Source of the DNA: Streptomyces tsukubensis
GTDB taxonomy: Bacteria > Actinomycetota > Actinomycetes > Streptomycetales > Streptomycetaceae
DNA length: 64,000 nt
Direction: 5' to 3'
Assembly (NCBI RefSeq): GCF_003932715.1
Contig: NZ_CP020700.1
Coordinates: 6,346,501-6,410,500, forward strand
Shown here: positions 1 through 64,000 of the stretch, in pieces
Numbering within the stretch: position 1 is the stretch's first letter
How the letters are laid out: each line of letters begins with the position of its first letter
Program-made: the position numbers and the translations under genes
The notes under the pieces: generated by a model
Database searches by the model: none
The model's input: the letters and a program-made list of their open reading frames with translations, nothing else
Told to the model about the DNA's origin: nothing

Positions 1-651
1 ATGGGTGCCGTGGGTGGCGAGCCGGGCTCCGACGGCGCGGACGGCCTGTGCCTGCAAGGCGGTGTCGTCGCCGTTGAGCACGAAAGTGTGTCCGGTATCG
101 GACGGGACGAAGCCGTGCTCGGTGAGTACGGTCCGTACGGCTTCGGATACGTCGGCGGTGGCGTGGAGATCCGGCCCCACCCAGGTCAGGGTCACCGGGG
201 TCCGGGAGTTCAGGCGGGCAGCGTTGTCCTGGACTTGGGCGAGGGCAGCCTCGTAGCGGGGGAGCAGTCCGGTGGCGACGGCGTCGGCCGCGGCAAACGG
301 ATCGGCGGGCACCACGACACCATCGGGTTCCCGCACTCCCTCGAAGGCGGCCGGCGGCAGTGGTGGGGCGATGGCGGCGACGAGGAAGTCGTCCTCGTGG
401 CTGGGCCGTCCGGTGACGTAGAGGCGGGTGCCGTCGTCGCGGGCGAGGATCGCGTCGTGCCCGAGGGGGTGCCGGGCGATGGCGTCGGCGACCGTATCCA
501 TGTCCCACACCGCCCCGGCCCGGTTCATCTGCTCGGCCCTATTGGCGTGTTCGCGGTGGTCAACGGTCCAGTGGCCGGGCAGCTCGCCGGCGAGAACGGT
601 GGCGAATCCCTCCACGTCGTGCTCGAAATCGTGGTCGTGCTGGTGGCGCAT
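1..651 (-). CDS. Hypothetical backbone protein, 3' end outside window
   Basis: The reading frame opens at an ATG whose first base is 651 (minus strand), behind a GAGGAG box, and runs off the window edge, so 217 codons are visible. The codon pattern is typical of the neighbours. No domain is recognised. Around residues 120-140 it carries a VxPxDPxxAA...LPxYxxAL pattern that also occurs in the larger protein at 7842-8972, suggesting distant paralogy. It is the last visible gene of an operon that starts at 2406. Function unknown. Confidence 0.75.
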   Translation of the reverse strand, partial: MRHQHDHDFEHDVEGFATVLAGELPGHWTVDHREHANRAEQMNRAGAVWDMDTVADAIARHPLGHDAILARDDGTRLYVTGRPSHEDDFLVAAIAPPLPPAAFEGVREPDGVVVPADPFAAADAVATGLLPRYEAALAQVQDNAARLNSRTPVTLTWVGPDLHATADVSEAVRTVLTEHGFVPSDTGHTFVLNGDDTALQAQAVRAVGARLATHGTH

Positions 652-681
652 GGGCTCCTCGGGGTGAAAGGAAGGAAGAGG

Positions 682-1374
682 TCAGCGGTGCCGGGCCGCA
701 GGGGGCGCGGGCGCCGGTGGGGGCGGGGGAAGTGGAGGGCAGGCGCAGACGGCGGATGCTTCCCGCTCGTTCTCCGGAACCTCGCCCGCGCACACCGACC
801 GCCTGGGGTGGGGTGTTCTGCGGTCGGCGAGGTCGGTGCGGATGGTGCGCAGGTCGGCAGAGATGGTGCCGAGCCCGTGATCGGCGAGGTAGTACAGGCG
901 CTCCGCGGCCGGCCGGTCGGCGGGGCCGCCGAGGTCCTGGTGGAAGTCGGCCGCGGCGGTCAGGACGTCGGCGAGGCCGGCGAGGACGCCGTCGTATCCG
1001 GCGGTCACTTCGGCCAGGATGTCGGCGACCTCGTCGCTGCTGGTCGCCCTGCGGATGGCGGCAGCGAGGTTGCCGACCTGGGCGCCGAGGGTGAGGTCGG
1101 AAACCTCGCGTGTGTCGGTGTCGAAGGCCCGGTCGCATTCCATCGGGATGCCGGCGGAGCGGAGGCGCGCGACGGCCCGGGTCGCGAGCCGGGTCTCCTC
1201 CTGCGGGGTGAGGCCGGTCGGCAGCCGGTGGTAGAGCTCGTGGACCCGGGCCACGGGAACGAAACCGGCGCGCTCCAGGATGCCGTGGGCGTCCGGGCCG
1301 CCGCCGCGCGCGAGGACCTCGTCCGAGTGCGGATCGCGCCGCAGGCTCAGGAAACGGTCGGCAAGAGGCAGCAT
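682..1374 (-). CDS. Hypothetical protein (230 aa)
   Basis: ATG at 1374 is preceded by GGAAGG at good spacing. The protein is mostly helical-looking, with Ala/Leu-rich stretches (residues 100-190), and ends in a proline-rich tail (PPLPPPPPAPAPP), a tail type shared by many small proteins of this element. It begins 19 bp after the stop of the upstream gene (stop at 1394), so it is co-transcribed with it. No family is recognised; it is kept because of its typical codon use and operon position. Confidence 0.7.
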   Translation of the reverse strand: MLPLADRFLSLRRDPHSDEVLARGGGPDAHGILERAGFVPVARVHELYHRLPTGLTPQEETRLATRAVARLRSAGIPMECDRAFDTDTREVSDLTLGAQVGNLAAAIRRATSSDEVADILAEVTAGYDGVLAGLADVLTAAADFHQDLGGPADRPAAERLYYLADHGLGTISADLRTIRTDLADRRTPHPRRSVCAGEVPENEREASAVCACPPLPPPPPAPAPPAARHR

Positions 1375-1393
1375 GACGGTCCTTCCTGATCGG

Positions 1394-1984
1394 TCAGCGG
1401 CGGCCCGGTCCCCGGGTGGGAGGCGCGGTGGGCGGGGCCGGAGGTGGAGTGGCCGGGTGAGCCGGGATCAGGCGGAAATCGTGCTCGACACGCCGGATTT
1501 GGTTCATGACGGCGCGCAGCGGATCGGCGGGCAGTTGCTGCCAGGCGCCGTCGAGCCGGATCAGATTGGCCAGCAGATCGAGGCGGCGGGGCCGGGCCTG
1601 GAAGGCGACCCACTGGCACCCCTGGTCGTCGAGGGGCGGCGCCAGACCCGCGGTGATCGCCAGACGGTGGGCGATGGTCGCCCACTCCGCAGAGCCCAGG
1701 TCCCGGTCGGCGGGGTGCAGATCGACGCTGAGATGGAAGACGGGCTCCCTCACGCCCAGGTTGTCGGTGGCGAACGGCCACTCGAAGGTCGGGTCGTCCA
1801 GATGATTGATCCAGTCCACGGGCGTCCAGTGCCGCTCCTCGCCCTGTGTGTAGTCACCCAGCCGGTCCCAGTACGCGACCACCAGCTCCTGCCCCGATCC
1901 GGAATCGTCGCTGAGGGCCCGGCCCAGGGCTTCCTCGACGGGAAGGTAAGCGCTCAGACTCCGCTCCCACAGAAAGGCGATCAC
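1394..1984 (-). CDS. Stand-alone relaxase-like domain without HUH histidines
   Basis: GTG at 1984 overlaps the TGA of the upstream gene (GTGA), so translation is coupled. Residues 80-147 align by eye with residues 71-138 of the relaxase at 49798-51525: shared positions include FHLS/WHLS, a P-x-D...L pair, EW..IA.R, G.AP..D..GC.W.A and a final ANLIRLDG versus ATLAREDG. The relaxase catalytic segment HADDHIHI (123-130) is replaced here by QARPRRLD (129-136), so the metal-binding histidines are absent. The 196-aa protein ends in a proline-rich tail. I infer a catalytically dead relaxase relative, perhaps a DNA-binding or regulatory partner; the alignment was made by eye only. Confidence 0.65.
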   Translation of the reverse strand: MIAFLWERSLSAYLPVEEALGRALSDDSGSGQELVVAYWDRLGDYTQGEERHWTPVDWINHLDDPTFEWPFATDNLGVREPVFHLSVDLHPADRDLGSAEWATIAHRLAITAGLAPPLDDQGCQWVAFQARPRRLDLLANLIRLDGAWQQLPADPLRAVMNQIRRVEHDFRLIPAHPATPPPAPPTAPPTRGPGRR

Positions 1985-2406
1985 CGCCCGCCCCGGGCCG
2001 TGTCGTTGGTGTGGACGAGCTGGGCCAGTTCGGTGAGGGTGTACCAGCCGCAGTCCACCGGCCCGCCGGCCGCGGGGATCTTCGGGAGGATGCGGTCTTC
2101 GAGGGCGCGCTGGTGGCTGAGGCAGTCCCGGCACAGCCGGGAGGTGTGGATCATGTAGCGGGGGTGGGCGGTGATAAACGTCCGCGTGCCGCCGCGGGGG
2201 TTGCGCAGCCTCCAGCCGTCCTCGTCGGTCGCGGTGTGCCACGACGGGGTCACCACCGTCATCGTCTCACCCCACAGCTCACCCCCGGCTGCGCCCTTGA
2301 CGACGGTCACCTGATCACCGGGACGGAAATGCTCGTGGGTGATGTCCCGTTCGGGGGTGATGGTGTCGGCGGGAACATAGGGCGGGCGGGAAACGGGATC
2401 GGGCAC
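1981..2406 (-). CDS. Hypothetical protein (141 aa)
   Basis: GTG at 2406 follows an AAGGA box 7 nt upstream. The frame is open much further upstream, but that part is arginine-rich shadow sequence. The protein contains a small beta-rich segment (PGDQVTVVKG...GETMTVVTPSW) and a C-terminal CRDC pair followed by helices. It is the first gene of a four-gene operon running to the window edge. The conserved promoter-like motif at 2451-2478 lies 45 bp upstream. No family recognised. Confidence 0.72.
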   Translation of the reverse strand: MPDPVSRPPYVPADTITPERDITHEHFRPGDQVTVVKGAAGGELWGETMTVVTPSWHTATDEDGWRLRNPRGGTRTFITAHPRYMIHTSRLCRDCLSHQRALEDRILPKIPAAGGPVDCGWYTLTELAQLVHTNDTARGGR

Positions 2407-2450
2407 GAAGAGGTCCTTCCAGCAGGGCACGGGCGGCGGTGGTGGGGATG

Positions 2451-2478
2451 ATTCAAGGGTCCGCACGATCCCCGATTT
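2451..2478 (-). promoter_or_regulatory. Conserved 28-bp promoter-like motif, copy c
   Basis: Read on the minus strand it fits AAYCGGGGATY, about 10 nt, then TTGAA, the pattern shared with the copies at 20253, 20341, 21352 and 24736. It sits 45 bp upstream of the GTG at 2406 and points at it. It is preceded by an imperfect palindrome CCGGTT...GAAATCGG. Role as promoter or operator is inferred from position and conservation only. Confidence 0.6.
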
Positions 2479-2555
2479 CCCGAACCGGCCACCGTCGGCT
2501 ATAAACCCTGAGCCATCCGCGCGGGTGCTTCGAACGGCGTTGCTAACCGGCTGTT

Positions 2556-3284
2556 TCAGTGGTGGTGTGCGCGGACCGTGGCCGGAGGCGCGGTGGCGGG
2601 GAGCGTCGTGGTGAGGGGCCGCTGCCCGGGGCCAAGCCGGTGGGGTGCTGGTGTGTGGTGGGGTGGAAGGACGGCCACGGTGGAGGCCAGGTCCTCGCCC
2701 GCGTCTTTGAGTTCGGCGGTGAGGGCGGAAATCTGGTGGGCCAGAGCGCCGAGCCGTCCGGCGACGCGTTGTGCGTGCCGGGTGTCCAGGGCCTGGGCGA
2801 ACTCGGCGCACAGGGTCACGAACTCTTCGAGCTGGACGAGCTGGCCGCCTGTGGGGCCGTCGCGGCCGACGACCAGGTCGATCGCCTCGCCCACGTCGCA
2901 TGCCCGCCGGGCCTGGCGAACATCGTGGATCAGATGCCCGAGACTGATCTCGGGGGTGGGGACATGTGGCGTGGACGGGCGGAGTGCTCCGGGCATGACG
3001 GGTGGGGGGCTGGCGTCGATGGCGTCCGTCTCGTCCCAGTAGTGGCCCAGGACCTGCAGGTCTGGGCTGTCGAGGTCTCCGGCGAGCGCGACGCAGGTGA
3101 AAGTGTCGTCCTCGTGCTGGAGGGCGGCGATGGTGATGAGCCGGTGATCGGTGTCGTACCAGGACTCGTACGGGTCCAGCCGCCCGGCCGCCCTCGCCTC
3201 CCTGGCCATCTGGGACCACTTGCGCTGTTCGGCCCCGGACAGGGCGGAGTTCGGTGGGGTGTTGTCGGTGATGACGGTCTCCAA
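2556..3284 (-). CDS. Hypothetical protein (about 240 aa)
   Basis: The frame ends with a His-rich tail at 2556. The start is uncertain: TTG at 3284 has no ribosome binding site, whereas a GGAG inside that first codon region lies 6 nt ahead of an ATC codon at 3272, making ATC a candidate non-canonical start like others in this element. The N-terminal half (residues 35-100) looks beta-rich with DPYESWYDTDHRL and VALAGD; the C-terminal half is helical. No family recognised. Confidence 0.7.
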   Translation of the reverse strand: METVITDNTPPNSALSGAEQRKWSQMAREARAAGRLDPYESWYDTDHRLITIAALQHEDDTFTCVALAGDLDSPDLQVLGHYWDETDAIDASPPPVMPGALRPSTPHVPTPEISLGHLIHDVRQARRACDVGEAIDLVVGRDGPTGGQLVQLEEFVTLCAEFAQALDTRHAQRVAGRLGALAHQISALTAELKDAGEDLASTVAVLPPHHTPAPHRLGPGQRPLTTTLPATAPPATVRAHHH

Positions 3285-3304
3285 GGTGTCGATGATTCAG
3301 TGCC

Positions 3305-3511
3305 CTACCCGGTGCGGGTTTTCGGTTCCCCGGTCGGATTCGGTTGCGGCGTTGAGGAGTTCGGGGAGGTCTGCGGGGTTGGTGTCGCGCTGGTCAAGCC
3401 ACCATCCGGCGCGGGTGGAGGCCGTTGTTCGGCGGCTCGGCGGGCGGCCAGGCGCTTTTTCCGGTCGGCGGAGATGCGCCAGCTTGGGTGACGTATCAGC
3501 AGTCGGTGCAT
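3305..3511 (-). pseudogene. Degenerate truncated copy of the gene at 4677-5174
   Basis: Bases 3322-3418 are nearly identical to 4693-4789, and 3427-3505 resemble 4973-5053, while the 184 bp between those blocks in the intact gene are missing. The C-terminal peptide WWLDQRDTNPADLPELL is still readable but is out of frame with the upstream part (SADRKKRLAARRAAEQ). This is therefore a deletion- and frameshift-inactivated duplicate. Together with the intact copy it brackets the oppositely oriented gene at 3739-4614. Confidence 0.8.
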
Positions 3512-3738
3512 ATCTGCATTCGACTCCTAGCCGTGTGGAGGAGGTGGGGCGCGGCGTGGCTAGTGCGACGAGTGTCATCCTGCTGGGGCTTATCGCCACC
3601 AGCCCGTAGTGCCGTCTGCCGACGTGCTGGTGTGGTGGCCCGAGATTGATTGCTGAAATGCCTTGCCGTCGGCGAGCCAGGGAACTGCCTGCGGTCTCCG
3701 CCGGGCGTTGTCAGTGGCAGGAGCTAGCGTTCTGCAGC

Positions 3739-4614
3739 ATGATCACAGATACTTCCCCCGCGCTTGACTGGACCATGCTGGGCCAGTCCTTCGCAGCCGC
3801 CCACGCCGAGCTGGACTCCAGTGACTATCTCCTCCCGGTTGAGGCAGGGCCTGAGAAAACCCTTCCCCTGCAGAAAGAAGTAGTTGACGCTGCCGAACCC
3901 GAGGGAGCCGACGAGAAACGTACCCAGTGGCTCCGCGCCGTCGACAACATACGAACCTATTTCGGGCACGAGGCGACTAACTTCACCCCTTGGCTCGCCC
4001 GGCGGCTCGGCATCGTGCAGCGCGCGGCTTGGTTCGAAAACCCGCTCAAGCTCGTCGGAACCGAACAGAAAATTGCCGGATATCGCATCGACATTCTTGC
4101 CAAGACCCAAGTAGGCGATCGCGACCGCTTTGTGGTCATCGAGAACCAACTGGAGCGTACGGATGCGGACCATCTGGGACGTCTCATCACCTGTGCAGCA
4201 GAAGTGGAAGCCAGTCATGCCGTATGGATCAGCGCGGAATTCAGGGATGACCATCTGAAGGTCATGGAAGCCCTTCAACAGCACCACAGGGACTGTTCGT
4301 TCATCCCACTGCTGATCAATGGGGCCGTGACGGACGGTGGTTGCGCTACCTTCGATCTCGTGCCGCCCCCCACATACCCGAGTCCTGAAGATCACCTGCG
4401 CGAGAGGCTTCACCTTGCGCTGCGCCAAGCGCGAGATGTTCATATGACACTGAAACGGGTTGGGGACTTGATATCGGCGAATCCCGAGGTGGACTTCACT
4501 CGATATCGCCGCCTGATCACGGAGGCCGGTTTGTGGAGCTACTACGCCGACGGATTGGCTGACGGCCTCTTGGAAACTATTCCCGAGGAGCGCCGCAAGC
4601 AGCCGGTGAGCTAG
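3739..4614 (+). CDS. PD-(D/E)XK nuclease-like protein
   Basis: The 291-aa protein has a core around residues 110-190 with YRIDILA and, after a gap, VVIENQLERTDADHLG followed by VWISAEF. This is the pattern of bacterial DUF4268-like proteins of the PD-(D/E)XK superfamily, with D in IDILA and E-x-Q in IENQLE as candidate metal ligands. It lies on the plus strand among minus-strand genes and looks less G+C-rich than its neighbours, suggesting transfer. ATG 3739 is chosen; AGGAG is 15 nt upstream, which is long, so an earlier start is possible. Target and role are unknown; a defence function is a guess. Confidence 0.7.
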   Translation: MITDTSPALDWTMLGQSFAAAHAELDSSDYLLPVEAGPEKTLPLQKEVVDAAEPEGADEKRTQWLRAVDNIRTYFGHEATNFTPWLARRLGIVQRAAWFENPLKLVGTEQKIAGYRIDILAKTQVGDRDRFVVIENQLERTDADHLGRLITCAAEVEASHAVWISAEFRDDHLKVMEALQQHHRDCSFIPLLINGAVTDGGCATFDLVPPPTYPSPEDHLRERLHLALRQARDVHMTLKRVGDLISANPEVDFTRYRRLITEAGLWSYYADGLADGLLETIPEERRKQPVS

Positions 4615-4676
4615 ACCGGTCCCCCTGTGCCATTGATGATTCTTTGGCTGGGGAAGGCTGCGTCTCGGTGGAGGGG

Positions 4677-5174
4677 TCAGAGAAATGGATTCTCGGTTCC
4701 CCGGTCGGATTCGGTTGCGGCGTTCAGGAGTTCGGGGAGGTCTGCGGGGTTGGTGTCGCGCTGGTCGAGCCACCATCCGGCGCGGGTGACGGCGCGGATC
4801 TGTTCCTCCAGCGCGGTCCAGCGGGTCTCGTCCCAGGAGCCCTCGACGGCCAGGGCGGTGTGCGCGGCGGTGGTGAGCTGGTGGCGGCACCGCTCACCCC
4901 AGCCGAGGATCTTCTCTGGGCCGTCGAGCGGCGGCATGCCGAACCGTTCCGCCCACTCGGTCGCGGCTTGCTGTTCGGCGGCGCGGCGGGCGGCCAGCCA
5001 CTCCTTCCGGTCGGCGGAATCGCCGGCTTGGGTGGCGCGCCAGCAGTCGGTGCAGTCCCGGCCGGAGAGCCAGCGGGAGAAGGCGGCACGCCGGTCGGCC
5101 GGGCGGCCGGAGAGGTCGTGGGTCCATTCGTGTCCGCAGCTGTGGACGACGTCCCAGGAAGTCGGAATGGTCAT
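4677..5174 (-). CDS. Small Cys/His protein (165 aa), putative zinc site
   Basis: ATG at 5174 starts a protein with an N-terminal SCGHEW motif (residues 12-17) and CTDCW (residues 41-45), a likely C-x-H/C-x-x-C zinc site, followed by an ADRKEWLAARRAAEQ helix and a C-terminal DLPELLNAA segment. I recognise the type from Streptomyces accessory regions but not a function. It starts 4 bp before the stop of the MFS gene upstream, so both form an operon. A broken copy lies at 3305-3511. Confidence 0.75.
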   Translation of the reverse strand: MTIPTSWDVVHSCGHEWTHDLSGRPADRRAAFSRWLSGRDCTDCWRATQAGDSADRKEWLAARRAAEQQAATEWAERFGMPPLDGPEKILGWGERCRHQLTTAAHTALAVEGSWDETRWTALEEQIRAVTRAGWWLDQRDTNPADLPELLNAATESDRGTENPFL

Positions 5175-5178
5175 GGAG

Positions 5179-6372
5179 TTACTCCTTCAGGTTGGCCAGG
5201 TGGTGTGATCCGTGGGGCACGCGGTGGTGTTCGCCGGCCTGTCGGAGGGCTGCTGCGAGGGTGAGTGCGGTGCCGAGTGCGGGGAGGGCGGGTCCGCCGA
5301 GGGGGTGTGAGCCGAGCGTTCCGGCGAGGGCGGTGCCCAGGGCGTGTCCGGTGCCGCCGGCGAGGATGAGCCACGCGTAGGCTTCCGCCCGGCGTCCGGG
5401 CGGGGCGAGGGTCTGCACGGTGATGATCACGCTGGTGGCGACGATCGTGTGGAACACGCCCGGGGCGGCCACTGCCGCCACGGTGACGCCGGTCGCGGGG
5501 TGGTGGTGTGCGGCAAGCAGGGGGAGGAGCCAGGCTGCCTGGAGTCCTGCCGCCCCGGTGATCAGATGTCGTCGGGGGCTTCCGCGCTGGAGGCGGCGGG
5601 CGAGCAGGACGCTTCCGGCCAGGGCGCCGAGGGAGAAGACGGCCGGGACGAGTCCGGTGAGGGCGGGCTCGCGGTGTTCGTCGGCGAGCTGGACGGCCCA
5701 GACGTTCATCGCGCCGGTCGCCAGCCCGCCTCCGGCCAGGACGGCGACGAGGCGGCCGAGCCAGGCCGTGAGGAGCTGCCCGGCCCGTTGCGCGGGGCGG
5801 TGGGCGGGATGCCAGGCCCGTGCCGGGGCGGAGGTGATCACGCCCGCTGTCCCGGCCAGCCCGAGGACGGCGGCCGTGGCCAGCGCGGTCTCGGGTCCGT
5901 ACAGGGCGGAGAGTCCGCCGGCGAGGAGGGGGCCGGTGATGAAGACCAGTCCGGAGCAGGTGCTGTCCAGGACGGCCACGGCCCGCCGGTCGCCGGGATC
6001 GGCCAGCAGCCGGGGCCACAGGGCCCGCAGGCCCGCTTCCAGCGGAGGCGCCGACAGGGCCGCGGACAGCACCGTCACCGACATCGCACCCAGGTGGTGT
6101 TGAGCCGCCAGCGGGAGACAGACGAGAGAGGCGGCGTTGAGGACGGCGCCTGGTCCGGAGACCCGCACGGGCCCGTACTGGTCCAGGAGCCGTCCCTTGA
6201 CGGGTTGGGACAGAGCTGCGGTCAGCGAGTACAGGGCGCCGAGCAGTCCGGCCGTGGTGAGGGAGCCGGTGGTGTGCGTGACGAGGAGGATGACCGTGAC
6301 CGGCACCATGACGGTAGGCAGCCGCCCGACCATGGTCGCGGTCAGCAGCCGCACCACATGGGGCCGGGACAT
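5179..6372 (-). CDS. MFS-type transporter
   Basis: About 397 aa with many hydrophobic segments characteristic of a 10-12 helix major facilitator protein, e.g. VPVTVILLVTHTTGSLTTAGLLG near the N-terminus and VFSLGALAGSVLLARR in the second half, with the loop motif KGRLLDQYGP (about residues 55-65) resembling the MFS motif A region. ATG 6372 is chosen because upstream sequence is arginine/proline-rich and non-coding in character; GTG at 6384 is an alternative. Divergent from the PfpI gene at 6588. Substrate not predictable. Confidence 0.78.
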   Translation of the reverse strand: MSRPHVVRLLTATMVGRLPTVMVPVTVILLVTHTTGSLTTAGLLGALYSLTAALSQPVKGRLLDQYGPVRVSGPGAVLNAASLVCLPLAAQHHLGAMSVTVLSAALSAPPLEAGLRALWPRLLADPGDRRAVAVLDSTCSGLVFITGPLLAGGLSALYGPETALATAAVLGLAGTAGVITSAPARAWHPAHRPAQRAGQLLTAWLGRLVAVLAGGGLATGAMNVWAVQLADEHREPALTGLVPAVFSLGALAGSVLLARRLQRGSPRRHLITGAAGLQAAWLLPLLAAHHHPATGVTVAAVAAPGVFHTIVATSVIITVQTLAPPGRRAEAYAWLILAGGTGHALGTALAGTLGSHPLGGPALPALGTALTLAAALRQAGEHHRVPHGSHHLANLKE

Positions 6373-6587
6373 GACCACCCGCACAGGGCCGCGCGGTGAT
6401 GTGGGCGGTTGTTCGGCGGAGCGTGGCGGAGAGATGGAAGGACTTTCGGGTCGGGAGGGGAGGGTGGGGCGGTGGGCGTGTGGTTCCGGCCGGCTGCTCC
6501 GGGGTGTTACGCGGGTGAGCACGATTGGCTCTCGACGTGGAACCGGACGGCCGCGAGACTGGGGCATCCGTACTTCCAGGAGTAGTG

Positions 6588-7196
6588 ATGCAGGTAGCCG
6601 TGGTCACCTTCGACGGGTTCAATGAACTCGACAGTTTCATCGCCTCTGCGTTGATAAACCGGTGCCGCAAGGACGGCTTGGAAGCCTTCGTAGCGACGCC
6701 GACCCCGGTGGTCACGTCGATGAATGGCGTGGAGGTGACCGGGCAACGCCCGATGGAGTTCGTGAACGAGGCCGACGTCGTGCTGATCGGTAGCGGGGTG
6801 AAGACACGTGACGTCATCGCCGACGACCGGTTGATCTCCAGGCTGCCGCTCGACCCTTCACGGCAGCTGATCGGGGCGCAGTGCTCCGGCGCGCTGGTAC
6901 TCGCCAGGCTTGGGCTGCTGGATGGCATGCCCGCGTGCACGGACATCAAGAGCCGGCCCTTTGTCGAAGCCTGCGGCGTCACCGTGCTGGACGCGCCTTT
7001 CCACACCGAGGGCAACATCGCCACGGCGGGCGGCTGCCTGGCCTCCCAGTACCTCGCCACGTGGGTGATCACCCGAATGCTCGGAGAGGACGCAGCGCGC
7101 GACGTCATCGACTACGTGGCCCCTGTCGGCGAAAACCGGGAGACCGTCGAGCGCGCCATGCGTGCTGTCCACGCGGGCGGGGTTGCCAGGCGCTGA
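6588..7196 (+). CDS. DJ-1/PfpI family protein
   Basis: ATG 6588 follows AGGAG by 5 nt. The 202-aa protein has the DJ-1/PfpI layout: MQVAVVTFDGFNELD start, an EADVVLIGSG strand, and the nucleophile elbow GAQCSGALVLARLGLL with Cys99, followed by a short C-terminal helix. Such proteins include isonitrile hydratases and GlxA-like amidase domains; the substrate is not clear. It interrupts a minus-strand gene series, and a gene remnant ends at its 3' side (7215-7406), so it was probably inserted. Confidence 0.8.
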   Translation: MQVAVVTFDGFNELDSFIASALINRCRKDGLEAFVATPTPVVTSMNGVEVTGQRPMEFVNEADVVLIGSGVKTRDVIADDRLISRLPLDPSRQLIGAQCSGALVLARLGLLDGMPACTDIKSRPFVEACGVTVLDAPFHTEGNIATAGGCLASQYLATWVITRMLGEDAARDVIDYVAPVGENRETVERAMRAVHAGGVARR

Positions 7197-7214
7197 CGCC
7201 CGGCGATCAGAGCT

Positions 7215-7406
7215 TACGAGCTTGAGCACGGTGCGGGCCCAGTCGCATCCGGGACCGGCGGGCACGGCGACGAGCCCGTCCTCGGGGCTGAGGTGGAGGG
7301 CGATCTCGGCGCTGGTTGGCAAGGGGTTGCTCCGGAACAGGTAGTAGCGAGGGGCGTCGCGGCTGACCCTGTGGCGTCCGTGAGGCGACGGCGACGGGAT
7401 GGTCAG
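7215..7406 (-). pseudogene. 5' remnant of a backbone gene cut off by the PfpI region
   Basis: A CTG at 7406 overlaps the TGA of the upstream gene (CTGA). The frame reads sensible protein (RDAPRYYLFRSNPL, then TSAEIALHLSPEDGLVAVP and WARTVLKL) down to about 7215. It then continues without a native stop into the antisense of the PfpI gene. The loss of a natural terminus and the change in character at about 7.2 kb indicate truncation by the insertion that brought the PfpI gene. Original function unknown. Confidence 0.6.
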
Positions 7407-7822
7407 CGGCTTCTGCCCGCACGCCGCACAGCCGTCGCCGCGTCTGCGGGCACCGGGGCGGACACGGGCGGGGGCACCGTGGTCTTCAGATGGGGTGAGC
7501 GGGAGGCGGCTGCGCGGGCGAGCCGGGTCTGCCGGGCGGTGGCGAGCCGCTCCGACAGGTCGGGTTCGGGTTCGGGCGCGGGGTCGAGGGTGTAGTCGGC
7601 GTGGACGGTGAACCCTTGGGTGCGCAGGTCGTGGACGGCCTGGCGGGCGCGCCGTACCCCGTCGCGGCCGGGGTCGGTGAGCCGGTAGAGGCCGGGCCGG
7701 CCGGGCACGGTCTCGAACTGGAGGCGTGTCAGGTACCAGTCGGCGATGTGGGCGGGTATGTCGGCGCGGAAGGCCGCGACGATTCCGTGCTCGGGATGGG
7801 TGCCGATGTGGAACTGGGACAG
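7403..7822 (-). CDS. Hypothetical protein with apparent CTG start (139 aa)
   Basis: An in-frame TAA lies 15 nt upstream of a CTG at 7822, and AAGGA sits 9 nt ahead of that CTG. The next usable canonical start is GTG 7708, which would remove the conserved-looking FHIGTHPEHGIVAAFRAD and IADWYLTRLQFETV segment. I therefore call CTG. The protein resembles a small recognition fold followed by a basic/alanine-rich tail. No family recognised. It follows 7842-8972 directly and is coupled to the remnant downstream. Confidence 0.62.
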   Translation of the reverse strand: MSQFHIGTHPEHGIVAAFRADIPAHIADWYLTRLQFETVPGRPGLYRLTDPGRDGVRRARQAVHDLRTQGFTVHADYTLDPAPEPEPDLSERLATARQTRLARAAASRSPHLKTTVPPPVSAPVPADAATAVRRAGRSR

Positions 7823-7841
7823 CGGGATACGTCCTTAACGA

Positions 7842-8972
7842 TCAACGGTGGCGGGCTGGTGCGGGGGCCGGCGGCAGGGCGGGCGTGGCGGGTGCCGGGG
7901 CCGGGGCGCGGCCCGGGGCATTGGTGTGGGTGTGGTGCAGGAGGGTGTCGCCGTGGGCGAGCACGGATTCGATCACCGGGCGGATGGTCCGGTTGCGTAT
8001 GGTTTTCAGATCGGGGATGTCGCCTTCGGGCGTCGGGGCGTGCCGGGCGGTGCTCGGCAGGCCCTGCCATCCGTCCACGACCCTGGCGCCGACGGAGAGG
8101 GCGGTGGCGAGGTCGGTGATGGCTGTCGAGTCCTCCGGGGGGAGGGGGCCGCGTCGGCTGTGCTCGATGAGGGGCGGGGCGTGTTTGACGATGTTGAGGA
8201 CGTCGTACCAGGCCACGTCGATGAACCGGTCCTCGTCCGCCGGGCCGGGGTGGGGGACAGTGTGCTGGAGTTCGGTGTGTTCGTCGCGGATCCGGGCCAG
8301 GGCGGAGGCGACGACCGTGCTGCGGCGGGTGCGCAGGGCCTGGTGGTAGGCGGGCAGGTACCGGTCGACGATCGTGGCGGCGGCCCGGTACGGGTCCTGG
8401 GGCAGGACGATGCTCGCCGGCGAGTACGGGTTCTCGAAGTTGTCGTCGAACCCGTCGGACGCGAACGCGCCGATCACATACCCGGCGGGGTGGCCGGGGC
8501 GTTCGACGAGCAGCAGGTCGACGCCCGCGGCTGCGTTGGTGAGCTTCGCGGCGTGGGTGACCTGTCCGGCTCGGACGGCGCGGGTGAGTTCGCCGGAGTC
8601 CCACAGCCACGGCACCAGGTCCTCCTGCCAGAGCGGGTGGCTGTAGATCTCGACGGTGGGGACCCACGGTCCGGGGAGCTGGTGGGCGATGGTGTCGGCG
8701 ATGTTGCCGAGGTAGGGGCGGGTACTGGTGACGACGGCGGCCCGGTGCCGCCGTGCGAAGTGGACCAGCGTGGTGAGCGCGAGCTCTGCTGCCTTCAGGT
8801 CGGCGGCGGGGCGGGTGTAGACCCCGTTTCCGGTCCGCTGCCATCCGGCGGCCCGCAGGGCGGTTTCGGCCCACTTGTACTGCTCGCCGGTGGCGACGGC
8901 GGCGATCTCGGCTCCATCACGCAGTGAGAGGGTGATCCGGGCGGGCAGCGTCGAGGCGGTGTGCGAGGTCAA
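7842..8972 (-). CDS. Hypothetical protein (376 aa), paralogue-like to gene at 1-651
   Basis: TTG at 8972 lies behind a GGAG box 7 nt upstream. The N-terminal part (residues 1-110) alternates strands and helices (ARITLSLRDGAEIAAVATGEQ, AAVVTSTRPYLGNIADTIA). Residues 175-215 contain NPYSPASIVLPQDPYRAA and VDRYLPAYHQAL, matching a similar pattern in the partial protein at 1-651. The C-terminus is a proline/alanine tail. It sits between two DUF317-type genes. Function not recognised. Confidence 0.72.
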   Translation of the reverse strand: MTSHTASTLPARITLSLRDGAEIAAVATGEQYKWAETALRAAGWQRTGNGVYTRPAADLKAAELALTTLVHFARRHRAAVVTSTRPYLGNIADTIAHQLPGPWVPTVEIYSHPLWQEDLVPWLWDSGELTRAVRAGQVTHAAKLTNAAAGVDLLLVERPGHPAGYVIGAFASDGFDDNFENPYSPASIVLPQDPYRAAATIVDRYLPAYHQALRTRRSTVVASALARIRDEHTELQHTVPHPGPADEDRFIDVAWYDVLNIVKHAPPLIEHSRRGPLPPEDSTAITDLATALSVGARVVDGWQGLPSTARHAPTPEGDIPDLKTIRNRTIRPVIESVLAHGDTLLHHTHTNAPGRAPAPAPATPALPPAPAPARHR

Positions 8973-8988
8973 GGTCCTTCTCTCCGCT

Positions 8989-9768
8989 TCACCGTGCCTT
9001 CGCGCTGCCCCGGGCGGGGCCCGGAGTGTCGGGAGGCAGACCCGCCGCTGTACTGCCTGGCCTGGTGGCGCGGACGGGGCGGGTTGTGGTCAGGGGGGCG
9101 AAGGCGGGGTGGAGGGCGATCCCGGCCGACCGGATCAACGGTTCGGACGACAGCGTCTGCTCCAGGGCCGAGGTGACGACGAACAAGGGGGTGTCGTGGG
9201 TGAAGGAGACACTCCACAGGGATCCTGCGGGGTGGGTCGCGAAGAGGTGCCAGGCGATGTCCGGGTCGTCGCGCTGTGGTTTGCCCGGGTTGTCCGGTGC
9301 GTGCTGAAGTGCTGCGGCGTATCCGTCGGTGGACCTCATGCCGGCGACGCCCGGTCCGTGGACGAACTCCCAGTCCTCGCCGTCGACGAGCAGCGCGATC
9401 TGCGGTTCAGGGGTGGCGGCGATGTCGTAGACGAGATGGTCCGGGTCGGTCTCCAGTGCGGTGGTGATGGTGGTGGTGAGGGCGGTGAGGATTTCGACGG
9501 GGGTGTTGCCGGCGATGTCGGCCCGCCAGCGGGCCGGGGCGCCGGGGCCGGTGTGGGCGGTGACGATCAGGTGCGGCCGGAAGCCCTCGGCGGCCTGGTC
9601 GTGGCGCAGGACGATGCGCTCGCAGGGGCTGGTGACGGCCGTTGTCGGCCCGTCGGTGGTGAGGGTCCAGCCGGTGCTTGCGGCGAGCGCGTCGAGGTGT
9701 TCGCGGTGGTCGGAGAGGGGACTGGCCGCCAGATAGCGGGGAGTCACCTCGTACAGGTCAGCAGGCAC
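8989..9768 (-). CDS. DUF317 domain protein
   Basis: The protein opens with YEVTPRYLAASPLSD, close to the V-x-PRYLAG opening typical of Streptomyces DUF317 proteins. It then shows two repeats of the pattern W-x-A...TPxxILxALTxxxxxAL and W-x-xFxxxTPLFVVTSALEQTL (about residues 80-110 and 180-215). DUF317 proteins are abundant in actinobacterial plasmids and integrative elements; their function is not established. Start ATG 9768. The proline-rich C-terminus is like those of its neighbours. Confidence 0.78.
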   Translation of the reverse strand: MPADLYEVTPRYLAASPLSDHREHLDALAASTGWTLTTDGPTTAVTSPCERIVLRHDQAAEGFRPHLIVTAHTGPGAPARWRADIAGNTPVEILTALTTTITTALETDPDHLVYDIAATPEPQIALLVDGEDWEFVHGPGVAGMRSTDGYAAALQHAPDNPGKPQRDDPDIAWHLFATHPAGSLWSVSFTHDTPLFVVTSALEQTLSSEPLIRSAGIALHPAFAPLTTTRPVRATRPGSTAAGLPPDTPGPARGSAKAR

Positions 9769-9807
9769 ACGGGGTCCAGGGCGGTGGGAGGGCGTATCGG
9801 GGAGGGT

Positions 9808-10386
9808 TTACCGGCGGGCGGTGCGCTGTGGGGCGCCGTCGGCCGTCGGCGGCGGTGCGGTGGGGGCGGGTGTGGGCCGGCGGTCGGCGACCGGGGCGGG
9901 GAGGCCGGGTGCCCAGTGGGCGGGGTCGTCGCTGATGGTGGACAGCGGGTCGGTGTCCCAGCGGACGAGAGGACCGCGCTCGTACTCCGTGACGGCGACG
10001 ACCTCGAGACCGTAGGGATGCAGGATGTAGCCCCACTGCAGGTCCATGTCGGCGGCCGTTGTTTCGGTGACCGTCATACGGACCGGTGGTGACCCGTCCG
10101 GGGTGATGAGGTGGTCGAGGGTGCGGCTGGGCCACAGCTCTCCGCCGGTCAGGAGGGTGACGGTCTGGACCGGGGCACCGTGGAGGAGGTCGCTGCCGAG
10201 TTCGTCCCAGCCGACGGCGACGTCGTCCACGAGGTGCCGCGTCATGACGGTCAGATTCCGGCCGAAGCGGTACTGGAAGGCGGTGAGGAGCAGGGGGAGT
10301 TTGGAGGCGGGTGTGCCGTCGAGGTGCACGTAGATACCGGTGTATCCGTCGGGTGTGGGACGGGCGATGAACGAACGGGTCGTCAG
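9808..10386 (-). CDS. Hypothetical protein with apparent CTG start (192 aa)
   Basis: GGAG lies 7 nt upstream of a CTG at 10386, which begins LTTRSFIARPTPDGYTG. No ATG/GTG/TTG occurs in frame near this ribosome binding site; the long upstream extension is arginine/proline-rich shadow. The segment GYTGIYVHLDGTP...LLLTAF and VDDVAVGWDELGSDLL resembles a family of Streptomyces accessory proteins with a YVHWDG-like motif, function unknown to me. Ends in a proline-rich tail. Confidence 0.65.
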   Translation of the reverse strand: MTTRSFIARPTPDGYTGIYVHLDGTPASKLPLLLTAFQYRFGRNLTVMTRHLVDDVAVGWDELGSDLLHGAPVQTVTLLTGGELWPSRTLDHLITPDGSPPVRMTVTETTAADMDLQWGYILHPYGLEVVAVTEYERGPLVRWDTDPLSTISDDPAHWAPGLPAPVADRRPTPAPTAPPPTADGAPQRTARR

Positions 10387-10514
10387 GGATCTTCTCCGGA
10401 AAGTTGCGATGGACTGCCGGCCGGTGGCCCCCTTGCCTGGGGCTGGGGGCCACCGGCGGCGTTTCAGGCGTGGCGCGAAGAGACGCGATTGGGCACAGGC
10501 GTCGGTGTCATGGG

Positions 10515-11033
10515 CTATCGCCTGGGGTGCGGCCCCGGGGGGCCGGTTGCGGGGCGAGGCGGGCTCGGCGCGGGTGGGGCCGGTGGTGCGGGCGGGGGAG
10601 AGTAGAAGGAACGCAGGGCCGAGAGAGCGGCCGCGTCCGTGGTGGCCATGACAGCCAGGCTGTGGCTGGCGGCGTCCCGCAAGAGGCGAGGTGGTGAATT
10701 TCTCGGTGCACTGCGGAGCTGTCCGCGCCATTGGGCGGCGGCCAGCAGGTAGTCGCTCACCGCGCTGAGTACGGGTTCCACGGTGTCAAGGAGCCGGTCG
10801 GTGACAGCGTGGGCTTCGGCCGGATTGCCGGCCTCGGCAAGGGCCGCGAGATAGGGGGCCAGGTCCGGCGCGGTGAGCGGTTCGACGGGCAGGGGGTGCC
10901 GGGTCAGGAACGCGGCGGTGTCCCGGTCCGCCCAGCGCAGCAGATCGTCCCGTGCAGGGATACCGAGACGGGCCGCGCTGATCTGCTCACTGGTACGGTC
11001 GGCGTTGTTGTAGAGCGCGAAGTCTTCGTTCAT
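10515..11033 (-). CDS. Hypothetical protein (172 aa)
   Basis: ATG 11033 is chosen next to a GGAAG box; a GTG at 11051 is in frame but lacks a site. Helical Ala/Leu-rich protein (DLAPYLAALAEAG, HAVTDRLLDTVEPVLSAVSDYLLAAAQWRG) with a long proline tail (PPPAPPAPPAP). Codon usage fits the operon. No family recognised. Confidence 0.68.
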   Translation of the reverse strand: MNEDFALYNNADRTSEQISAARLGIPARDDLLRWADRDTAAFLTRHPLPVEPLTAPDLAPYLAALAEAGNPAEAHAVTDRLLDTVEPVLSAVSDYLLAAAQWRGQLRSAPRNSPPRLLRDAASHSLAVMATTDAAALSALRSFYSPPPAPPAPPAPSPPRPATGPPGPHPRR

Positions 11034-11118
11034 GGTCTTCCGGGGAATCACACCGGCCGGTCCCGGGTGGGCGCCACCGCGAAGTTCTTACGGGGGCGGG
11101 GCGGGGGTCGGGTGCTGG

Positions 11119-11628
11119 TCAGGACGTCCGGAGGCCGGGCTCTTCGGGCTCGTGGTCGGTCCAGCCGAAGGCGCTGCGTTCGAGGTCGCCGAGGTGGACG
11201 ATGCCGGTGTGGGTGCGGAAGGCGTCGATGCGCTGGTCGACGTAGTCCTGGACCTCGTCGTCCGCTCGGTCGACGCGGGACCGGTTGCGGCGGGAGAGGC
11301 GGGACCATTCCAGGAGGTCGGAGTCGGTGGCCCGGTCCATCCACACCCAGACCCCGGTGCCGAGCTTCACCAGGTCACGGGGGTGGAAGAGGGTTCCGGT
11401 GCGACGGCGCCGGGGGTTTCGGTGTTCACCGAAGCCGGTGACGAGACTCTGGGCCAGCCGGTCGAGAGCCGCGGCCTTGACGTGGGTGTCGAGGTCTTCG
11501 CTGGTGAGCTGTTCGCGGACCGCGTCGGTCAGACGGCGCTTGTGGAAGCGTCCGTCGGCGTCGGTGAGTTCGACGGCACTCTGCTCGACCAGGTGCTGCA
11601 GACGGGCGTGTGCGGTGGTGGGTATCAG
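11119..11628 (-). CDS. Hypothetical protein with CTG start overlapping upstream TGA
   Basis: CTG at 11628 overlaps the TGA of the ParB-like gene (CTGA), with AGGAG 11 nt upstream. Between this CTG and GTG 11370 the frame reads convincing protein: HARLQHLVEQSAVELTDADG, FHKRRLTDAVREQL, KAAALDRLAQSLVTG. The ordinary GTG 11370 would discard half of it. The C-terminal half contains TGVWVWMDRATDSDLLEWSRL and a charged helix. It is 169 aa. Position after a ParB-like gene suggests a partition/regulatory partner, but no family is recognised. Confidence 0.66.
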   Translation of the reverse strand: MIPTTAHARLQHLVEQSAVELTDADGRFHKRRLTDAVREQLTSEDLDTHVKAAALDRLAQSLVTGFGEHRNPRRRRTGTLFHPRDLVKLGTGVWVWMDRATDSDLLEWSRLSRRNRSRVDRADDEVQDYVDQRIDAFRTHTGIVHLGDLERSAFGWTDHEPEEPGLRTS

Positions 11629-12437
11629 GGGAGGTCACGCTCCTGCCAGATCTGGTCCATTTCCGTGAGCGCGGTCATGGCGTGGGCGATGGTCTCGCGG
11701 GTGATGGGTGTGCCGGAGGCGAATGCGGGGTCGTAGCGGCTGAAGGTCCGGGTTCCGCGGGCCTGGGCGAGGGGTGGCACGATCTCCTCCAGCAGCCGGG
11801 TCGCGACCCGGCGCTGCCGCTTGTCCTCCTCGACCCGCGCGGTGCGCTCGGCCCACGCCCCGGCGAGCGTCAGGTCGCCCTCGATGACTCGGTCGGCCAG
11901 TTCGGGGTCCTCCTCCCGCAGGCGGGCGAGCTGCACCTCGGCGCTGTTGGCCTTGGCCTTGTTCTCCTGCGCGGTGGCGTACGCCTCTTTCAGTCCCATG
12001 GCGCCGGCGATGACCGGGTCCACGAGATCGGGGGCGTGCTGGAGGACCATGCCGGCCCGGCCCATGACGGCGACGGCGACTCCGAGCTGTTCCCCGAGGG
12101 AACGCGCGGTCTGTTCCCTGGAGGAACAGCGTTCTTGTTCCCCCAGGGAACGGGCCTTGACCGAGATCATCGCGGCCTGACCCTTGGTGAGGCTGCGGCG
12201 CCGGAGGTTGACGGACAGGACGTAGATGTCGGGGTCGTTGCCCTCATAGGTGATGAAGGCCGGTTCGACGTGGGCCTGTTCGCAGGCGGCGAGCCGTCCA
12301 CGGCCGTCGAGAATTCGTCCGTGACTGTCCAGGACGATGGGCTGCAGCAGTCCGTTGTCGCCGATGTCCTGGGCGAGGGCGGCGAGGTCGTCCTCGTCGA
12401 GCGGCGGAAGGAGGGAGGTGGTGGGGTGAGATTCTAT
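11625..12437 (-). CDS. ParB/Spo0J-like N-terminal domain protein
   Basis: Residues 25-60 read DIGDNGLLQPIVLDS and RILDGRGRLAACEQA, the classical ParB/KorB N-terminal box (NGLxxPIVV...xxDGxxRLxAA), followed by LTKGQAAMISVKARSLG and two further SLGEQ repeats (helix-turn-helix-like region), then helices. The first ATG (12170) would destroy the ParB domain. An AGGAG box sits 6 nt before an ATA at 12437, so ATA is the most likely initiator. Role in partition or plasmid gene regulation is inferred. Upstream of the conjugation ATPase in transcription order it comes second. Confidence 0.72.
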   Translation of the reverse strand: MESHPTTSLLPPLDEDDLAALAQDIGDNGLLQPIVLDSHGRILDGRGRLAACEQAHVEPAFITYEGNDPDIYVLSVNLRRRSLTKGQAAMISVKARSLGEQERCSSREQTARSLGEQLGVAVAVMGRAGMVLQHAPDLVDPVIAGAMGLKEAYATAQENKAKANSAEVQLARLREEDPELADRVIEGDLTLAGAWAERTARVEEDKRQRRVATRLLEEIVPPLAQARGTRTFSRYDPAFASGTPITRETIAHAMTALTEMDQIWQERDLP

Positions 12438-12560
12438 GTTGTGCTCCTGTGGCGGTGTGATCAGGCTTGGCAGGGCTGGGTGTGGTGTCGGTGTCTGCGG
12501 GTTTACCGTGGGTTGTCCGGGCGGTTCGGGGTGCCGGGGGCTTGTTCGTCCGGCGGGGTT

Positions 12561-14075
12561 CTAGTGCATGCGGGCGTCGGTGTCGAACAGGGTTCGTTCG
12601 TGCGGGTGCAGAAGATGTTGAACGATGAATGACCGTCCGGCGACGCGCCATAGGCCGCGTCCGCGGTTGAGGTGGGCGATCGCCTGGGTTTCGACGGTGG
12701 TGAGGCCGAGGAGGCTGGCGGCAGCCTGCAGTTGGTCGTTTTCCTGGCGGTAGATGATGCGGGTGGAGCAGTCGGCGAGGAGTCCTTCGGCGAGTGCGCG
12801 TCCGCGGGATCCGGCGTCGCCCGCGGTGAGCAGGTCGGACAGCCGGTGGATCACCATCAAATTGGCGATGCCGAGACCGCGGGAGAGTTTCCACTGGGAC
12901 TGCATGCGCTGGAGGAGCCCGGGGTGGCGCATGAGGCGCCAGGCTTCGTCGTAGACGATCCACCGTCGTCCGCCGTTCGGGTCGGTGAGTGCGCTTTCCA
13001 TCCAGGCGGAGGCGCAGGTCATGGCGAGGACGAGGGCGGTGTCGTCGCCGGAGCCGCCGAGGCGGGACAGGTCGATGGTCAGCATCGGCGAGTCGGGGTT
13101 GAAGACAGCGGTGGAGGGGGCGTCGAACATGCCGGCGAGGTCGCCGTGGACGAGGCGTCGCATGGCGTGGGCGAGGTCGCGGGCGGCGTCGCCGAGGCGC
13201 CCCGACATGGCCCCGCCGGCGATGTCGAGGAGGCCGGGGTTGTTGAGGGTGGTGGCGATGTCGCCGAGGAGCGGGGTCCGCCCGGTGGCGGCGGCCTGGG
13301 AGACGACCGCGTCGAGGGCGACGTCGAGCGCGGTGTGTTCCATCGGTGCGAGGTCACGGCCGAGGACCGTCCGCGCCAGCGAGCCGAGCAGCAAAAGGCG
13401 ACGCTTGCGGATCTCGCCCGTCCACTCCTCCTCCGGCACGGATACCGGCCGGGGTGCGGCGTCGAGGGGGTTGAGCCGTCCGGGGAGGCCGGGGCCGAGG
13501 GCGATGGAGGTGCCGCCGAGCGCGGCGGCGACCGGCGTCCATTCACCCTTCGGATCACAGGGGACGTAGACCCGGTAGCCGAAAGCGATGGAACGCAGCG
13601 CGAAGCTCTTGGCGAGTGCGCTCTTGCCCTGTCCGATCACCCCGGCGAGCAGCACATTGGGGTTGGTGAACCCTTCGACGCGGCCGTAGAGGGTGAACGG
13701 GTCGAAGGAGAAGGCGGCTTCGGCGTGGACGTCGCGGCCGATGTAGATGCCGTCGGCGCCGAGTCCGCCCTCGGCGAGGAACGGGTACGCGCCGGAGGCG
13801 ATGGCGGTGGTCATACGGTGTGCGGGGAGCTTGAGCCGGGATCCGCGGGCCGAGGCGGGCCCGGGCCGTCCGGCGAGCCCATAGAGAGGTGCGGGCAGTG
13901 GCTCCTCGACCGGAACGGTTCCGTCGGGGTGGGCGGTGGCGCGGTCTCGGGCCTTGGCGGTGGCTTCGGCGAGCTGGCGGCGGGCCTTGCGGCGGCCGGC
14001 GCGGTCGGCGCCGTGCGGAGTGAACAGCGGACTGGCGGAAGCTCGGCGGGCTCGACGGTCGGGCCGGTGGGACAT
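12561..14075 (-). CDS. VirB4/TraE-like conjugation ATPase
   Basis: 504 aa with Walker A GVIGQGKS (residues 145-152) and Walker B RWIVYDEAW (371-379), followed by a long RGLGIANLMVIHRLSDL segment, as in VirB4-type ATPases that power type IV secretion. Residues 95-135 (GIYIGRDVHAEAAFSFDPF) precede the P-loop as in actinobacterial homologues. ATG 14075 is preceded by GGAGGG-like sequence. It is about half the size of proteobacterial VirB4; the missing N-terminal part appears to be supplied by the SCO6880-like gene at 14769. Confidence 0.85.
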   Translation of the reverse strand: MSHRPDRRARRASASPLFTPHGADRAGRRKARRQLAEATAKARDRATAHPDGTVPVEEPLPAPLYGLAGRPGPASARGSRLKLPAHRMTTAIASGAYPFLAEGGLGADGIYIGRDVHAEAAFSFDPFTLYGRVEGFTNPNVLLAGVIGQGKSALAKSFALRSIAFGYRVYVPCDPKGEWTPVAAALGGTSIALGPGLPGRLNPLDAAPRPVSVPEEEWTGEIRKRRLLLLGSLARTVLGRDLAPMEHTALDVALDAVVSQAAATGRTPLLGDIATTLNNPGLLDIAGGAMSGRLGDAARDLAHAMRRLVHGDLAGMFDAPSTAVFNPDSPMLTIDLSRLGGSGDDTALVLAMTCASAWMESALTDPNGGRRWIVYDEAWRLMRHPGLLQRMQSQWKLSRGLGIANLMVIHRLSDLLTAGDAGSRGRALAEGLLADCSTRIIYRQENDQLQAAASLLGLTTVETQAIAHLNRGRGLWRVAGRSFIVQHLLHPHERTLFDTDARMH

Positions 14076-14107
14076 CGGGAGGGTTCCCTTTCGGCGGTGC
14101 TGTCCGC

Positions 14108-14530
14108 TCACGAGGCGCGGGTGTGGTCGGCGGGGGTGGTCTTGCGGCGGACGGCGTGGCCGGTGGCGAGGTGCCGGTGGCAGATCGTCAGGAACGGCGG
14201 ACCCTTCGGCAGCCGCTTGGGGTCGCAGGCGGCACCCGAGGTGCTGTCGGTGCTGGTGGGGAGGGTGTGGAAGGCGTCGTGGACCGCGCTGCTCGCCTGC
14301 CACAGGTGGGTGTGGGCGGTGGAGAGGAGGCGGCCCGCAGCCGGGTGCGGGGGCCGGGTCGTCCCGGCGAGCCGGTCGAGGAGCTGGTGGAGCGCGGTGA
14401 GGTGGGCGTGGAGGGTGTCGAGATGAGCCCGGTCCGCGGGCCGGTCCGCGCCGGTGCGGATGTGGTGGCGCAGACCGGCGGTCGCGGCACGCAGGAACGG
14501 CAGCCCATCCGGGGGTGAGGGTGTGGTCAA
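14108..14530 (-). CDS. Hypothetical protein (140 aa) in transfer operon
   Basis: TTG 14530 starts a helical, histidine-rich protein (LRHHIRTGADRPADRAHLDTLHAH, ALHQLLDRLAG) with a basic C-terminus. It lies between a small gene and the VirB4-like gene, all on the minus strand, so it belongs to the transfer operon. GGAC lies just upstream of the TTG, a weak site. No family recognised. Confidence 0.65.
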   Translation of the reverse strand: MTTPSPPDGLPFLRAATAGLRHHIRTGADRPADRAHLDTLHAHLTALHQLLDRLAGTTRPPHPAAGRLLSTAHTHLWQASSAVHDAFHTLPTSTDSTSGAACDPKRLPKGPPFLTICHRHLATGHAVRRKTTPADHTRAS

Positions 14531-14628
14531 GGTGTCCTAACGGCCGAAGGCCAGGTGTAGGGCGGAAGCACGCGGCGGGGTGGTGTGCGGTGGGATCGCT
14601 TGCTCGGCGACCTCAGACGTCTCTCGTC

Positions 14629-14772
14629 TCAGCCCGTGTAGTCGTCGTATGCGCGGTATTCGTCACTGGTGTCGCGGAGCTCCGCCTCGTGGATCAGCCG
14701 GAGTTCCAGGACTTGGCTGGTCAGGTTCCGGATCTCCGGGGCGAGCTCGTCGGGCGCGCTGGTGGCGTTCAC
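14629..14772 (-). CDS. Small protein (47 aa) coupled to SCO6880-like gene
   Basis: GTG 14772 overlaps the TGA of the upstream gene (GTGA). The peptide reads VNATSAPDELAPEIRNLT then a charged helix (LELRLIHEAELRDTSDEY) and ends YDDYTG. Acidic and probably helical. It is too short for ordinary gene calls but has good codon character and tight coupling to transfer genes. Function unknown. Confidence 0.6.
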   Translation of the reverse strand: MNATSAPDELAPEIRNLTSQVLELRLIHEAELRDTSDEYRAYDDYTG

Positions 14773-16232
14773 AGGGCGATGCGGGCGAGGGGGAGGGCGC
14801 TGGTGGTGAGGGCGGCGGGCTGCTGGTAGTCCAGGCGGCGGAGGTCGACCTGGGCGGATCCGGCGGCGGTCTCAATGGCCGCGCAGGCGGCGTCGAGGAG
14901 AGCGTCGGTCTCGGCGGAGACGGTGAGGAGTCCGGTGAGGTCGACGTCGGCGTGTCCGGCGATCAGCTGCCGCTCCCGCTGCTTGGCGTCGGCGTACTCG
15001 ACGCTGTCGGCTTCGGAGTCGACCATGCCGCGCCTCCTGCGTTCGTTGGCGTCGGCGACGATGCTGGCCTTGGTGCGCTGGACATCCCGCAGCGCCGCCT
15101 CCAGCTTCTGCGGCACATATATAAGGGAGAGGGACCGTCGGACTCCGGCGGAGAACATCAGCCCGTGCAGGAACCCGGGGGACGATTCGGTCCTGGGCCA
15201 GTTCTCGATCCAGTAGGTGGCGTGCCGGGCCGTATCGGTGATGACGCGGTCGTGTTCCTCGATCTGGACGACGGGCCCGGCCGCGGCGGGGTCTGCCTCG
15301 GCCTTCCCGCTGTCGGACCACTGCTGGAGGCGGGCGAGCGCGGCCGGGTCGTAGGTGGTACGGATCACGGCGGCGATCTCGTTCGCGGTGAGCCAGCCGG
15401 TCACGGTCAGCCCGGCATTCCGGACGGCCTGGGCGACGGAGGCGGTGGTCTGCTCCATCACGGTGAACGCCCCCGGCAGACCCCCGCCGGCCTGGGAGAC
15501 CAACCGCTTGGCGGCGCGCAGGTCGAGAGAGATCGCGAGGTACGCCTCGTGCGGAGCGGCGGCCGGGCCGGCCGCAGCGACGAGGTCCGTATACACCTGT
15601 CCCGCTATGGGGGTGTTGGGTTGGCCGCGCCGGGTCCAGTGCCGTGCGAGGGTGTCGCCGGAGTCGGGGACGGTGCGCTCCAGGACCTGGACCGCCGCGA
15701 TGTTCCCGTTGCGGGAGATGCTCGCCAGCGCGCGGCCCCAGCCGTTCACGTTGGCGTTCTGGGTGGCGGGGTCGAGGAGGGCAAAAGCCCTGCTGGAGAC
15801 GCGGGCGATGGCGGTGAGGGTACGGCGGTGGGGGTCGTAGACGGAGGCTGCTTCGGAGCCGTGCGGGGTGACGACGCGGAGGGACGCGTTGGTGCCGGGG
15901 AGGTGGAGGACGCCGTTCTGGCGGGGCCGGGAGACCGGCCGGGCCAGCCACAGGGTCTGTCCGGTACGGCGGCGGTAGGCGTAGCGCAGGACGACCGGTG
16001 CCCAGTCGATCAGGGACCGGCCCCGGCGGCGGACCAGGACGAGGGCGGCGACCGCGGCCCACACCGGGGCGAGAGCCGCGGCGCCGGTCAGTCCGGTGGA
16101 CACCACGGTGACCATCAGCAGGGCGAGCGCGGCGGAGGTGAGCAGGAGCTGGGGCAGGGACAGCCCGAGGAGGATCCCGCGCCGGGAGCGGTGCGGGAAC
16201 TTGACCGTAAGCGGGGCGACAGCATCAGACAA
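14769..16232 (-). CDS. SCO6880-like conjugation-associated membrane protein
   Basis: About 487 aa. Two hydrophobic segments near residues 15-65 (LLLTSAALALLMVTVVSTG; ALAPVWAAVAALVLV) are followed by a soluble domain rich in beta/alpha elements (AVYDPHRRTLTAIARV region, EAYLAISLDL) and a helical C-terminus. This matches the SCO6880-type proteins that precede VirB4-like ATPases in actinobacterial conjugation loci and correspond to a PrgI/VirB4 N-terminal-type component. TTG 16232 is chosen because upstream sequence is shadow-like; its ribosome site is weak. Confidence 0.75.
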   Translation of the reverse strand: MSDAVAPLTVKFPHRSRRGILLGLSLPQLLLTSAALALLMVTVVSTGLTGAAALAPVWAAVAALVLVRRRGRSLIDWAPVVLRYAYRRRTGQTLWLARPVSRPRQNGVLHLPGTNASLRVVTPHGSEAASVYDPHRRTLTAIARVSSRAFALLDPATQNANVNGWGRALASISRNGNIAAVQVLERTVPDSGDTLARHWTRRGQPNTPIAGQVYTDLVAAAGPAAAPHEAYLAISLDLRAAKRLVSQAGGGLPGAFTVMEQTTASVAQAVRNAGLTVTGWLTANEIAAVIRTTYDPAALARLQQWSDSGKAEADPAAAGPVVQIEEHDRVITDTARHATYWIENWPRTESSPGFLHGLMFSAGVRRSLSLIYVPQKLEAALRDVQRTKASIVADANERRRRGMVDSEADSVEYADAKQRERQLIAGHADVDLTGLLTVSAETDALLDAACAAIETAAGSAQVDLRRLDYQQPAALTTSALPLARIAL

Positions 16233-16338
16233 AGGGGGGAACCGTTCCGGAGACGCGGGGCGGACATGGGGCGGAGCGCCGGGGGCGGAACACCAGAGGT
16301 GGTGCTGTCCCGCCCCCGGCCGCATGTGAGGCGAGGGG

Positions 16339-17727
16339 CTAGTCGCCGGTAGGTGACGGACCGGAGGGACGCGCGGTGTCCTCCGGTGCGGGCGGGGCGC
16401 CTTGCGGGGGCGGCGACGAGGCACCAGTCCCCGGCAGGGACTCACCGGGAGCGCGGGTGTTCACGGCGGGCTCGGTCGCTCTGGGCCCGGGCTGGGCGCC
16501 GGTGGGGTCGGACTCTCCAGGGCGGCGGTCGCTGGTGGCGGACCGTACCGCCTTCTCCAGAGCCTGGACCGCGGTGTCGACGCCGGGCGAGAGGCCGCCG
16601 GTTCCACCACTGCTGGCGCTGTCCTGCCCGGCCTGGTCTGTCCCGCCTCCGCCGGTGTCACCGCTGGTGGGCATGGAGGTGGAGGCGATGTCGCCGGGAA
16701 ACTCCGGAACGTCGGGTCCCTGCGGCGCGGCACCACCGGCTGCTGCTCCGGCTCCGCCGGTCGCTGCCGTCGCGGCGGCCTTCCGCGCGGCCTGCTCAGT
16801 GTACTGGCGGGCGACTTGGGCACCGGCGCCGCCGGCGCGGTGGATCGACTCGCCGTCGGTGCCCTCGGCCGCCCAGTGCACGAACTTGAACGTCGCGTAG
16901 GGGCTGAGCAGGACGAGGCACATGATGACGATGCCGGCCATGACGTCGGCGAGAGCGGCGATACCGTCCTCGGGGTCCGTGTTGCCCATGGCGGACGCGC
17001 CGAGGAGGAAGATCACCGTCATCACCAGCTTGGAGACGACGAGGGTGGCGGTGGCCTCGATCCAGCCGCGCCGCCACCTGCGGGTGGCTTCCCAGCCCCC
17101 TCCGGCCGCCGCGAACACCGCCAGGGTGACCAGCACCAGGATTCCGACTTTGCGGACCATCATCACGCACCAGTACAGGAACGCGCCGGCGGCGGCTCCG
17201 AGCGCGGCGAAGGTGGGCACCAGCCAGCCGAGTCCGGACAGGGCCCCGATTTGGCTGACCTTGACCATACGGCGTACGGAGTCCTCGACCGAGGTGTTCG
17301 CGGCTCTGAAGAGTCCGTCCGAGAGGGCGTCGACGACTTCGATGGCGACCGTGGTCAGGGCGATGGCGGTGAATGCGAACAGCACGCCGCTGGCCGTGCC
17401 GGTGAACGCCTGACTGAGGGCCTGGCCGTCGCGTTTCATCGCGGCCCGCACGAGCTGGGCACAGAACGTCGCCACGAGGACGACGAGGCCGATGGGCAGC
17501 AGGAGTTCGTAGTTGTCGCGGAACCATCCGGCATTGAGGTCGATGCTGGTGGTTGCGTTGACGGCGTCGGCCGCGAGCTCGGCTGCGGCCGCGGCCAGTT
17601 CGCCGGATGATTTCGCGATCCAGTTGCCGATGCCCTCGGTGATGGCCTTGCCGGGATCGGTGACGAAGTCGATCGCGTCGGCTGCGTCGCAGATCTTGTC
17701 CGCGACCGGGAGGGAGCAGAAGTCCAC
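16339..17727 (-). CDS. TrbL/VirB6-like conjugal transfer membrane protein
   Basis: GTG 17727 follows AAGGAGG. The 462-aa protein has an N-terminal soluble part, then hydrophobic segments (LLLPIGLVVLVATFCAQLV, GVLFAFTAIALTTVAIEVV, WLVPTFAALGAAAGAFLYW, VGILVLVTLAVFAAAGG, LVMTVIFLLGASAMG, VMAGIVIMCLVLLSPY) and a long Gly/Ser/Pro-rich cytoplasmic tail. This organisation is that of TrbL/VirB6 channel proteins. First gene of the block after the VirB8-like gene; likely inner channel component. Confidence 0.8.
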   Translation of the reverse strand: MDFCSLPVADKICDAADAIDFVTDPGKAITEGIGNWIAKSSGELAAAAAELAADAVNATTSIDLNAGWFRDNYELLLPIGLVVLVATFCAQLVRAAMKRDGQALSQAFTGTASGVLFAFTAIALTTVAIEVVDALSDGLFRAANTSVEDSVRRMVKVSQIGALSGLGWLVPTFAALGAAAGAFLYWCVMMVRKVGILVLVTLAVFAAAGGGWEATRRWRRGWIEATATLVVSKLVMTVIFLLGASAMGNTDPEDGIAALADVMAGIVIMCLVLLSPYATFKFVHWAAEGTDGESIHRAGGAGAQVARQYTEQAARKAAATAATGGAGAAAGGAAPQGPDVPEFPGDIASTSMPTSGDTGGGGTDQAGQDSASSGGTGGLSPGVDTAVQALEKAVRSATSDRRPGESDPTGAQPGPRATEPAVNTRAPGESLPGTGASSPPPQGAPPAPEDTARPSGPSPTGD

Positions 17728-17760
17728 TGACGGGACCTCCTTATCTGTCAGGTCAGTGGG

Positions 17761-18450
17761 CTAAGGGGCAACGCGGGGCGCGATCGACACGAGACCGCAG
17801 TACGTGCTCGGCCGGCACTGGACGGCGAGAGTGACCGCACGGTCCTCCGCGCCGCCCCCGCCGTCCTTCCAGCCGATGGTCTGCTTGCCGGTGACGGTGA
17901 CCGCGTAGATGTACGCCTCGGTCAGCGCGGCCGGGTCCTCGGCCAGTGCCTGCTTGAACGCCGACGGGAACTTCGCGGTGGAGACTGTGGCGGTGGCGTG
18001 CTGGGCGTTGTCCCGCATCCGCGACCACAGCACCGGATCCGGCACTTGGGACCGGATTCCGGGCCAGTCGGTGTACTTGGTCTCCGGGGACATCCAGCCG
18101 CGCATCCCGGCAAGCTGCTGGTCACGGCCAGTGGTACGGGTGTCGTACGACCAGAGCATCCCGGCGGCGGCCCGGGCGTAGGCGAGGGGATCGTCGAGCC
18201 GGGGCGGGGCCGCCACCGAACCCGTCCCCGATGCAGGTGCCGAGCCGGGGTGGTCCTTTGTGGCGGGGGTACTGCTTGCCGGGGCGGCGGGGGTGGTGTC
18301 ACGGTGTTGGTCCTGGTCGCCGGTGGTCCAGGCGACGAGGGCGGCGAGCGCGACCAGCACGGTGATCGCGACCGCGACGGCGGTGATCCGCCGGCGGGGC
18401 GACCAGTGGCCGGTGTGGCGGTGGAGCACGGGGGTGCGGGATCGGTTCAT
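17761..18450 (-). CDS. Single-pass conjugation protein, possibly VirB8/TcpC-like
   Basis: ATG 18450 overlaps the TAA of the upstream gene (TAATG). One N-terminal transmembrane segment (ITAVAVAITVLVALAALVAW, about residues 23-42) after a basic cytoplasmic stretch, a Pro/Ala/Ser linker, then an extracellular domain of about 150 aa (LDDPLAYARAAAGMLWSYDT ... ALTEAYIYAVTVTGKQTIGW). The topology is that of VirB8-type assembly factors, but the assignment rests on topology and neighbourhood only. Confidence 0.68.
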   Translation of the reverse strand: MNRSRTPVLHRHTGHWSPRRRITAVAVAITVLVALAALVAWTTGDQDQHRDTTPAAPASSTPATKDHPGSAPASGTGSVAAPPRLDDPLAYARAAAGMLWSYDTRTTGRDQQLAGMRGWMSPETKYTDWPGIRSQVPDPVLWSRMRDNAQHATATVSTAKFPSAFKQALAEDPAALTEAYIYAVTVTGKQTIGWKDGGGGAEDRAVTLAVQCRPSTYCGLVSIAPRVAP

Positions 18451-18758
18451 TAGTTGACCTGGGTCCCCAGGTTGCTGAAGAACTCGACCACGCCGTTCGC
18501 GGCGCCGAGGCCGAGCGCGGCGCCGGCGCTCACGAGGGCGCCCTTCTTGCCGTTGGACTCGGCCTGGTGACCGCCGGAGTGGTGGCCCCAGGCCCACACA
18601 CCGAGGGAGACGGCCAGGGCGCCGACCACGGCCACGATGCCGAAGAGATTGATGCTGCTGACGACGTCCTTGAGGACATCCAGACCGGGGAGGCCACCGT
18701 CGGCCGGCTTGATACCCGGGTCGAAGGCGAGATGGGCCACACGGTCGGAGACGGACAT
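18450..18758 (-). CDS. Small membrane protein, pilin/VirB2-like candidate
   Basis: About 102 aa with a hydrophobic segment (INLFGIVAVVGALAVSLGVWAWG) and a second C-terminal one (GALVSAGAALGLGAANGVVEFF). Such two-helix proteins ahead of VirB6/VirB8-like genes are often VirB2-like. ATG 18758 is taken, but AAGGAG is 13 nt upstream of it and only 7 nt upstream of an in-frame ATA at 18764, so the true start may be that ATA. Confidence 0.68.
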   Translation of the reverse strand: MSVSDRVAHLAFDPGIKPADGGLPGLDVLKDVVSSINLFGIVAVVGALAVSLGVWAWGHHSGGHQAESNGKKGALVSAGAALGLGAANGVVEFFSNLGTQVN

Positions 18759-18834
18759 GGGTATGACGGGACTCCTTGCGTACACAGGCCGTTGACCTGT
18801 GGGACTGTGAGCGGAAGGGAAGAGGGGAAGAGCG

Positions 18835-19956
18835 TTAGAGGACGCGGCGGACGGTGAGGATCTTGGTGTCCGCGACGGGCTCGATGCGCACGACGGTCCC
18901 GGTGCGGGGGGCGTTGATCAGCAGTCCGGAGCCCATGTAGAGGCTGACGTGTTCGGGACGGGCGGCGGTGCCGCGGGAGAAGATCAGGTCACCGGGCCGC
19001 AGGGTCTTGGCGGAGACGGCTTTGCCTTCTTCGACCTGTGTGTATGTGGTGCGGGTGAGGGTGACGCCGGCGGCGGCGTACGCCTGCTGTGTGAGCGAGC
19101 TGCAGTCGCACCGTCCCATGGGGTCGGGGCCGCGCGGGTCGGTGCAGTAGCCGCCCCACTGGTAGGGGGTGCCGAGCTGGCTCATCGCCCAGCGGATCGC
19201 CTTCTGGGCCCGCGGGTCGGCATCCTCCGGTATCTCATACCCCGCAGGTACGGTGCCGGGCGGGATCGGCCCGAACCCGCCGCCATCCTCACCGGGTACG
19301 CACTCGGTGGAGCCCTCGGCGGGCTGACCTGGCGTTTCGTCGGATCCTTCGCCCCGGTCGGGGAGGACCGCCACGATGGCTTTCTGGAGGGCGCGGGAGA
19401 GCGGTTCCCACTGGGCGTAGGCGTCCGGGTATCCCGAGCGCTGGACCGCCTGGGCGGCCTGGGTGATCGTCATCGACTCCCACCCCGCCACCTTCAGCAG
19501 TCCCTCGTAGAACTTGGTACTGGAGTAGACAGGGTCGCGGATCTGCTCCGGCGTTCCCCAGCCCTGGCTCGGACGCTGCTGAAACAGGCCGAGTGAATCC
19601 CGGTCGCCGTAGTTGAGGTTCCGGAGCCGGGACTCCTGGAGCGCGGTGGCCAGCGCGACGACCTGCCCCCGCTCGGACACCTCCATGGAAAGGCCGGTGG
19701 CGACGATCGTCTTGGCGTGGGGGATCTGCTCGTCGGGCAGTTCCAGGCCCTCGATGCGGATGTTGGTGTCCACGCTCTCGCCGGTGAGGATCGCGGCGAC
19801 CTGTTTGGCCACCGCGGCGGTGTCGATGTCCGAACTGGGCACACAGGAGTTGATGGTGATCGCGGCGCCGCTGCCGGCCGCGGCGACGACGGCGACACCG
19901 GCGATCAGGAGAGGGGAGAGGCAGAACACACCGACGGCGGCGGCTGCCCCCTTCAC
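18835..19956 (-). CDS. Lysozyme-like plus NlpC/P60 cell-wall hydrolase (VirB1-like)
   Basis: GTG 19956 follows GGGAGG. N-terminal membrane anchor or signal (VGVFCLSPLLIAGVAVVAAAG). Residues 65-190 form a transglycosylase-like domain (ALATALQESRLRNLNYGDRDS then LGLFQQRPSQGWGTPEQI) with E in QESRL as likely acid. After a Pro/Gly linker a C-terminal NlpC/P60 domain shows RCDCSSLTQQAY (catalytic Cys) and PEHVSLYMG (His). Such bifunctional hydrolases open the peptidoglycan for the type IV channel. First gene of the minus-strand transfer operon; promoter region at 20253-20280. Confidence 0.88.
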   Translation of the reverse strand: MKGAAAAVGVFCLSPLLIAGVAVVAAAGSGAAITINSCVPSSDIDTAAVAKQVAAILTGESVDTNIRIEGLELPDEQIPHAKTIVATGLSMEVSERGQVVALATALQESRLRNLNYGDRDSLGLFQQRPSQGWGTPEQIRDPVYSSTKFYEGLLKVAGWESMTITQAAQAVQRSGYPDAYAQWEPLSRALQKAIVAVLPDRGEGSDETPGQPAEGSTECVPGEDGGGFGPIPPGTVPAGYEIPEDADPRAQKAIRWAMSQLGTPYQWGGYCTDPRGPDPMGRCDCSSLTQQAYAAAGVTLTRTTYTQVEEGKAVSAKTLRPGDLIFSRGTAARPEHVSLYMGSGLLINAPRTGTVVRIEPVADTKILTVRRVL

Positions 19957-20252
19957 CTGGTCTCGCCTCCCGTACGGCGGGCGGGGACCGGTGGCCCGAT
20001 GTCCGGTGGTTCAGGGCATGGGTGTGTCACGGAAGGTCTCTCAGAGGGGTGAGGTTCCGGCCGTCTGGTGTCCGCGTATGCGGTGGAAGGGGGACGGCTG
20101 GTGGTGGGCGGTATCGGGGCTCGGGGTGGGGTGCGAGTTGCCGCTCGTGGCCCACGCCGGGCGGAGGTCAGGTGTGCGGGAACACAGGGCCTCCGGGGGC
20201 AGAAGGAAAAGGGGGGTGGGTTGGGCAGCGGCGGTGTTCGCCGGCCCGGTTC

Positions 20253-20280
20253 TAAAACTGTAGGGCCGGATCCCCGGTTG
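20253..20280 (-). promoter_or_regulatory. Conserved promoter-like motif, copy e
   Basis: On the minus strand: CAACCGGGGATCC, then GGCCCTACAGTTTTA. Directed toward the NlpC/transfer operon starting at 19956, about 300 bp away. Forms an almost perfect inverted repeat with copy d (20341-20368). Operator or promoter role inferred. Confidence 0.6.
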
Positions 20281-20340
20281 GCGAAATAGTTCCCGCGCGG
20301 GACCTGTCACCCATGGATCGGATCCGGTGGCGATAGCGGT

Positions 20341-20368
20341 CAACCGGGGATCGTGCCCTACAGTTTTT
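20341..20368 (+). promoter_or_regulatory. Conserved promoter-like motif, copy d
   Basis: CAACCGGGGATCG followed by TGCCCTACAGTTTTT, 130 bp upstream of the methyltransferase start. Shares the CCGGGGATY core with the other four copies and pairs with copy e as an inverted repeat. Confidence 0.6.
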
Positions 20369-20497
20369 CTTATCCCCCAGCACGCCCTTCCACGGTCATG
20401 CGGGCTTCTCCCTGCCCGCGTGTAGCCCGTGGACTCCTTGTGTGGCGCCGAGGGGGATTCCCTCATCCTGTTCCCGACTTGATTCCGGGGTTCCCTT

Positions 20498-21253
20498 TTG
20501 CCTTTTTCCCTCCACCAGGGCGACGCCCTGTCTGTCCTGTCCGGGCTGCCGGACGACTGTGTCGACTCCGTCATCACCGACCCGCCCTACAACAGTGGCG
20601 GCCGGACCGCGAAGGAAAGGACGTCCCGGACCGCGCGCCAGAAGTACACCTCCGCCGATGCCGGGCACGAGCTGCCGGACTTCACCGGCGAGAACATGGA
20701 CCAACGCAGCTACGGTTTCTGGCTGACCCAGGTCATGACTGAGGCCCACCGCCTCACGAAGACGGGTGGCACGGCGTTGTTGTTCACCGACTGGCGTCAG
20801 CTCCCCGTCACCACGGACGCGATCCAGGCGGCGGGCTGGCTGTGGCGCGGCGTTCTGGCCTGGCACAAGCCCCAGGCCAGGCCCCAGAAGGGCCGCTTCA
20901 CCCAGAATTGTGAGTTCGTCGTATGGGCGTCCAACGGACCGCTCGACGCCTCCCGGAACCCCGTCTACCTGCCCGGCCTCTACAGCGCTTCGCAGCCATC
21001 GGGGAAGAACCGGCAGCACATCACCCAAAAGCCCGTCAGCGTGATGCGTGAGCTGGTGCATATCTGTCCGGATGGCGGCACCGTGCTCGATTTCTGTGCT
21101 GGCTCCGGCTCGACGGGGGTCGCGGCCCTGCTGGAGGGCCGCGACTTCATCGGCGTCGAGAAGACGAAGCACTACGCGCAGATCGCCGCCGGCCGGCTCA
21201 CCGAAACCCTGCAGCAGACCCGTACCCAGGACGACTTCGTCCTCTCCGCCTGA
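20498..21253 (+). CDS. Site-specific DNA methyltransferase (N4/N6-type)
   Basis: 251 aa. DPPY at residues 28-31 is the amino-methyltransferase catalytic motif; the SAM-binding motif LDFCAGSGSTG lies near residue 205. The order DPPY before the FxGxG-like motif indicates the beta arrangement, with HQGDALSVLSGLPDDCVD ahead of DPPY. TTG 20498 is chosen; a GGGG stretch 8 nt upstream is its only site. First gene of the plus-strand operon. No restriction enzyme partner is adjacent, so it is probably an orphan methylase protecting the element or regulating it. Confidence 0.88.
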   Translation: MPFSLHQGDALSVLSGLPDDCVDSVITDPPYNSGGRTAKERTSRTARQKYTSADAGHELPDFTGENMDQRSYGFWLTQVMTEAHRLTKTGGTALLFTDWRQLPVTTDAIQAAGWLWRGVLAWHKPQARPQKGRFTQNCEFVVWASNGPLDASRNPVYLPGLYSASQPSGKNRQHITQKPVSVMRELVHICPDGGTVLDFCAGSGSTGVAALLEGRDFIGVEKTKHYAQIAAGRLTETLQQTRTQDDFVLSA

Positions 21254-21351
21254 CAGAGCCAGACCCGTGCGGCACGGGCCGCAATCCCGCACCTCGTAAG
21301 CCGGCCCGTGCCGCAGGTGCCGGTGTTATATCAGCCGGTCCCCGGCTGGTG

Positions 21352-21379
21352 AAATCGGGGATTCGCCGGACCCTTGAAA
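21352..21379 (+). promoter_or_regulatory. Conserved promoter-like motif, copy a
   Basis: AAATCGGGGATTC, then GCCGGACCCTTGAAA. It ends 40 bp before the TTG start at 21420. Preceded by an imperfect palindrome CCCCGG...CGGGG like copies b and c. Confidence 0.62.
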
Positions 21380-21419
21380 CCGCCCCCCGGTTCGCTTCGG
21401 TTCAAGGAGACCTGAATTC

Positions 21420-22106
21420 TTGTCCAACCCCATAGATCCCCTCGACGAAGGGGAGATGGAGCCCATCCGGTTTCCCGAGTCCGGTCGGGAAAGCATTGAG
21501 GCGGATGTCCGCAGGCTCATGGACCGGACGGCGGAGCAGGCGCAGCAGCTCGACAGCCTCTCCGCCGGGCCCGGGGCGGACTCCGCCCTCGGCCCCGGGC
21601 CCGGGCTCGGTCCTCGTTCGTCGCCGTTTGCCGGTTTCGGTCTCGCGGGGTACCCGGGAATGCCCGGTATGCCTCCGCCGCCCCCTCCGCCTCCGGAGCC
21701 GAAGCCGATCCTCGAACTCGACGGCGAGCAGCTTGAGGACGAGGTCGATGCTCTGACCGACTGGGTCGACGGTTTCCTTCTGCCCGCCTACGGGGCGGAG
21801 GTCACCACTGCGGCGCCGTGGTGTGACCGGTGGCAGGAGCACCGTGATGTGATCGGGTGGCTGCATGCCCTGTGGATGGCCTACCAGCAGCACAAGGAGC
21901 CCGATGCCGGGCTGTCCGGGATGCTGGTGTGGCACCGGGACTTCCTTACCCACACCATGGCCGCCGTACGGGCTCCCGGCGGGCCGTTGTCGGCCTGTAT
22001 GACCGATCCGGACCGGCCCGCCCACCGGCTGCTGCCCGGCCCCAAGCCCTCCACCCGCACTCCGCGGCCCGCCCCGGCGGACCAGTCCGGGGAGGCCAGT
22101 TCATGA
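21420..22106 (+). CDS. DUF4913 domain protein
   Basis: TTG 21420 lies behind AAGGAGA. N-terminal charged part, then a Gly/Pro linker with PPPPPPPP (about residues 82-92). The C-terminal domain has LTDWVDGFLLPAYGAEV, WCDRWQEHRDVIGWLHALW and MLVWHRDFLTH with GPLSACM: the W/WC/W pattern of DUF4913, common on actinobacterial plasmids and conjugative elements. Function unknown. Coupled by ATGA to the next gene. Confidence 0.8.
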   Translation: MSNPIDPLDEGEMEPIRFPESGRESIEADVRRLMDRTAEQAQQLDSLSAGPGADSALGPGPGLGPRSSPFAGFGLAGYPGMPGMPPPPPPPPEPKPILELDGEQLEDEVDALTDWVDGFLLPAYGAEVTTAAPWCDRWQEHRDVIGWLHALWMAYQQHKEPDAGLSGMLVWHRDFLTHTMAAVRAPGGPLSACMTDPDRPAHRLLPGPKPSTRTPRPAPADQSGEASS

Positions 22107-22567
22107 CGGCGATCCGGTCGGGGCTCAGCCTTGACCCGCGGGTGGTCACCGACCTCCTGGGTGCGCCCGAGGCGGTGCGCGAGCACGTCCTCGCCCGCCT
22201 GCCCGGGCTGACCACCGGCACAGCACCGGGCGGCGTCCGCCTGCCGGGCGGGCTGTCCGGCCTCCGCGAACTGCCGCTCGGCGACCAGGCTCAGTGGGGC
22301 CTCGTCTACATCCAGCGCCCTGCTCCGCCGTCCTCCGCGCACCGTACGGAGGTACATGTCGTGGCTGTCCGGCCCGCCGGTCCCCGGCTGCACGAAACGG
22401 CCCGCGCCCGGCTCGGCTTCACCCGCCCCCTCGGCGCTATGGCCCACGCCTCCCGCACCCGCTCCCCCCAGCTACCGCTCCGCCACTGGGCGACCCCAGC
22501 ACGCCCTCCGCTTTCGCGGCCGGCGCTTCCCCTGTCCCCGCCCACCCCGAGAGGTCCCGTACTTTGA
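22103..22567 (+). CDS. Hypothetical protein (154 aa)
   Basis: ATG 22103 follows GGAGG and overlaps the previous stop (ATGA). N-terminal SGLSLDPRVVTDLLGAPEAV and a segment QWGLVYIQRPAP...EVHVVAVRPAGPRL suggest a small alpha/beta fold; the C-terminus is basic and proline-rich. No family recognised. Second gene of the DUF4913 operon. Confidence 0.65.
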   Translation: MTAIRSGLSLDPRVVTDLLGAPEAVREHVLARLPGLTTGTAPGGVRLPGGLSGLRELPLGDQAQWGLVYIQRPAPPSSAHRTEVHVVAVRPAGPRLHETARARLGFTRPLGAMAHASRTRSPQLPLRHWATPARPPLSRPALPLSPPTPRGPVL

Positions 22568-23190
22568 CGAACCCGTTCCCGTTCCCCACTGATTTCGATC
22601 TCGTTGCCGCCGCTGTGCTCAGGACCCCGCTGCCCCGGGAGCTGCCCCGTCACCGGGCGATCCTCGACGCCGCCCTGACCGTCCAGCGCCTCGACGCGCA
22701 GATCTTCGGACCCGACAGCCCCACCGAGGACGAGGTCCTGGCCGATGCCGATCTGGCCGAGGAGATCACCGGCCTCCTCGTCGACCGGCTCGCCGCCGGA
22801 CGCCAACTGGCACTCCTGCTCTCCGCAACCTCCTGCCCCTGCAACGCCTCCGACGACGGCGCGGACGACGCACCGGATCCCAGCGACGAGGGACCGGAGT
22901 TCCTTTCCTGCCCCGCCGGGCCGCAGTCGCCCGGCGTTCTGGATGCGGCGCTCGGGGCCTTCGCCGATTTCGGGAACCCCGACGCCCTCGCCTCCGCCGA
23001 CCTGGTCAACGCGCTCCGCACCCGGCCCGGTACGGCGGAGGGACGCTGGCGCTACGCCGACCTCACCCCTGCCCGCCTCGCCCAGCTCCTGGCCCCGTAT
23101 GAGATCCAGAGCCGTGACATCACTCTCCCCGACGGGCGGCGCCGCAAGGCATACCGGCTGTCGGCGCTCCGGTCCGCTGCGGACCGATGA
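22564..23190 (+). CDS. Hypothetical protein (208 aa)
   Basis: TTG 22564 overlaps the previous TGA and lies 8 nt after GAGGT. Acidic N-terminal helical part (EDEVLADADLAEEITGLLVDRLA), a middle loop with CPCNASDDGADD, and a C-terminal segment RYADLTPARLAQLLAPYEIQ then DITLPDGRRRKAYRLSAL. The latter looks like a small winged-helix-type DNA-binding end (DUF3631-like C-terminal pattern), which is a suggestion only. Confidence 0.68.
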   Translation: MTNPFPFPTDFDLVAAAVLRTPLPRELPRHRAILDAALTVQRLDAQIFGPDSPTEDEVLADADLAEEITGLLVDRLAAGRQLALLLSATSCPCNASDDGADDAPDPSDEGPEFLSCPAGPQSPGVLDAALGAFADFGNPDALASADLVNALRTRPGTAEGRWRYADLTPARLAQLLAPYEIQSRDITLPDGRRRKAYRLSALRSAADR

Positions 23191-23966
23191 ACTGTGCCGT
23201 TCCTGGCACGAAGCCCACGTTCCGTACGCCGGTGACGACGACGCTGACTGATCTCGACCACCGGATCGAGGCCGCCGTCAACCGCAGCGTCGATACCCTG
23301 TGGGGCCAGCGGGACCGCGGCCTGCTCGACGGGCCCCTCTCCGCCCTGACGGGCGCCCACCATACCCTCGCCCAGGCGGAGTGTGGCGTCACCTTCTACC
23401 GCGAGCTGCTGCACCGGCTCGCCAGCGGCGAGTACCCGGTCGACAAGGCGCTGCTGGACCGCGTGGAGCGCACTGCCGGCCAGCTGCGGGACGCGGTCCG
23501 TCAGCGGGATGCCGCCCGGGCCGGGGCGCTGACCGCGCTGGAGAGGGCCGAAGCCGCCGTCCGTACGACGTCGCCCGTCAGCGCCGTGGTGGAGCTGTCT
23601 GTCGCCCCAGGATCAGGCCGTGCTGCTGGCCATCGCCCAGGGCGCCAGGCTCCGCGAACTCCTGCTCACTCAAAGGGTATCGGTGGTGACCGCATCCGGC
23701 ACCCGGATCGGTGCCGAGATCCTGCGCCGACTGGAGGCGGACGGGCTCGTCGAGCGCGACACGACCCACCCGCTCCACGCCGGGCAGCCCGTGGCCCTCA
23801 CCGACGCCGGACGCACCGCGCTCTCCGCGCCCCGCCCACCGGCACCACCGCCTGCCGCGCCATCACCGCGGGTGGGCTCCTGGCCGACCCCGGCCGCACG
23901 CTTCCGCCACTGAACCGCACCGCCTGGGCCCCGTTGTCCGGAGGCCCTTGGGAGGCCCATGCCTGA
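23187..23966 (+). CDS. Small helical protein, 3' part possibly frameshifted
   Basis: ATG 23187 overlaps the previous TGA. Residues 30-130 (LAQAECGVTFYRELLHRLA...VERTAGQLRDAVRQRDAARAGALTALERAEAAV) are clearly paralogous to the protein at 25723-26145 (LAERGITFHRDRLLHLA...RRIGEAVAVRDAHARTLTAVLD). After about base 23595 this frame turns arginine-rich, while the +1 frame encodes a winged helix (23620-23913). Either two overlapping genes exist or a single-base change fused or split them. The frame remains open to 23966, so the real 3' end is uncertain. Confidence 0.55.
   Translation: MNCAVPGTKPTFRTPVTTTLTDLDHRIEAAVNRSVDTLWGQRDRGLLDGPLSALTGAHHTLAQAECGVTFYRELLHRLASGEYPVDKALLDRVERTAGQLRDAVRQRDAARAGALTALERAEAAVRTTSPVSAVVELSVAPGSGRAAGHRPGRQAPRTPAHSKGIGGDRIRHPDRCRDPAPTGGGRARRARHDPPAPRRAARGPHRRRTHRALRAPPTGTTACRAITAGGLLADPGRTLPPLNRTAWAPLSGGPWEAHA
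23620..23913 (+). CDS. Small winged-helix protein
   Basis: GTG 23620 with AGGA 7 nt upstream; a CTG at 23599 behind GGAG is an alternative. The peptide LLAIAQGARLRELLL ... GTRIGAEILRRLEADGLVERD ... PVALTDAGRTAL is a textbook winged helix of the MarR/HxlR sort, followed by a proline-rich end. It lies in the +1 frame inside the 3' part of the preceding reading frame. Likely a transcriptional regulator of the element. Confidence 0.6.
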   Translation: MLLAIAQGARLRELLLTQRVSVVTASGTRIGAEILRRLEADGLVERDTTHPLHAGQPVALTDAGRTALSAPRPPAPPPAAPSPRVGSWPTPAARFRH

Positions 23967-24666
23967 CGATCCGGATTTCCGCCTCGACGGCTACAAGGCG
24001 GCCGGTGACCAGATCGAAGACGCTTTCATTCACTACATCGGCGTCTTCGACTTCACCGGGCTCGCCGAACACCACACCCCCGACGGTCACAGCTACTACG
24101 TTCTCCACGGCGGGCCCGCCATCGTGGTGCTCCCCGGCGAGCCCCAGCTCGTCGCCCTGCACATCCAGCGGGACTCCGAAGCCGGGGTCTACCGGTTCGA
24201 GCACGCGAGGCTGCCGCTGGCCGCGATGGCCCAAAACTGGCTGATCGCCCGCGGCTGCCCCAGAGAAGGCATCCGAATACCTCCGGGTGCGGGGGCGGTG
24301 CCGGCCGACGCCCGGACCCGTGCGCTGGAAGAACAGCTCGTCGACGACCGCGACTTCGCGTTCCTCGCCAGCTACACCCACGACTCCTCCACGACCCAGG
24401 AGACCACTGTCCTGCTGCGCGCGGTCGACGAGACCGAACCGCTGCCGTTCCGGGTGCTGCTGGAGCGCGTCGACACCACGGCCCGGTCGCGCACCCTGCG
24501 CGAAGGCGCCTTCCGGGCCTTCGGTCACGCCACCTCCTGGTGGGAGACCCACTGGCGCGGCCATTCCCCGGAACTCCCCTTTGTTTCCCGCCGCGCACCT
24601 GGCCGCAGGGCACTGCCCGCGGGCCCGGTGTCGGCCGACCCGTGGTCCCCGGGCCGGGCCCGCTGA
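23959..24666 (+). CDS. Hypothetical protein (235 aa)
   Basis: ATG 23959 after GGGAGG. The N-terminal half (FIHYIGVFDFTGLAEHHTPDG then YYVLHGGPAIVVLPGEP and VALHIQRDSEAGVYRFEHARLPL) looks beta-rich; the second half contains DDRDFAFLASYTHDSSTTQET and FRAFGHATSWWETHW. Last gene of the operon before the next promoter-like motif. No family recognised. Confidence 0.7.
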   Translation: MPDDPDFRLDGYKAAGDQIEDAFIHYIGVFDFTGLAEHHTPDGHSYYVLHGGPAIVVLPGEPQLVALHIQRDSEAGVYRFEHARLPLAAMAQNWLIARGCPREGIRIPPGAGAVPADARTRALEEQLVDDRDFAFLASYTHDSSTTQETTVLLRAVDETEPLPFRVLLERVDTTARSRTLREGAFRAFGHATSWWETHWRGHSPELPFVSRRAPGRRALPAGPVSADPWSPGRAR

Positions 24667-24735
24667 CCCCCCGCCGTTCGCCATACGCCGCCCACGGGCG
24701 GGCGGCGAAAGGTATCAGTACTTTCCCGGTTCGTG

Positions 24736-24763
24736 AAACCGGGGATTCTCCGGACTCTTGAAA
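24736..24763 (+). promoter_or_regulatory. Conserved promoter-like motif, copy b
   Basis: AAACCGGGGATTC, then TCCGGACTCTTGAAA, 65 bp before the ATG at 24829. An upstream half CCGGTTCGTG makes a CCGGTT...AAACCGG palindrome with it. Confidence 0.62.
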
Positions 24764-24828
24764 AGGCACCGGACGCCGTTCCCTCCGGGCCGATTTCCGC
24801 ATGTCCATTACTCGTTAGGAGATCCCTC

Positions 24829-25179
24829 ATGCCTATTCGACGTTTTACCGTCACTGCCGCCGTGCTGGGCGGACTCGCGCTCCCGCTGCTCGCGGCCCCT
24901 TCGGCGACCGCCGCAGTCCCGTCGGCCCCGTCCGTTGTCACGGCTGTCTCGCAGCCCTGTGAGCGGCCCGGGCGCTGGGTGGTCGGCACGAAGGCCGTCA
25001 CGATCCGCTCCAAGGCGACCACCGCCTCGACGGCCGTCGGCATCCTCTACAAGCACCACAGCTTCACCGTCCACAAGACCAGCGGCGCCTGGCACCACAT
25101 CACCGACAAGACCACCGGGGTCAGGGGATGGGTGAGCGCCAAGTACGTCTACCGCACCGTCCGCATGTGCCTCAACTAA
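24829..25179 (+). CDS. Secreted SH3-like domain protein
   Basis: ATG 24829 behind AGGAG. 116 aa: signal peptide (RRFTVTAAVLGGLALPLLA, cleavage near ATAA), then a single bacterial SH3-type domain: VVGTKAVTIRSKATTASTAV, ILYKHHSFTVHKTSG, AWHHITDKTTGVRGWVSAKY with two cysteines (near residues 43 and 114) that could pair. Such domains bind peptidoglycan or cell-surface ligands. Conjugation-associated exported proteins of this type are plausible entry or surface factors; exact role unknown. Confidence 0.8.
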   Translation: MPIRRFTVTAAVLGGLALPLLAAPSATAAVPSAPSVVTAVSQPCERPGRWVVGTKAVTIRSKATTASTAVGILYKHHSFTVHKTSGAWHHITDKTTGVRGWVSAKYVYRTVRMCLN

Positions 25180-25243
25180 CCCCTCTCGGGCCTGTTTCTT
25201 CAACCCTTCCAATTCCCGGCAGCGACATGTGAAAGGAGTTCCT

Positions 25244-25723
25244 GTGGACGACGACGCCGACGTGATGCGCGTCTTCACCCGGCGGATCGAGGAACGGTTC
25301 GGGATGGGATTGTCCGCGCTGCGGCGGGCGGTCGCCGCAGCGCCGCACGCGAGTCCGGAGGCGGTGGAGGCCGTGCGCTGGCACGGCCTCCTGGCCACCG
25401 CGCAGAGTGCGCTGGAGCGGGCCGAGGACGCGCTCGTCGCCGTCCTCGACACCTCACCCACCCCTGCTGACCTGGTTGAGGACCACGAGCGGGTCATGCT
25501 GTTCGCCAGCCGCGTCAACGAGGCGCTCGGGATCCGGGACGGCCGCGCGACTGTTCTCCGGTTCCTCCTCGACCCCGACACCCCGGGCACCCATGGTCCC
25601 GCGGCCTGGCGCGGAGCCGTCGCCGCGCACCGCCGGGGCAACCCCGCGCTGCCGACCACCACCCCGACCGTGCCGCACGCGCCCTCCGCGCTCGCCCCGG
25701 TCCGGCGCGGGAAGGCTCGCTGA
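25244..25723 (+). CDS. Small helical protein, paralogue family A
   Basis: GTG 25244 with AAGGAG upstream. 159 aa: VMRVFTRRIEERFGMGLSAL and HGLLATAQSALERAEDALVAVLD followed by ERVMLFASRVNEALGIRDGR, an all-helical layout related to the genes at 23187 and 25723. C-terminal Thr/Pro-rich tail. Coupled to the next gene (TGATG). Function unknown. Confidence 0.65.
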   Translation: MDDDADVMRVFTRRIEERFGMGLSALRRAVAAAPHASPEAVEAVRWHGLLATAQSALERAEDALVAVLDTSPTPADLVEDHERVMLFASRVNEALGIRDGRATVLRFLLDPDTPGTHGPAAWRGAVAAHRRGNPALPTTTPTVPHAPSALAPVRRGKAR

Positions 25724-26145
25724 TGAACGGCCGGCCGACCGCCCGGAGTCTGGGCGAGCGCATCGAATCCCTCTACGGCCGGCCCCTGGCCGAACTCAAG
25801 GATCATGCCGACCACCACCGGTCCGGGGGCAGCATGCTCGCCGCCCTCCTCGCTGGCCTGACCGATCTCCAGCTCGCCGAGCGGGGGATCACCTTCCACC
25901 GCGACCGGCTGCTGCACCTCGCCCGGCCGGACCGCACGATCGGGACGTTCGACGCCGGTCACCTGCTCGACAACGCCCGCCGCATCGGTGAAGCGGTCGC
26001 CGTCCGCGACGCCCACGCCCGGACCCTGACCGCGGTCCTCGACAGCCTCCGCCCCGCCCCCGCGGCGGAGGCACCCGCCGCCGTACCGGCACCACCGGCG
26101 CTCCCCGTGCCCGCCGGGTCAGCCCACGCGGCCCGCACCCTCTGA
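25723..26145 (+). CDS. Small helical protein, paralogue family A
   Basis: ATG 25723 overlaps the preceding TGA. Residues 40-105 (LTDLQLAERGITFHRDRLLHL ... LLDNARRIGEAVAVRDAHARTLTAVLD) match the protein at 23187-23595 position by position. Proline/alanine tail. Three such paralogues in 2.5 kb suggest tandem duplication and divergence. Confidence 0.68.
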   Translation: MNGRPTARSLGERIESLYGRPLAELKDHADHHRSGGSMLAALLAGLTDLQLAERGITFHRDRLLHLARPDRTIGTFDAGHLLDNARRIGEAVAVRDAHARTLTAVLDSLRPAPAAEAPAAVPAPPALPVPAGSAHAARTL

Positions 26146-26182
26146 ACACACCCCGCATCTCTTCGCGCTAGGAGTTCTTCCC

Positions 26183-26977
26183 CTGACCACGCACGCCCCC
26201 GCGCCCGCCCCTGCCGATCTGTCGCGCGTCACCGAAACGCTGTCCATGCTCACCCCGCGCTGGACCGTCCATCTGGTGCTGGTCGTGGCCGAGCAGCCGC
26301 TGCGCTACACGGAGATCAAGCAGCGGATGCGGATGTCCGACGGCCAGCTCCACCCCAAGCTCCGCCAGCTCGTCGATCTGGGGCTGGCCGACCGTACCGA
26401 GCACGGTGTCCGCCATGTCGCCTACGGGCTCACCCGCCGCGGCACGGATCTGCTGCCGGTCCTGGCCGCCATCGCCACCTGGGCCGACACGCATCTGGAG
26501 CAAGCTCCCGACCCGGCACCCGAGACGGGGGTGTTCCGGCGGGCCCGTGATATCGAGGACGCCCTCGTGCTGATCGCCGCCCGGCACGCCACGCCGATCC
26601 TGTGGACGCTCGCGGTGCGGGGAACCGCCACCGCCGCCACGGTGGCCGCCGACGCGATGCCCGGTCACCGGCTCAGCTCGGTCTACCCCCGGCTGCGGCA
26701 GCTCGTCGGCGACGGCCTCGCAGAAGCGACGGACGGTACGTTCCGCCTCTCCGACTCCGGCCGCGCCCTGGCACCCGTCTACAGCGCGATGGCCGCGTGG
26801 GCGGCCGGACGCCCCCTCGCCGGCGCCGCCGCCCACCCGCTCCGCGGAATGCCCACGATCCAGACCCGGCTTCCGGCTCCCGCCATCACGACCGCATGGC
26901 GCGCGGCCGATCTCTTCTCCCACCAGCCCCCCGCCCGCGCCTTCGCGGGCGCACCGGCAGGAGGCCACCGCCGATGA
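26183..26977 (+). CDS. Tandem HxlR-like winged-helix regulator, CTG start
   Basis: AGGAG (26170-26174) is 8 nt upstream of a CTG at 26183. First domain: SRVTETLSMLTPRWTVHLVL then LRYTEIKQRMRMSDGQLHPKL and LRQLVDLGLADRTEHG, the HxlR pattern; the first ATG (26246) lies inside its first helix, so it is not the start. Second copy of the same fold: ALVLIAARHATPILWTLAVRG ... SSVYPRLRQLVGDGLAEATDG. 264 aa. Two winged helices in one chain suggest binding to a palindromic operator as a monomer. Likely regulates the surrounding operon. Confidence 0.74.
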   Translation: MTTHAPAPAPADLSRVTETLSMLTPRWTVHLVLVVAEQPLRYTEIKQRMRMSDGQLHPKLRQLVDLGLADRTEHGVRHVAYGLTRRGTDLLPVLAAIATWADTHLEQAPDPAPETGVFRRARDIEDALVLIAARHATPILWTLAVRGTATAATVAADAMPGHRLSSVYPRLRQLVGDGLAEATDGTFRLSDSGRALAPVYSAMAAWAAGRPLAGAAAHPLRGMPTIQTRLPAPAITTAWRAADLFSHQPPARAFAGAPAGGHRR

Positions 26978-27459
26978 CCACCACCAGCATCCCGAACTAC
27001 GACCGGCTCGCCCGTACCGTCGCCGTGCTGTCCGACCCGGGATTGATCCGGCTGATCACCGAGATCGACGACCACGGCCCCGTCCCGAGGGCTGGCCTCG
27101 CCCGCACCTTCCCGGACCTGCCCCGCCACGAACTCCTCCGGGCCCGCGACACCGCCCGCGATCTCGGACTCATCAGCACCGGCAGTGGCGCGGGGCACGG
27201 AGCATACAAACTCGCCGGCCGCGGGGCTGATCTTGCGGAGCTGTACGACCGGGCAGCCCGCTGGGCCCGCGCCCGCGACCTTCCCGCGCGTGACTCCAGT
27301 TTCGTCACCCGCGTCCGCACCACCCTCGACCACCTCACCCGGCCCGGCCACCACAACGAGACGGCGGCGTCCGGGGCCGGCCATCTTCTGGACGCTCTTC
27401 TCGGGTGGACCGCGGTGACCCCGGGCGTCGCCCACCGGATCCTTCCGGAGGCGGCATGA
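26974..27459 (+). CDS. Winged-helix-like protein (161 aa)
   Basis: ATG 26974 overlaps the previous stop (ATGA). VLSDPGLIRLITEIDDHGPV, PRAGLARTFPDLPRHELL and ARDTARDLGLISTGSG form a helix-turn-helix/wing pattern like half of the preceding protein. C-terminal helices follow. Probably another DNA-binding regulator. Confidence 0.68.
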   Translation: MTTTSIPNYDRLARTVAVLSDPGLIRLITEIDDHGPVPRAGLARTFPDLPRHELLRARDTARDLGLISTGSGAGHGAYKLAGRGADLAELYDRAARWARARDLPARDSSFVTRVRTTLDHLTRPGHHNETAASGAGHLLDALLGWTAVTPGVAHRILPEAA

Positions 27460-28292
27460 CGATGAGTGATCCGGACGACGTGTACGTCCACCCCCGCTAT
27501 CTCGCAGGGTCGACCTCGACCGGCGACCCGGGGCTGAGACCGGCGCTCGACGCCGGCTGGGAGATCAGCCACGACGAACTCGGCAACGTGTTCGTCCCCG
27601 CCCCGGACCAGCGGATCCGGATCGGCTACCTGCCCGAGGACGACGACGCCCTGTGGAAGATCGCCGCCTACCAGCAGCCGTTCGCCACACCCCGCTGGGC
27701 GGCGGCCTTCAGCACCGAATGCCCCACGGAGTTCATCACCGCCTTCACCACCGCCCTCGTCCCCCTCCACACCCAGGACGACGCGTTTCTCCACGAAGGA
27801 CTCGGCCGCGCCGACGACCCCCACCCGGTCCTCTCCCCCCTGACAGACGCCGACTGGACGGTGACCGACAACTGGTGGATCAGCGAGACGACCTCCCCCG
27901 ACGGCCTCGCAGGCGCCTGGTACCGCCGCGGCGCCCTCGACCACAACAACGAGCTCACCAGCAACAAGACCCGCTGGCAGATGTGGGGCGGCACCGGATA
28001 CGCCAGCTGGTACGCCGTCTTCTCCACCCACACCCCCAGCCGTCTCATCACCGCCACCGCCACGGCGCTCGCCGACCCCGCACCCGTCCTGCGCTGGAAA
28101 GACGGCCTCCGGCCCAACGACCCCGACCACGTCACCATCACACCCGTACGCCCTCCCGCGCCCACACCACTGGACATCCTCCGCGCCCGGCGCCCCGCCC
28201 CGGCTCCGCGGACCGTGGCGGTCCCGCGCTGGTCCACCAGCACCCCCTCCGCCCCCCTGCCCCGCCCCTCCCGCCCCGCAGCCCGACGCTGA
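27456..28292 (+). CDS. DUF317 domain protein
   Basis: ATG 27456 overlaps the previous stop; ATG 27462 is an alternative. Two DUF317 units: VYVHPRYLAGSTSTGD, IRIGYLPEDDDALWKIAAYQ, FSTECPTEFITAFTTALV, then DADWTVTDNWWISE, WQMWGGTGYASWYAVFST and HTPSRLITATATALA. 278 aa with a proline-rich end. Among the clearest DUF317 members in the window. Confidence 0.82.
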   Translation: MTMSDPDDVYVHPRYLAGSTSTGDPGLRPALDAGWEISHDELGNVFVPAPDQRIRIGYLPEDDDALWKIAAYQQPFATPRWAAAFSTECPTEFITAFTTALVPLHTQDDAFLHEGLGRADDPHPVLSPLTDADWTVTDNWWISETTSPDGLAGAWYRRGALDHNNELTSNKTRWQMWGGTGYASWYAVFSTHTPSRLITATATALADPAPVLRWKDGLRPNDPDHVTITPVRPPAPTPLDILRARRPAPAPRTVAVPRWSTSTPSAPLPRPSRPAARR

Positions 28293-28314
28293 CCCCGCCC
28301 ATTCGGAGCATCTG

Positions 28315-28797
28315 TTGTCCCTGCACACCGAGGAGTTCTTCACCACCGCACTTCCCCACCGGCTCGACGGATCCACCGTCGGAGACGCGTTCTACGCCCA
28401 GGCCCCCGACCGGGGCATCCGGCTGAGGATCGACTTCTACGAGACCCGCCAGCACACCTACGGCGGCCTGCGGCTGTCGGTGATTCATCCCGAGAAAGGT
28501 CGGCTCGACACCGCGATCCTGTCCTTCGCCGACCACGGCACCTACCGCGCCCGCGACCTCCGCACCGGCACCCTGCCCGGCACCAGCGGATACGCCACGA
28601 TCCGCAACTTCCCCCACGACGAAACCCACCGGCCCTGGAAGGGCGGCGACTTCGCCACCCTGGCCGACGCCGTCCACCGCTACGCCCGCACCTGGGGTAT
28701 CCCCCTAGCCAGGCCCGCAGCCCGTACGGCCCCGCGCACCACGGCACCGGCAGCCACCCCTTCCCCGGCCGGAGGGACCACCGCCCGTGCTCGATAA
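28315..28797 (+). CDS. Hypothetical protein (160 aa)
   Basis: TTG 28315 with GGAG 6 nt upstream. TEEFFTTALPHRLDGSTV, a beta-rich middle (GIRLRIDFYETRQHTYGG, LRLSVIHPEKGRLDTAIL, LSFADHGTYRARDLRTG) and a C-terminal helix (FATLADAVHRYARTW). No family recognised. Overlaps the next gene by 11 bp. Confidence 0.68.
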   Translation: MSLHTEEFFTTALPHRLDGSTVGDAFYAQAPDRGIRLRIDFYETRQHTYGGLRLSVIHPEKGRLDTAILSFADHGTYRARDLRTGTLPGTSGYATIRNFPHDETHRPWKGGDFATLADAVHRYARTWGIPLARPAARTAPRTTAPAATPSPAGGTTARAR

Positions 28798-29434
28798 CCT
28801 CCTCCACGAGCTCCACACCCACGGCATCCGGCCGCACGTCACCGGCCACCGCCCCGGCACACCACCCTGGACTCAGGCCGAGTTCACCCTCGGCCCGGTC
28901 GCGGTCCGCCTGTTCGACCACCACGAGCCGTCCCGGACCACGGTGGAGATGCGCCACCTCCCCGTACGGCACATCCCCGCCCTCCTGAACGCCGTCGGCG
29001 CCACCCCCGACCCCGAACTGCTCGACTTTCCTTCCCTGCCGGAGGACTTCGAGGGCGAGGCAGCCCGGTGGCTCGCCGACCAGATGGGCAACACCCTGGG
29101 GATGGTCCGCAAGTGGCCCGTCCCCGGGGCGGAGAACGACGCGGACCCCGCCTTGTACACCGACCACTTGTCCACCTGCTGGTCCGGCCCCGCCTGGGCA
29201 CTCCTCGAACTATCCGGACCCTCCCTCCACGCCCCCTGCACCCTGCGGATGGGCCAGCTCACCGACACCACGGTCCACGCCGTCATCACCACCCTCACCC
29301 GCACCGCGCCCCCCCACGACGCCGAAGACGTCCACCGGTCCTGCCCGGCTACCGCCGGTACTCACGGCCGAGGCCAGATCCACCCCCGGCCCCAGATGAC
29401 CTGTCGCCGTGCCACCCGACCTCCTTCCCCGTAG
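28787..29434 (+). CDS. Hypothetical protein (215 aa)
   Basis: GTG 28787, with GGAGGG about 13 nt upstream, begins LDNLLHELHTHGIRPHVTG, then AEFTLGPVAVRLFDHHEPS and VEMRHLPVRHIPALLNAVG. The C-terminal 40 residues are basic and low-complexity. It resembles DUF317-neighbourhood proteins in style but no family is recognised. Confidence 0.66.
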   Translation: MLDNLLHELHTHGIRPHVTGHRPGTPPWTQAEFTLGPVAVRLFDHHEPSRTTVEMRHLPVRHIPALLNAVGATPDPELLDFPSLPEDFEGEAARWLADQMGNTLGMVRKWPVPGAENDADPALYTDHLSTCWSGPAWALLELSGPSLHAPCTLRMGQLTDTTVHAVITTLTRTAPPHDAEDVHRSCPATAGTHGRGQIHPRPQMTCRRATRPPSP

Positions 29435-29507
29435 GGTCGCCGCCGATCGCCGCTGACAACCACCCCTTCCGATTCCTGATGAGCCCGACGTAGGAGCACC
29501 ACCCCTT

Positions 29508-31265
29508 TTGCACGCACCCCTCACCCGCGGCGTCCGCCGCCCCCTCGCCGTCGCGGTTGCCGCCGCCGTCGCGGGCACCCTCGCCACCGCACCCCCCGCC
29601 ATCGCGGCGGACCATTTCGGACCCGGCTACGCCATCCCCGACGCCGACGGAAACCCGGGCGCGAGCCACATCGGTGCCTACGGCCCGCCCGGCCCCCAGG
29701 TCGCGGGCGACCGGCAGACCTACTGTGCCGATCCCGAGAAGAAGGGCCCCCACCAGGCCGACGGCTACAGCACCCCCAGGACGGTCACGTCCTGGACCTC
29801 GTCCGTCACCGGCAAGCCGGTCCCCAAGGCGAACATCGCCTACGCCTCCTACGTGATCGGCAAGTACGGGCAGACCAGGGACGACGCGCAGGCGGCGGCC
29901 GTGGACGCTGCCGTCTACGAATGGCTTGCCGGCGGTACCTACGCCCTCGACGGAAAGCGCGGCCAGGAACGCTTGTCGTATCCCGTGGTGTCTGCGACGT
30001 CCCGCACGCTCGCCCAGAAGTACGTCGCCGAAGCGGCGAAGTACGCGGGACCGTACCGGCTCGAGATCACGCCCTCGGCGACCACCATCCACACCGGCAC
30101 CGAGGTCACCGTGGACGTGGAGGTCATCTCCACCCTCACCGGCCGCCCGATTCCCGGCGTCGCCGTCAAGATCACCGGAACAGGGGCCACGGCCGCCGGT
30201 GGGACCGTGACCACGGGCAAGACCGGTGCCGCGGAGTGGGCGTTCACCGCGTCGAAGGAGGGCACTGCGACGGTCTCCGCGACCGCGACCGGCCTGCCGG
30301 GATCGGAGCTGAAGGTCCTCACCCCCAACAACTCCCAGGCGCAGCGGATGCTGCTGGCGGGGGACACCACCACCGCCAAGGACATGGCCGCCGTGAAGGT
30401 CGACCAGGCGCCCGGCGGCGTCACCATCCACAAGGAGAACCCCGAAGGTGACGTACTCGTCGGCGCGGTCTTCCAGCTCCTCGACAAGACGACCGGCAAG
30501 CTGGTCGCTGAGGGCAAGACGGGCGAGAAGGGCGTGCTGGTCTTCGACGGGATCGCCCCCGGCACCTACACCCTGCGCGAGACCGACACCGGCGACACCG
30601 ATCACGACCTCGTCCCCGACCAGGACATCACCATCGTCTCCGGCCGCACCGCCCAGGCCAACCCGGTCACGATCGTCGACCCGTTCAAGGACGCCGACCT
30701 CCTCCTCCGCAAGACTGACAAGACCAGCGGCAGGGCACTGACGGGCGCCGTCATCAACATCGCCGAGAACACCGTCAAGGACGGCGAGGACGCGCCCGGC
30801 AAGCAGATCCTCTCCCTGACCACCGGCAAGGACGGCACCGCGAAGGCGAAGCTCGATGTCAAGCTCCGCTCGGGTTCCCGCTATTGGGCCACCGAGGTCA
30901 CCGCCCCCGACGGCTACCAGCTCGACGCCCAACCCATCCCCTTCACCGCCAAGCCCGGCGAGACCGTCACCGTCACGGTCCCGAACACCCCCGAACCCAC
31001 CACACCGCCCCCGACCACTCCGCCCACCACACCTCCGGCGACACCGCCCACGACCCCGCCGACCGTGCCGCCGAAGCCGGAACCCCCCAAGCCGGAAACG
31101 CCGCCCGACCCGTCCGGGAGCCTCGCCCACACTGGCGCGGACACCGCCCCCTGGCTCATCGGCGGCGCCGCCGTCCTCCTCACCGCCGGAGTCGGCGCCC
31201 TGTGGGCCACCCGCCGCCGCACCACCCACAACACCACCACAGGAGACGACCAGCACGCGGCCTGA
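29508..31265 (+). CDS. Cell-wall anchored surface protein (thioester-/SpaA-like)
   Basis: TTG 29508 after AGGAG. 585 aa: signal peptide (VRRPLAVAVAAAVAGTLATA, cut near AIAA), an N-terminal domain with QTYCADPEKKGP and AAAVDAAVYEWLAGG that fits a Cys-Gln thioester adhesin domain, an Ig-like segment (about residues 195-285), two SpaA-like repeats (VTIHKENPEGDVLVGAVFQL; DLLLRKTDKTSGRALTG), a Pro/Thr stalk, and a sorting signal LAHTG with membrane helix and RRR tail. LAxTG is the Streptomyces sortase E motif. Possibly mediates cell contact for mating. Confidence 0.85.
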   Translation: MHAPLTRGVRRPLAVAVAAAVAGTLATAPPAIAADHFGPGYAIPDADGNPGASHIGAYGPPGPQVAGDRQTYCADPEKKGPHQADGYSTPRTVTSWTSSVTGKPVPKANIAYASYVIGKYGQTRDDAQAAAVDAAVYEWLAGGTYALDGKRGQERLSYPVVSATSRTLAQKYVAEAAKYAGPYRLEITPSATTIHTGTEVTVDVEVISTLTGRPIPGVAVKITGTGATAAGGTVTTGKTGAAEWAFTASKEGTATVSATATGLPGSELKVLTPNNSQAQRMLLAGDTTTAKDMAAVKVDQAPGGVTIHKENPEGDVLVGAVFQLLDKTTGKLVAEGKTGEKGVLVFDGIAPGTYTLRETDTGDTDHDLVPDQDITIVSGRTAQANPVTIVDPFKDADLLLRKTDKTSGRALTGAVINIAENTVKDGEDAPGKQILSLTTGKDGTAKAKLDVKLRSGSRYWATEVTAPDGYQLDAQPIPFTAKPGETVTVTVPNTPEPTTPPPTTPPTTPPATPPTTPPTVPPKPEPPKPETPPDPSGSLAHTGADTAPWLIGGAAVLLTAGVGALWATRRRTTHNTTTGDDQHAA

Positions 31266-31326
31266 TGTCCCCGGCCGCGCCGTAGCCGGCCCACCGGCAC
31301 CGTGGAACCCGAGCACCGTCCGACCC

Positions 31327-31368
31327 GAGAGGGCCGGGAGGAACCGAAAGGCTTCCTTCCGGCCCTCT
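31327..31368 (+). terminator. Rho-independent-type terminator hairpin
   Basis: Arms GAGGGCCGGGAGGAA and TTCCTTCCGGCCCTC, one wobble pair, 12-nt loop, 61 bp after the surface protein stop. Ends the long plus-strand operon. Confidence 0.8.
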
Positions 31369-31589
31369 CCGGTGTACCGGACCAGCCAGGACGCCCAGGT
31401 GCCGTGGAGGGCCCTCCCCGCCGGCGAGCGCCGGCCGTCCCCGCCGCACGCCGACCGGCACACGCCAGGTCGGCTTGTCCACCTTTCCGCTGGTTCGAAT
31501 CGCGGTGATCTCTCGGTGTCACCGCAACGGACACCACCGCCATGCCGTTACGCGTGATCTGCACGCTCTCAGATGGGACACTTGGCCAC

Positions 31590-31907
31590 ATGAAAGAGGT
31601 GCGCTGCGGGCGATGCGACAACATCATCGGCATGGGATGCGCCTGCCCTCCTGACGGCAGCGTGCCCAAGGCGCGCCCGGAGGAAAGACGTGTTCGACAG
31701 GAGTGGCGGCGGTTCCCCGGCACCGCCATCCTGATCAAACGGGATGGCAAGGCGCACGTTCCAGGTGCCTGCGATCACATGACGGAAGACGATGTGCAGC
31801 CTCCGAAGTGGGGCTGGATTCTCGATCCGCCCCCAGGAGATTGGGGCCGTATCAGCGAAAGCTGCCCGGCAGTCGCCAATGGGGGAACGCGCAGCTGCGG
31901 GCGATGA
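31590..31907 (+). CDS. Small cysteine-rich protein (105 aa)
   Basis: ATG 31590. N-terminal KEVRCGRCDNIIGMGCACPP has two CxxC/CxC pairs, a likely small zinc knuckle; later residues KAHVPGACDHM and WGWILDPPPGDWGRISES. Followed 79 bp later by a strong hairpin (31986). No family recognised. Last backbone gene before the Tn7-like element. Confidence 0.62.
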   Translation: MKEVRCGRCDNIIGMGCACPPDGSVPKARPEERRVRQEWRRFPGTAILIKRDGKAHVPGACDHMTEDDVQPPKWGWILDPPPGDWGRISESCPAVANGGTRSCGR

Positions 31908-31985
31908 GCCGTTGCACGACGTGCATGGGGACTCTCGGCGGCTGATGATCTGCAGGGCCTGCTGTGCTGTGGGGTAGCTGACCAG

Positions 31986-32010
31986 AGGGCCGACGGCTTG
32001 CCGTCGGCCC
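31986..32010 (+). terminator. Terminator hairpin
   Basis: Perfect 11-bp arms GGGCCGACGGC / GCCGTCGGCCC with a 2-3 nt loop, downstream of the small Cys-rich gene and 70 bp before the transposon left end. Confidence 0.75.
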
Positions 32011-32077
32011 CCGTGCGTTTCGTGGTTCCGGGCACGCCAGACGCGGCACGACTCGGTCCGACGGCAAAGCGAATGGG

Positions 32078-32082
32078 TTGGA
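32078..32082. repeat. Target site duplication TTGGA, left copy
   Basis: TTGGA directly abuts the TGT left end of the Tn7-like element; the identical pentamer abuts the ACA right end at 46365-46369. Five-base duplications are the rule for Tn7-family insertions. Confidence 0.82.
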
Positions 32083-32485
32083 TGTAGGCTCTCCCGGCTC
32101 GCGGCATTGGGCGTCCCGTTGACCAGCAGCTCTTCCTCAGTCTCAAGTTGAGGCCACTGACGGCCTGTCTCACGACCGCGTCATTTCCTCGTTCGCTTCG
32201 TTGCGCTGGGCGCAGGTCGACCGGGCCCGCGCTGAGTCTGTGCGTGAGGCAGGTAATCCGTTGCTGACCATGGTTGCGTCGGAGGACTTCGCAGGGGCGC
32301 CGTCTCAGGCCCCCGGCAGGCTGGTGGCGGTACCGGTCTGCCGGGGGAGCGCTGGCGGTCCGGCGAGGCCGACGGTCGCGGACGGGTGGTTGACCGCCCG
32401 GCCGTTCTGTCGTCGCCGGTATGGAGCGCGTCCTTCAGCGACATCCGTCCAGGAGCCTTCCGTCACCGGAGGGTTGCGTCTCGAC
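32083..32485. other. Transposon left end, no gene seen
   Basis: About 400 bp between the left terminus and the stop of the PfpI gene. No convincing reading frame. Contains repeated TCTCA boxes (32141, 32168, 32303) resembling the terminal TTCTCAGAACCGG segment of the right end. Confidence 0.6.
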
Positions 32486-33196
32486 TTACCGTCGCTTCTT
32501 CGACGTGTTGCCCTCGATGGCTTCGACGACCTTCTTCGCTGTGGCCTTGGCCGAGCCCGGGTTCTGGCCGGTGACCAGGTTGCCGTCGGTCACGACGTAG
32601 GAGACGAACGGCAGTGTCGCCTTCTCGTAGAGCGCGCCGCGCTGCTTGGCCTTCTCCTCGGCGTTGTAGGGGACCAGTTTGTCGACGCGGGCGAGGACCT
32701 CCTCGGTCCAGGCGAATCCCGTCATTTTGCGGCCGGCGATGAGGTAGGAGCTGTCTGAGAGCCGGGTGTTGAGCAGGCCGCAGTAGCCGTGGCAGACCGA
32801 GGAGACGATGCCGCCGCGCTCGTAGATCTCGCGGGTGATGCGCTGCAGGCCCTCGCTGTCGGGGAAGTCGTACATCACCGCGTGACCGCCGGTGAAGTAG
32901 ATCGCATCGTACGCGGACGGGTCGATCTGGTCCGGGCTCGCCGTGTTCTCGAGCATGGCCATCTTTCCGGGGTCGGCGTGCCATGCCTTGGCGGTCTTGT
33001 CGTAGTTCGGGAATTTCAGTGCACGCGGTTCGAGCGGCACAGGGCCGCCGGCCGGGCTGACGAGCGTCTGCTCGTAGCCGTGCTCCTCGAAGATGTGCCA
33101 GGCGTGCGTGAGCTCGGAGAGCCACAGGCCGGTGGTGTGGGACGGGTCGTCGTAGTGGCCGACGTTGGTGACGACGTTGAGGACGCGCTTGGTCAT
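32486..33196 (-). CDS. DJ-1/PfpI, class I glutamine amidotransferase-like protein
   Basis: 236 aa. NVGHYDDPSHTTGLWLSELT, AYDAIYFTGGHAVMYDFPD and the nucleophile elbow VSSVCHGYCGLLN (Cys135-His136) match Hsp31/ThiJ-like DJ-1 family proteins, many of which are glyoxalase III or stress chaperones. ATG 33196 is preceded by GGGAAGATC-type sequence. Minus strand, downstream of the aldehyde dehydrogenase, so probably the last gene of the TetR-controlled cargo operon. Confidence 0.85.
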   Translation of the reverse strand: MTKRVLNVVTNVGHYDDPSHTTGLWLSELTHAWHIFEEHGYEQTLVSPAGGPVPLEPRALKFPNYDKTAKAWHADPGKMAMLENTASPDQIDPSAYDAIYFTGGHAVMYDFPDSEGLQRITREIYERGGIVSSVCHGYCGLLNTRLSDSSYLIAGRKMTGFAWTEEVLARVDKLVPYNAEEKAKQRGALYEKATLPFVSYVVTDGNLVTGQNPGSAKATAKKVVEAIEGNTSKKRR

Positions 33197-33265
33197 GGCT
33201 GATCTTCCCTCGTGCGGACCGGGATGGAGTGGAGGCGGGCCGTCGTAGCCGGAGCCAGTGGTCGG

Positions 33266-34857
33266 TCAGCGGACGCCCAGGGCACGCAGCGTCTTGAACG
33301 CCCGGGTCAGGATCCGCGCCCACTGCTCGTGCTCGACTCTGCTGGGCGGGGTGAAACCCTGGAGGCGCTGGTGGGCGACCGTCTGGGCTTCGGTGTACTT
33401 GAGCAGCCCGTCGGCGCCGTGACGGCGGCCGAGGCCCGAGTCGCCCATGCCGGCCATGGGTGCGTCGATGCTTCCCCAGGCGGCGGCGAACGCCTCGTTG
33501 ACATTGACGGTGCCGGCGTGCAGCCGTGCCGCGACCTTGCGGGCCTCGGTGCCGTTGCGACCCCAGACGCTTGCGTTGAGGCCATACGGCGTGGCGTTGG
33601 CCATCGCCACCGCCTCGTCGGCCGACCGGTAGCGGTAGCGGTAGACCGACACCACGGGGCCGAACGTCTCGTGGTCGAACAGCGTCATCTCAGGGGTCAC
33701 ATCGGTCAGGATCGTCGGCTCGTAGAACAGGGGCCCGAGGTCGGGCCGGGCTTTGCCTCCGGCCAGTACGGTCGCGCCCTTCGATACCGCGTCGTCGACG
33801 TGCGAGCTGACGGTCTCGAGCTGCGAGGGGGTGGTCAGCGAGCCCATGTCCACCGAGAAGTCGCAGGCCGCACCCAGGCGCATGGCCCGGGCACGGTCGG
33901 CGAACGCGGTGACGAACGCGTCGTGGATCTCATCGGCGACGTAGAGCCGTTCGATGGACACGCACAGCTGGCCGGCCGAGGGGAAGCAGGCGGCGACCGC
34001 GCCGGTGGCGGCCTTCTCGACGTCGGCGTCGGCGAGGACGACCATGGCGTTCTTGCCGCCGAGCTCCAGGGACGCGCCGATCAGCCGCTCACCCGCGTCG
34101 CGCGCGATCTGGCGCCCGCTGGCGGTGGAACCGGTGAACATCATGTAGTCCCCGCCGGCCATCAGCGCGTCTCCGATGGAGCTGCCACGGCCGACCACCA
34201 TCTGCCAGACGTCGGGTGGCAGGCCGGCCTCGCGCATCAGGGCCAGTGCCCACAGTGCGGTCAGGGCGGTCTGGGTGTCGGGCTTCTGGACGACGGCGTT
34301 GCCGGCCATCAGGGCCGGGATGGCGTCGCCGGCGGCCATGCTGAGCGGGTAGTTCCAGGGCGATATGACGGTGACGACGCCCTTGGGTGGTGCAGCTCGG
34401 TGGTGTGGGTCAGCATCGGGATCGCGCCCTTGCGGCGCTTGGGTGAGAGCAGCCGCCGTGCGCTGCGCGCGTAGTAGCGGGCGGTGATCGCGATGTCGCT
34501 CACCTCGAGGAACGCGTCGCGGCGGGTCTTGCCGCTCTCGGCCTGCATCAGGTCGAGGGCTTCCTCCTGCCGCTGGAGGACGAGGTCGTGGAAGCGCAGC
34601 ATGATGCGCTTGCGGTCGGCCACCGGGGTGGCCGACCAGCCGGCTTGCGCGGCGCGTGCCCGGGCGAAGGCGTCCTGGACGTCGTCGGGGGTGGAGATGG
34701 GCAGGTCCGCGAGCGGTGCGCCGGTGTACGGGGAGGTCGTGGTGACCCGCTGGGCGCGAGTACCGGCGGCCACCAGGGCGGCCAGGCGGGCGAGCCGGGC
34801 CGGCGTCAGCGTTGCCGGGAGGGCGGCCTGGGGGTGGCTGGTGTTCGTGGTGGTCAT
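33266..34857 (-). pseudogene. Succinate-semialdehyde/aldehyde dehydrogenase, frameshifted
   Basis: The N-terminal 160 residues (start ATG 34857; TTTSPYTGAPLADLPISTP, LQAESGKTRR-like segment) and the remainder (KGVVTVISPWNYPLSMAAGD, ELGGKN with catalytic Glu, SAGQLCVSIER with catalytic Cys, ETFGPVVSVYRY) are in different frames. The switch is at about 34391, where a CCC run would need one more C to restore KGVV. The full protein would be about 530 aa, the size of GabD2-type NAD(P)-dependent aldehyde dehydrogenases. Either inactivated or an assembly indel. Confidence 0.85.
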
Positions 34858-34863
34858 CTTGTC

Positions 34864-35789
34864 TCAGCTCCGGTCCTGGAGGGAGGTGGGCACGGGCATG
34901 TGCAGCGCCAGCTGGCCCTCGGTGGTGACGTCGAGCTGGATCGTCCGGATCGGCTTCAGCGAGCGCAGGTCGTCGCTCATCCGGCCCTCGCCGAGCCGCA
35001 GGTCCAGGCCGCGGGGGAACCGCGTGGTTCCCGAGGAGAGCATGTTGATCTGGCTGGTCGTGGAGTGCCAGGCGCCGTCGATCGTGGTGTAGGAGGCAGG
35101 GTCGAGACGTGTGCGCCGGTGGGCCGCGCGGTCTGCTTCGGGGAGGGCGCCGACAGAGCGAGGTCAAGGCCGCCCCGCTCGTTGGCGACCCTGGCGGAGG
35201 TGCGCGCGGTGTCGATGTCGACGTCGAGCCCGGTAACCCACTTGGGGAACCCGTAGCCGTCGTGGCCACGCACCTGCGCGATCTCGGTGTTGACCGGGAG
35301 CGAGAGTACGTAGGAGTGCAGGGAGTCATTCTTGAGCCCGGCGACCAGGTCGAACAGGCCCAGCCCTCCGTGCCGGGCCGGCTTCACGGCGATACCGACC
35401 GCGGCCTCGGTGTAGAAGTCGATGTCGCACACGTCGTACCGGAAGGCCATCACGGAGACGATCCCGAGCCCCGGGGCGATCTCGAGCGGGTCCAGTTCCC
35501 GGGGCAGGCGGGCCCGGATCGCCCTGGTCGGCGCGAGCATGGTGAGCCGGGTCGTGGAGATGCGGTAGTAGAAGTTCGGCGTCAGCGTGGGCCCGATGCG
35601 GGAGTCCACGCGGCTCTTGGGCATCCGGCGGAAGAAGTCGACACTGCTGACCCGCGGGTCCTGCTCCACCTCGTCGAGGTCGGTGTCCATGCGGAACCGG
35701 TCATAGAGGCCGCCTTCGGGGACGGTGATGAGACGCCCTCCGAGAGCGACCTCTACGGTCCGGTCGGTCAGCTTGCCGGTCGATGCCAT
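34864..35789 (-). pseudogene. Acetoacetate decarboxylase-like protein, frameshifted
   Basis: ATG 35789. Residues 1-210 (VDFFRRMPKSRVDSRIGPTL, FYYRISTTRLTMLAPTRAI, GHDGYGFPKWVTGLDVDID) resemble the acetoacetate decarboxylase (ADC) superfamily. Near 35115 the frame shifts: the sensible continuation YTTIDGAWHSTTSQINMLSS, RLGEGRMSDDLRSL, QLALHMPVPTSLQ lies in another frame and stops at 34864. One base is missing or extra. It starts the cargo operon downstream of the TetR gene, next to the operator. Confidence 0.72.
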
Positions 35790-35799
35790 GAGCCCTCTC

Positions 35800-35860
35800 C
35801 TCCGATGTAAGCGGTGTCAACACCGAGGATTGCACGGCATGTGAGCACCGTCAACACTGG
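35800..35860. promoter_or_regulatory. Candidate TetR operators, ADC-operon side
   Basis: GTAAGCGGTGTCAACA at 35808 and GAGCACCGTCAACACT at 35840 share the GTGTTGACRGYG core (either strand) with copies ahead of the tetR gene. Two spaced half-palindromes upstream of the ATG at 35789. Confidence 0.62.
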
Positions 35861-35895
35861 AGAGCGCCAGGCGTGCGCCGGGTGGGCGCCACGCG

Positions 35896-36471
35896 TCAGG
35901 GGCCGACCGACGTGATGGCGAGGAAGGCGCTGCGCACCCGGTCGGCGACCTCCTTGCTCGACCCGGCCTGCAGCTTGCCGTCGAGGTAGAGGCAGGCCAG
36001 CCCGTGGGCGAGTCCCCAGCCGGCCGTGGCCAGAGCCGAGGCGTCCGCGTCAGGGAGGACGCGATCGAGCGCGTCGGCCAGCAGCTCATGCAGGGCGTCC
36101 GCGGCCTTGACCCGCTCGTCGGCGGCGTCGTCGCACGGCTTGCCGAACATCACACGGAACAGGGCCGGGCGCCGCAGCGCGAAGTCGACGTAGGCGACGG
36201 CGAACTCGGCCAGGTCCGGGAGAGCGGCGGGCAGGTCCTGCCCGCCGCCCAGGTCGGCCAGCAGGTTCCGGAAGCCCTCGACGGCGAGCGCAGACTCCAG
36301 GGCGTCGCGGTCCTTGAAATGGCGATACGGCGCAGTCTGCGACACACCGGCCCGGCGTGCGACGGCACGCAGCGAGAAGGGCTCGCCGCTCTCCAGCATC
36401 TCCATCGCGGCCGACAGCAGCGCCGCCCGCAGGTCGCCGTGATGGTAGCCACTCTTTTCCAATGTTGACAC
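35896..36471 (-). CDS. TetR/AcrR family transcriptional regulator
   Basis: 191 aa, ATG 36471. N-terminal HTH: GDLRAALLSAAMEMLESGE, SLRAVARRAGVSQTAPYRHF, KDRDALESALAVEGF. The C-terminal ligand domain has FALRRPALFRVMFGKP and GWGLAHGLACLYLDGKL, similar to TetR_C_33/WHG-type regulators. Flanked on both sides by the GTGTTGACRGYG repeats, so it probably represses itself, the ADC-aldehyde dehydrogenase operon and perhaps the divergent NmrA gene. Confidence 0.9.
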   Translation of the reverse strand: MSTLEKSGYHHGDLRAALLSAAMEMLESGEPFSLRAVARRAGVSQTAPYRHFKDRDALESALAVEGFRNLLADLGGGQDLPAALPDLAEFAVAYVDFALRRPALFRVMFGKPCDDAADERVKAADALHELLADALDRVLPDADASALATAGWGLAHGLACLYLDGKLQAGSSKEVADRVRSAFLAITSVGP

Positions 36472-36525
36472 CGCTTACTTCATCCTCCTACGCTGTGTTA
36501 GCACCGTAAACATAGCTGATGTCCG
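36455..36525. promoter_or_regulatory. Candidate TetR operators between tetR and NmrA gene
   Basis: CAATGTTGACACCGCTTAC at 36460 is the reverse complement of the box at 35808, and GTGTTAGCACCGTAAACA at 36496 is a second, related copy. They overlap the start of tetR and the divergent upstream region of the NmrA-like gene. Confidence 0.62.
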
Positions 36526-36674
36526 GTGGAGCCAGGTGCCCCCGGCTCGGCCAACGACCACGTCGGCTTGGTCCGCATCCCGGCCACGTTGGTCGACCGC
36601 ATCGTCACGTGGCGGTGCGACGCTGCTCGCAGGTGAGCTGCCACCACCCGCACCATCCACCTCAAGGAGACCCC

Positions 36675-37595
36675 ATGCAGACCGTCCTCGGCGCCGGCGG
36701 GCCGATCGCCGACGAGCTCGTGAACGAGCTCCACCGCAACCACACCAAGGACATCCGCCTCGTCAGCCGCAAGCCGTCGAAGGTGAACGACACCGACGAG
36801 CTCATGGCCGCAGACCTCACCGACGCCGACGCCACCAGCCGCGCCGTCGCGGGCAGCGACATCGCCTACCTCACCGTCGGCCTGCCCCTGGACTCGGAGC
36901 TGTGGGAGCGACAGTTCCCCGTCATGATGCGCAACGTCATCGACGCCTGCGCCGAACACGGCACGAAGCTCGTCTTCTTCGACAACACCTACATGTATCC
37001 CGGAACGCCGACGCCCCAGACCGAGTCGACAGCATTCGCGCCGGGCGGGCGCAAGGGACGAGTCCGCGGACAGATCGCCACCATGCTGCTTGAGGCCATG
37101 CGGGCCGGACGGGTCGAAGCCCTGATCGGCCGCGCGCCCGAGTTCTACGGTCCCGGCCGGACGAAGAGCTACACGAACTCGTTGGTGTTCGACCGGATCA
37201 AGGCGGGCAAGCGGCCGTTCGTCCCGGTCGACGCCCAGGCCAAGCGGTCCCTGATCTGGACCCCCGACGCGAGCCGCGCTCTCGCTCTGCTCGGCAACAC
37301 TCCGGATGCCTACGGCCAGACGTGGCACCTGCCCATCGACCCGGACCGGCAGTCCTACGCCCAGCTCATCAAGACCGCCGACGAGGTCACCGGCCGCAAG
37401 ATCGGCTACACGGTCCTGCCGATGCTCGCCTTCGGCCTCGGGCGCCGCTTCGTCAAGCCGCTCGACGAGATGTACGAACTGCTCGTCCGCTACCGCGACG
37501 ACAACATCTTCGACAGCTCGAAATTCGCGGCCCGCTTTCCCGAATTCCAGGTCACGAGCTATCGGGAGGGAGTGGAGCGGATCCTCGCCGACTGA
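36675..37595 (+). CDS. NmrA/NAD(P)-dependent epimerase-like oxidoreductase
   Basis: ATG 36675 behind AAGGAGA. 306 aa with an N-terminal dinucleotide-binding GAGGPIADELVNEL (GxxGxxG-like variant), RLVSRKP, AADLTDADATSRAVAGSD and KLVFFDNTYMYPG, then GRAPEFYGPG and a C-terminal PMLAFGLGRRFVKPLDEM: an atypical short-chain NmrA-like/epimerase protein. Divergent from tetR and probably controlled by it. Confidence 0.82.
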   Translation: MQTVLGAGGPIADELVNELHRNHTKDIRLVSRKPSKVNDTDELMAADLTDADATSRAVAGSDIAYLTVGLPLDSELWERQFPVMMRNVIDACAEHGTKLVFFDNTYMYPGTPTPQTESTAFAPGGRKGRVRGQIATMLLEAMRAGRVEALIGRAPEFYGPGRTKSYTNSLVFDRIKAGKRPFVPVDAQAKRSLIWTPDASRALALLGNTPDAYGQTWHLPIDPDRQSYAQLIKTADEVTGRKIGYTVLPMLAFGLGRRFVKPLDEMYELLVRYRDDNIFDSSKFAARFPEFQVTSYREGVERILAD

Positions 37596-37963
37596 CCCGC
37601 CGACGAGTACTCCCGCCGATCGACGCGTGCCGCGATGCCGAACCGGCGCCGATACTCCGACGGCGTCACGCCCGTGGCGCGCAGGAAGAGCCGACGGAAG
37701 TTCGATGCGCTCAGGTAGCCGAAGCTGCGGGGGATCTGAGCGACCGGCTCGCTGGTCAGCTCCAGCTCGCGAGCCTTGGCAATGCGCGCCACCTGGAGGT
37801 ATTCCGTCGCGGTCAGGCCCGTAGCCTCCTTGAACCGCCGCCGGCCGGTGCGCGGGTGCATGGCCGCGGCCCGCGCGAGGTGGTCGACCCACGCCAGGAT
37901 CCCCGCGGCCATCATGACTTCGACGTCATCGATCACCATGCGTGAGGCGTCCACACGAACCTT
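37559..37963 (-). pseudogene. GlxA-like AraC regulator, C-terminal half
   Basis: Minus strand reading VRVDASRMVIDDVEVMMAAG then, after an apparent internal loss of about 100 residues, HPRTGRRRFKEATGLTATEY, ARELELTSEPVAQI and GYLSASNFRRLFLRATG ending in RRRFG. This is the AraC helix-turn-helix end of GlxA-family regulators. Its N-terminal half lies next to it on the opposite strand (37986-38464). It overlaps the end of the NmrA gene. Confidence 0.78.
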
Positions 37964-37985
37964 CCACCACGGACTTCGAGAGGGC

Positions 37986-38464
37986 ATGCTGAGCCCGACC
38001 GTGACAGGTCCGCACGTCGACGAGACCGGAGCGTGGGTCGTCGGAGAGGTCCGTCTGCTGGAGTACGCCGACTGCCAGGTGTCGGCGATCCACGGCCTGC
38101 GGGACATCTTCCGTGTCGCCAGCGAGTTCGCCGTGACGTCGGCCGACCCTGCGAGCGTGATCCGGGTCAGCACCTGGGCGGTGTCCGCCACCGACGACGG
38201 GCCGGTCATGGTGTGCACCTCGGACACTCATCCTGAGCTCGCGCACCGGCTCAGCCACGTCGTCATCCCGCCGAGCCTCGTCGTACCCGAGCTGATGGTG
38301 TCGGTGGGCGAGTTCACCGATGGGCTCGTCGGCCTCCGGTCCGAGGGCACCAGGCTCTGTGCCGTGTGCGCCGGTGTCTTCGTCCTCGCCGAGACGCAGC
38401 TGCTCGACTGCCGGGACGCCACGACCCACTGGGCGTTCGCCGAGGAGCTGGCGCGCCGATACCC
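37986..38464 (+). pseudogene. GlxA-like AraC regulator, N-terminal half, inverted
   Basis: Plus strand frame with VRLLEYADCQVSAIHGLRD, IFRVASEFA, GTRLCAVCAGVFVLAETQ and WAFAEELARRYP, the DJ-1/PfpI-like sensor domain of GlxA-type regulators, ending where VRVDASRM should follow. Turning this segment round would place ARRYP next to VRVDASRM at 37963 on the minus strand, restoring one gene. So an in-place inversion of about 0.5 kb broke the gene. Confidence 0.75.
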
Positions 38465-38476
38465 AGCACAGCGATG

Positions 38477-38506
38477 GGGCGGCAGACCCTGTCGCGTCTG
38501 CCGCCC
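38477..38506. terminator. Inverted repeat, likely terminator
   Basis: Perfect 11-bp arms GGGCGGCAGAC / GTCTGCCGCCC with an 8-nt loop, just beyond the stop of the hydrolase gene (minus strand), between it and the broken GlxA gene. Confidence 0.7.
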
Positions 38507-38522
38507 ATGTTCCTGGATGCGG

Positions 38523-39497
38523 TCACTCCTGCTGGAGCGCCTCTCGCAGCGCGTCGACGGACAGCTTGCGTGCGACATTGGTGGCCGGGGTGTCCCGCAG
38601 TCCGTCCAGCAGCATGAAGTCGTGGACGGTCCCGCTGATGCGGACGGCCGTCACCTCGACGCCGGCCTCACGGAGCTTGTTGGCGTACAGCTCGCCCCCG
38701 TCCCGCAGGACGTCGGCCTCCGCCGTGATGACGAGGGCGGGCGGCAGCCCCTCAAGGTCCTCAAGGGTCGCCCGCAGCGGCGAGGCGTACTTCTCCTCGC
38801 GCTTGGCTTCGTCGGTCGTGTACGCGTCCCAGAACCACTTCATCCCATCGCGGGTGAGATAGTAGTGCTCCGCGAACTGGTGGTAGGACTGCGTGTCGAA
38901 GTCCGGCCCGGTCACGGGGTAGAGCAGGATCTGCGCCTTGAGCGCGAGCCCGCCGCGGTCCTTGTTCATCTGCGCGAAGACCGCGGACATGCATCCGCCG
39001 ACCGACTCGCCGGCGACGGCGACGCGGGAGGTGTCGAGGCCATGGTCGGCGCCGTTGTCCCGCAGCCACTGACCGACGGCGTAATTCTGCTCGACCTGCG
39101 TGGGGTACCCCTTCTCGGGCGCCCAGTCGTAGACCGGGAAGACGCCGGCGGCCCCGGCTCCGACGGTGAGCTCCCGGAAGAGGCGGTCGTGGGTCTTGTC
39201 GTCGCCGAAGACCCACCCGGCACCGTGGATGTAGAAGACCACGGGCAGCGGGCCCGTGGCGCCCTTGGGCTTGATGATGCGGGTGCGTACGGTGCCCCAC
39301 TGGCCGGCGTCGACGTCGACCCACTCCTCGTCGACGTCCGGGCGCTCGACGCCTTCGCCGCTCTGCAGGTCGCTGAGGATCTTGCGCCCCTCTTCGGGCG
39401 GAACCTCGTAGATCCGCGGGTGCGGGTCGGTGGCGTCGGCGAGCTCCTTGGCCTCAGGTTCCAGGTACGGGGTGGTGGGGGCTGGAAGGTCGGACAT
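38523..39497 (-). CDS. Alpha/beta hydrolase, hormone-sensitive-lipase type
   Basis: ATG 39497. 324 aa with oxyanion-hole motif HGAGWVFG (HGGG variant), nucleophile elbow GESVGG, acid in ADVLRDGG and a C-terminal HDFMLLDGL histidine: the HSL/GDSAG-type esterase family that often has GDSAGG, here GESVGG. The N-terminal cap (YLEPEAKELADATDPHPRI) is typical. Esterase on small acyl substrates; specific substrate unknown. Cargo of the Tn7-like element. Confidence 0.88.
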   Translation of the reverse strand: MSDLPAPTTPYLEPEAKELADATDPHPRIYEVPPEEGRKILSDLQSGEGVERPDVDEEWVDVDAGQWGTVRTRIIKPKGATGPLPVVFYIHGAGWVFGDDKTHDRLFRELTVGAGAAGVFPVYDWAPEKGYPTQVEQNYAVGQWLRDNGADHGLDTSRVAVAGESVGGCMSAVFAQMNKDRGGLALKAQILLYPVTGPDFDTQSYHQFAEHYYLTRDGMKWFWDAYTTDEAKREEKYASPLRATLEDLEGLPPALVITAEADVLRDGGELYANKLREAGVEVTAVRISGTVHDFMLLDGLRDTPATNVARKLSVDALREALQQE

Positions 39498-40054
39498 CGC
39501 TGATCCTTTCCTCGAATGCCGGGTCGCTCGCGTCATGGACGCTACAAACGGATCGCATACAGACCAAGTGCCGCGAACGACTCCCTTCGAGGTGATCGCG
39601 ACACCCACCCTGAGGTGTGATCCGATGAGCGGTACATAGGGCGGGCCGGTAACAGGAGCCCCCGGAATGCGGCCCGACGGGGACTCCATCGTCAGCAAGC
39701 CCCAGTCGCAGCGCGTAGCGGCACGTCCACGGGCGCTGCTTGTGCATGGAATGGGCATGGCGTATTTCCGGTGAGAAGCTCCCCCTGCCAACAGGGTCCG
39801 GCACGTCGATGTTGATCGCATTCGCTGATGCGGGTGGGAGTGGTGTGCCGCATACACACTGAGCGGGACCGGCCGTGCCGATTCTGAGTCCTCTGTGCAC
39901 CATCCTCTGTTCACAGTCGGCGCCGGAATCTTCCTGGTGGGCGGATCGGTACATCGTTCTCAAGGAAGGCGCCACGCACGGTAGCCCGGCTATTCCGGGC
40001 CGGCGTCAGATGGTGGACCATCGCTCCGCTCTGTCAGTGCGACCCCGGTTCTTG
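39498..40054. other. Intergenic region inside transposon
   Basis: About 560 bp between the hydrolase start and the tniQ stop. No convincing gene. Contains GTTCTCAAGGAAGGCGCC at 39956, similar in layout to the right-end GTTCTCAGAACCGGCGCC, and GTTCACAGTCGGCGCC at 39909; these may be extra TnsB-type boxes or a relic of an older end. Confidence 0.55.
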
Positions 40055-42225
40055 TCACTTTCTCCTGGGGCGGCCCGGATAGAACCCGGCGGGGCGGAGT
40101 TGGACGTCGTTCTTCAGCAGGGCCAGGCGCACGGTGGCGAGGGTGGTTCCTTCACGGTCGGCGATGTCCTGGAGCGACAGGTGGTCGTGCTCGTACCAGG
40201 TACGCCATTGCTTGATGCGCCGGGCGGTTTGCTGGGTTCGGCGAAACTGCGGCGGGCTCCAGTCCACCGGGTGCTCGGCAAGCAGGTAGATGACATGCGC
40301 GGTGGTGGTCTTCAGCGTGTGTGCGAGCTGGGCGACGGAGAAGTCGCCGACGGGCGTTGCCCGGTGGAGTTGGGCGGCGGTGATGCGTGCGGGGTCCGGC
40401 CCGGGGAGCACGAGGTGACGCAGTGACCGCGCGGGGAGGCACGGTGCCCACTGGAGGGGTTCGTTGATCTTGTGTTCGTCGAGCAGGGTGCGGGCGGTGT
40501 GGCGGAGCAGTTCGGCTTCGGCGGGCAGGATCCGCCAGCGGAAACGCTGGTACTGCTGGCGTTGAGAGGCGGAGGTGGGGGCGATGTCGGGGTGGGCGAG
40601 GTGGGCGGGGGATCCGGTCAGGACCTGGAAGATCCAGCGTTGGGCGTGCGCGGCGCCGGGGGTGTGGTTCGAGCGCAGCCGGCTCTGCAGGGTCCGCCAG
40701 ACCTGGGGGTCGAGGAAGTGGGCGCGGGGGTGAACAGGGTGCGGCGGCGGTGGTAGTCGATCGGGGCGCCGTGGGTGTCGAGGTGGTCGGCCAGCAGGAT
40801 CAGCGCGTGCAGGACGTCGGTGCAGTCGTCACGCCGGGTGAGGTCGGCCAGGAGAGTGGAAACGTTGTGGCTGCTGACGGTGGTGCCGGTCAGGCGGGTC
40901 GCGGCGGCGATGGAAGTCGCGTTGCCCACCAGGAGGCAGGCCACGGCGAGGAGTTCGTCCGCGCGCCGGGCCACTGGTTTGCCGTCCGGGTGCCGCGGAG
41001 ACAGCCGCAGGGCCCATGCGGGCCACAGGGCGGTGGGCAGCATACGGGCCCGCACGTCCTGGTCGGCCGGTGGGCGGGTGGAGTGGATGGCGGTGCGGTG
41101 GCGCAGTCGGGCGACCGGCATGATCTGTGCTTCCCGGCTGTTGCGCAGGGCTGCTTCCAGTGCCGGGGAAACGGTTCCGCCGAGGCCGACGATGTTGCCG
41201 GGGTGGAGCTGGCGGCGGGTGGCGGCCACCCGGTCAGTTAGCCACTGCACGGCGCTGCCCGCGGCGTGGATGTCCGCGGCCTGCAGGACTCGGATCGCCG
41301 CCGCGACCGCTATGGCAGTCGCTGCGGAATCAGCGGGGGCAAAGTAGCTGTGCCGGTCCACCCGCCGGGTGTCCGGGGTGCGCTGCGACGTGGTGGGCAG
41401 CGGGTCGGTGCGGTAGCGCTCCAGCTGGTCCAGTACGTCGGCCGGGGCCATCGGCTGCAGATCGGTGGACGTTGCATGGTTGAGGACCAGCGCTCCCAGA
41501 CACTTCGCGTCGCGCAGCACCACCCCCAACGGCGCCCCCGCCGGCCCGTACAGCGGCCAGCACACCGCACGGTCCGGGGCCACGAGGAGGGTCTCGATCA
41601 GGCGCTGGGTCTGCGACAGAGGGCCGTCGGGTGCGATCGCGGTGACCGGGGCGGCGGCGAGGCGGTGGTGGCAGCGGCGGGGACGGGGTCCGGTGCCCGG
41701 TGCTGCGCTCGCACACAGCCCCGGGCGGGGAGTCTCACCGCGGGGGTGGGCACGCAGGCGCGGAATGTGCCCGCAGGCGGGGCAGCGGTCGGCGAGCAGA
41801 ACGTGGTGGCGGGTGCAGGCGAAGGACCAGCCCAGGCGCCAGGTCACCTGCCAGCGTCCACCGCTCTCCTCCAGGCAGGCGGGGCAGAAGCGGGAGCCCG
41901 AGCGCCCCCACAGCAGTTGCCGGTGCACCTGGCGCCGTTCGGTGAGGATCACCACCGCGTGCCCGTCGAAGGGCTGCAGCGTCATCTTGGTGAGAACCGT
42001 CTCGGGTACCCCGGTGGCCTGGGCGATGGCGGCCAGCTCCTCCCGGGCGGCCAGGGTGGTCCAGCGCGGCAGGACCGGGGCGGCGAGGGCCGGGTCACGG
42101 TTGGGCAGGCCCAGCGCGCGGAGCACGTCGGTGAAGGGGCAGTGCAGCTTGTGGGCGAGGAATTCCTGCCAGGAGTCCAGCGCCTCGCCTGGATGCGGTG
42201 CGTACCGCAGCGGCAGAGTCCTCAT
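40055..42225 (-). pseudogene. tniQ: TniQ/TnsD-like target-selection protein, frameshifted
   Basis: ATG 42225 overlaps the tnsC stop (ATGA). Residues 1-500 contain the TniQ hallmarks: LPLRYAPHPGEALDSWQEFL, FCPACLEESGGRW and CTRHHVLLADRCPACG zinc pairs. Near 40731, in the run following TLFTP, the frame changes: the sensible continuation RAHFLDPQVWRTLQSRLRSN, RWIFQVLTGSPAHLAHPDI, then the 118-aa end (VGDFSVAQLAHTLKTTTAHV, DIADREGTTLATVRLALL) lies one frame over. One base appears missing. Whole protein about 720 aa, larger than Tn7 TnsD. It would choose the insertion site. Confidence 0.8.
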
Positions 42226-43337
42226 CGGGAGCCCCGGGTCCGGCGTGGCCGGCTGGTGGCCTTGCCCGCGTGCAGCGCATAAGTGAGTTCCCGGCGGGCC
42301 TGTTCGGCGGCAGTGTCGTTCTTGACCTGGTCGAGGAGGTCCTGGGTGAGGCGTTCGGTGCCGGTGCGCTGGGCGCGCTGGCAGCCGCGGTTGATCAGTG
42401 TCATCAGCGAGCCGATGTGTCCGGTGCTGCGGGCGAAGAGGTAGTCCGACAGGTTGTCGGCGAGCATGCCGGGGTGGGTGTCGGCCAGGACGATGCGCTG
42501 CTCCAGGGCGAGGAGGAGCTGCCGCCAGTGGCGGCGGCCTGGCTCGGTGTCGATGGTGAAGGGCGGCATGTCCAGGCGGGTGGTGCGCCGCCCGGTCTGG
42601 GCCAGAGCTGTCTCGCCGACGGTTTCGCCCTCGCTGAACAGGCCCTTGTCGGCCAGGCCCACGCCGACCTTGAGGAGGGTGACGGGGAACTCGTTGGCGA
42701 TCCATTTGAGGTGGTTGCTGACCTCGATGCCGCTGGTGTTGCGCCACTTCAGGAAGTGCAGGTCGTCCAGGACGAGCAGTCTGACCTCGCAGGACAGGAC
42801 ACAGTCCAGGGCCTGCAGGCCGAGCTGGGCGGCTGTGGAAGTGACTCTTCCTGGGTGGCCGAAGAACTCCAGCATGGCCCGGTTGAGGTCCTTCATCCCC
42901 GTGTTGCCGGTCAGCCCCACCCGGCACACCGGCCACCGCTCGTGCCCCAGGGCGGTGAACTCGCCCAGCTCGGCGATTTCCCGGCGGTGGAACTCGCGGG
43001 CGAACGCCAAGACGGCGGTCGTCTTGCCCAGGCCCGGGAACGCGTCCACGGCCACGGCTCCCTTGGCCTTGTCGCCGTCCTGCACGTTGCTGTCGAGGAT
43101 GTCCCACAAGTCCTCGTGCAGTGCTGCCAGTTGTGGGGTACGGATCGGCCCCAGGTTGGCATGCCATCCCCGGCGCTGCCGGTTGTAGGCGTCTCGCTCG
43201 TCGACGGTCAGGGCGGCCAGCTCGGACCGGTTCAACGCCTGCGGCTGGTCACGTCGGGGCGTGTCGACGAACGCTTTGAAGTCCTCTTTGCGTGACAGCG
43301 CCAGATTCCCCGGGTCCAGCCGGGGCGGGATGCTCAC
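42222..43337 (-). CDS. tnsC: TnsC/TniB-like transposition AAA+ ATPase
   Basis: GTG 43337 overlaps the tnsB stop (GTGA). 371 aa: Walker A in DAFPGLGKTT (residues 98-107), Walker B RLLVLDDLHFL (about 186-196), sensor region VTLLKVGVGLADKG and C-terminal helices. TnsC bridges the target selector TniQ and the TnsAB transposase in Tn7-like systems. Order tnsA-tnsB-tnsC-tniQ with four-base overlaps supports one translationally coupled operon. Confidence 0.88.
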   Translation of the reverse strand: MSIPPRLDPGNLALSRKEDFKAFVDTPRRDQPQALNRSELAALTVDERDAYNRQRRGWHANLGPIRTPQLAALHEDLWDILDSNVQDGDKAKGAVAVDAFPGLGKTTAVLAFAREFHRREIAELGEFTALGHERWPVCRVGLTGNTGMKDLNRAMLEFFGHPGRVTSTAAQLGLQALDCVLSCEVRLLVLDDLHFLKWRNTSGIEVSNHLKWIANEFPVTLLKVGVGLADKGLFSEGETVGETALAQTGRRTTRLDMPPFTIDTEPGRRHWRQLLLALEQRIVLADTHPGMLADNLSDYLFARSTGHIGSLMTLINRGCQRAQRTGTERLTQDLLDQVKNDTAAEQARRELTYALHAGKATSRPRRTRGSR

Positions 43338-45460
43338 ACGTCCTCCAGCGCGTCCGCGTAGAAGCCGCCGTCGCCGTCCAGGTCGTCCGCCGCGTCATCG
43401 TCCCCGCCCTCAACGGCTTCCTCCCGCAGTACGGGTGCTGCCACCGATTCGCTGCCGTGTCCCAGGGCGCGGCGTACGGACGGCAGCGCAGCAGGTGCGA
43501 GCTCCTCGGTGGCCGGCAGGTCGATGCCTGCCTGTTCGCGGGACAGGCGCAGGGCCATGCGCCGTTCGGCGAGCGTGGTGCCCAGCCCCAGGTTCCACCG
43601 ATCCAGCAGGCCCGCGACTGCGAGCCGGTCATCGGGGTAGCGGTGCTTGGCCGCGGCCAGCTTCCGGGCGAAAGCCAGCGCGTCCTCGCTCAACGGCATC
43701 CGGGCAGCCGGTGCGTGTTCCCAGACAAGGGTGTGCCAGGCGCGGGTATCAGGGTGGCGGAAGAAGATTCGGGTGATGTCGTCCGGGTCGACCTGGAACG
43801 GCCAGCTGTTCTTTCCCGGCCCGTCGTACGGGCTGCGGATACCCGGGGCGGGGAGACCTGGCCCGCGGTAGCGGCGCCGGTCGATTTCGACGCCGTAGTG
43901 CTGGACCGTGCGCCACTTCGTCGCCAGGAACTCAAAAGCGAGGCAGGGGTCCCGCGGCACTTCGATGTATCCGGCGCGCGCCATACCGTGCTCGAACATC
44001 TGGGCTGGCGACATCCGCAGGCCCGGCACCCCCGGATCGACCAGACCAGCATGCGGGCGGCAGTGGTACACCACCGCGACCCACTCCCTAATGATCGCCT
44101 CCAGCTCGTCGAGGAAGAAGAACGCATCGCCTTCCGGGTTCTCACCGCGCGAGTGGATGTCCGGCCCCTTGTAGCCGGGCAGCGCCTCCAGCAGGCCCTC
44201 GCGCAGGGAGCGGAAGAACCGCTCCACCGGCCCTTTGTCCCGGCCCGTGCGCAGCCGGGCCGGCTGCAGGGAGATGCCCATCCGGCGGCACACGCTGGTC
44301 AGATGCTCCGAGACGTACACCTTGCCGTGATCGACCACCAGGGTCTCGGGCACCACCGGCGGCGAGGCCAGCCCCGCACCCGTCGCGCCCTCGACATCGA
44401 CCAGGACCGCACGCGGGATGCCATGCTCGGGCCAGAGCGCACCCCGCGGCCAGTCCCGCCCCGCAGGCCGCGGCCGGAAGCACTGGAACAGCACCGCGCT
44501 CACATCCACCGCCTTCGTAGACACCGGCGTCACCCGAAGACCGGTGATGCAGCGGGTGTACCAGTCCATCGCCACCGTCAGCTCGGCCTGTACCCACCGC
44601 AGCGTGAGCGGGTCGAACGCGAACACGTCCAGCCGGGTGGTGTCCATCAGCATGTACTCGCCCGGCCGCGTCGGCCGCAGCTTCCCGTACGGGCCCTCGG
44701 GCCGGTCGGCGATGTCCCGATTCCGCTTCGCCGCCAGCCGGAACAGCGGATGGCGGCGCTCCAGCTCAGAAAGAATCCGGTAGGCCGTCGCCTGGCTCGG
44801 GAGACGAACACAATCGGCGCCGTGGCGGGCAATCACGCGAGCGCGGGTGCGCTCGATCACGATCTTCCGTGTGGGTGTCGACTCGCCCAGGTGCTCGGCC
44901 ATCACTTCCAAGGCCGCTTCCACCCATCGTTCATCGGCCTTGGCGGTTGGCCCCCGGGACTGCTTCTTCTTCGCTGCCAGCCCGGCTTCGCCGTGCCGCC
45001 GGAAGTCAGCCACCCACTGCTTGACGGTGCGGACGTGGATCCCCAGTTCCTTCGCCTTGGCCGTGTACTTGGGTTCCACCGGCCCGCCAGGCACGTAGTC
45101 GCGGCGAGGTTCCCCATTGCCTGCCAGCTCAGGGCTCCCTGAGCGGAAGCCCGTCAGCAGCTCCCGTACATGTCCGGCCCGTTCCAGGACCTGACTTCGT
45201 TCGCTCGCCTGCAGCTGGTCCAGAACCACCGAGGCAATCTCTTGGTCATCGTCCGCCGACGGGCCGGGCTGATCGGCGATGAGGGCCGCCCGGTCGGAGA
45301 ACAGGAGTTCTTTCAACGACAAGCGCAGAAGCCGCCCCCGCTCGTCCTTGAGGACCACCTCGTTACCGGCTGCCGTCGCGGCCATCTCCACCACCTCGAC
45401 GCTCTCACTGTCGTAGCGGAATCGTGTTCCGACCCCCACCCGGGCCCCGGCCCCGCTCAC
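43334..45460 (-). CDS. tnsB: TnsB-like DDE transposase
   Basis: GTG 45460 overlaps the tnsA stop. 708 aa: N-terminal helix-turn-helix (ELGIHVRTVKQWVADFRRHG), then an rve/DDE integrase core with D273 (YMLMDTTRLDVF), D377 (TLVVDHGKVY) and E413 (GRDKGPVERFF), and a mu-C-like C-terminus. This is the catalytic subunit that joins 3' ends to target. The length is that of TnsB (702 aa in Tn7). Confidence 0.92.
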   Translation of the reverse strand: MSGAGARVGVGTRFRYDSESVEVVEMAATAAGNEVVLKDERGRLLRLSLKELLFSDRAALIADQPGPSADDDQEIASVVLDQLQASERSQVLERAGHVRELLTGFRSGSPELAGNGEPRRDYVPGGPVEPKYTAKAKELGIHVRTVKQWVADFRRHGEAGLAAKKKQSRGPTAKADERWVEAALEVMAEHLGESTPTRKIVIERTRARVIARHGADCVRLPSQATAYRILSELERRHPLFRLAAKRNRDIADRPEGPYGKLRPTRPGEYMLMDTTRLDVFAFDPLTLRWVQAELTVAMDWYTRCITGLRVTPVSTKAVDVSAVLFQCFRPRPAGRDWPRGALWPEHGIPRAVLVDVEGATGAGLASPPVVPETLVVDHGKVYVSEHLTSVCRRMGISLQPARLRTGRDKGPVERFFRSLREGLLEALPGYKGPDIHSRGENPEGDAFFFLDELEAIIREWVAVVYHCRPHAGLVDPGVPGLRMSPAQMFEHGMARAGYIEVPRDPCLAFEFLATKWRTVQHYGVEIDRRRYRGPGLPAPGIRSPYDGPGKNSWPFQVDPDDITRIFFRHPDTRAWHTLVWEHAPAARMPLSEDALAFARKLAAAKHRYPDDRLAVAGLLDRWNLGLGTTLAERRMALRLSREQAGIDLPATEELAPAALPSVRRALGHGSESVAAPVLREEAVEGGDDDAADDLDGDGGFYADALEDV

Positions 45461-46176
45461 GCTGTCCGCCGCAACAGCCGCGAGGGGGCCAGCGGCTCGC
45501 CGAGGTCTACCCGCAGCTCATGCGTCCACAACAGGTGGTGGACTGCAGCGCGGACACAGGGCCCCGGCCAGCGGGGAAGTTGCTGCACCGCAGCATCCAA
45601 CGGCACTCCGTCGAGGTCGGCCAGGCGCAGTTCGTCGAGTACCTCAGGACGGAAGAGCCAGTCGCGGCGGAAGCCAGCCAGGAAGCGGATGTTTTCCAGT
45701 TCCGCTTCCGGCGGTTCGCTCCAGATCTCGTACCGCCAGCCCCGGGCCTCCACCGCCCGCCGGGTCCAGTCGAAGGTGATCGCCACCTCTGGCCTGGTCA
45801 GCTGCCGGTGCGGCTTGACGTCCACCACCACCGGCCCCTGGCCGGTGATCAGCAGATAGTCCGGGATATGGCTTCGGACCGTGGCCCCCGCCATGGTCTT
45901 CATCAGGAACGGCTGGGCCACAATGCCGTGCACGAGCGGGTCGAAGTCGGCGTAGAGGAGTTTCGTCAGCTCCAGCCGTGACTCGTAGATCACCTGCTCA
46001 CGCATGGTCGCTGCCCAGTAGCTTCCGGAATAGTGCCTCTGTCCTCGGTGCCACCGGAACGTCCGCCACGGAGTCGCCGACCTCAGCAGGTCGACGGACA
46101 CTGTTGTCCACGACAGGTCCTCCACGAGCTTGCCGTGGGGAAAGCGAACGCTGACTTCTACGGCGGGATCGTCCAC
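45457..46176 (-). CDS. tnsA: TnsA-like endonuclease
   Basis: About 239 aa. Core residues: E in YESRLELTKLLY (65-72), D106 in HIPDYLLI, and VVVDVKP with D119 and K121, i.e. the PD-(D/E)XK-like active site of TnsA, which cuts the 5' ends so the element moves by cut-and-paste. GTG 46176 is chosen; a longer start at 46257 exists without a better ribosome site. Its start is about 190 bp from the right terminus, as in Tn7. Confidence 0.8.
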   Translation of the reverse strand: MDDPAVEVSVRFPHGKLVEDLSWTTVSVDLLRSATPWRTFRWHRGQRHYSGSYWAATMREQVIYESRLELTKLLYADFDPLVHGIVAQPFLMKTMAGATVRSHIPDYLLITGQGPVVVDVKPHRQLTRPEVAITFDWTRRAVEARGWRYEIWSEPPEAELENIRFLAGFRRDWLFRPEVLDELRLADLDGVPLDAAVQQLPRWPGPCVRAAVHHLLWTHELRVDLGEPLAPSRLLRRTA

Positions 46177-46364
46177 GACGCACCCCCAGCTCGGGCAGTA
46201 CCTGCAAACCCCACGATCCCAGCCGCAACGAAGCGGGCAGGCCGAACTGACCTGCATCGCCCGAAAGAGTGAGTCCTCTGAACAGCGATTCTCAGCAAGT
46301 CACCACATGTGGCCTCGCTGTGCTGTCGGCGCGGAGAATATGGCGCCGGTTCTGAGAACCCACA

Positions 46365-46369
46365 TTGGA
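46365..46369. repeat. Target site duplication TTGGA, right copy
   Basis: Immediately outside the ACA right terminus; identical to 32078-32082. Confidence 0.82.
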
Positions 46370-46490
46370 TGTCAACGGACAGTTCGCCCGGGGCAGACAG
46401 GAAAGATCCCGCAAGGACTGGAAGAACCGCCAGGGGCATGTCAACGTAGACGACTTCCCCGGAAACCCGCAGTTCAGAGAAGGGTTTGCC

Positions 46491-46844
46491 GTGACCGTCG
46501 ATATCGCCCCGCCCGCATTCTCCACGACTGTCGAGGCCCTGCGGCTGCGTTCCTGGCAGCTCGGCCCGGGCCAGCCGGCCGCGGTGCTCGACCAGTTCTC
46601 CGACACCGACTTCAAACTGGTCGTCGACGACCGCGCCGACGTCCACATCAACAGCAGGGATGGCCGTTTCCACCTGGGCTGGTTCCCGGGAGGCCGTCCC
46701 GGGACCGACGGCGAGGGCTGGAAACTTGCCGTCACCGGGACAGCCGAGGTTCCCGGCTACCAGGTGTCCTTCGACACCGAGACCCCGGCGCAGATCGTGG
46801 CCGCCGCCGTAGCGGCCGTCCTCACTACCTCTCAGCCGCGCTGA
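46491..46844 (+). CDS. DUF317-like protein (117 aa)
   Basis: GTG 46491 with GAAGGG 6 nt upstream. TTVEALRLRSWQLGPGQPAA, then GRFHLGWFPGGRPG, GWKLAVTGTAEVPGYQVSFD and ETPAQIVAAAVAAVL: one DUF317 unit (W, LGxxPxG, WxVxF, TPAxIV). The frame is open upstream to 46365 (right at the transposon target duplication) with a TTG there, so the original 5' end could have been changed by the insertion. Confidence 0.74.
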   Translation: MTVDIAPPAFSTTVEALRLRSWQLGPGQPAAVLDQFSDTDFKLVVDDRADVHINSRDGRFHLGWFPGGRPGTDGEGWKLAVTGTAEVPGYQVSFDTETPAQIVAAAVAAVLTTSQPR

Positions 46845-46966
46845 CCCCGCCGACCGGGCCGCCGGCTCGCTCGTACGGTTGCCGGGACCGGAGTTCACGC
46901 GGCACTCACTCGCGGCCCGTACCCAGCCCCCGGCATTCGCACCCCTATGTCCAAGGAGATCCCTCG

Positions 46967-47272
46967 GTGAATCCGCAGTCCCCTGATGTCCCGGAGATGA
47001 CGGTCGGCGATCTGATCGACCGCCTGTCCGCCCTCGACCCGGCCGCCCCGGTGCGGCTCGCGGTTAACCCGTTTTTCCCCATGGCCCACACGATCGCCGG
47101 CGTGGTCGAGGCCCGGGACGAGACCGGAGAACCCGTGGTGTTCCTTGCCGACTCCGGCGATCAGCTCGGGCCCCTGCCCCCGCAGGTCGCGGTCCGGCTT
47201 GCCTGGCAGGAACCGACCACAGCTCCCGCGCGCTCGCGCCGCAGGGCCACCCGCCCTGCCGCGGGCCAGTAG
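46967..47272 (+). CDS. Small protein (101 aa)
   Basis: GTG 46967 behind AAGGAGA. DVPEMTVGDLIDRLSALDP, PVRLAVNPFFPMAHTIAGVV and EPVVFLADSGDQLGPLPPQV: a small alpha/beta protein of a type common in Streptomyces mobile elements; function unknown. Basic C-terminus. Confidence 0.72.
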   Translation: MNPQSPDVPEMTVGDLIDRLSALDPAAPVRLAVNPFFPMAHTIAGVVEARDETGEPVVFLADSGDQLGPLPPQVAVRLAWQEPTTAPARSRRRATRPAAGQ

Positions 47273-47300
47273 GTCGCACAACGAGCAGGAGGAAGAGCCG

Positions 47301-48041
47301 CTGAACCCCCACCACCCCCTCGTCCCCTCCCACAACGACCCGTCGGGCCGCGACCTGTTCTGGGTTGTTCCGCGCCACCTGGCCGGCGACGACGGCATTC
47401 TCGCCGAACAGGTCGGCGCCACCCTCACCGGCCTGGGCTGGCGGATGTGGCCGACCAGCCGCAGCACACTCCTCTATACGAGTCCGGACGGACTGTGCGG
47501 CGCGGAATGGGTGCGCGCCTGCTATCCGATCGAGCTCGGCGGACTCCCCGTCGCGTGGCAGATCACCGCCCGCGCCCACCCGGACAGCGTGCTGCGCGAA
47601 TGGAACGTCTACATCACCGAGGGCGTCCCGCACGAAGCGGTCGCCGACTTCCTCCTCGCCCTGAACGCCCGCACCGAACCGACTGCTGGCTTCACCGGGC
47701 CCCACACCGTGCTGGACGCGCTCGTCGCCCAGGGCTGGCTCCTCGATATCGACCACCCCGCCACCACCGCCACCGCCCCCGACCTCGCCGCCACCGTCTC
47801 CCTCGAAGCCATCCCCGAGCACGTCTTCGACGCCGACCCCCGCCCCGGCCTCGCCGGCTGGCAGGCATGGGCCGACCCGTGCACCGGCACCGGACTGCTG
47901 TGGTGCGCCACCTTCAGCGCCAGCGTCCCCCACGACCTCGTCGCCGCCTTCGCCTCCTCCCTCGCCTCACCCGCCCCCGTACCCCGCCGCACCCTGCCCG
48001 ACGGCGCCCGCGACCGGCTCACCGTCATCCCGCCCGGCTGA
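47301..48041 (+). CDS. DUF317 domain protein with CTG start (246 aa)
   Basis: GGAGG (47288-47292) lies 8 nt before CTG 47301. No ATG, GTG or TTG occurs in frame between the previous gene stop and residue 45, and a start there would remove the diagnostic FWVVPRHLAGDDG opening of DUF317. Two DUF317 units follow: YPIELGGLPVAWQITARAHP, VPHEAVADFLLALNA, then AWADPCTGTGLLWCATFSAS and VPHDLVAAFASSLA. Strong case for CTG initiation. Confidence 0.76.
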   Translation: MNPHHPLVPSHNDPSGRDLFWVVPRHLAGDDGILAEQVGATLTGLGWRMWPTSRSTLLYTSPDGLCGAEWVRACYPIELGGLPVAWQITARAHPDSVLREWNVYITEGVPHEAVADFLLALNARTEPTAGFTGPHTVLDALVAQGWLLDIDHPATTATAPDLAATVSLEAIPEHVFDADPRPGLAGWQAWADPCTGTGLLWCATFSASVPHDLVAAFASSLASPAPVPRRTLPDGARDRLTVIPPG

Positions 48042-48171
48042 CCGGGAGCAGTCTCCCGGCGGGACCGGGCTCGGACCGCCCGGCCGGCCCGCCGCGAATC
48101 GTCTTCCCCTGAGAAGCACCTCCGTTCGGGACGCTCCTGTCCCGAAACTGTCCCCATCCTGTGGAGGCAAC

Positions 48172-48963
48172 ATCGCCCTTCCCGCCCCAGCGCCACCTCT
48201 GCCGACGTTCTGGCTCGGTGCGCACCGTCCGTACTGGCTCAAGCAGACCGATGTACCGCTGTTCATATCGAACCGCCAGCTCGCCCGTGTCCGGACGCTC
48301 CCGCGGGCTCTCGGCCCGTGGGCACTCGACAGCGGCGGCTTCACCGAGATCACCACATACGGCGAATGGCGCACCACACCCCGGCAGTACGTCCGCCAGA
48401 TCTATCGGTACCGCGATGAGGTGGGCCGACTTGCCTGGGCGAGCCAGCAGGATCTCATGTGCGAGGAAGGCGCGCTGCGCATGACCGGCCTGTCCATCGA
48501 CAAGCACCAGGAACTGACCGTCGCCAACTTCCTGACGCTGCGCTGGCACGCCCCCGACCTCCCGATCATCCCCGTCCTGCAGGGCTGGCTCCGGCCCCAC
48601 TACGAGCGCTGCGCCGAGAAGTTCGCCGCGGCCGGGGTCGATCTCACGAAGGAGCCCCTGGTCGGCGTGGGCAGCATCTGCCGCCGGCCCGGCACGTTCA
48701 CGGCGGGCTGGATCCTGGAAGACCTGCACGCCATGGGCCTGAAACTGCACGCCTTCGGCTACAAGAAGACGGGTCTCGCCGTCTCGTGGCCGCACGTGGC
48801 CTCCGCCGACAGCATGGCGTGGTCGAAGGCCGGCCGGTACGAGCGCGTTTGCGGCACCCACAACAGCGAGGCCAACTGCCTCACCTACGCGCGGAGCTGG
48901 CGCCGCGACCTCCTGGGCCACCTGTCCGAGGCCCGCGCCGGTACGTACCACCGGGTTCGGTGA
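48172..48963 (+). CDS. Queuine-transglycosylase/DpdA-like protein
   Basis: 263 aa. TFWLGAHRPYWL, PWALDSGGFTEITTYGEW (the DSGGF of TGT enzymes, Asp being catalytic), LPIIPVLQGW, PLVGVGSICRRPG, LHAFGYKKTGL and ASADSMAWS follow the TIM-barrel order of tRNA-guanine transglycosylases, and the protein resembles DpdA-type deazapurine DNA modification proteins. CGTHNSEANC near the C-terminus could bind zinc. The start is unusual: GGAGG at 48163 precedes only ATC 48172 or CTT 48178 in frame. Acts on tRNA or DNA bases, inferred from family. Confidence 0.68.
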   Translation: MALPAPAPPLPTFWLGAHRPYWLKQTDVPLFISNRQLARVRTLPRALGPWALDSGGFTEITTYGEWRTTPRQYVRQIYRYRDEVGRLAWASQQDLMCEEGALRMTGLSIDKHQELTVANFLTLRWHAPDLPIIPVLQGWLRPHYERCAEKFAAAGVDLTKEPLVGVGSICRRPGTFTAGWILEDLHAMGLKLHAFGYKKTGLAVSWPHVASADSMAWSKAGRYERVCGTHNSEANCLTYARSWRRDLLGHLSEARAGTYHRVR

Positions 48964-49026
48964 GCTGCGGGCGATGACGGCCCGCGACGTGCATCCTGCA
49001 CCCTGACGTCAGACCCGCGGCATTTC

Positions 49027-49079
49027 GAACGCGAATGGGCCGGCCCCCGCAGACTGCGGGGGCCGGCCCATTCGCGTTC
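49027..49079. terminator. Perfect 53-bp hairpin between convergent genes
   Basis: Two 26-bp arms that are exact reverse complements (GAACGCGAATGGGCC... and ...GGCCCATTCGCGTTC) around one base. It lies between the plus-strand gene ending 48963 and the minus-strand gene ending 49078, so it probably terminates both. Confidence 0.85.
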
Positions 49080-49289
49080 AGGCTCCCGGGGCGGCCTCGG
49101 CGAGCGCCTTCTCGACGTGGGTATCGACCAGGGCCGGTGAGCCCGAGACGACGACCAGCACCGTCCCGGCGCGGACAGCAGTCTGCTTGACGACGCTGTC
49201 GCGTCCGGCAGCGGTGAACATCGACAGCTGCGACCACACATGGTGCCGGTCGGGCTCGGTGTCGCTGCATCGGGGATGTGGGTGGTCAT
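49078..49289 (-). pseudogene. Small gene, apparently frameshifted near its start
   Basis: The ATG at 49289 overlaps the upstream stop (CAATGA), but its frame soon becomes Ser/Arg-rich. From about 49265 a sensible peptide lies in the neighbouring frame: HHVWSQLSMFTAAGRDSVV, AVRAGTVLVVVSGSPALVD, THVEKALAEA, stop at 49078. One base lost near 49268 would explain this. Within that frame GTG 49239 is the first canonical start. Function unknown. Confidence 0.55.
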
Positions 49290-49757
49290 TGGCCGAGGAA
49301 GCGGATCCAGTCGTCGAGGCTGCCGTGGTCGTGCGTCATGGTGCCGCTGTTGCGGTTGAACCAGCCCGTGTCCAGGCGCGTGTGCTGAGTGAGGTGTCCG
49401 GCGCGGCACCGCAGCCACACCTGGCCCTGCGTGCTGAGCACGATCCAGTCGCGGTAGGCGTCGCACCCGGAGCAGGTGACGATCTCGCTGCCCTCGACGA
49501 CGGGACGGCGCCAGGGGCATCATCATCCCGGACATCGGACGCAGGGACGGCGCGACGAAATCCGGCGTCAGGAAATCGTCCACCACCGCGGCGGGCCCGG
49601 AGGCCGCAGCCGTCGCAGCTGCCCGCTCCCGCTCCCGTGCCTCCTCCAGTTCCAGTTCTTCCACAGGGCACGGAAGGCTCTGGAAGTACTCCCACGTCGC
49701 CAGGCTGGCCTGCCGCAGCTCCTGGCGCTCCCGCGCCTCACGCTTGCGCTTGAACAT
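49286..49757 (-). pseudogene. Putative zinc-binding protein, frameshifted
   Basis: ATG 49757 starts KRKREARERQELRQASLATW, then a helical acidic stretch ELELEEARERER, and FLTPDFVAPSLRPMSGMMM. Near 49507 the frame must shift by one: the continuation VEGSEIVTCSGCDAYRDWIV, VWLRCRAGHLTQHTRLDTGW and LDDWIRFLGQ is in another frame. TCSGC plus LRCRAGH suggests a zinc ribbon. Upstream of the relaxase on the same strand; function unknown. Confidence 0.65.
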
Positions 49758-49797
49758 CCCGTTCCCCTTTCCCTCGACCGTCTACTGATCGTGACGC

Positions 49798-51525
49798 TCA
49801 TCTCACCCTTCGCGGCTGGTCGGAGGGCTTGGCGGGCATGGCGGCCGGGCCTCGCGGCGACGGCCCGGCGGGCGCGCCGGCCGGGGGCAGAGCGGTATCG
49901 GCAGGGAGGCCGGCCATGCGGCGCAGCCGCCACACCAGCACCTCGGTGACGCATTCGGCGGTGTCGAGTTCGCGGTGTCCGGCGGCTTGGCTGAGGAGGC
50001 GTACGGGGTCGTGGCCCGAGGTCTGGGTGTCGGCGAGGGTTGCGGCGAGCGCGGGCCAGGCCGCCTCGCCGAGGACCTGGTCGGCGAGCTCCTGCGGCAG
50101 TGCGGCCCGTACGACCGCGGCCTGCCGGTGCTGGATAGGCAGCGCGAGCCGTCGGCCCCGCTCCCGGAGCGCGGCGATCGGGTGTGCGGCGGCTTGCTGA
50201 TAGGCGGCGCGCAGATGCGTGGCGGCCTCGCGGGCTGCGGCGGCCTGCTGCGCGTGCCCTCTCCGGGCGTGCCAGTGCGCGGCGGCGGTGACCAGGAAGA
50301 CCGCCATGTCGATGACCATGGCCGTGGTCGCGCCGTCCTCACCCCGCCCCAGCGCGGGCCCGCCATAAGCAAGGTCCCGGGCGGCCCGGCGCAGCGCCCG
50401 GCCGTGCCCGGCGGCAGCCCTGACGTGGGACCGGGTCGCCCGCTCGAACGCGAAGGCCGCGTCCCGCAGCTGCTGGCGTGTATGCGCTGCGCTCGTCTTG
50501 GCCAGGGCGTCGAGGACCTCCCCGGCCCCGGCCAGCTGAGCCGCCACCGCGGTGTCGTCGCCCTGGTCGACCACCAGCACCGCCCGCCACACCGCCTCCG
50601 TCGCACGGCGTCGCGCTCCCGCCGGACCGGTGACGGGCACAGGCCGCAGCCCCACGGGCTGCTCCTCGGTGTTTTCCACCGGGGGCTCGTCGGGTGTGGT
50701 CCAGCGTTCGCGGATGCGGGGGAGGGAGAGGTCGGGGGCGAGCTTCGACCCCGAGTAGAAGACCGGTTCTCCCTTTCCGTTGCGGTCGTCGGGGAGGGCG
50801 ACGGTGTAGCCGAGGAGGTCTCCCGACGGCGCGACACGCTGCCGGACGAGGAGTCCGGCGGCGGCGAGCCGGTCGAAGAACTCCGTCTCGTCCTGGGTGC
50901 CGGCGACCGCCCGGCGGACTGTCTCCCGCAGTTCCTCCCGGGGGGTGCGCTCCCTCTTCTCCCTCGTGGCTTTGTGGCGTTCGGCGCTGGTCGGCCGCCG
51001 GGCTGCGGTTCCGTCACCGGCGTTGAGCCGGCGGAGTCCGTATTCGGCTTCGATGAGGCGGGCTTCGGCCTGGCCGCGGGCGGCGTCGTTGTTGAGCCGG
51101 GGGGTGCGCCCGTCCTCGCGGGCCAGGGTGGCGATGATGTGGATGTGGTCGTCGGCGTGCCGGACGGCTGCCCAGCGGCACCCGGCGTTGTCGCCGGCAG
51201 GGGCGATGCCGGTGGCCGCGACCATCCGGCGTGCGATCTCGCCCCACTGCTCGTCCGTCAGGACCGGGTCCTCGGGTGCGGCCCGGAGCGACAGGTGCCA
51301 GACGTGGGGCTTCCCGCGCCGGCCTCCGGCTGCTTCGACGGGCTGGTCGAGGAGCTGCTGGAGGTCGGCGTACGTCGCGTCGGGGTCGCGGCCGGGGTCG
51401 GGGGCGAGGCTGTCCCAGGCCGCGACCAGGTGAGGGTCGGTGTGCTCCTCGTGCGTGCCGGGGCCGTAGAGGTAGTAGAGGAGGCCGATGGTGCGTGTCC
51501 CGCGTTTGTGGACCCGGGGGATCAT
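49798..51525 (-). CDS. Relaxase/mobilization nuclease (HUH type)
   Basis: ATG 51525 overlaps the mobC stop (ATGA). 575 aa: N-terminal nuclease domain with HVWHLSLRAAPEDP and the metal-binding HADDHIHI (residues 123-130), i.e. H-x-x-x-H-x-H of MobA/VirD2-type relaxases, then RLNNDAARGQAEARLIEAEY and a helical C-terminus of about 350 aa. A YYLYG segment (17-21) offers candidate nicking tyrosines. It would cut the candidate oriT at 52069 and lead the strand into the recipient. Confidence 0.9.
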   Translation of the reverse strand: MIPRVHKRGTRTIGLLYYLYGPGTHEEHTDPHLVAAWDSLAPDPGRDPDATYADLQQLLDQPVEAAGGRRGKPHVWHLSLRAAPEDPVLTDEQWGEIARRMVAATGIAPAGDNAGCRWAAVRHADDHIHIIATLAREDGRTPRLNNDAARGQAEARLIEAEYGLRRLNAGDGTAARRPTSAERHKATREKRERTPREELRETVRRAVAGTQDETEFFDRLAAAGLLVRQRVAPSGDLLGYTVALPDDRNGKGEPVFYSGSKLAPDLSLPRIRERWTTPDEPPVENTEEQPVGLRPVPVTGPAGARRRATEAVWRAVLVVDQGDDTAVAAQLAGAGEVLDALAKTSAAHTRQQLRDAAFAFERATRSHVRAAAGHGRALRRAARDLAYGGPALGRGEDGATTAMVIDMAVFLVTAAAHWHARRGHAQQAAAAREAATHLRAAYQQAAAHPIAALRERGRRLALPIQHRQAAVVRAALPQELADQVLGEAAWPALAATLADTQTSGHDPVRLLSQAAGHRELDTAECVTEVLVWRLRRMAGLPADTALPPAGAPAGPSPRGPAAMPAKPSDQPRRVR

Positions 51526-51974
51526 GTCGGGCCGGCTTGTCGTACCTGCTGCTGGGTGAACTCCTCAATCCGCCGGGCGGCTCGGCGGACGGCCTGGAGG
51601 ACTGCTTCGGTCTGAGGGGCGTCGGCTCCGGAGTTGAGGGTCTTGGCGACCTGGTTCAGGTTGTTGCCGATGTGGCCGAGGTGACGGCGCAGCGCGAACA
51701 GCTCGGTGAGCATCTCGCGTTCTTCGGCGACCTCGGCGGCCGTGCGCGACAGATCACGGGCGGCTGCGAGAGCGGCGTGGGCGAGGAAGCCGGACGGCGT
51801 CATGGAACACGCTTCGGCGGCAGCGAGCAGACGCTTCTTCTCGTCGTCGCTGAAGCGGCTGGCGATCATGTGCACGCGCTTGTCGGCGGGCTTCTTGCGC
51901 GCACGATTACGGCGTGGCGGGGGCGGAACGCTGTCTGTGTGCGTGCAGTTGGACGCGTGACACGGCTCGGGCGT
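51522..51974 (-). CDS. MobC-like mobilization accessory protein
   Basis: Core: ADKRVHMIASRFSDDEKKRL, AAEACSMTPSGFLAHAALAA, then FALRRHLGHIGNNLNQVAKT (the GNNLNQ signature of MobC) and RRIEEFTQQQ. The start is unclear. A very strong GGAGGAGGAG stands directly before an in-frame ACG at 51974; the first canonical in-frame start is GTG 51875, inside the basic RKKPADKRVHM region; GTG 52052 is further upstream. MobC proteins help the relaxase to open oriT. Confidence 0.72.
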   Translation of the reverse strand, partial: TPEPCHASNCTHTDSVPPPPRRNRARKKPADKRVHMIASRFSDDEKKRLLAAAEACSMTPSGFLAHAALAAARDLSRTAAEVAEEREMLTELFALRRHLGHIGNNLNQVAKTLNSGADAPQTEAVLQAVRRAARRIEEFTQQQVRQAGPT

Positions 51975-52068
51975 CTCCTCCTCCGGATGAGGGCCGCCCC
52001 CGGCCTCATCCGCCCGGACCCGCGCCCCCCGGCGCGGGTCCGGCCCCGCCACCCCCGGGGCGGGGAAT

Positions 52069-52105
52069 CCATAAGTAGCACTCCCGACGGGAGTGCTACT
52101 TATGG
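52069..52105. other. Candidate origin of transfer (inverted repeat)
   Basis: Perfect inverted repeat with 18-bp arms (CCATAAGTAGCACTCCCG and its complement) around one A, just upstream of the mobC-relaxase operon. The AT-rich outer arms in G+C-rich surroundings and the position next to relaxase genes fit an oriT recognition hairpin. A regulatory site for mobC is the alternative. Confidence 0.65.
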
Positions 52106-52180
52106 GATAACTTGCTCGTTCCCGGGTTGAGTTGGTGGTTGGCGAACCCTGGTCGGAGGCTGGCGGGACGGGTGGGTTCG

Positions 52181-52417
52181 TCATCGGATACGGCTCCCGC
52201 GGGTGCGGGCGTGTGCCTGGAGCTGGGCGGCGAGGTGTAGCACGTCGACCGGTCCGGCGAGGACCCGGACCGGCGCGGTCGGGGTCCGCTGGACAAGCCA
52301 CTGCCCGGTCGGCACGTGGACGGCGGCGTGGAGCAGCCCGTGGTGGACCAAAGTGTCGGCCCACGCGCCGGCCTCGGCAGCCGTGACGGGCGCCCTACGG
52401 GGGTCTCGGGGGGACAT
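52181..52417 (-). CDS. Small protein (78 aa)
   Basis: ATG 52417 behind GGAGA. RRAPVTAAEAGAWADTLVHH, HAAVHVPTGQWLVQRTPT and RVLAGPVDVLHLAAQLQAH: small alpha/beta protein. Start 39 bp inside a longer frame that is shadow-like. No family recognised. Lies upstream of the oriT-like repeat on the minus strand. Confidence 0.66.
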   Translation of the reverse strand: MSPRDPRRAPVTAAEAGAWADTLVHHGLLHAAVHVPTGQWLVQRTPTAPVRVLAGPVDVLHLAAQLQAHARTRGSRIR

Positions 52418-52523
52418 GGGGATCTCCGGGGTAGAGGGGCGCGGTGCCCGGCACATGGCCGGGGTACCGCGAAGGAACAGGGGCGAGGGGGGCCTTCTGT
52501 GGGGGAGGTGGGGGTTCGGCTGG

Positions 52524-52715
52524 TCAGCCGCATTCCCGGCAGCGCTCGAAATGGCGGGACAGGGCGCGGGCCATGGCGTGCTTGGCGCCGATGGCGCGCT
52601 TCGCGCTGACCTTCCCCGAGACCTGGTTCGGGTGACGCTCGGCGTGGTTGAGCAGGCCCTGGATGTCGCGCTCGTGTCCGGCTCGGATGCGGGTGAAGCG
52701 GTGGCAGGTCTTCAT
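52524..52715 (-). CDS. Small Cys/His protein (63 aa)
   Basis: ATG 52715 directly after the stop of the DUF2637 gene. MKTCHRFTRIRAGHERDIQG, basic centre, and HFERCRECG at the end: a C-H...H-C-C arrangement fits a small zinc-binding protein. Conserved-type short gene of Streptomyces elements; function unknown. Confidence 0.66.
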   Translation of the reverse strand: MKTCHRFTRIRAGHERDIQGLLNHAERHPNQVSGKVSAKRAIGAKHAMARALSRHFERCRECG

Positions 52716-52718
52716 GGT

Positions 52719-54170
52719 CTATCGGGTCTTTCGCTGGGAGCGGGGCAGGTGGGCGAGGGCCGGGTCCTGGTAGAGCCGGGTCTGCAGTTCGGCGAAGCGC
52801 TCGTTGCTGATCTGGATGGACTGGGCGCGGAGGTAGGGCCGGATGACGCGGCGGGTCATCCGCCCCTCGGTCAGGGCGGCGGTCCGGGCGAGCTCGACGA
52901 GGCGCTCCATCGGCACCGGTTCGTCCTCGCCTTGGTCCGCGATGGTGGTCCGCGGGCGCTCCCGCACGATCACGGTCTGGTCCGCGGCGGTGGTCCGCTG
53001 ATGGTCCGGCCCGGTGTTCGGCTGGTCCGCAGCCTTCCGATCCTGGCCTGCGGGCGGTTGGTCCGCCGGTGTGTGATCGGTCTGGTCCGGGCGGTGGTCC
53101 GCGGCGGACCGGTGGCGGGAGCTGCGGCTCACCCGGTGGTCCGCGCCGCCGCCGACGCTCGGACCGGGGGGCGCGGGCTGCGTGGTCCGTTCGTGGTCCG
53201 CGGGCTGGTCTGCCGCCTGACCTGCGGTGATGCTGGCCCGCAGTGTGCCGGTGCCGTGGTCCGCGCCCGGCTGGTCCACAACCTCGGTCTGGTCCGCATC
53301 GGTGGTCCGCTGGTGGTCCGGTCCGGCGTTCGGCTGGTCCGCAGCCTTCCGATCTTGGTCCGCGCCCGGTTGGTCCGCGGGGTTGGTCCGCTCCGGAACG
53401 GGCGCCGGGTGGTGGTCCGCACCGGTCGGCGCGTGGTCCGCGTCGGCGGTGTTCGACTGGTCCGTCGCACTGCTGCTGGTCTGGTCCGCGACCCTGGGCC
53501 AATCGTCCGGCCCGGTGCTGTGGTCCGGTCCCATGGCGGTGTTGGTCCGCTGCTCCAGGGCACCATGGGTATCGGTGGCCATGGCGAGCATGACGGCCGG
53601 TGCTGGGGCGACTGCTGGCGTCTCGATGTGATCGCCAGGGTGGGCGACGAGCCGGTGGATCTGGCGCATGAGGACGCCGAAGGCGACCAGGGCGGCGGTG
53701 GGCGGGACGGCGGCGACCACGTAGTCGAGGACGGGGACGGAGCCGCCGTTGCCGGTGCTGCTGACGCCGGCGATGTTGAGGGCGATCGACCCGACCGAGC
53801 CTGCGGCGGTCAGGGCGATGGCCCACCAGTCGACCTCCTTGCGCAGTCCGGCGCGCAGCATCAGCAGTTCGCCCGCGACGATCGCGGCGTCCAGGGTCGC
53901 GGGCCAGGCCCACTGCCGGGCAGGCGAGTGCCCGAGCCCGTGCTGCCCGGCGACCTCCGCGAGGTGGGCGTAGGAGAGCCAGAACGCGGCGCCCGTGAGG
54001 GCGATGATCACCACGCCCGCGGTGACGAGGGTCCACTGCTCGGCGGACTGCCGACTCATCGTGCGGCCTTCCGTCGCCGTGGTGGAGGAGCCGGGGGAGA
54101 CGGGAGCCGAGGGGTGAGGGGCACTGATGGCGGAGACGGCGGTGTCGGGCGGGGTGGTGCGCGGGATCAT
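52719..54170 (-). CDS. DUF2637 membrane protein with ADQ/ADH-rich linker
   Basis: ATG 54170 overlaps the WhiB-like stop (ATGA). 483 aa: after a 37-aa leader, about four hydrophobic segments (LVTAGVVIIALTGAAFWLSY, TLDAAIVAGELLMLRAGL, WWAIALTAAGSVGSIALNI, LDYVVAAVPPTAALVAFGVL), the DUF2637 domain found in Spd-type plasmid spread loci. Then a 200-aa hydrophilic linker with repeated ADQP/ADH units, including two near-copies of RKAADQPN-GPDHQRTT, and a C-terminal helix-turn-helix-like SIQISNERFAELQTRLYQD. Possibly a spread or DNA-linked membrane protein. Confidence 0.78.
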   Translation of the reverse strand: MIPRTTPPDTAVSAISAPHPSAPVSPGSSTTATEGRTMSRQSAEQWTLVTAGVVIIALTGAAFWLSYAHLAEVAGQHGLGHSPARQWAWPATLDAAIVAGELLMLRAGLRKEVDWWAIALTAAGSVGSIALNIAGVSSTGNGGSVPVLDYVVAAVPPTAALVAFGVLMRQIHRLVAHPGDHIETPAVAPAPAVMLAMATDTHGALEQRTNTAMGPDHSTGPDDWPRVADQTSSSATDQSNTADADHAPTGADHHPAPVPERTNPADQPGADQDRKAADQPNAGPDHQRTTDADQTEVVDQPGADHGTGTLRASITAGQAADQPADHERTTQPAPPGPSVGGGADHRVSRSSRHRSAADHRPDQTDHTPADQPPAGQDRKAADQPNTGPDHQRTTAADQTVIVRERPRTTIADQGEDEPVPMERLVELARTAALTEGRMTRRVIRPYLRAQSIQISNERFAELQTRLYQDPALAHLPRSQRKTR

Positions 54171-54838
54171 GCGGCCTTTCCGAGCGCGGTGATCAGGGCC
54201 TGGGTGTGGATGTGCCGGGCGACCGGGGAAATCTCCTCCGCGGGCGCCTCGTCCTGCTCGGCGTCCTCCGTATCGTCGTCGCTCCCGGAATCCTGAGCTG
54301 GCGTGCCGTCCTCGTCCTGGTCCCCGGCGGTGCCGTACAGGCCCCAGTACCGGTCGCGGTCGGCGAGGGCGTGCGCTGCCTCGCGCATCAGGTCGCGGGC
54401 GTAGTCCAGGTCGAGCCGGAGGGTGTGGGCGAGGCGTTCGGGGCTCCAGCCGCGGACGTAGGCGTGGCGGGTGACGGCTTCGCGCTCCGCGGTCGAGAGG
54501 TGGACGTCGCGGCCGAGGAAGGCGGCACGAACCCGCTCGTAGTCGAGGCGCGCGTGGAGCTTGGCCTGCCAGGGGCGACGTTCCTTCTCGGTCGTTCCGC
54601 CCCAGACGCCCTCCTTGGAGCCCTGCTCCAGGGCGGAGTTGAAGCACGCTTTTTTGACCGGGCATCCGCCGCAGATGAACTTGGCCTGGGCGATGGCCTT
54701 GTGGTCGCGGGGCAGGGGGAAGAACAGCTTGTCGGCCTCGGCGGGAGACAGGTCGCGGCAGGCGCTGCGGGCGTGCCAGCTGTGGTCGGCGATTCCGCGC
54801 AGGATCGGTCGGTCGTCGTTGGTGGTGATGTAGCGCAA
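54167..54838 (-). CDS. WhiB-family protein with C-terminal extension
   Basis: TTG 54838 with GGAG 6 nt upstream. Iron-sulfur cysteines C27, C56, C59 and C65 (SACRDL; FICGGCPVKKAC) and the GVWGGTTEKER turn identify a Wbl protein. Residues 100-150 (STAEREAVTRHAYVRGWSPE, RLAHTLRLDLDYARDLMREA) add a helix-turn-helix-like module, followed by an acidic tail. Wbl proteins bind the principal sigma factor and alter promoter use, so this one may control element promoters. Confidence 0.86.
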   Translation of the reverse strand: MRYITTNDDRPILRGIADHSWHARSACRDLSPAEADKLFFPLPRDHKAIAQAKFICGGCPVKKACFNSALEQGSKEGVWGGTTEKERRPWQAKLHARLDYERVRAAFLGRDVHLSTAEREAVTRHAYVRGWSPERLAHTLRLDLDYARDLMREAAHALADRDRYWGLYGTAGDQDEDGTPAQDSGSDDDTEDAEQDEAPAEEISPVARHIHTQALITALGKAA

Positions 54839-54969
54839 GGGGTTCTCCGGGTACGCCTCGCCGGGCCGGCGGCACGTCTGCGACAGAGGCAGGGTCTGCG
54901 GGCTTCGGGCGGGGCGGGCAGGGGCGCGGGGCGGGTGCCGCGCCGGGCGGGAGGAGAGCGGGGGAGGGG

Positions 54970-55734
54970 TCAGCGGCGCTGGAAGCGGCGGTCGGGGCCG
55001 GCCACTTCGATCGCGGTGCACATGCCGGACAGGCGGGACAGGAGCCTGTCGCCGAGCCGGTCCCGCAGCACCGGCTGGCGCGGGTCCGCCTCGGGGTTGC
55101 GTACGGGGGCGAGGTTGCTGGTGATCAGCGTGGGGAAACGATTCTGCGCGCGGTGGTTAAGCAGCCGGAAGGTGATCTCCTCGGTCCACTCCGAGTTCTT
55201 CGCGGCGCCGAGGTCGTCCAGCAGCAGCACCGGGATCCGGGTGTAGCGGCGCAGCAGCTCCTCCGGGTCCGGCCCGGTGCGGGAGCGCAATTCGCCGTAG
55301 AGGTCGGCGGCGGTGGTGGCCAGCCACGGCACCGCGCACCCGGCGGCGGTCAGCGACCGGATCGCCCCGAAAGCCTCGAAAGTTTTTCCGCTTCCGGTGG
55401 GGCCCCAGAGCAGCAGCGAGGGGCCGCGGGTGATCACGCGGCGCCCAGCGGTGCCGTAGTGGGCGTGCCGGTCACCGGCGTAGGGGGCGGTCGCCGCCTC
55501 CGCGATGGTCCGCGTCCAGGCGACGACCTCCGGGTGCGAAGCGAGGGCCTCCCGGTAGTCGTAGGGGATCCGCCGCTGGGCGGCCTCCAGCGCCGGGACC
55601 GGCTCCGGCACGTTCGGCGGCAGCGGGGTGGTGGGGTCGATGCCCCGCTCGGCGAGCCGGGCCTCCAGGCGGGCGCGCAGCCGGTCCCCGATCGCGGGCT
55701 GCGGGTCCTTCGAGCGGACGAGGGTGCTGGTCAC
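54970..55734 (-). CDS. DnaC/IstB-like AAA+ ATPase
   Basis: GTG 55734 overlaps the upstream stop (GTGA) with GGAGG 6 nt before. 254 aa: Walker A GPTGSGKT (111-118), Walker B VLLLDDLG (169-176), sensor 1 PTLITSNLAP, arginine DRLGDRLLSRL. This is the layout of helicase loaders such as DnaC/DnaI. With the initiator-like protein upstream it forms a replication pair of the phage/plasmid kind. Confidence 0.85.
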   Translation of the reverse strand: MTSTLVRSKDPQPAIGDRLRARLEARLAERGIDPTTPLPPNVPEPVPALEAAQRRIPYDYREALASHPEVVAWTRTIAEAATAPYAGDRHAHYGTAGRRVITRGPSLLLWGPTGSGKTFEAFGAIRSLTAAGCAVPWLATTAADLYGELRSRTGPDPEELLRRYTRIPVLLLDDLGAAKNSEWTEEITFRLLNHRAQNRFPTLITSNLAPVRNPEADPRQPVLRDRLGDRLLSRLSGMCTAIEVAGPDRRFQRR

Positions 55735-56753
55735 AGGCTGCCTCCGAACGTCGTCGGCTCGGGGGTGGTCGGGTTGAAGTACGGCCGGTAGGCGGCGGTG
55801 CTGGCCCAAGGGGCCCCGCCGAAGGCGGCACTCGGCGCCCCGGCGCCGACTAGGGCGGGCGGGTTGACGACCTCGTTCACCAGGCTCGGCAGCACGCTCG
55901 GATGCAGGCCCTTGGCCCGCAGCCGCTCCATCGCCGCCCGGATGTCGGCAGGCTTGAAGCCCTCGTCGAGCAGCCCCCGGATCTTCCGGCCGAGCAGGCC
56001 GACGACATCGCCCGGCGGGCGCTGCTGGCAGTCCTTCACGTACTCGGCCACCAGCTCCTGTGCGGATACCTTCTCCGGGGCGGCGTCGGGTGCGGGCGCG
56101 TCGCGCCCCCTACGGGAAGATCCAGGATCCAAGATCCTAGATCCAGGCCGTGAGTCCTCACTGAATCCAGCGACGAATGTGCCCTGAGCTGCGGCTTTTC
56201 CAGGCCGTGGGTCCTGGTCGCCGGTTGGCTCCGGAGCCGGGTCCAGCGAGACCGACGGACCGATTGCCGCGCCCTCCCGGTCGGCTGGACGGTCATCCAC
56301 AGGTGTCGCAGGAGGGGGCGCGGGCGCCGCCGCAACGGTCGGGTGCACCGGTGCACCGGCGGGCGCGGGGCAGGCGCCCTTCTCGCACCGGCCGCAGCTC
56401 CGGTGACCCTGGTGGCCGGAGCACCGCGGCAGCCTCGACTCGCTGGCGCGGTTGATCTTCTGGTGACGCTCCCACGTCACGATGTGGAGGTACGTACGGC
56501 CGTCGCAGCCGGTGTACCGGCAGATCAGCCCGGCGGTGGCCAGCTCCTCCAAGTCCTGCGCGACGTGCGCGGGCGTGTGCTCCTGCCGCAGGGCCCAGAT
56601 GCGCCCGGCGATGATTGCCGGGTGATCCCGGAACCGGCCCTCGTCGTCGGCCTGGGTGAGCAGCCCGACGAAGGTCACCAGCGCCGTCACGGAAACCGTG
56701 GCGATGTCCTCGGACTCCCATATTTCGGGCTTGATGGTGCGAATCCGGGCCAT
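55731..56753 (-). CDS. Replication initiator/replisome organizer-like protein
   Basis: ATG 56753. 340 aa. RIRTIKPEIWESEDIATVS, LVTFVGLLTQADDEGRFRD, AQDLEELATAGLICRYTG and YLHIVTWERHQKINRASESR form the winged-helix N-terminus seen in phage replisome organizers. After a Pro-rich linker, SAQELVAEYVKDCQQRPPGD and GFKPADIRAAMERL give a DnaD-like C-terminus. Heptad GATCC repeats lie inside the gene (56119-56146). Coupled to the DnaC-like gene; likely starts replication of the element. Confidence 0.74.
   Translation of the reverse strand: MARIRTIKPEIWESEDIATVSVTALVTFVGLLTQADDEGRFRDHPAIIAGRIWALRQEHTPAHVAQDLEELATAGLICRYTGCDGRTYLHIVTWERHQKINRASESRLPRCSGHQGHRSCGRCEKGACPAPAGAPVHPTVAAAPAPPPATPVDDRPADREGAAIGPSVSLDPAPEPTGDQDPRPGKAAAQGTFVAGFSEDSRPGSRILDPGSSRRGRDAPAPDAAPEKVSAQELVAEYVKDCQQRPPGDVVGLLGRKIRGLLDEGFKPADIRAAMERLRAKGLHPSVLPSLVNEVVNPPALVGAGAPSAAFGGAPWASTAAYRPYFNPTTPEPTTFGGSL
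56119..56146. repeat. Four 7-bp GATCCnn direct repeats inside the initiator gene
   Basis: GATCCAG, GATCCAA, GATCCTA, GATCCAG begin at 56119, 56126, 56133 and 56140, exactly seven bases apart, so they do not follow the codon phase. CCAGGCCGTGAGTCCT follows at 56143 and recurs with one change at 56200. Iterons in or beside the rep gene are common; function here is inferred. Confidence 0.6.
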
Positions 56754-56861
56754 CAGACGACACCCCCGACGGGGGTCGTTACGGGGCGGGCTGCCGCACC
56801 GGCCGGGAACCCCGGCCTTCCGTGCAGGGCAGGAGGCATGTAAGACTCTCCTCTGAGGTAT

Positions 56862-56902
56862 TGCCGCACCAGGTGTCCTCTGGGAATGGGGCTGGTGCGG
56901 CA
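56862..56902. repeat. Inverted repeat upstream of initiator gene
   Basis: Perfect 11-bp arms TGCCGCACCAG / CTGGTGCGGCA separated by 19 bp, about 110 bp upstream of the ATG at 56753. Possible operator for the replication operon. Confidence 0.6.
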
Positions 56903-56953
56903 CTGGGCGAATCGGGCCCTTGCCGGGGCACGAGACGCGATTTCAAGTCGGTC

Positions 56954-56984
56954 GGCGTCTGAGAGGTTCGAACTCTCAGGCGCC
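56954..56984. repeat. Hairpin with TTCGA loop
   Basis: 12-bp arms GGCGTCTGAGAG / CTCTCAGGCGCC (one wobble) around GTTCGAA. It looks like a tRNA T-arm but no tRNA fits either strand. Operator, terminator or attachment-site remnant are possible. Confidence 0.5.
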
Positions 56985-57474
56985 GCCGTCGTTCTGGTCA
57001 CTTTTCTGCGGTGCCGCGTTCGCTGCCGGGCGGCCTCTTCATTTCAGGGTTCGTGGCGGGCTGGTTCCCAAGCAGGATCTGCTCGGTTCAGCAACACACC
57101 ACAGACCCTGCCCGGAAGTCCATACATAGCTCTTGACCGCCGTACAGCTCTGAAACGCAGCTACTCCCACGGCCCTCTGCGGTACGGGTCCGCTGTCCGG
57201 TGCCCCGTCGGCCGACTGGACATGCAGCCGCTGCCCTCGGGACGTCACCGAGTCCAGCAAGGGCGTTTTCCAGTCAGGAAGTCGGGGGTGAGGGATGGGT
57301 TCTGTGGTTGCACAGTGCGATCTTGCACCCGCATCCCGTGCGCGTCAACAGTCGAATGATTGCATCAACCATCGGTGGCGTGATCTAGTGTTCCTGCTGG
57401 TCACAGGCTATGTGGCCGTCAACAGCCGTTGATATGGCCGCCATGGCCGCCCTTCGACACTGCTGGGAGCATCC
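56985..57474. other. Intergenic region, no gene seen
   Basis: About 490 bp between the element replication genes and the XRE operon. No convincing reading frame. Near the right side GCCGCCATGGCCGCC and a TGCACAGTGCG-like segment could be regulatory. This marks the probable right limit of the conjugative backbone. Confidence 0.5.
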
Positions 57475-58092
57475 GTGACTGACGGATACCGACAACTAGC
57501 GGCGAGCCTCCAGGAGATCACAACGCTCCTGCCCGAAACAGGACTTGACCAACAAGGGGTGTTCGACCTCAATCACCTCTCCTACGAAACCTCGCTGTCC
57601 GAGACCGACCTGCGGTCCCTGCTTGCGGGGCAGCAGATCCCGCAGCCGGGGTTCGATGCCGAGGTTCAACGCCGCATCCGGTTCCTGACCGAGACGCGGC
57701 AGTGCGAGTACGAGGGCGAAGACGGAATCCTCCGGCGTCGGCCGTACACCCGTGCGGAGATCGCCGACGGGTGCGGCATTACCCAGGCGTGGCTCAGTCA
57801 GTTGCTGATCAAGCCGAAGATTCCCAAACTAGCCCATTCCAAGGCGATAGCGGACTTCTTCCGCGTTCCGGTGGAATTCTTCACCGACGAGCCGCCGAGG
57901 GCGTTGGCGCGAGTGCTCACCAGGGACGTGACCCCGCGCCTCCGCAGCCTTGCTGCGGGCGCCGCTGACACTGTCACCACCCCTGCCGCTATGAGAATCG
58001 CACTCCGGCTCGGGGACAGGGAGATGGACCCTGAGGCCGAAGCCGCGCTCATGCTGTTCATCGACCGCATCGCCGCAACACCGAAAACCTGA
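57475..58092 (+). CDS. XRE-type helix-turn-helix regulator
   Basis: GTG 57475 with GGGAG 6 nt upstream. 205 aa: HLSYETSLSETDLRSLLAGQ is a first HTH-like stretch; YTRAEIADGCGITQAWLSQL, LIKPKIPKLAHSKAIADFF and RVPVEFFTDEP form the canonical XRE domain (residues 80-140). C-terminal helices. It precedes an ImmA/IrrE peptidase gene, a standard pair in which the peptidase cleaves the repressor. Confidence 0.85.
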   Translation: MTDGYRQLAASLQEITTLLPETGLDQQGVFDLNHLSYETSLSETDLRSLLAGQQIPQPGFDAEVQRRIRFLTETRQCEYEGEDGILRRRPYTRAEIADGCGITQAWLSQLLIKPKIPKLAHSKAIADFFRVPVEFFTDEPPRALARVLTRDVTPRLRSLAAGAADTVTTPAAMRIALRLGDREMDPEAEAALMLFIDRIAATPKT

Positions 58093-58149
58093 CCACGCCC
58101 GCGAAGCCGACTACCGACCGTCCGCAGAGCTTCTTCCGGTGGAGCCCCC

Positions 58150-58680
58150 GTGAGCAAACGCAAGATGACCCGCCTGCGAGCCCAGATCATGGCCGGCATC
58201 CAGCCAGTGCCGTCCGACGCCGACGCCCTCTTCGAATCCATCCGGGCCTACCTGGAGACCCGCGTCGACGTTCCCGTCGACCTCCGATTCGAGACCTTCC
58301 CCGACCGGACAGCCAGCGGACTCGCCATCACCCTCGACGACCGCATCATCATCGTCGTGGAACGCAACACCACCACCCTCCACCAGCTGGTCATCCTCTC
58401 CCACGAGATCTGGCACGTCCTGATGGGGGAGTGCCACGCTCACCCACTCCCCGAAGCCACCATCGCCGCACGCGGCCTCACCGACAGACTCAACCTCGAT
58501 GTCGGCACCCTCAAGGCCCTCGCAGCCCGGTCCCACACCAGCAACGCTGGAGAGGAGGCAGACGCAGAAACGTTTGGCCTCCTGCTGGGCACAGCGTTCC
58601 GCCCCTATCTCGAAGACCGCCCCGCCTCCGAAGGGGTCGCCGCACGCATCCAGGCCAGCCTCGGCCACCGGATCCCCTAG
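58150..58680 (+). CDS. ImmA/IrrE family metallo-endopeptidase
   Basis: GTG 58150 after GGTGGAG. 176 aa with the zinc motif HEIWH (in LVILSHEIWHVLMGECHAH, about residues 87-105), preceded by GLAITLDDRIIIVVERNTTT. The residue E of HExxH and the two His are present. Probably cleaves the XRE protein encoded upstream. Confidence 0.88.
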   Translation: MSKRKMTRLRAQIMAGIQPVPSDADALFESIRAYLETRVDVPVDLRFETFPDRTASGLAITLDDRIIIVVERNTTTLHQLVILSHEIWHVLMGECHAHPLPEATIAARGLTDRLNLDVGTLKALAARSHTSNAGEEADAETFGLLLGTAFRPYLEDRPASEGVAARIQASLGHRIP

Positions 58681-58755
58681 CGTCCCCGCCCCCTGGCCGA
58701 CCCCGCCCCCACCACCGGAACCGCACATGCACCACGCCTCCCCCCTGCCAATCCG

Positions 58756-59946
58756 ATGACCGCAGGAATCGCCTACGCCATCCCCGCCGGCGTTCTTCTC
58801 GCCACCACCCTGATCAAACTCGCAGCCCTCGTACGGAACCCCCGTGACGTCTTCCTGCGCTCGATCTGCGCGGTACTTGCGGTCGCCTTCCTCGTCTTCG
58901 CGACCGCCGCCCCGCCCGTGCTGCGCGTCATCAACGACCTGAGCGGCATACCTAACCTCGCGGCCCCCTTGGTGTACTGCGTCCTGACCGCGTTCTCCGG
59001 ATCCAGCATCGTCCTGTTGATCTACTGGCGTGACGGCGACACCGACAGCACCCGCCGATCCACCCGGCTATGTCTCGGCGCTTACGGCGTGGTCGTGGTC
59101 GCCCTCTGGGTGCTGTTCATCCTCGGGGACGCACCGGTCGAGCGCCTGCGCGACCTCGACACCTACTACGCGAGCACGCCTTTCATCCGCGAGATGATCC
59201 TCCTCTACCTCCTCGCCCACACCATCGCAGCCGTCACCATGACGCTCTTGTGCTGGCGCTGGTCCCGGCAAGTCCGCGGCGCGCTCCGCGCCAGCCTGCT
59301 CACGGTCGCCGCCGGATCCGTTCTCGCTTTCGGTTACGACATCCTGAAAGTAATCGCCATCGTCGCCCGGTGGACAGGCGCTAACTTCGACTGGCTCTCC
59401 ACCGACGCCGCCTTCGCGATCGCGGCGGTATCAGCAGTGCTGACCGGCGTGGGCTTCCTCATCCCCACCGTGAGCCAGGGAGCGATGTCGCGCTGGCGCA
59501 CCGGCCGCCACTACCACGCCCTCAGGCCGCTGTGGACCGAGCTGCGTCCCGAAATCCCCCCGACCAGTGCCGCCCCACTGCCGTGGTGGTCCTCCACAGA
59601 CCTGCGCCTGCTCCAGCGCGAGCGCGACATCCATGACGCCCTTCTCCGGCTGGCACCACACTGCGACCGCACAACCGCACAACGGGCCTACCAATCCGCC
59701 CTCGAAGCAGGGCGCTCGCCCGCCGCCTCCTGCCTCGAAGCGGACGCCGCCGTCATCACCGCCGCCATCGTCGCGAAAACCCGCACAGCACCACCGCTCG
59801 CACCCCCGGACCGCTGGACCGTGAAGTCCGCAGACACCGCTATCGGTCTCATCCGCCTCTCCCTGGTCCTGCGCCACTCACCCCTCGTAGCCCAAGCACA
59901 ACAAAAAGGCCCATCACCGCGCCGGACCAAAGAGCCGAGCCCGTGA
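58756..59946 (+). CDS. MAB_1171c-like integral membrane protein
   Basis: ATG 58756. 396 aa with seven or so hydrophobic helices (IPAGVLLATTLIKLAALV, ICAVLAVAFLVFATAAPPV, PLVYCVLTAFSGSSIVLLIY, LGAYGVVVVALWVLFILG, LLYLLAHTIAAVTMTLLCW, LLTVAAGSVLAFGYDIL, AAVSAVLTGVGFLIPTV) and a C-terminal cytosolic domain (LRLLQRERDIHDALLRLAPH). I recognise it as the MAB_1171c/DUF6545 type that follows XRE-ImmA/IrrE pairs in actinobacteria. Function not established; often labelled putative transporter. Confidence 0.82.
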   Translation: MTAGIAYAIPAGVLLATTLIKLAALVRNPRDVFLRSICAVLAVAFLVFATAAPPVLRVINDLSGIPNLAAPLVYCVLTAFSGSSIVLLIYWRDGDTDSTRRSTRLCLGAYGVVVVALWVLFILGDAPVERLRDLDTYYASTPFIREMILLYLLAHTIAAVTMTLLCWRWSRQVRGALRASLLTVAAGSVLAFGYDILKVIAIVARWTGANFDWLSTDAAFAIAAVSAVLTGVGFLIPTVSQGAMSRWRTGRHYHALRPLWTELRPEIPPTSAAPLPWWSSTDLRLLQRERDIHDALLRLAPHCDRTTAQRAYQSALEAGRSPAASCLEADAAVITAAIVAKTRTAPPLAPPDRWTVKSADTAIGLIRLSLVLRHSPLVAQAQQKGPSPRRTKEPSP

Positions 59947-59992
59947 GCAGCCCCATTCACGATGATTCAGTCAGCCAGCGAAAGGAAAAGGT

Positions 59993-61123
59993 ATGAGTCC
60001 GGCGCAGACCTACGACGGCATCGTCATCGGGGGCGGATTCACAGGGGCTCTCGCAGCGCTGGCATCCATCCGCGGAGGAAACCACGTACTGCTGCTCACC
60101 GGCGACAAAGAAGGCAAGGCCGACGAGTACGCGAACACACCGCACCTCCTCCCGTGGGGGAGTCTCCACGACGCCGATACGTGGGCCCCCGGCCTAGGAG
60201 CCCAACTCCTCGACGCCGGCGCCAGCCCCATACCTCTGCCGGAAGGACTCGTATCCTCCGGCGCACCGGCGCCACGCTGGGGCACCTCGCACCCGAAAGT
60301 ACTCTCCTGCACCCGGCAGCTATTCCGGACCACGCTGCATGCGAACCTCGCTATGGAGCACGGATTCTATGGCCATCTGTCCGTCCGGAATGGGACTGCC
60401 GTAGGGCTCCTCGGATCACGCCGCGAGGTCACCGGGGTGCGCGTGAATTTCGATGACGGCGCGACAGAGGAGGTCCACGCACCGCTCGTCGTCGACTGCA
60501 GCGGCCGGTCATCCGCCGCGGACTGGTTGACCGCCCTTGGCCTGCCACCCACCCGGCAAACAACGCAAAGAGCGGCACTGACGTACACTCAACAGGAATA
60601 CGAACTTCCTGGAATGCCATCCCATATTGTGTGGAACCCATCCATGATCCTTGCCCCAGTGGAAGACCGGAAGTGGGTCCTCACATGCTCCACGGAAGCA
60701 TCGGTCGAGAACCCAGCTTCATGGCGGACCTTGAGCGCCGGAATTTCGCACATAGCCCAGGCCGACCCTGTCGGCGATCCCGATTTGGTCCGTATTCCGC
60801 CCCGGCGTATCCACCATTACGATGAGCAGCTCTGCTGGCCTAGGGGATTCCTCGTCCTCGGCGATGCTGTCGGCACTCAGAACCCTCTGAACGGCACAGA
60901 CGCCGAGATCGCCCAAGCGATGGTCGAGACATTCCATCAGGAACTTTGCAGGGGCGGAATCGCTCACCCCACCCTTGCGGAACGTACCCAGGCTGCAGTT
61001 AACCACCTCAGCTCACGAGCATGGGGTCTGCCCGTAGAGAAACCCACCCGGAACAAGTGGGCCAGCGCCAGAAAGGCGGGAAGAGAAGTAAGCCGTCCAG
61101 GCATTCCCTTCCGATGGTGTTAA
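59993..61123 (+). CDS. FAD-dependent oxidoreductase
   Basis: ATG 59993 with AAAGG upstream. 376 aa. N-terminal YDGIVIGGGFTGALAALAS is the GxGxxG FAD-binding fold; VVDCSGRSSAADWL and FLVLGDAVGTQNPLNG (about residues 285-300) are the second and third FAD contacts of the PHBH/geranylgeranyl reductase type. Lower G+C than the preceding genes toward its 3' end. Follows the membrane protein by 46 bp, possibly the same operon. Substrate unknown. Confidence 0.84.
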   Translation: MSPAQTYDGIVIGGGFTGALAALASIRGGNHVLLLTGDKEGKADEYANTPHLLPWGSLHDADTWAPGLGAQLLDAGASPIPLPEGLVSSGAPAPRWGTSHPKVLSCTRQLFRTTLHANLAMEHGFYGHLSVRNGTAVGLLGSRREVTGVRVNFDDGATEEVHAPLVVDCSGRSSAADWLTALGLPPTRQTTQRAALTYTQQEYELPGMPSHIVWNPSMILAPVEDRKWVLTCSTEASVENPASWRTLSAGISHIAQADPVGDPDLVRIPPRRIHHYDEQLCWPRGFLVLGDAVGTQNPLNGTDAEIAQAMVETFHQELCRGGIAHPTLAERTQAAVNHLSSRAWGLPVEKPTRNKWASARKAGREVSRPGIPFRWC

Positions 61124-61345
61124 TGCCGTCTTTGTGCGTGTGGCGGGGCCGCGTCCCACCGGTGCGATGCCGGGCGCCGACGACCGGTGCCGGGGTCTGT
61201 CCGGTGACGCTGTCGTCCGGGCGGCGCGCGGTGCCGTCACCTGGCCTGTACGCCGCCAGTAGCCGGTCCTGGGCCGGAGAGGCAGCCTGTTCTTCACGCT
61301 CCCGGGCCCGGTCGAGGACGGAGCGGGCGCTGCCGGACCCGCGAT

Positions 61346-61349
61346 CTAG
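61346..61349. repeat. IS481 target duplication CTAG, left copy
   Basis: CTAG next to the left IS end; repeated at 62434-62437. CTAG is the known IS481-type target core. Confidence 0.8.
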
Positions 61350-62433
61350 ATGTATTGACCACGAGTGTTGTTAACGGTTCCGGGTCTTGATCATGGCGAA
61401 GACCTCCGGTGTGGTGGAGGTGTCTAGGCTCCACACCGCACACGGAGGTCTTCGTGTCCCACCGTAATGCCCGGCTGACCGTTCACGGCAGGCGGATCCT
61501 GGTCGAGCGTGTTCTCGCGGGCCGTCCGGTCGCGCATGTGGCGGCCGAGATGGGCATCTCCCGGCCGACCGCGCACAAGTGGGTCCGCCGGTGGCGGGCC
61601 GAGGGCGACGCGGGTCTTCTCGACCGCTCCAGCCGCCCGCGCACGACTCCGCACCGCACCCCGGCCGTGACGGAAGACGAAGTGTGCCGGCTGCGGACCG
61701 AACGCAAGCTCGGCCCAGCCCGCATCGGGCCGATCCTGGGCCTGCCCGCCTCGACCGTGCACCGGATCCTGGTCCGCCACGGTCTCAACCGGCTCGCCTG
61801 GCTCGACCGCCCCACCGGCGAACCGGTAAGACGCTACGAACGCGCCCGCCCGGGCGAACTGGTCCACGTCGACATCAAGAAACTGGGCAACATCCCCGAC
61901 GGCGGCGGCTGGCGAACCGTGGGCAGAGCCGCCGGCGAAGCACACCGCCAGGCAACCACCGATGCCCGCAAAAGCAGCAAACCGGTGATCGGCTACTCGT
62001 TCGTCCACTCCGCCGTCGACGACCACTCCCGCCTGGCCTACAGCGAGGTCCTGCCCGACGAACGCCAGCACACCGCCGCAGGCTTCTGGCAACGCGCGAA
62101 CGCGTTCTTCACCGCCCACGGCATCACCGTCCAGCGGGTCCTCACCGACAACGGCTCCTGCTACAAAGCCCGGCTGTTCACCCGGACCCTGGCCGCCACC
62201 GGCATCACCCACAAGAAGATCCGGCCCTACCGGCCACAGACCAACGGCAAGGTCGAACGCTTCAACCGCACCCTCCTGGACGAATGGGCCTACCAGCGGC
62301 CCTACCACTCGAACGACGAGCGGACCCGGGCCCTGGCAGACTTCCTCCACACCTACAACCACCACCGCAGCCACACCGCCCTCGGCGGACACCCACCCAT
62401 CAGCCGCGTTAACAACCCTGCGGGTCAATACAC
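61350..62433 (+). mobile_element. IS481-family insertion sequence (1,084 bp)
   Basis: Ends RTGTATTGACC on both sides in inverted orientation, continuing with TGTTAACG in both; flanked by CTAG. Encodes one transposase. The right CTAG supplies the TAG stop of the transposase, and in the other strand the stop of the gene ending at 62434. Confidence 0.88.
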
Positions 62434-62437
62434 CTAG
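61454..62437 (+). CDS. IS481-family transposase
   Basis: GTG 61454 is chosen (the longer frame begins in the IS end). 327 aa: N-terminal HTH (RPVAHVAAEMGISRPTAHKW), second HTH/linker (LGPARIGPILGLPASTVHRI), then the DDE core: VHVDIKKLG, VLTDNGSCYKA and the E in NGKVERFNRTL (DDE triad). C-terminal HHRSHTALGGHPP is typical. Stop codon lies in the target duplication. Confidence 0.92.
   Translation: MSHRNARLTVHGRRILVERVLAGRPVAHVAAEMGISRPTAHKWVRRWRAEGDAGLLDRSSRPRTTPHRTPAVTEDEVCRLRTERKLGPARIGPILGLPASTVHRILVRHGLNRLAWLDRPTGEPVRRYERARPGELVHVDIKKLGNIPDGGGWRTVGRAAGEAHRQATTDARKSSKPVIGYSFVHSAVDDHSRLAYSEVLPDERQHTAAGFWQRANAFFTAHGITVQRVLTDNGSCYKARLFTRTLAATGITHKKIRPYRPQTNGKVERFNRTLLDEWAYQRPYHSNDERTRALADFLHTYNHHRSHTALGGHPPISRVNNPAGQYT
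62434..62437. repeat. IS481 target duplication CTAG, right copy
   Basis: Second copy of CTAG; see 61346-61349. Confidence 0.8.
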
Positions 62438-63549
62438 AGCGGTGGGAGGGTGGGCCGAACATGGACAGTCCTTCGGATCGTACGGTCGCTTGTGCTCACC
62501 GCTGCCATTAGCAGTTTGCGCAACTCGTCGGGGAGCCTTCCAGCCCCGAGGGAGCACGCGCCCAGGATCTCTCGGCACTCCCCTTGCTGTTCCGCAGAGG
62601 CGAGGGCGTTGAAGAGGGGATGCCGCAGATTCTCTAGGGCGGCGTATCCGTCGTTCTGCTTGGTCGCCCGGTGATGCAGTTCATTTGCGATGTGACGGGC
62701 GGTGGCGATGTCGGCTCCGATGACGTCTAGGATCGTCAGTCCGAGTCGGATGTTGAAGATGGCCGTGCCGGGTTCGGGTTCCAGTCCGCCGTACATGCCC
62801 ACCAGGTTTTCCACATCGAGGTCGGCGGTTTGCTGAGCGGCGCGGCGGCAAAGCGCAGTGAGGCACGCCGTCACGGCTTGTTCCCACGGTTCGCCGGGTG
62901 TGGTGGCGTGGAGGAGAGCGGTGGCGTGGACGGGGTCGTCTGCGGTGAGTGCGGCGAGAACGGCGACTTGGCGTCCGTCGAGCATCCGCTTGCCCATGCC
63001 ACGGTGTTTCTGGATGTGGGTGAGCGCGTCGTTCCACCGGCCTTGGGTGGTGAGGGCCCTTGTTCCGTCGGCGACTAGAACTGTCCATAGCCAGGTCCGG
63101 ACTTCGTGGCGGTCCTCGGCCGTCGCGGTCAGGCGTGCGGGGACGGTGACGCGGCCGAGCTGCACGTCGGTACCCATACTGACGGCTTCATACAGCGCGA
63201 GGAGGTGCTGTCGGGCGATGTCTCCGTTCCTCGCGCGGATGTGGAGCCGGGCGAGGTTGACGACGGGTTCCAGCGCCCGGATGGCGCTCGGGCCGGTCAG
63301 CGGGCAGGCGTGGAGGTAGGCGTCCGCGTGCCGATGACACAGGTCACGGGCGAGGGTGGGAAGACCGAGGTCGGAAGCGAGGAGGGCCGACTGGTTGTAG
63401 ACGGCTGAGGCTCGTGACGGATCGTTCTCCTTCGCTGCTGTCCGGGCGCGGTCGAGCAGTGCGTGGATGCGCTCATGGACCGGTGGGCAGGCGGGGCGAG
63501 GCCGGGCGATGAGTGGAAAGCGCTGGGCGATGGGGTCGTTCGGGCGCAT
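62434..63549 (-). CDS. Helical-repeat (TPR-like) protein
   Basis: ATG 63549 behind GGGGAA. 371 aa, all-helical with repeats such as LLDRARTAAKENDPSRASAV, LARDLCHRHADAYLHACPL, LEPVVNLARLHIRARNGDIA, ALTHIQKHRGMGKRML and LFNALASAEQQGECREILGA. Resembles tetratricopeptide parts of Streptomyces regulators, but no N-terminal DNA-binding domain is present. The TAG stop lies in the CTAG target of the IS and also existed before insertion, so the protein is intact. Separated by 31 bp from the next gene. Confidence 0.7.
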   Translation of the reverse strand: MRPNDPIAQRFPLIARPRPACPPVHERIHALLDRARTAAKENDPSRASAVYNQSALLASDLGLPTLARDLCHRHADAYLHACPLTGPSAIRALEPVVNLARLHIRARNGDIARQHLLALYEAVSMGTDVQLGRVTVPARLTATAEDRHEVRTWLWTVLVADGTRALTTQGRWNDALTHIQKHRGMGKRMLDGRQVAVLAALTADDPVHATALLHATTPGEPWEQAVTACLTALCRRAAQQTADLDVENLVGMYGGLEPEPGTAIFNIRLGLTILDVIGADIATARHIANELHHRATKQNDGYAALENLRHPLFNALASAEQQGECREILGACSLGAGRLPDELRKLLMAAVSTSDRTIRRTVHVRPTLPPL

Positions 63550-63580
63550 GGTTCCCCTGTGGGCGAGCGGGCCGGTGTTG

Positions 63581-64000
63581 TCAGCGGGCGGACTGGGCGG
63601 GGTCGGGAGCGCCGGTGTCCGTGCTCGTCGCGGCAGCATCGTTGTGAGCGGTGGGGTCGGGGCCGAAGACGACTTCGTTGGCGGTGGCGGCGAGGGCGGC
63701 CTGTGTGGCGTACGGCAGGCCGAGGCGGTTCCACGCGAAGATCACATGGTGGGCGAGGACCTCCCGGAGTCCTCGGTGGAGGGCTCCGGTGGTGGCGAGG
63801 GTGCTGAGTTTGTGCCCGGCGGTTGTGTAAGCACGGGCCCATTCCCTGGTACGGGCCAGGGGGCCGTTCTCGGAGGTCTGGTCGTCCGTATCCACGGTGA
63901 GCAGTCGGTGTACGGCGGCGCGTTGTCGGGTGGTGCTCCGTCGGCCGACCGGAAGGAGGCGGTGGGCGGCGACGCGGGCCCAGACGTCACCCTGTTCGTA
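63581..64000 (-). CDS. Partial protein, thiopeptide-type biosynthesis-like domain
   Basis: The frame enters from the window edge (5' end missing) and stops at 63581. Visible: VWARVAAHRLLPVGRR, REWARAYTTAGHKLSTLATT and LREVLAHHVIFAWNRLGLPY then ATQAALAATANEVVFG. The last part resembles the N-R-L-G helix of the lantibiotic dehydratase C-terminal/thiopeptide-type bacteriocin biosynthesis domain. Assignment by eye only; it could be another helical protein. Confidence 0.5.
   Translation of the reverse strand, partial: YEQGDVWARVAAHRLLPVGRRSTTRQRAAVHRLLTVDTDDQTSENGPLARTREWARAYTTAGHKLSTLATTGALHRGLREVLAHHVIFAWNRLGLPYATQAALAATANEVVFGPDPTAHNDAAATSTDTGAPDPAQSAR

Follow-up and report, generated by a model that had tools for sequence, protein, structure and literature searches.

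The leaders of DUF317 genes in Streptomyces are entered repeatedly and precisely by Tn7-like elements, the pattern expected of an attachment site. One such element, 14,282 bp in length, extends from position 32083 to position 46364 of a 64,000-nt stretch of Streptomyces tsukubensis DNA, referred to here as the window. Its machinery is of a known kind; the attachment sites used by it and its relatives, the DUF317 leader and dnaB, were not found in the open-licence literature. The comparisons presented here are probably best explained by TniQ-directed, site-specific, cut-and-paste transposition of the Tn7 type, with attachment sites in the DUF317 leader and at dnaB. On balance, they also lean toward a broader picture, in which the many copies of the DUF317 leader in Streptomyces would serve in common as docking sites for two or more Tn7-like lineages, whose TniQs are unrelated, and for trans-moved, tns-less elements of 1.1–1.7 kb, and in which a swap of tniQ would have shifted TnsABC backbones from dnaB to the DUF317 leader and other sites.

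Boundaries, genes, and setting of the element

The left terminal end, TGTAGGCTCTC (32083..32093, plus strand), resembles motifs at the left ends of relatives, and the right terminal end, TGTGGGTTCTC (46354..46364, minus strand), can be aligned with the same end in relatives, where it is followed by differing target DNA. A copy of the target-site duplication TTGGA adjoins each end (32078..32082 and 46365..46369), as the sequence and an alignment of the joined flanks indicate, and the combination of TGT...ACA ends with a 5-bp duplication is that of a Tn7-like element. A preliminary description of this DNA had proposed these ends, the duplication, a size of 14.3 kb, and a tnsA-tnsB-tnsC-tniQ operon at the right end; sequence and profile matches place all of them where it had put them. 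It had also called for a search for identical ends elsewhere. Without mismatch, the end motif occurs solely at the two claimed places; with one mismatch allowed, two matches were found against about three expected by chance. Because that expectation is not exceeded, the motif alone is weak proof. The reality of the element rests on the alignment of the right end in relatives and on 16 other distinct elements that have a candidate left end with 5 bp equal to their own right flank, the candidates coming from a motif search that demanded this identity. A repeat search of the terminal 200 bp found no direct repeats; short TGAGA/TCTC blocks can be seen by eye.

Inward from the right end, the operon runs on the minus strand in the order tnsA, tnsB, tnsC, and tniQ. 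A TnsA-like endonuclease of 266 residues (tnsA, 45457..46257; NF033179, 240 bits, cutoff 110) is followed by a DDE transposase of 708 residues (tnsB, 43334..45460), identified as TnsB by PADLOC and matched above cutoff by HTH_28; its scores for rve, 23.3 against a cutoff of 32.6, and for Mu-transpos_C, 20.7 against 21.7, remain below threshold. The third gene encodes an AAA+ ATPase of 371 residues (tnsC, 42222..43337; TniB PF05621 36.3 bits and AAA_22 37.7 bits, both above cutoff). In alignments, Asp-273, Asp-377, and Glu-413 of TnsB are conserved over 33 rows and Glu-92, Glu-96, Asp-133, Asp-146, and Lys-148 of TnsA over 30 rows; from the known Tn7 proteins, we take these to be the catalytic residues. 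Elements of this kind had been called little described in Streptomyces, a view that sits poorly with their spread: of 392 genomes from the genus, 208 contain TnsB homologues (E ≤ 0.001), although the weakest homologues may be other DDE transposases.

TnsA, TnsB, TnsC, and TniQ/TnsD genes are thus present together, although the tniQ frame is broken in the window copy. Where the preliminary description had given a TniQ of about 720 residues, the actual frame has 536 codons (40618..42225, minus strand; PF06527, 73.6 bits, cutoff 27), and comparison with relatives places the C-terminal part in another frame of the same strand, with approximate limits 40060..40720. About the first 499 residues match the intact proteins of relatives, which have lengths of 720 (L033), 722 (L037), and 723 residues (L034 and L061), and identity is lost thereafter. 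The break may be a real frameshift or an assembly error. With its tniQ frameshifted, the window copy may no longer pick targets unaided. The earlier proposal that targeting is by TniQ alone is thereby retained in part: TniQ is the most likely selector, but with its C-terminal third broken, a protein of 720 residues would have served this copy only in the past. The tniQ genes of L064 and L066 look frameshifted too.

The cargo consists of metabolic genes. It comprises a DJ-1/PfpI family protein (32486..33196, minus strand; PF01965), a succinic semialdehyde dehydrogenase-like (SSADH-like) protein (33266..35329, minus; NF006916, 625 bits, with residues 310–686 matching) whose start seems by eye to lie in another frame (34309–34857), an acetoacetate decarboxylase-like protein (34977..35789, minus; PF06314, 35.6 bits) whose tail, again by eye, is probably out of frame, a TetR regulator (35896..36471, minus; PF00440 and PF13305), an NAD-dependent epimerase (36519..37595, plus; PF01370), an AraC-type HTH protein (37559..38227, minus; PF12833), and an alpha/beta hydrolase (38523..39914, minus; PF07859, 212.2 bits). 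The SSADH-like and acetoacetate decarboxylase-like genes (33266–35789) seem frameshifted, as does tniQ, through decay of the cargo or assembly indels. Between 37559 and 39503, an AraC/FtrA-like signal spreads over both strands (HTH on the minus, FtrA-like on the plus strand), perhaps marking a rearranged or broken gene. PADLOC gave no match among the six cargo ORFs scanned. A search of the element for direct repeats at least 20 bp long and no more than 120 bp apart found none, and no cas family was found among the subset of ORFs scanned, in agreement with the earlier statement that a CRISPR array and Cas genes are absent.

The window covers 6.35–6.41 Mb of contig C1 in a genome of 8.0 Mb and three contigs, which holds one match for the window TnsB; this copy is located on a chromosome-sized contig. 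For the conjugative backbone that had been proposed as the setting, the evidence consists of matches in flanking ORFs: a relaxase domain (35 bits against a cutoff of 24.6) and NlpC/P60 exceed their cutoffs, and TrbL and EccE fall narrowly short of theirs. Many flanking ORFs have no Pfam match at E ≤ 0.001, and some are probably not genes. Elsewhere in the window, positions 56855–56988 match the Rfam family Scr6925 (57.8 bits, gathering score 50), and an IS481-type transposase at 61409–62437 has similar copies on Streptomyces plasmids.

The DUF317 leader as an insertion site

Directly to the right of the element lies a DUF317 (SPDY) reading frame (46365..46844, plus strand; PF03771, 56.6 bits). 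The insertion accordingly occupies a DUF317 leader and not attTn7 at glmS, just as the preliminary description had it. DUF317 leaders, about 100 bp long, share the core AGTTCGCCnGnGGCAGACAGG and further conserved blocks downstream; in the window, this core, the presumed attachment site, occupies 46381..46401 on the plus strand, 16 bp from the right end. When the flanks are joined, their alignments with the uninterrupted leaders L155 and L142 cross the junction and score 183 and 190, respectively, against a control of at most 81.5 in 100 letter shuffles of L155. The linear plasmid of Streptomyces sp. NBC_00299 (L002), which shares 91% identity with the left flank along 586 bp, is uninterrupted through GGGTTCGATGTCAACGGACA and diverges from the window further to the right. 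Uninterrupted counterparts of the joined flanks, as had been predicted, thus exist in L155, L142, and L002, but the exact 17-mer proposed as the empty site is absent from the 32 loci searched, being present with one difference in L002 and L155.

A sample of 392 Streptomyces genomes, 238 of which match the DUF317 region at E ≤ 0.001, in many cases over a short length, was searched for the leader core followed within 4–34 bp by a TGTRGG end. One place was found in each of 20 genomes, and a reversed-pattern control gave none. Although gaps of 4–34 bp were allowed, the distance from core to end is 15–18 bp in all 20 occupied sites, two of which (in G149 and G358) have identical sequence at the junction. 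Insertion is thus site-specific, with the right end nearest to a conserved target and at a set spacing from it. The wide occurrence of DUF317 regions and the repeated, precise use of their leader show that the site is not merely an accidental location on some mobile element.

Two further properties of the leader were noted. Upstream of the empty leaders L003, L142, L144, L155, and L165 and in the left flank of the window, repeats like TTCGnTGnCAAA, about 20 bp apart by eye, stand just before the leader core and are perhaps operator sites. An RNA structure in the leader was considered and set aside, the consensus being weak at about −7.6 kcal/mol over 43 sequences, among which the window is entered twice and one hit is spurious.

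Only three of the 20 occupied sites, those of the window, G248 (L033), and G168 (L037), carry tnsABC-tniQ genes of the close family. At the other 17 (L190–L206), tblastn with the four window proteins found none of them (E ≤ 1e-4, over about 11.7–16.1 kb inward), and the proteins of a second lineage, L207, matched nothing beyond short pieces of TnsA in L205. For five of the 17, both ends could be located together with a 5-bp duplication free of mismatches, namely L190 (1671 bp), L193 (1061 bp), L203 (1251 bp), L206 (1240 bp), and L205 (5165 bp); no matching left end was found for the remaining 12. The four elements of 1.1–1.7 kb (L190, L193, L203, and L206) contain little beyond one cargo gene each. 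L203 and L206 are 96% identical, and both carry an Abi_C protein (PF14355, 86.4 bits for that of L203). We infer that the tns-less elements at the leader must have moved in trans.

The second Tn7-like lineage that uses this leader, L207, has a TnsB 33% identical to that of the window, a TniB match of 63.7 bits, and a TniQ of 276 residues (PF06527, 41.9 bits). By eye, the right ends of 12 of the 17 tns-less sites look like that of L207. In Streptomyces caniscabiei (G248:C60, around 1905), the right end of L207 lies 2 bp from the L033 element within one DUF317 leader; L062, from the same species, carries the same element as G248:C60. L205 too appears, judged by its ends, to be a stacked insertion.

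Other targets of the family and the exchange of tniQ

Among 83 deduplicated element rows (a TnsB match was obtained in 96 of 107 input loci), 27 have dnaB as target, three a DUF317 leader, and two ku, with 51 lacking an assigned target. The 3′ end of dnaB is the commonest site of the family. It was recognized beside the right end by tblastn with the DnaB protein of L034, whose target gene is itself identified as dnaB by DnaB_C (361.8 bits), and the distance from the projected last sense codon to the right end is 11–15 bp in 26 rows and 7 bp in one. In the genome sample, 59 of the 392 genomes have a dnaB-type 3′ end adjoining a TGTRGG end, with none in the control; a few of these hits, at other spacings, may be due to chance. 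Among the 51 unassigned rows, 13 or more combine a clear right end with 40 bp or more of flank and sit beside other DNA, which means that the family uses additional sites or targets more loosely; the rest show no clear end or too little flank. One row at another site, L039, by eye adjoins an OmpA-like gene. The two insertions at ku (Ku, PF02735), L061 and L066, both lie 35 bp before the start codon, with differing flanking 5-mers. As a general site, ku was discarded: it was found in one of 392 genomes, at another spacing, and stays at these two cases. Inspection of the dnaB, DUF317, and ku sites by eye for a common DNA motif gave only weak matches (CTGG near +50), and none is claimed.

How these targets are distributed over the selector proteins points to mobility of tniQ itself. 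The TniQ clade of the window, termed class A here and delimited by values of at least 66% in tblastn (the next highest is 51%), occurs in six of the 83 rows: the window, L033, and L037 at DUF317, L061 and L066 at ku, and L034 at dnaB. The 77 rows with other TniQs, including L054, which has no tniQ in view, comprise 26 dnaB insertions and 51 without an assigned target, with neither DUF317 nor ku represented. The association of targets other than dnaB with one TniQ clade is thus drawn from a small sample of six rows. In the TniQ tree, these six form one clade (100/100). In the TnsB tree, the window groups with L061 and L066 (100/100), L033 joins them (99/98), and the next branch is L084 (86/90), a dnaB element with a different TniQ, whereas L034 and L037 are paired elsewhere (100/99); both of the groups that bear class A TniQs nest inside a set with dnaB-type elements. 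Because the two trees disagree, they suggest that tniQ has been exchanged between TnsABC backbones.

The location of L034 at dnaB counts against a simple rule of one TniQ for one site. The C-terminal thirds of the TniQs of L033, L037, L061, and L034 are 68–75% identical, which rules out a swap of the C-terminal domain as the cause of the change in target and leaves no clear sequence change that explains the differing targets. A remnant of a class A tniQ, in four matching pieces over residues 193–723, is found in L139 (linear plasmid of NBC_01001, 15001–16592). In the mycobacterial loci L090, L096, L108, L113, L114, L120, and L135, a second tniQ homologue lies within a few kb of the first; these are possible two-selector Tn7-like elements.

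Mode of transposition and relation to known systems

In the TniQ-directed process considered probable here, TnsA and TnsB would excise the element at its TGTRGG ends, as their family and conserved residues suggest, and TnsC would bridge TnsA/TnsB to TniQ, as in Tn7. TniQ would read a conserved target sequence, for the window copy that of the DUF317 leader, through a predicted protein contact; the right end would join about 16 bp from this sequence and leave a 5-bp duplication, in keeping with the geometry seen at the junctions. The tniQ clade of the window appears to have been swapped among dnaB-type TnsABC backbones and is now mostly at the DUF317 leader and ku. Unless its frameshift is an assembly error, the window copy would need the TniQ of another element. 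The mini-elements would be mobilized in trans, by analogy with Tn7. Several points count against this reading, including the location of L034 at dnaB, the lack of a shared motif by eye, the 13 or more rows at other sites, and the 17 of 20 occupied DUF317 sites at which tblastn detected no tniQ nearby.

The last of these points bears on a different division of labor, in which the insertion was made in trans by the TniQ of another element and the resident tniQ is not the selector. The tns-less elements at the DUF317 site must have been moved in this way, L190 sits at that site with ends that by eye are like those of the dnaB-type L055, and the window tniQ is broken; this account is nonetheless unlikely, since three of the six class A elements have an in-family tniQ at the DUF317 site. 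A more radical proposal dispenses with sequence reading by TniQ and supposes that a host property of the leader, such as a bound protein, a feature of replication or transcription, or DNA structure, draws TnsC. It would accommodate the use of one leader by two lineages with very different TniQs (about 720 residues in class A and 276 in L207, with TnsBs 33% identical), the occupation of three sites by closely related class A TniQs, and the conservation of the leader in several blocks, for which the predicted consensus RNA structure is weak. We regard it as quite unlikely, because the spacing is fixed at 15–18 bp, as for a sequence-bound selector, and none of the 26 target-assigned rows with another TniQ sits at the DUF317 leader.

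Common descent could in principle mimic repeated use of the site if the window, L033, and L037 represented one old insertion inherited with its flanking DUF317 gene, and the flanking DUF317 DNA can indeed be aligned at 70–76%. Yet the offsets and flanking 5-mers differ, the TnsB tree pairs L037 with L034, away from the window, L207 is inserted at the same place beside L033, and the tns-less elements at the leader have duplications of their own, all of which make a single hit very improbable.

Among known systems, CRISPR-associated transposons (CAST) have a core of TnsB, TnsC, and TniQ in common with the window element, which differs from them in having no CRISPR-like repeats and no cas genes among the ORFs scanned. 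Elements of the Tn5053/Tn402 type (TniABQR) have no TnsA and include a resolvase, whereas TnsA is present in the window element. The closest likeness is to Tn7, which, from its familiar features and the available part of PMC2918618, shares with the window element the genes for TnsA, TnsB, TnsC, and TniQ/TnsD, a 5-bp target-site duplication, the location of the tns genes at the right end, and an orientation in which this end is nearest the recognized gene at a fixed distance. The differences are that no TnsE was found among the ORFs scanned in the window element, that the targets of the family are the dnaB 3′ end, the DUF317 leader, and ku in place of glmS, and that the DUF317 leader is a 5′ leader belonging to genes that form a multi-copy family. 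In the available part of their description (Faure et al. 2023, PMC10293859), Tn6022/TnsF elements are similar in that selector modules are swapped on a TnsABC core; here, no TnsF-type selector was seen, and TniQ itself has apparently been exchanged.

The sites given for Tn7-like elements in the available parts of PMC10293859 and PMC11406308 are glmS, tRNA, parE, guaC, yciA, ffs, rsmJ, and comM, and the text of PMC10293859 gives no matches for dnaB. In the open-licence literature, in which dnaB and DUF317 were searched specifically, neither these two nor ku were found to be reported as sites of Tn7-like elements. An Actinobacteria-dominated Tn7-like clade without an experimentally characterized member was described by Benler et al. 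2021 (PMC8649781), which in its available part names no dnaB, DUF317, or ku site; judged from its host, the window element probably belongs there. The same text mentions plasmid Tn7-like elements without an identifiable TnsE, for which unknown selectors are one possible reason.

Actinobacterial Tn7-like elements thereby acquire two precise attachment sites, the dnaB 3′ end and the DUF317 leader, and a group called uncharacterized in 2021 (PMC8649781, available part) gains defined sites. The family also provides a natural experiment on target choice, the selector having seemingly been exchanged on a little-changed transposase, along with natural mini-Tn7-like elements at the DUF317 leader. These sites could guide the design of site-specific integration tools for Streptomyces, and they could show how Tn7-like elements spread past a single chromosomal site.
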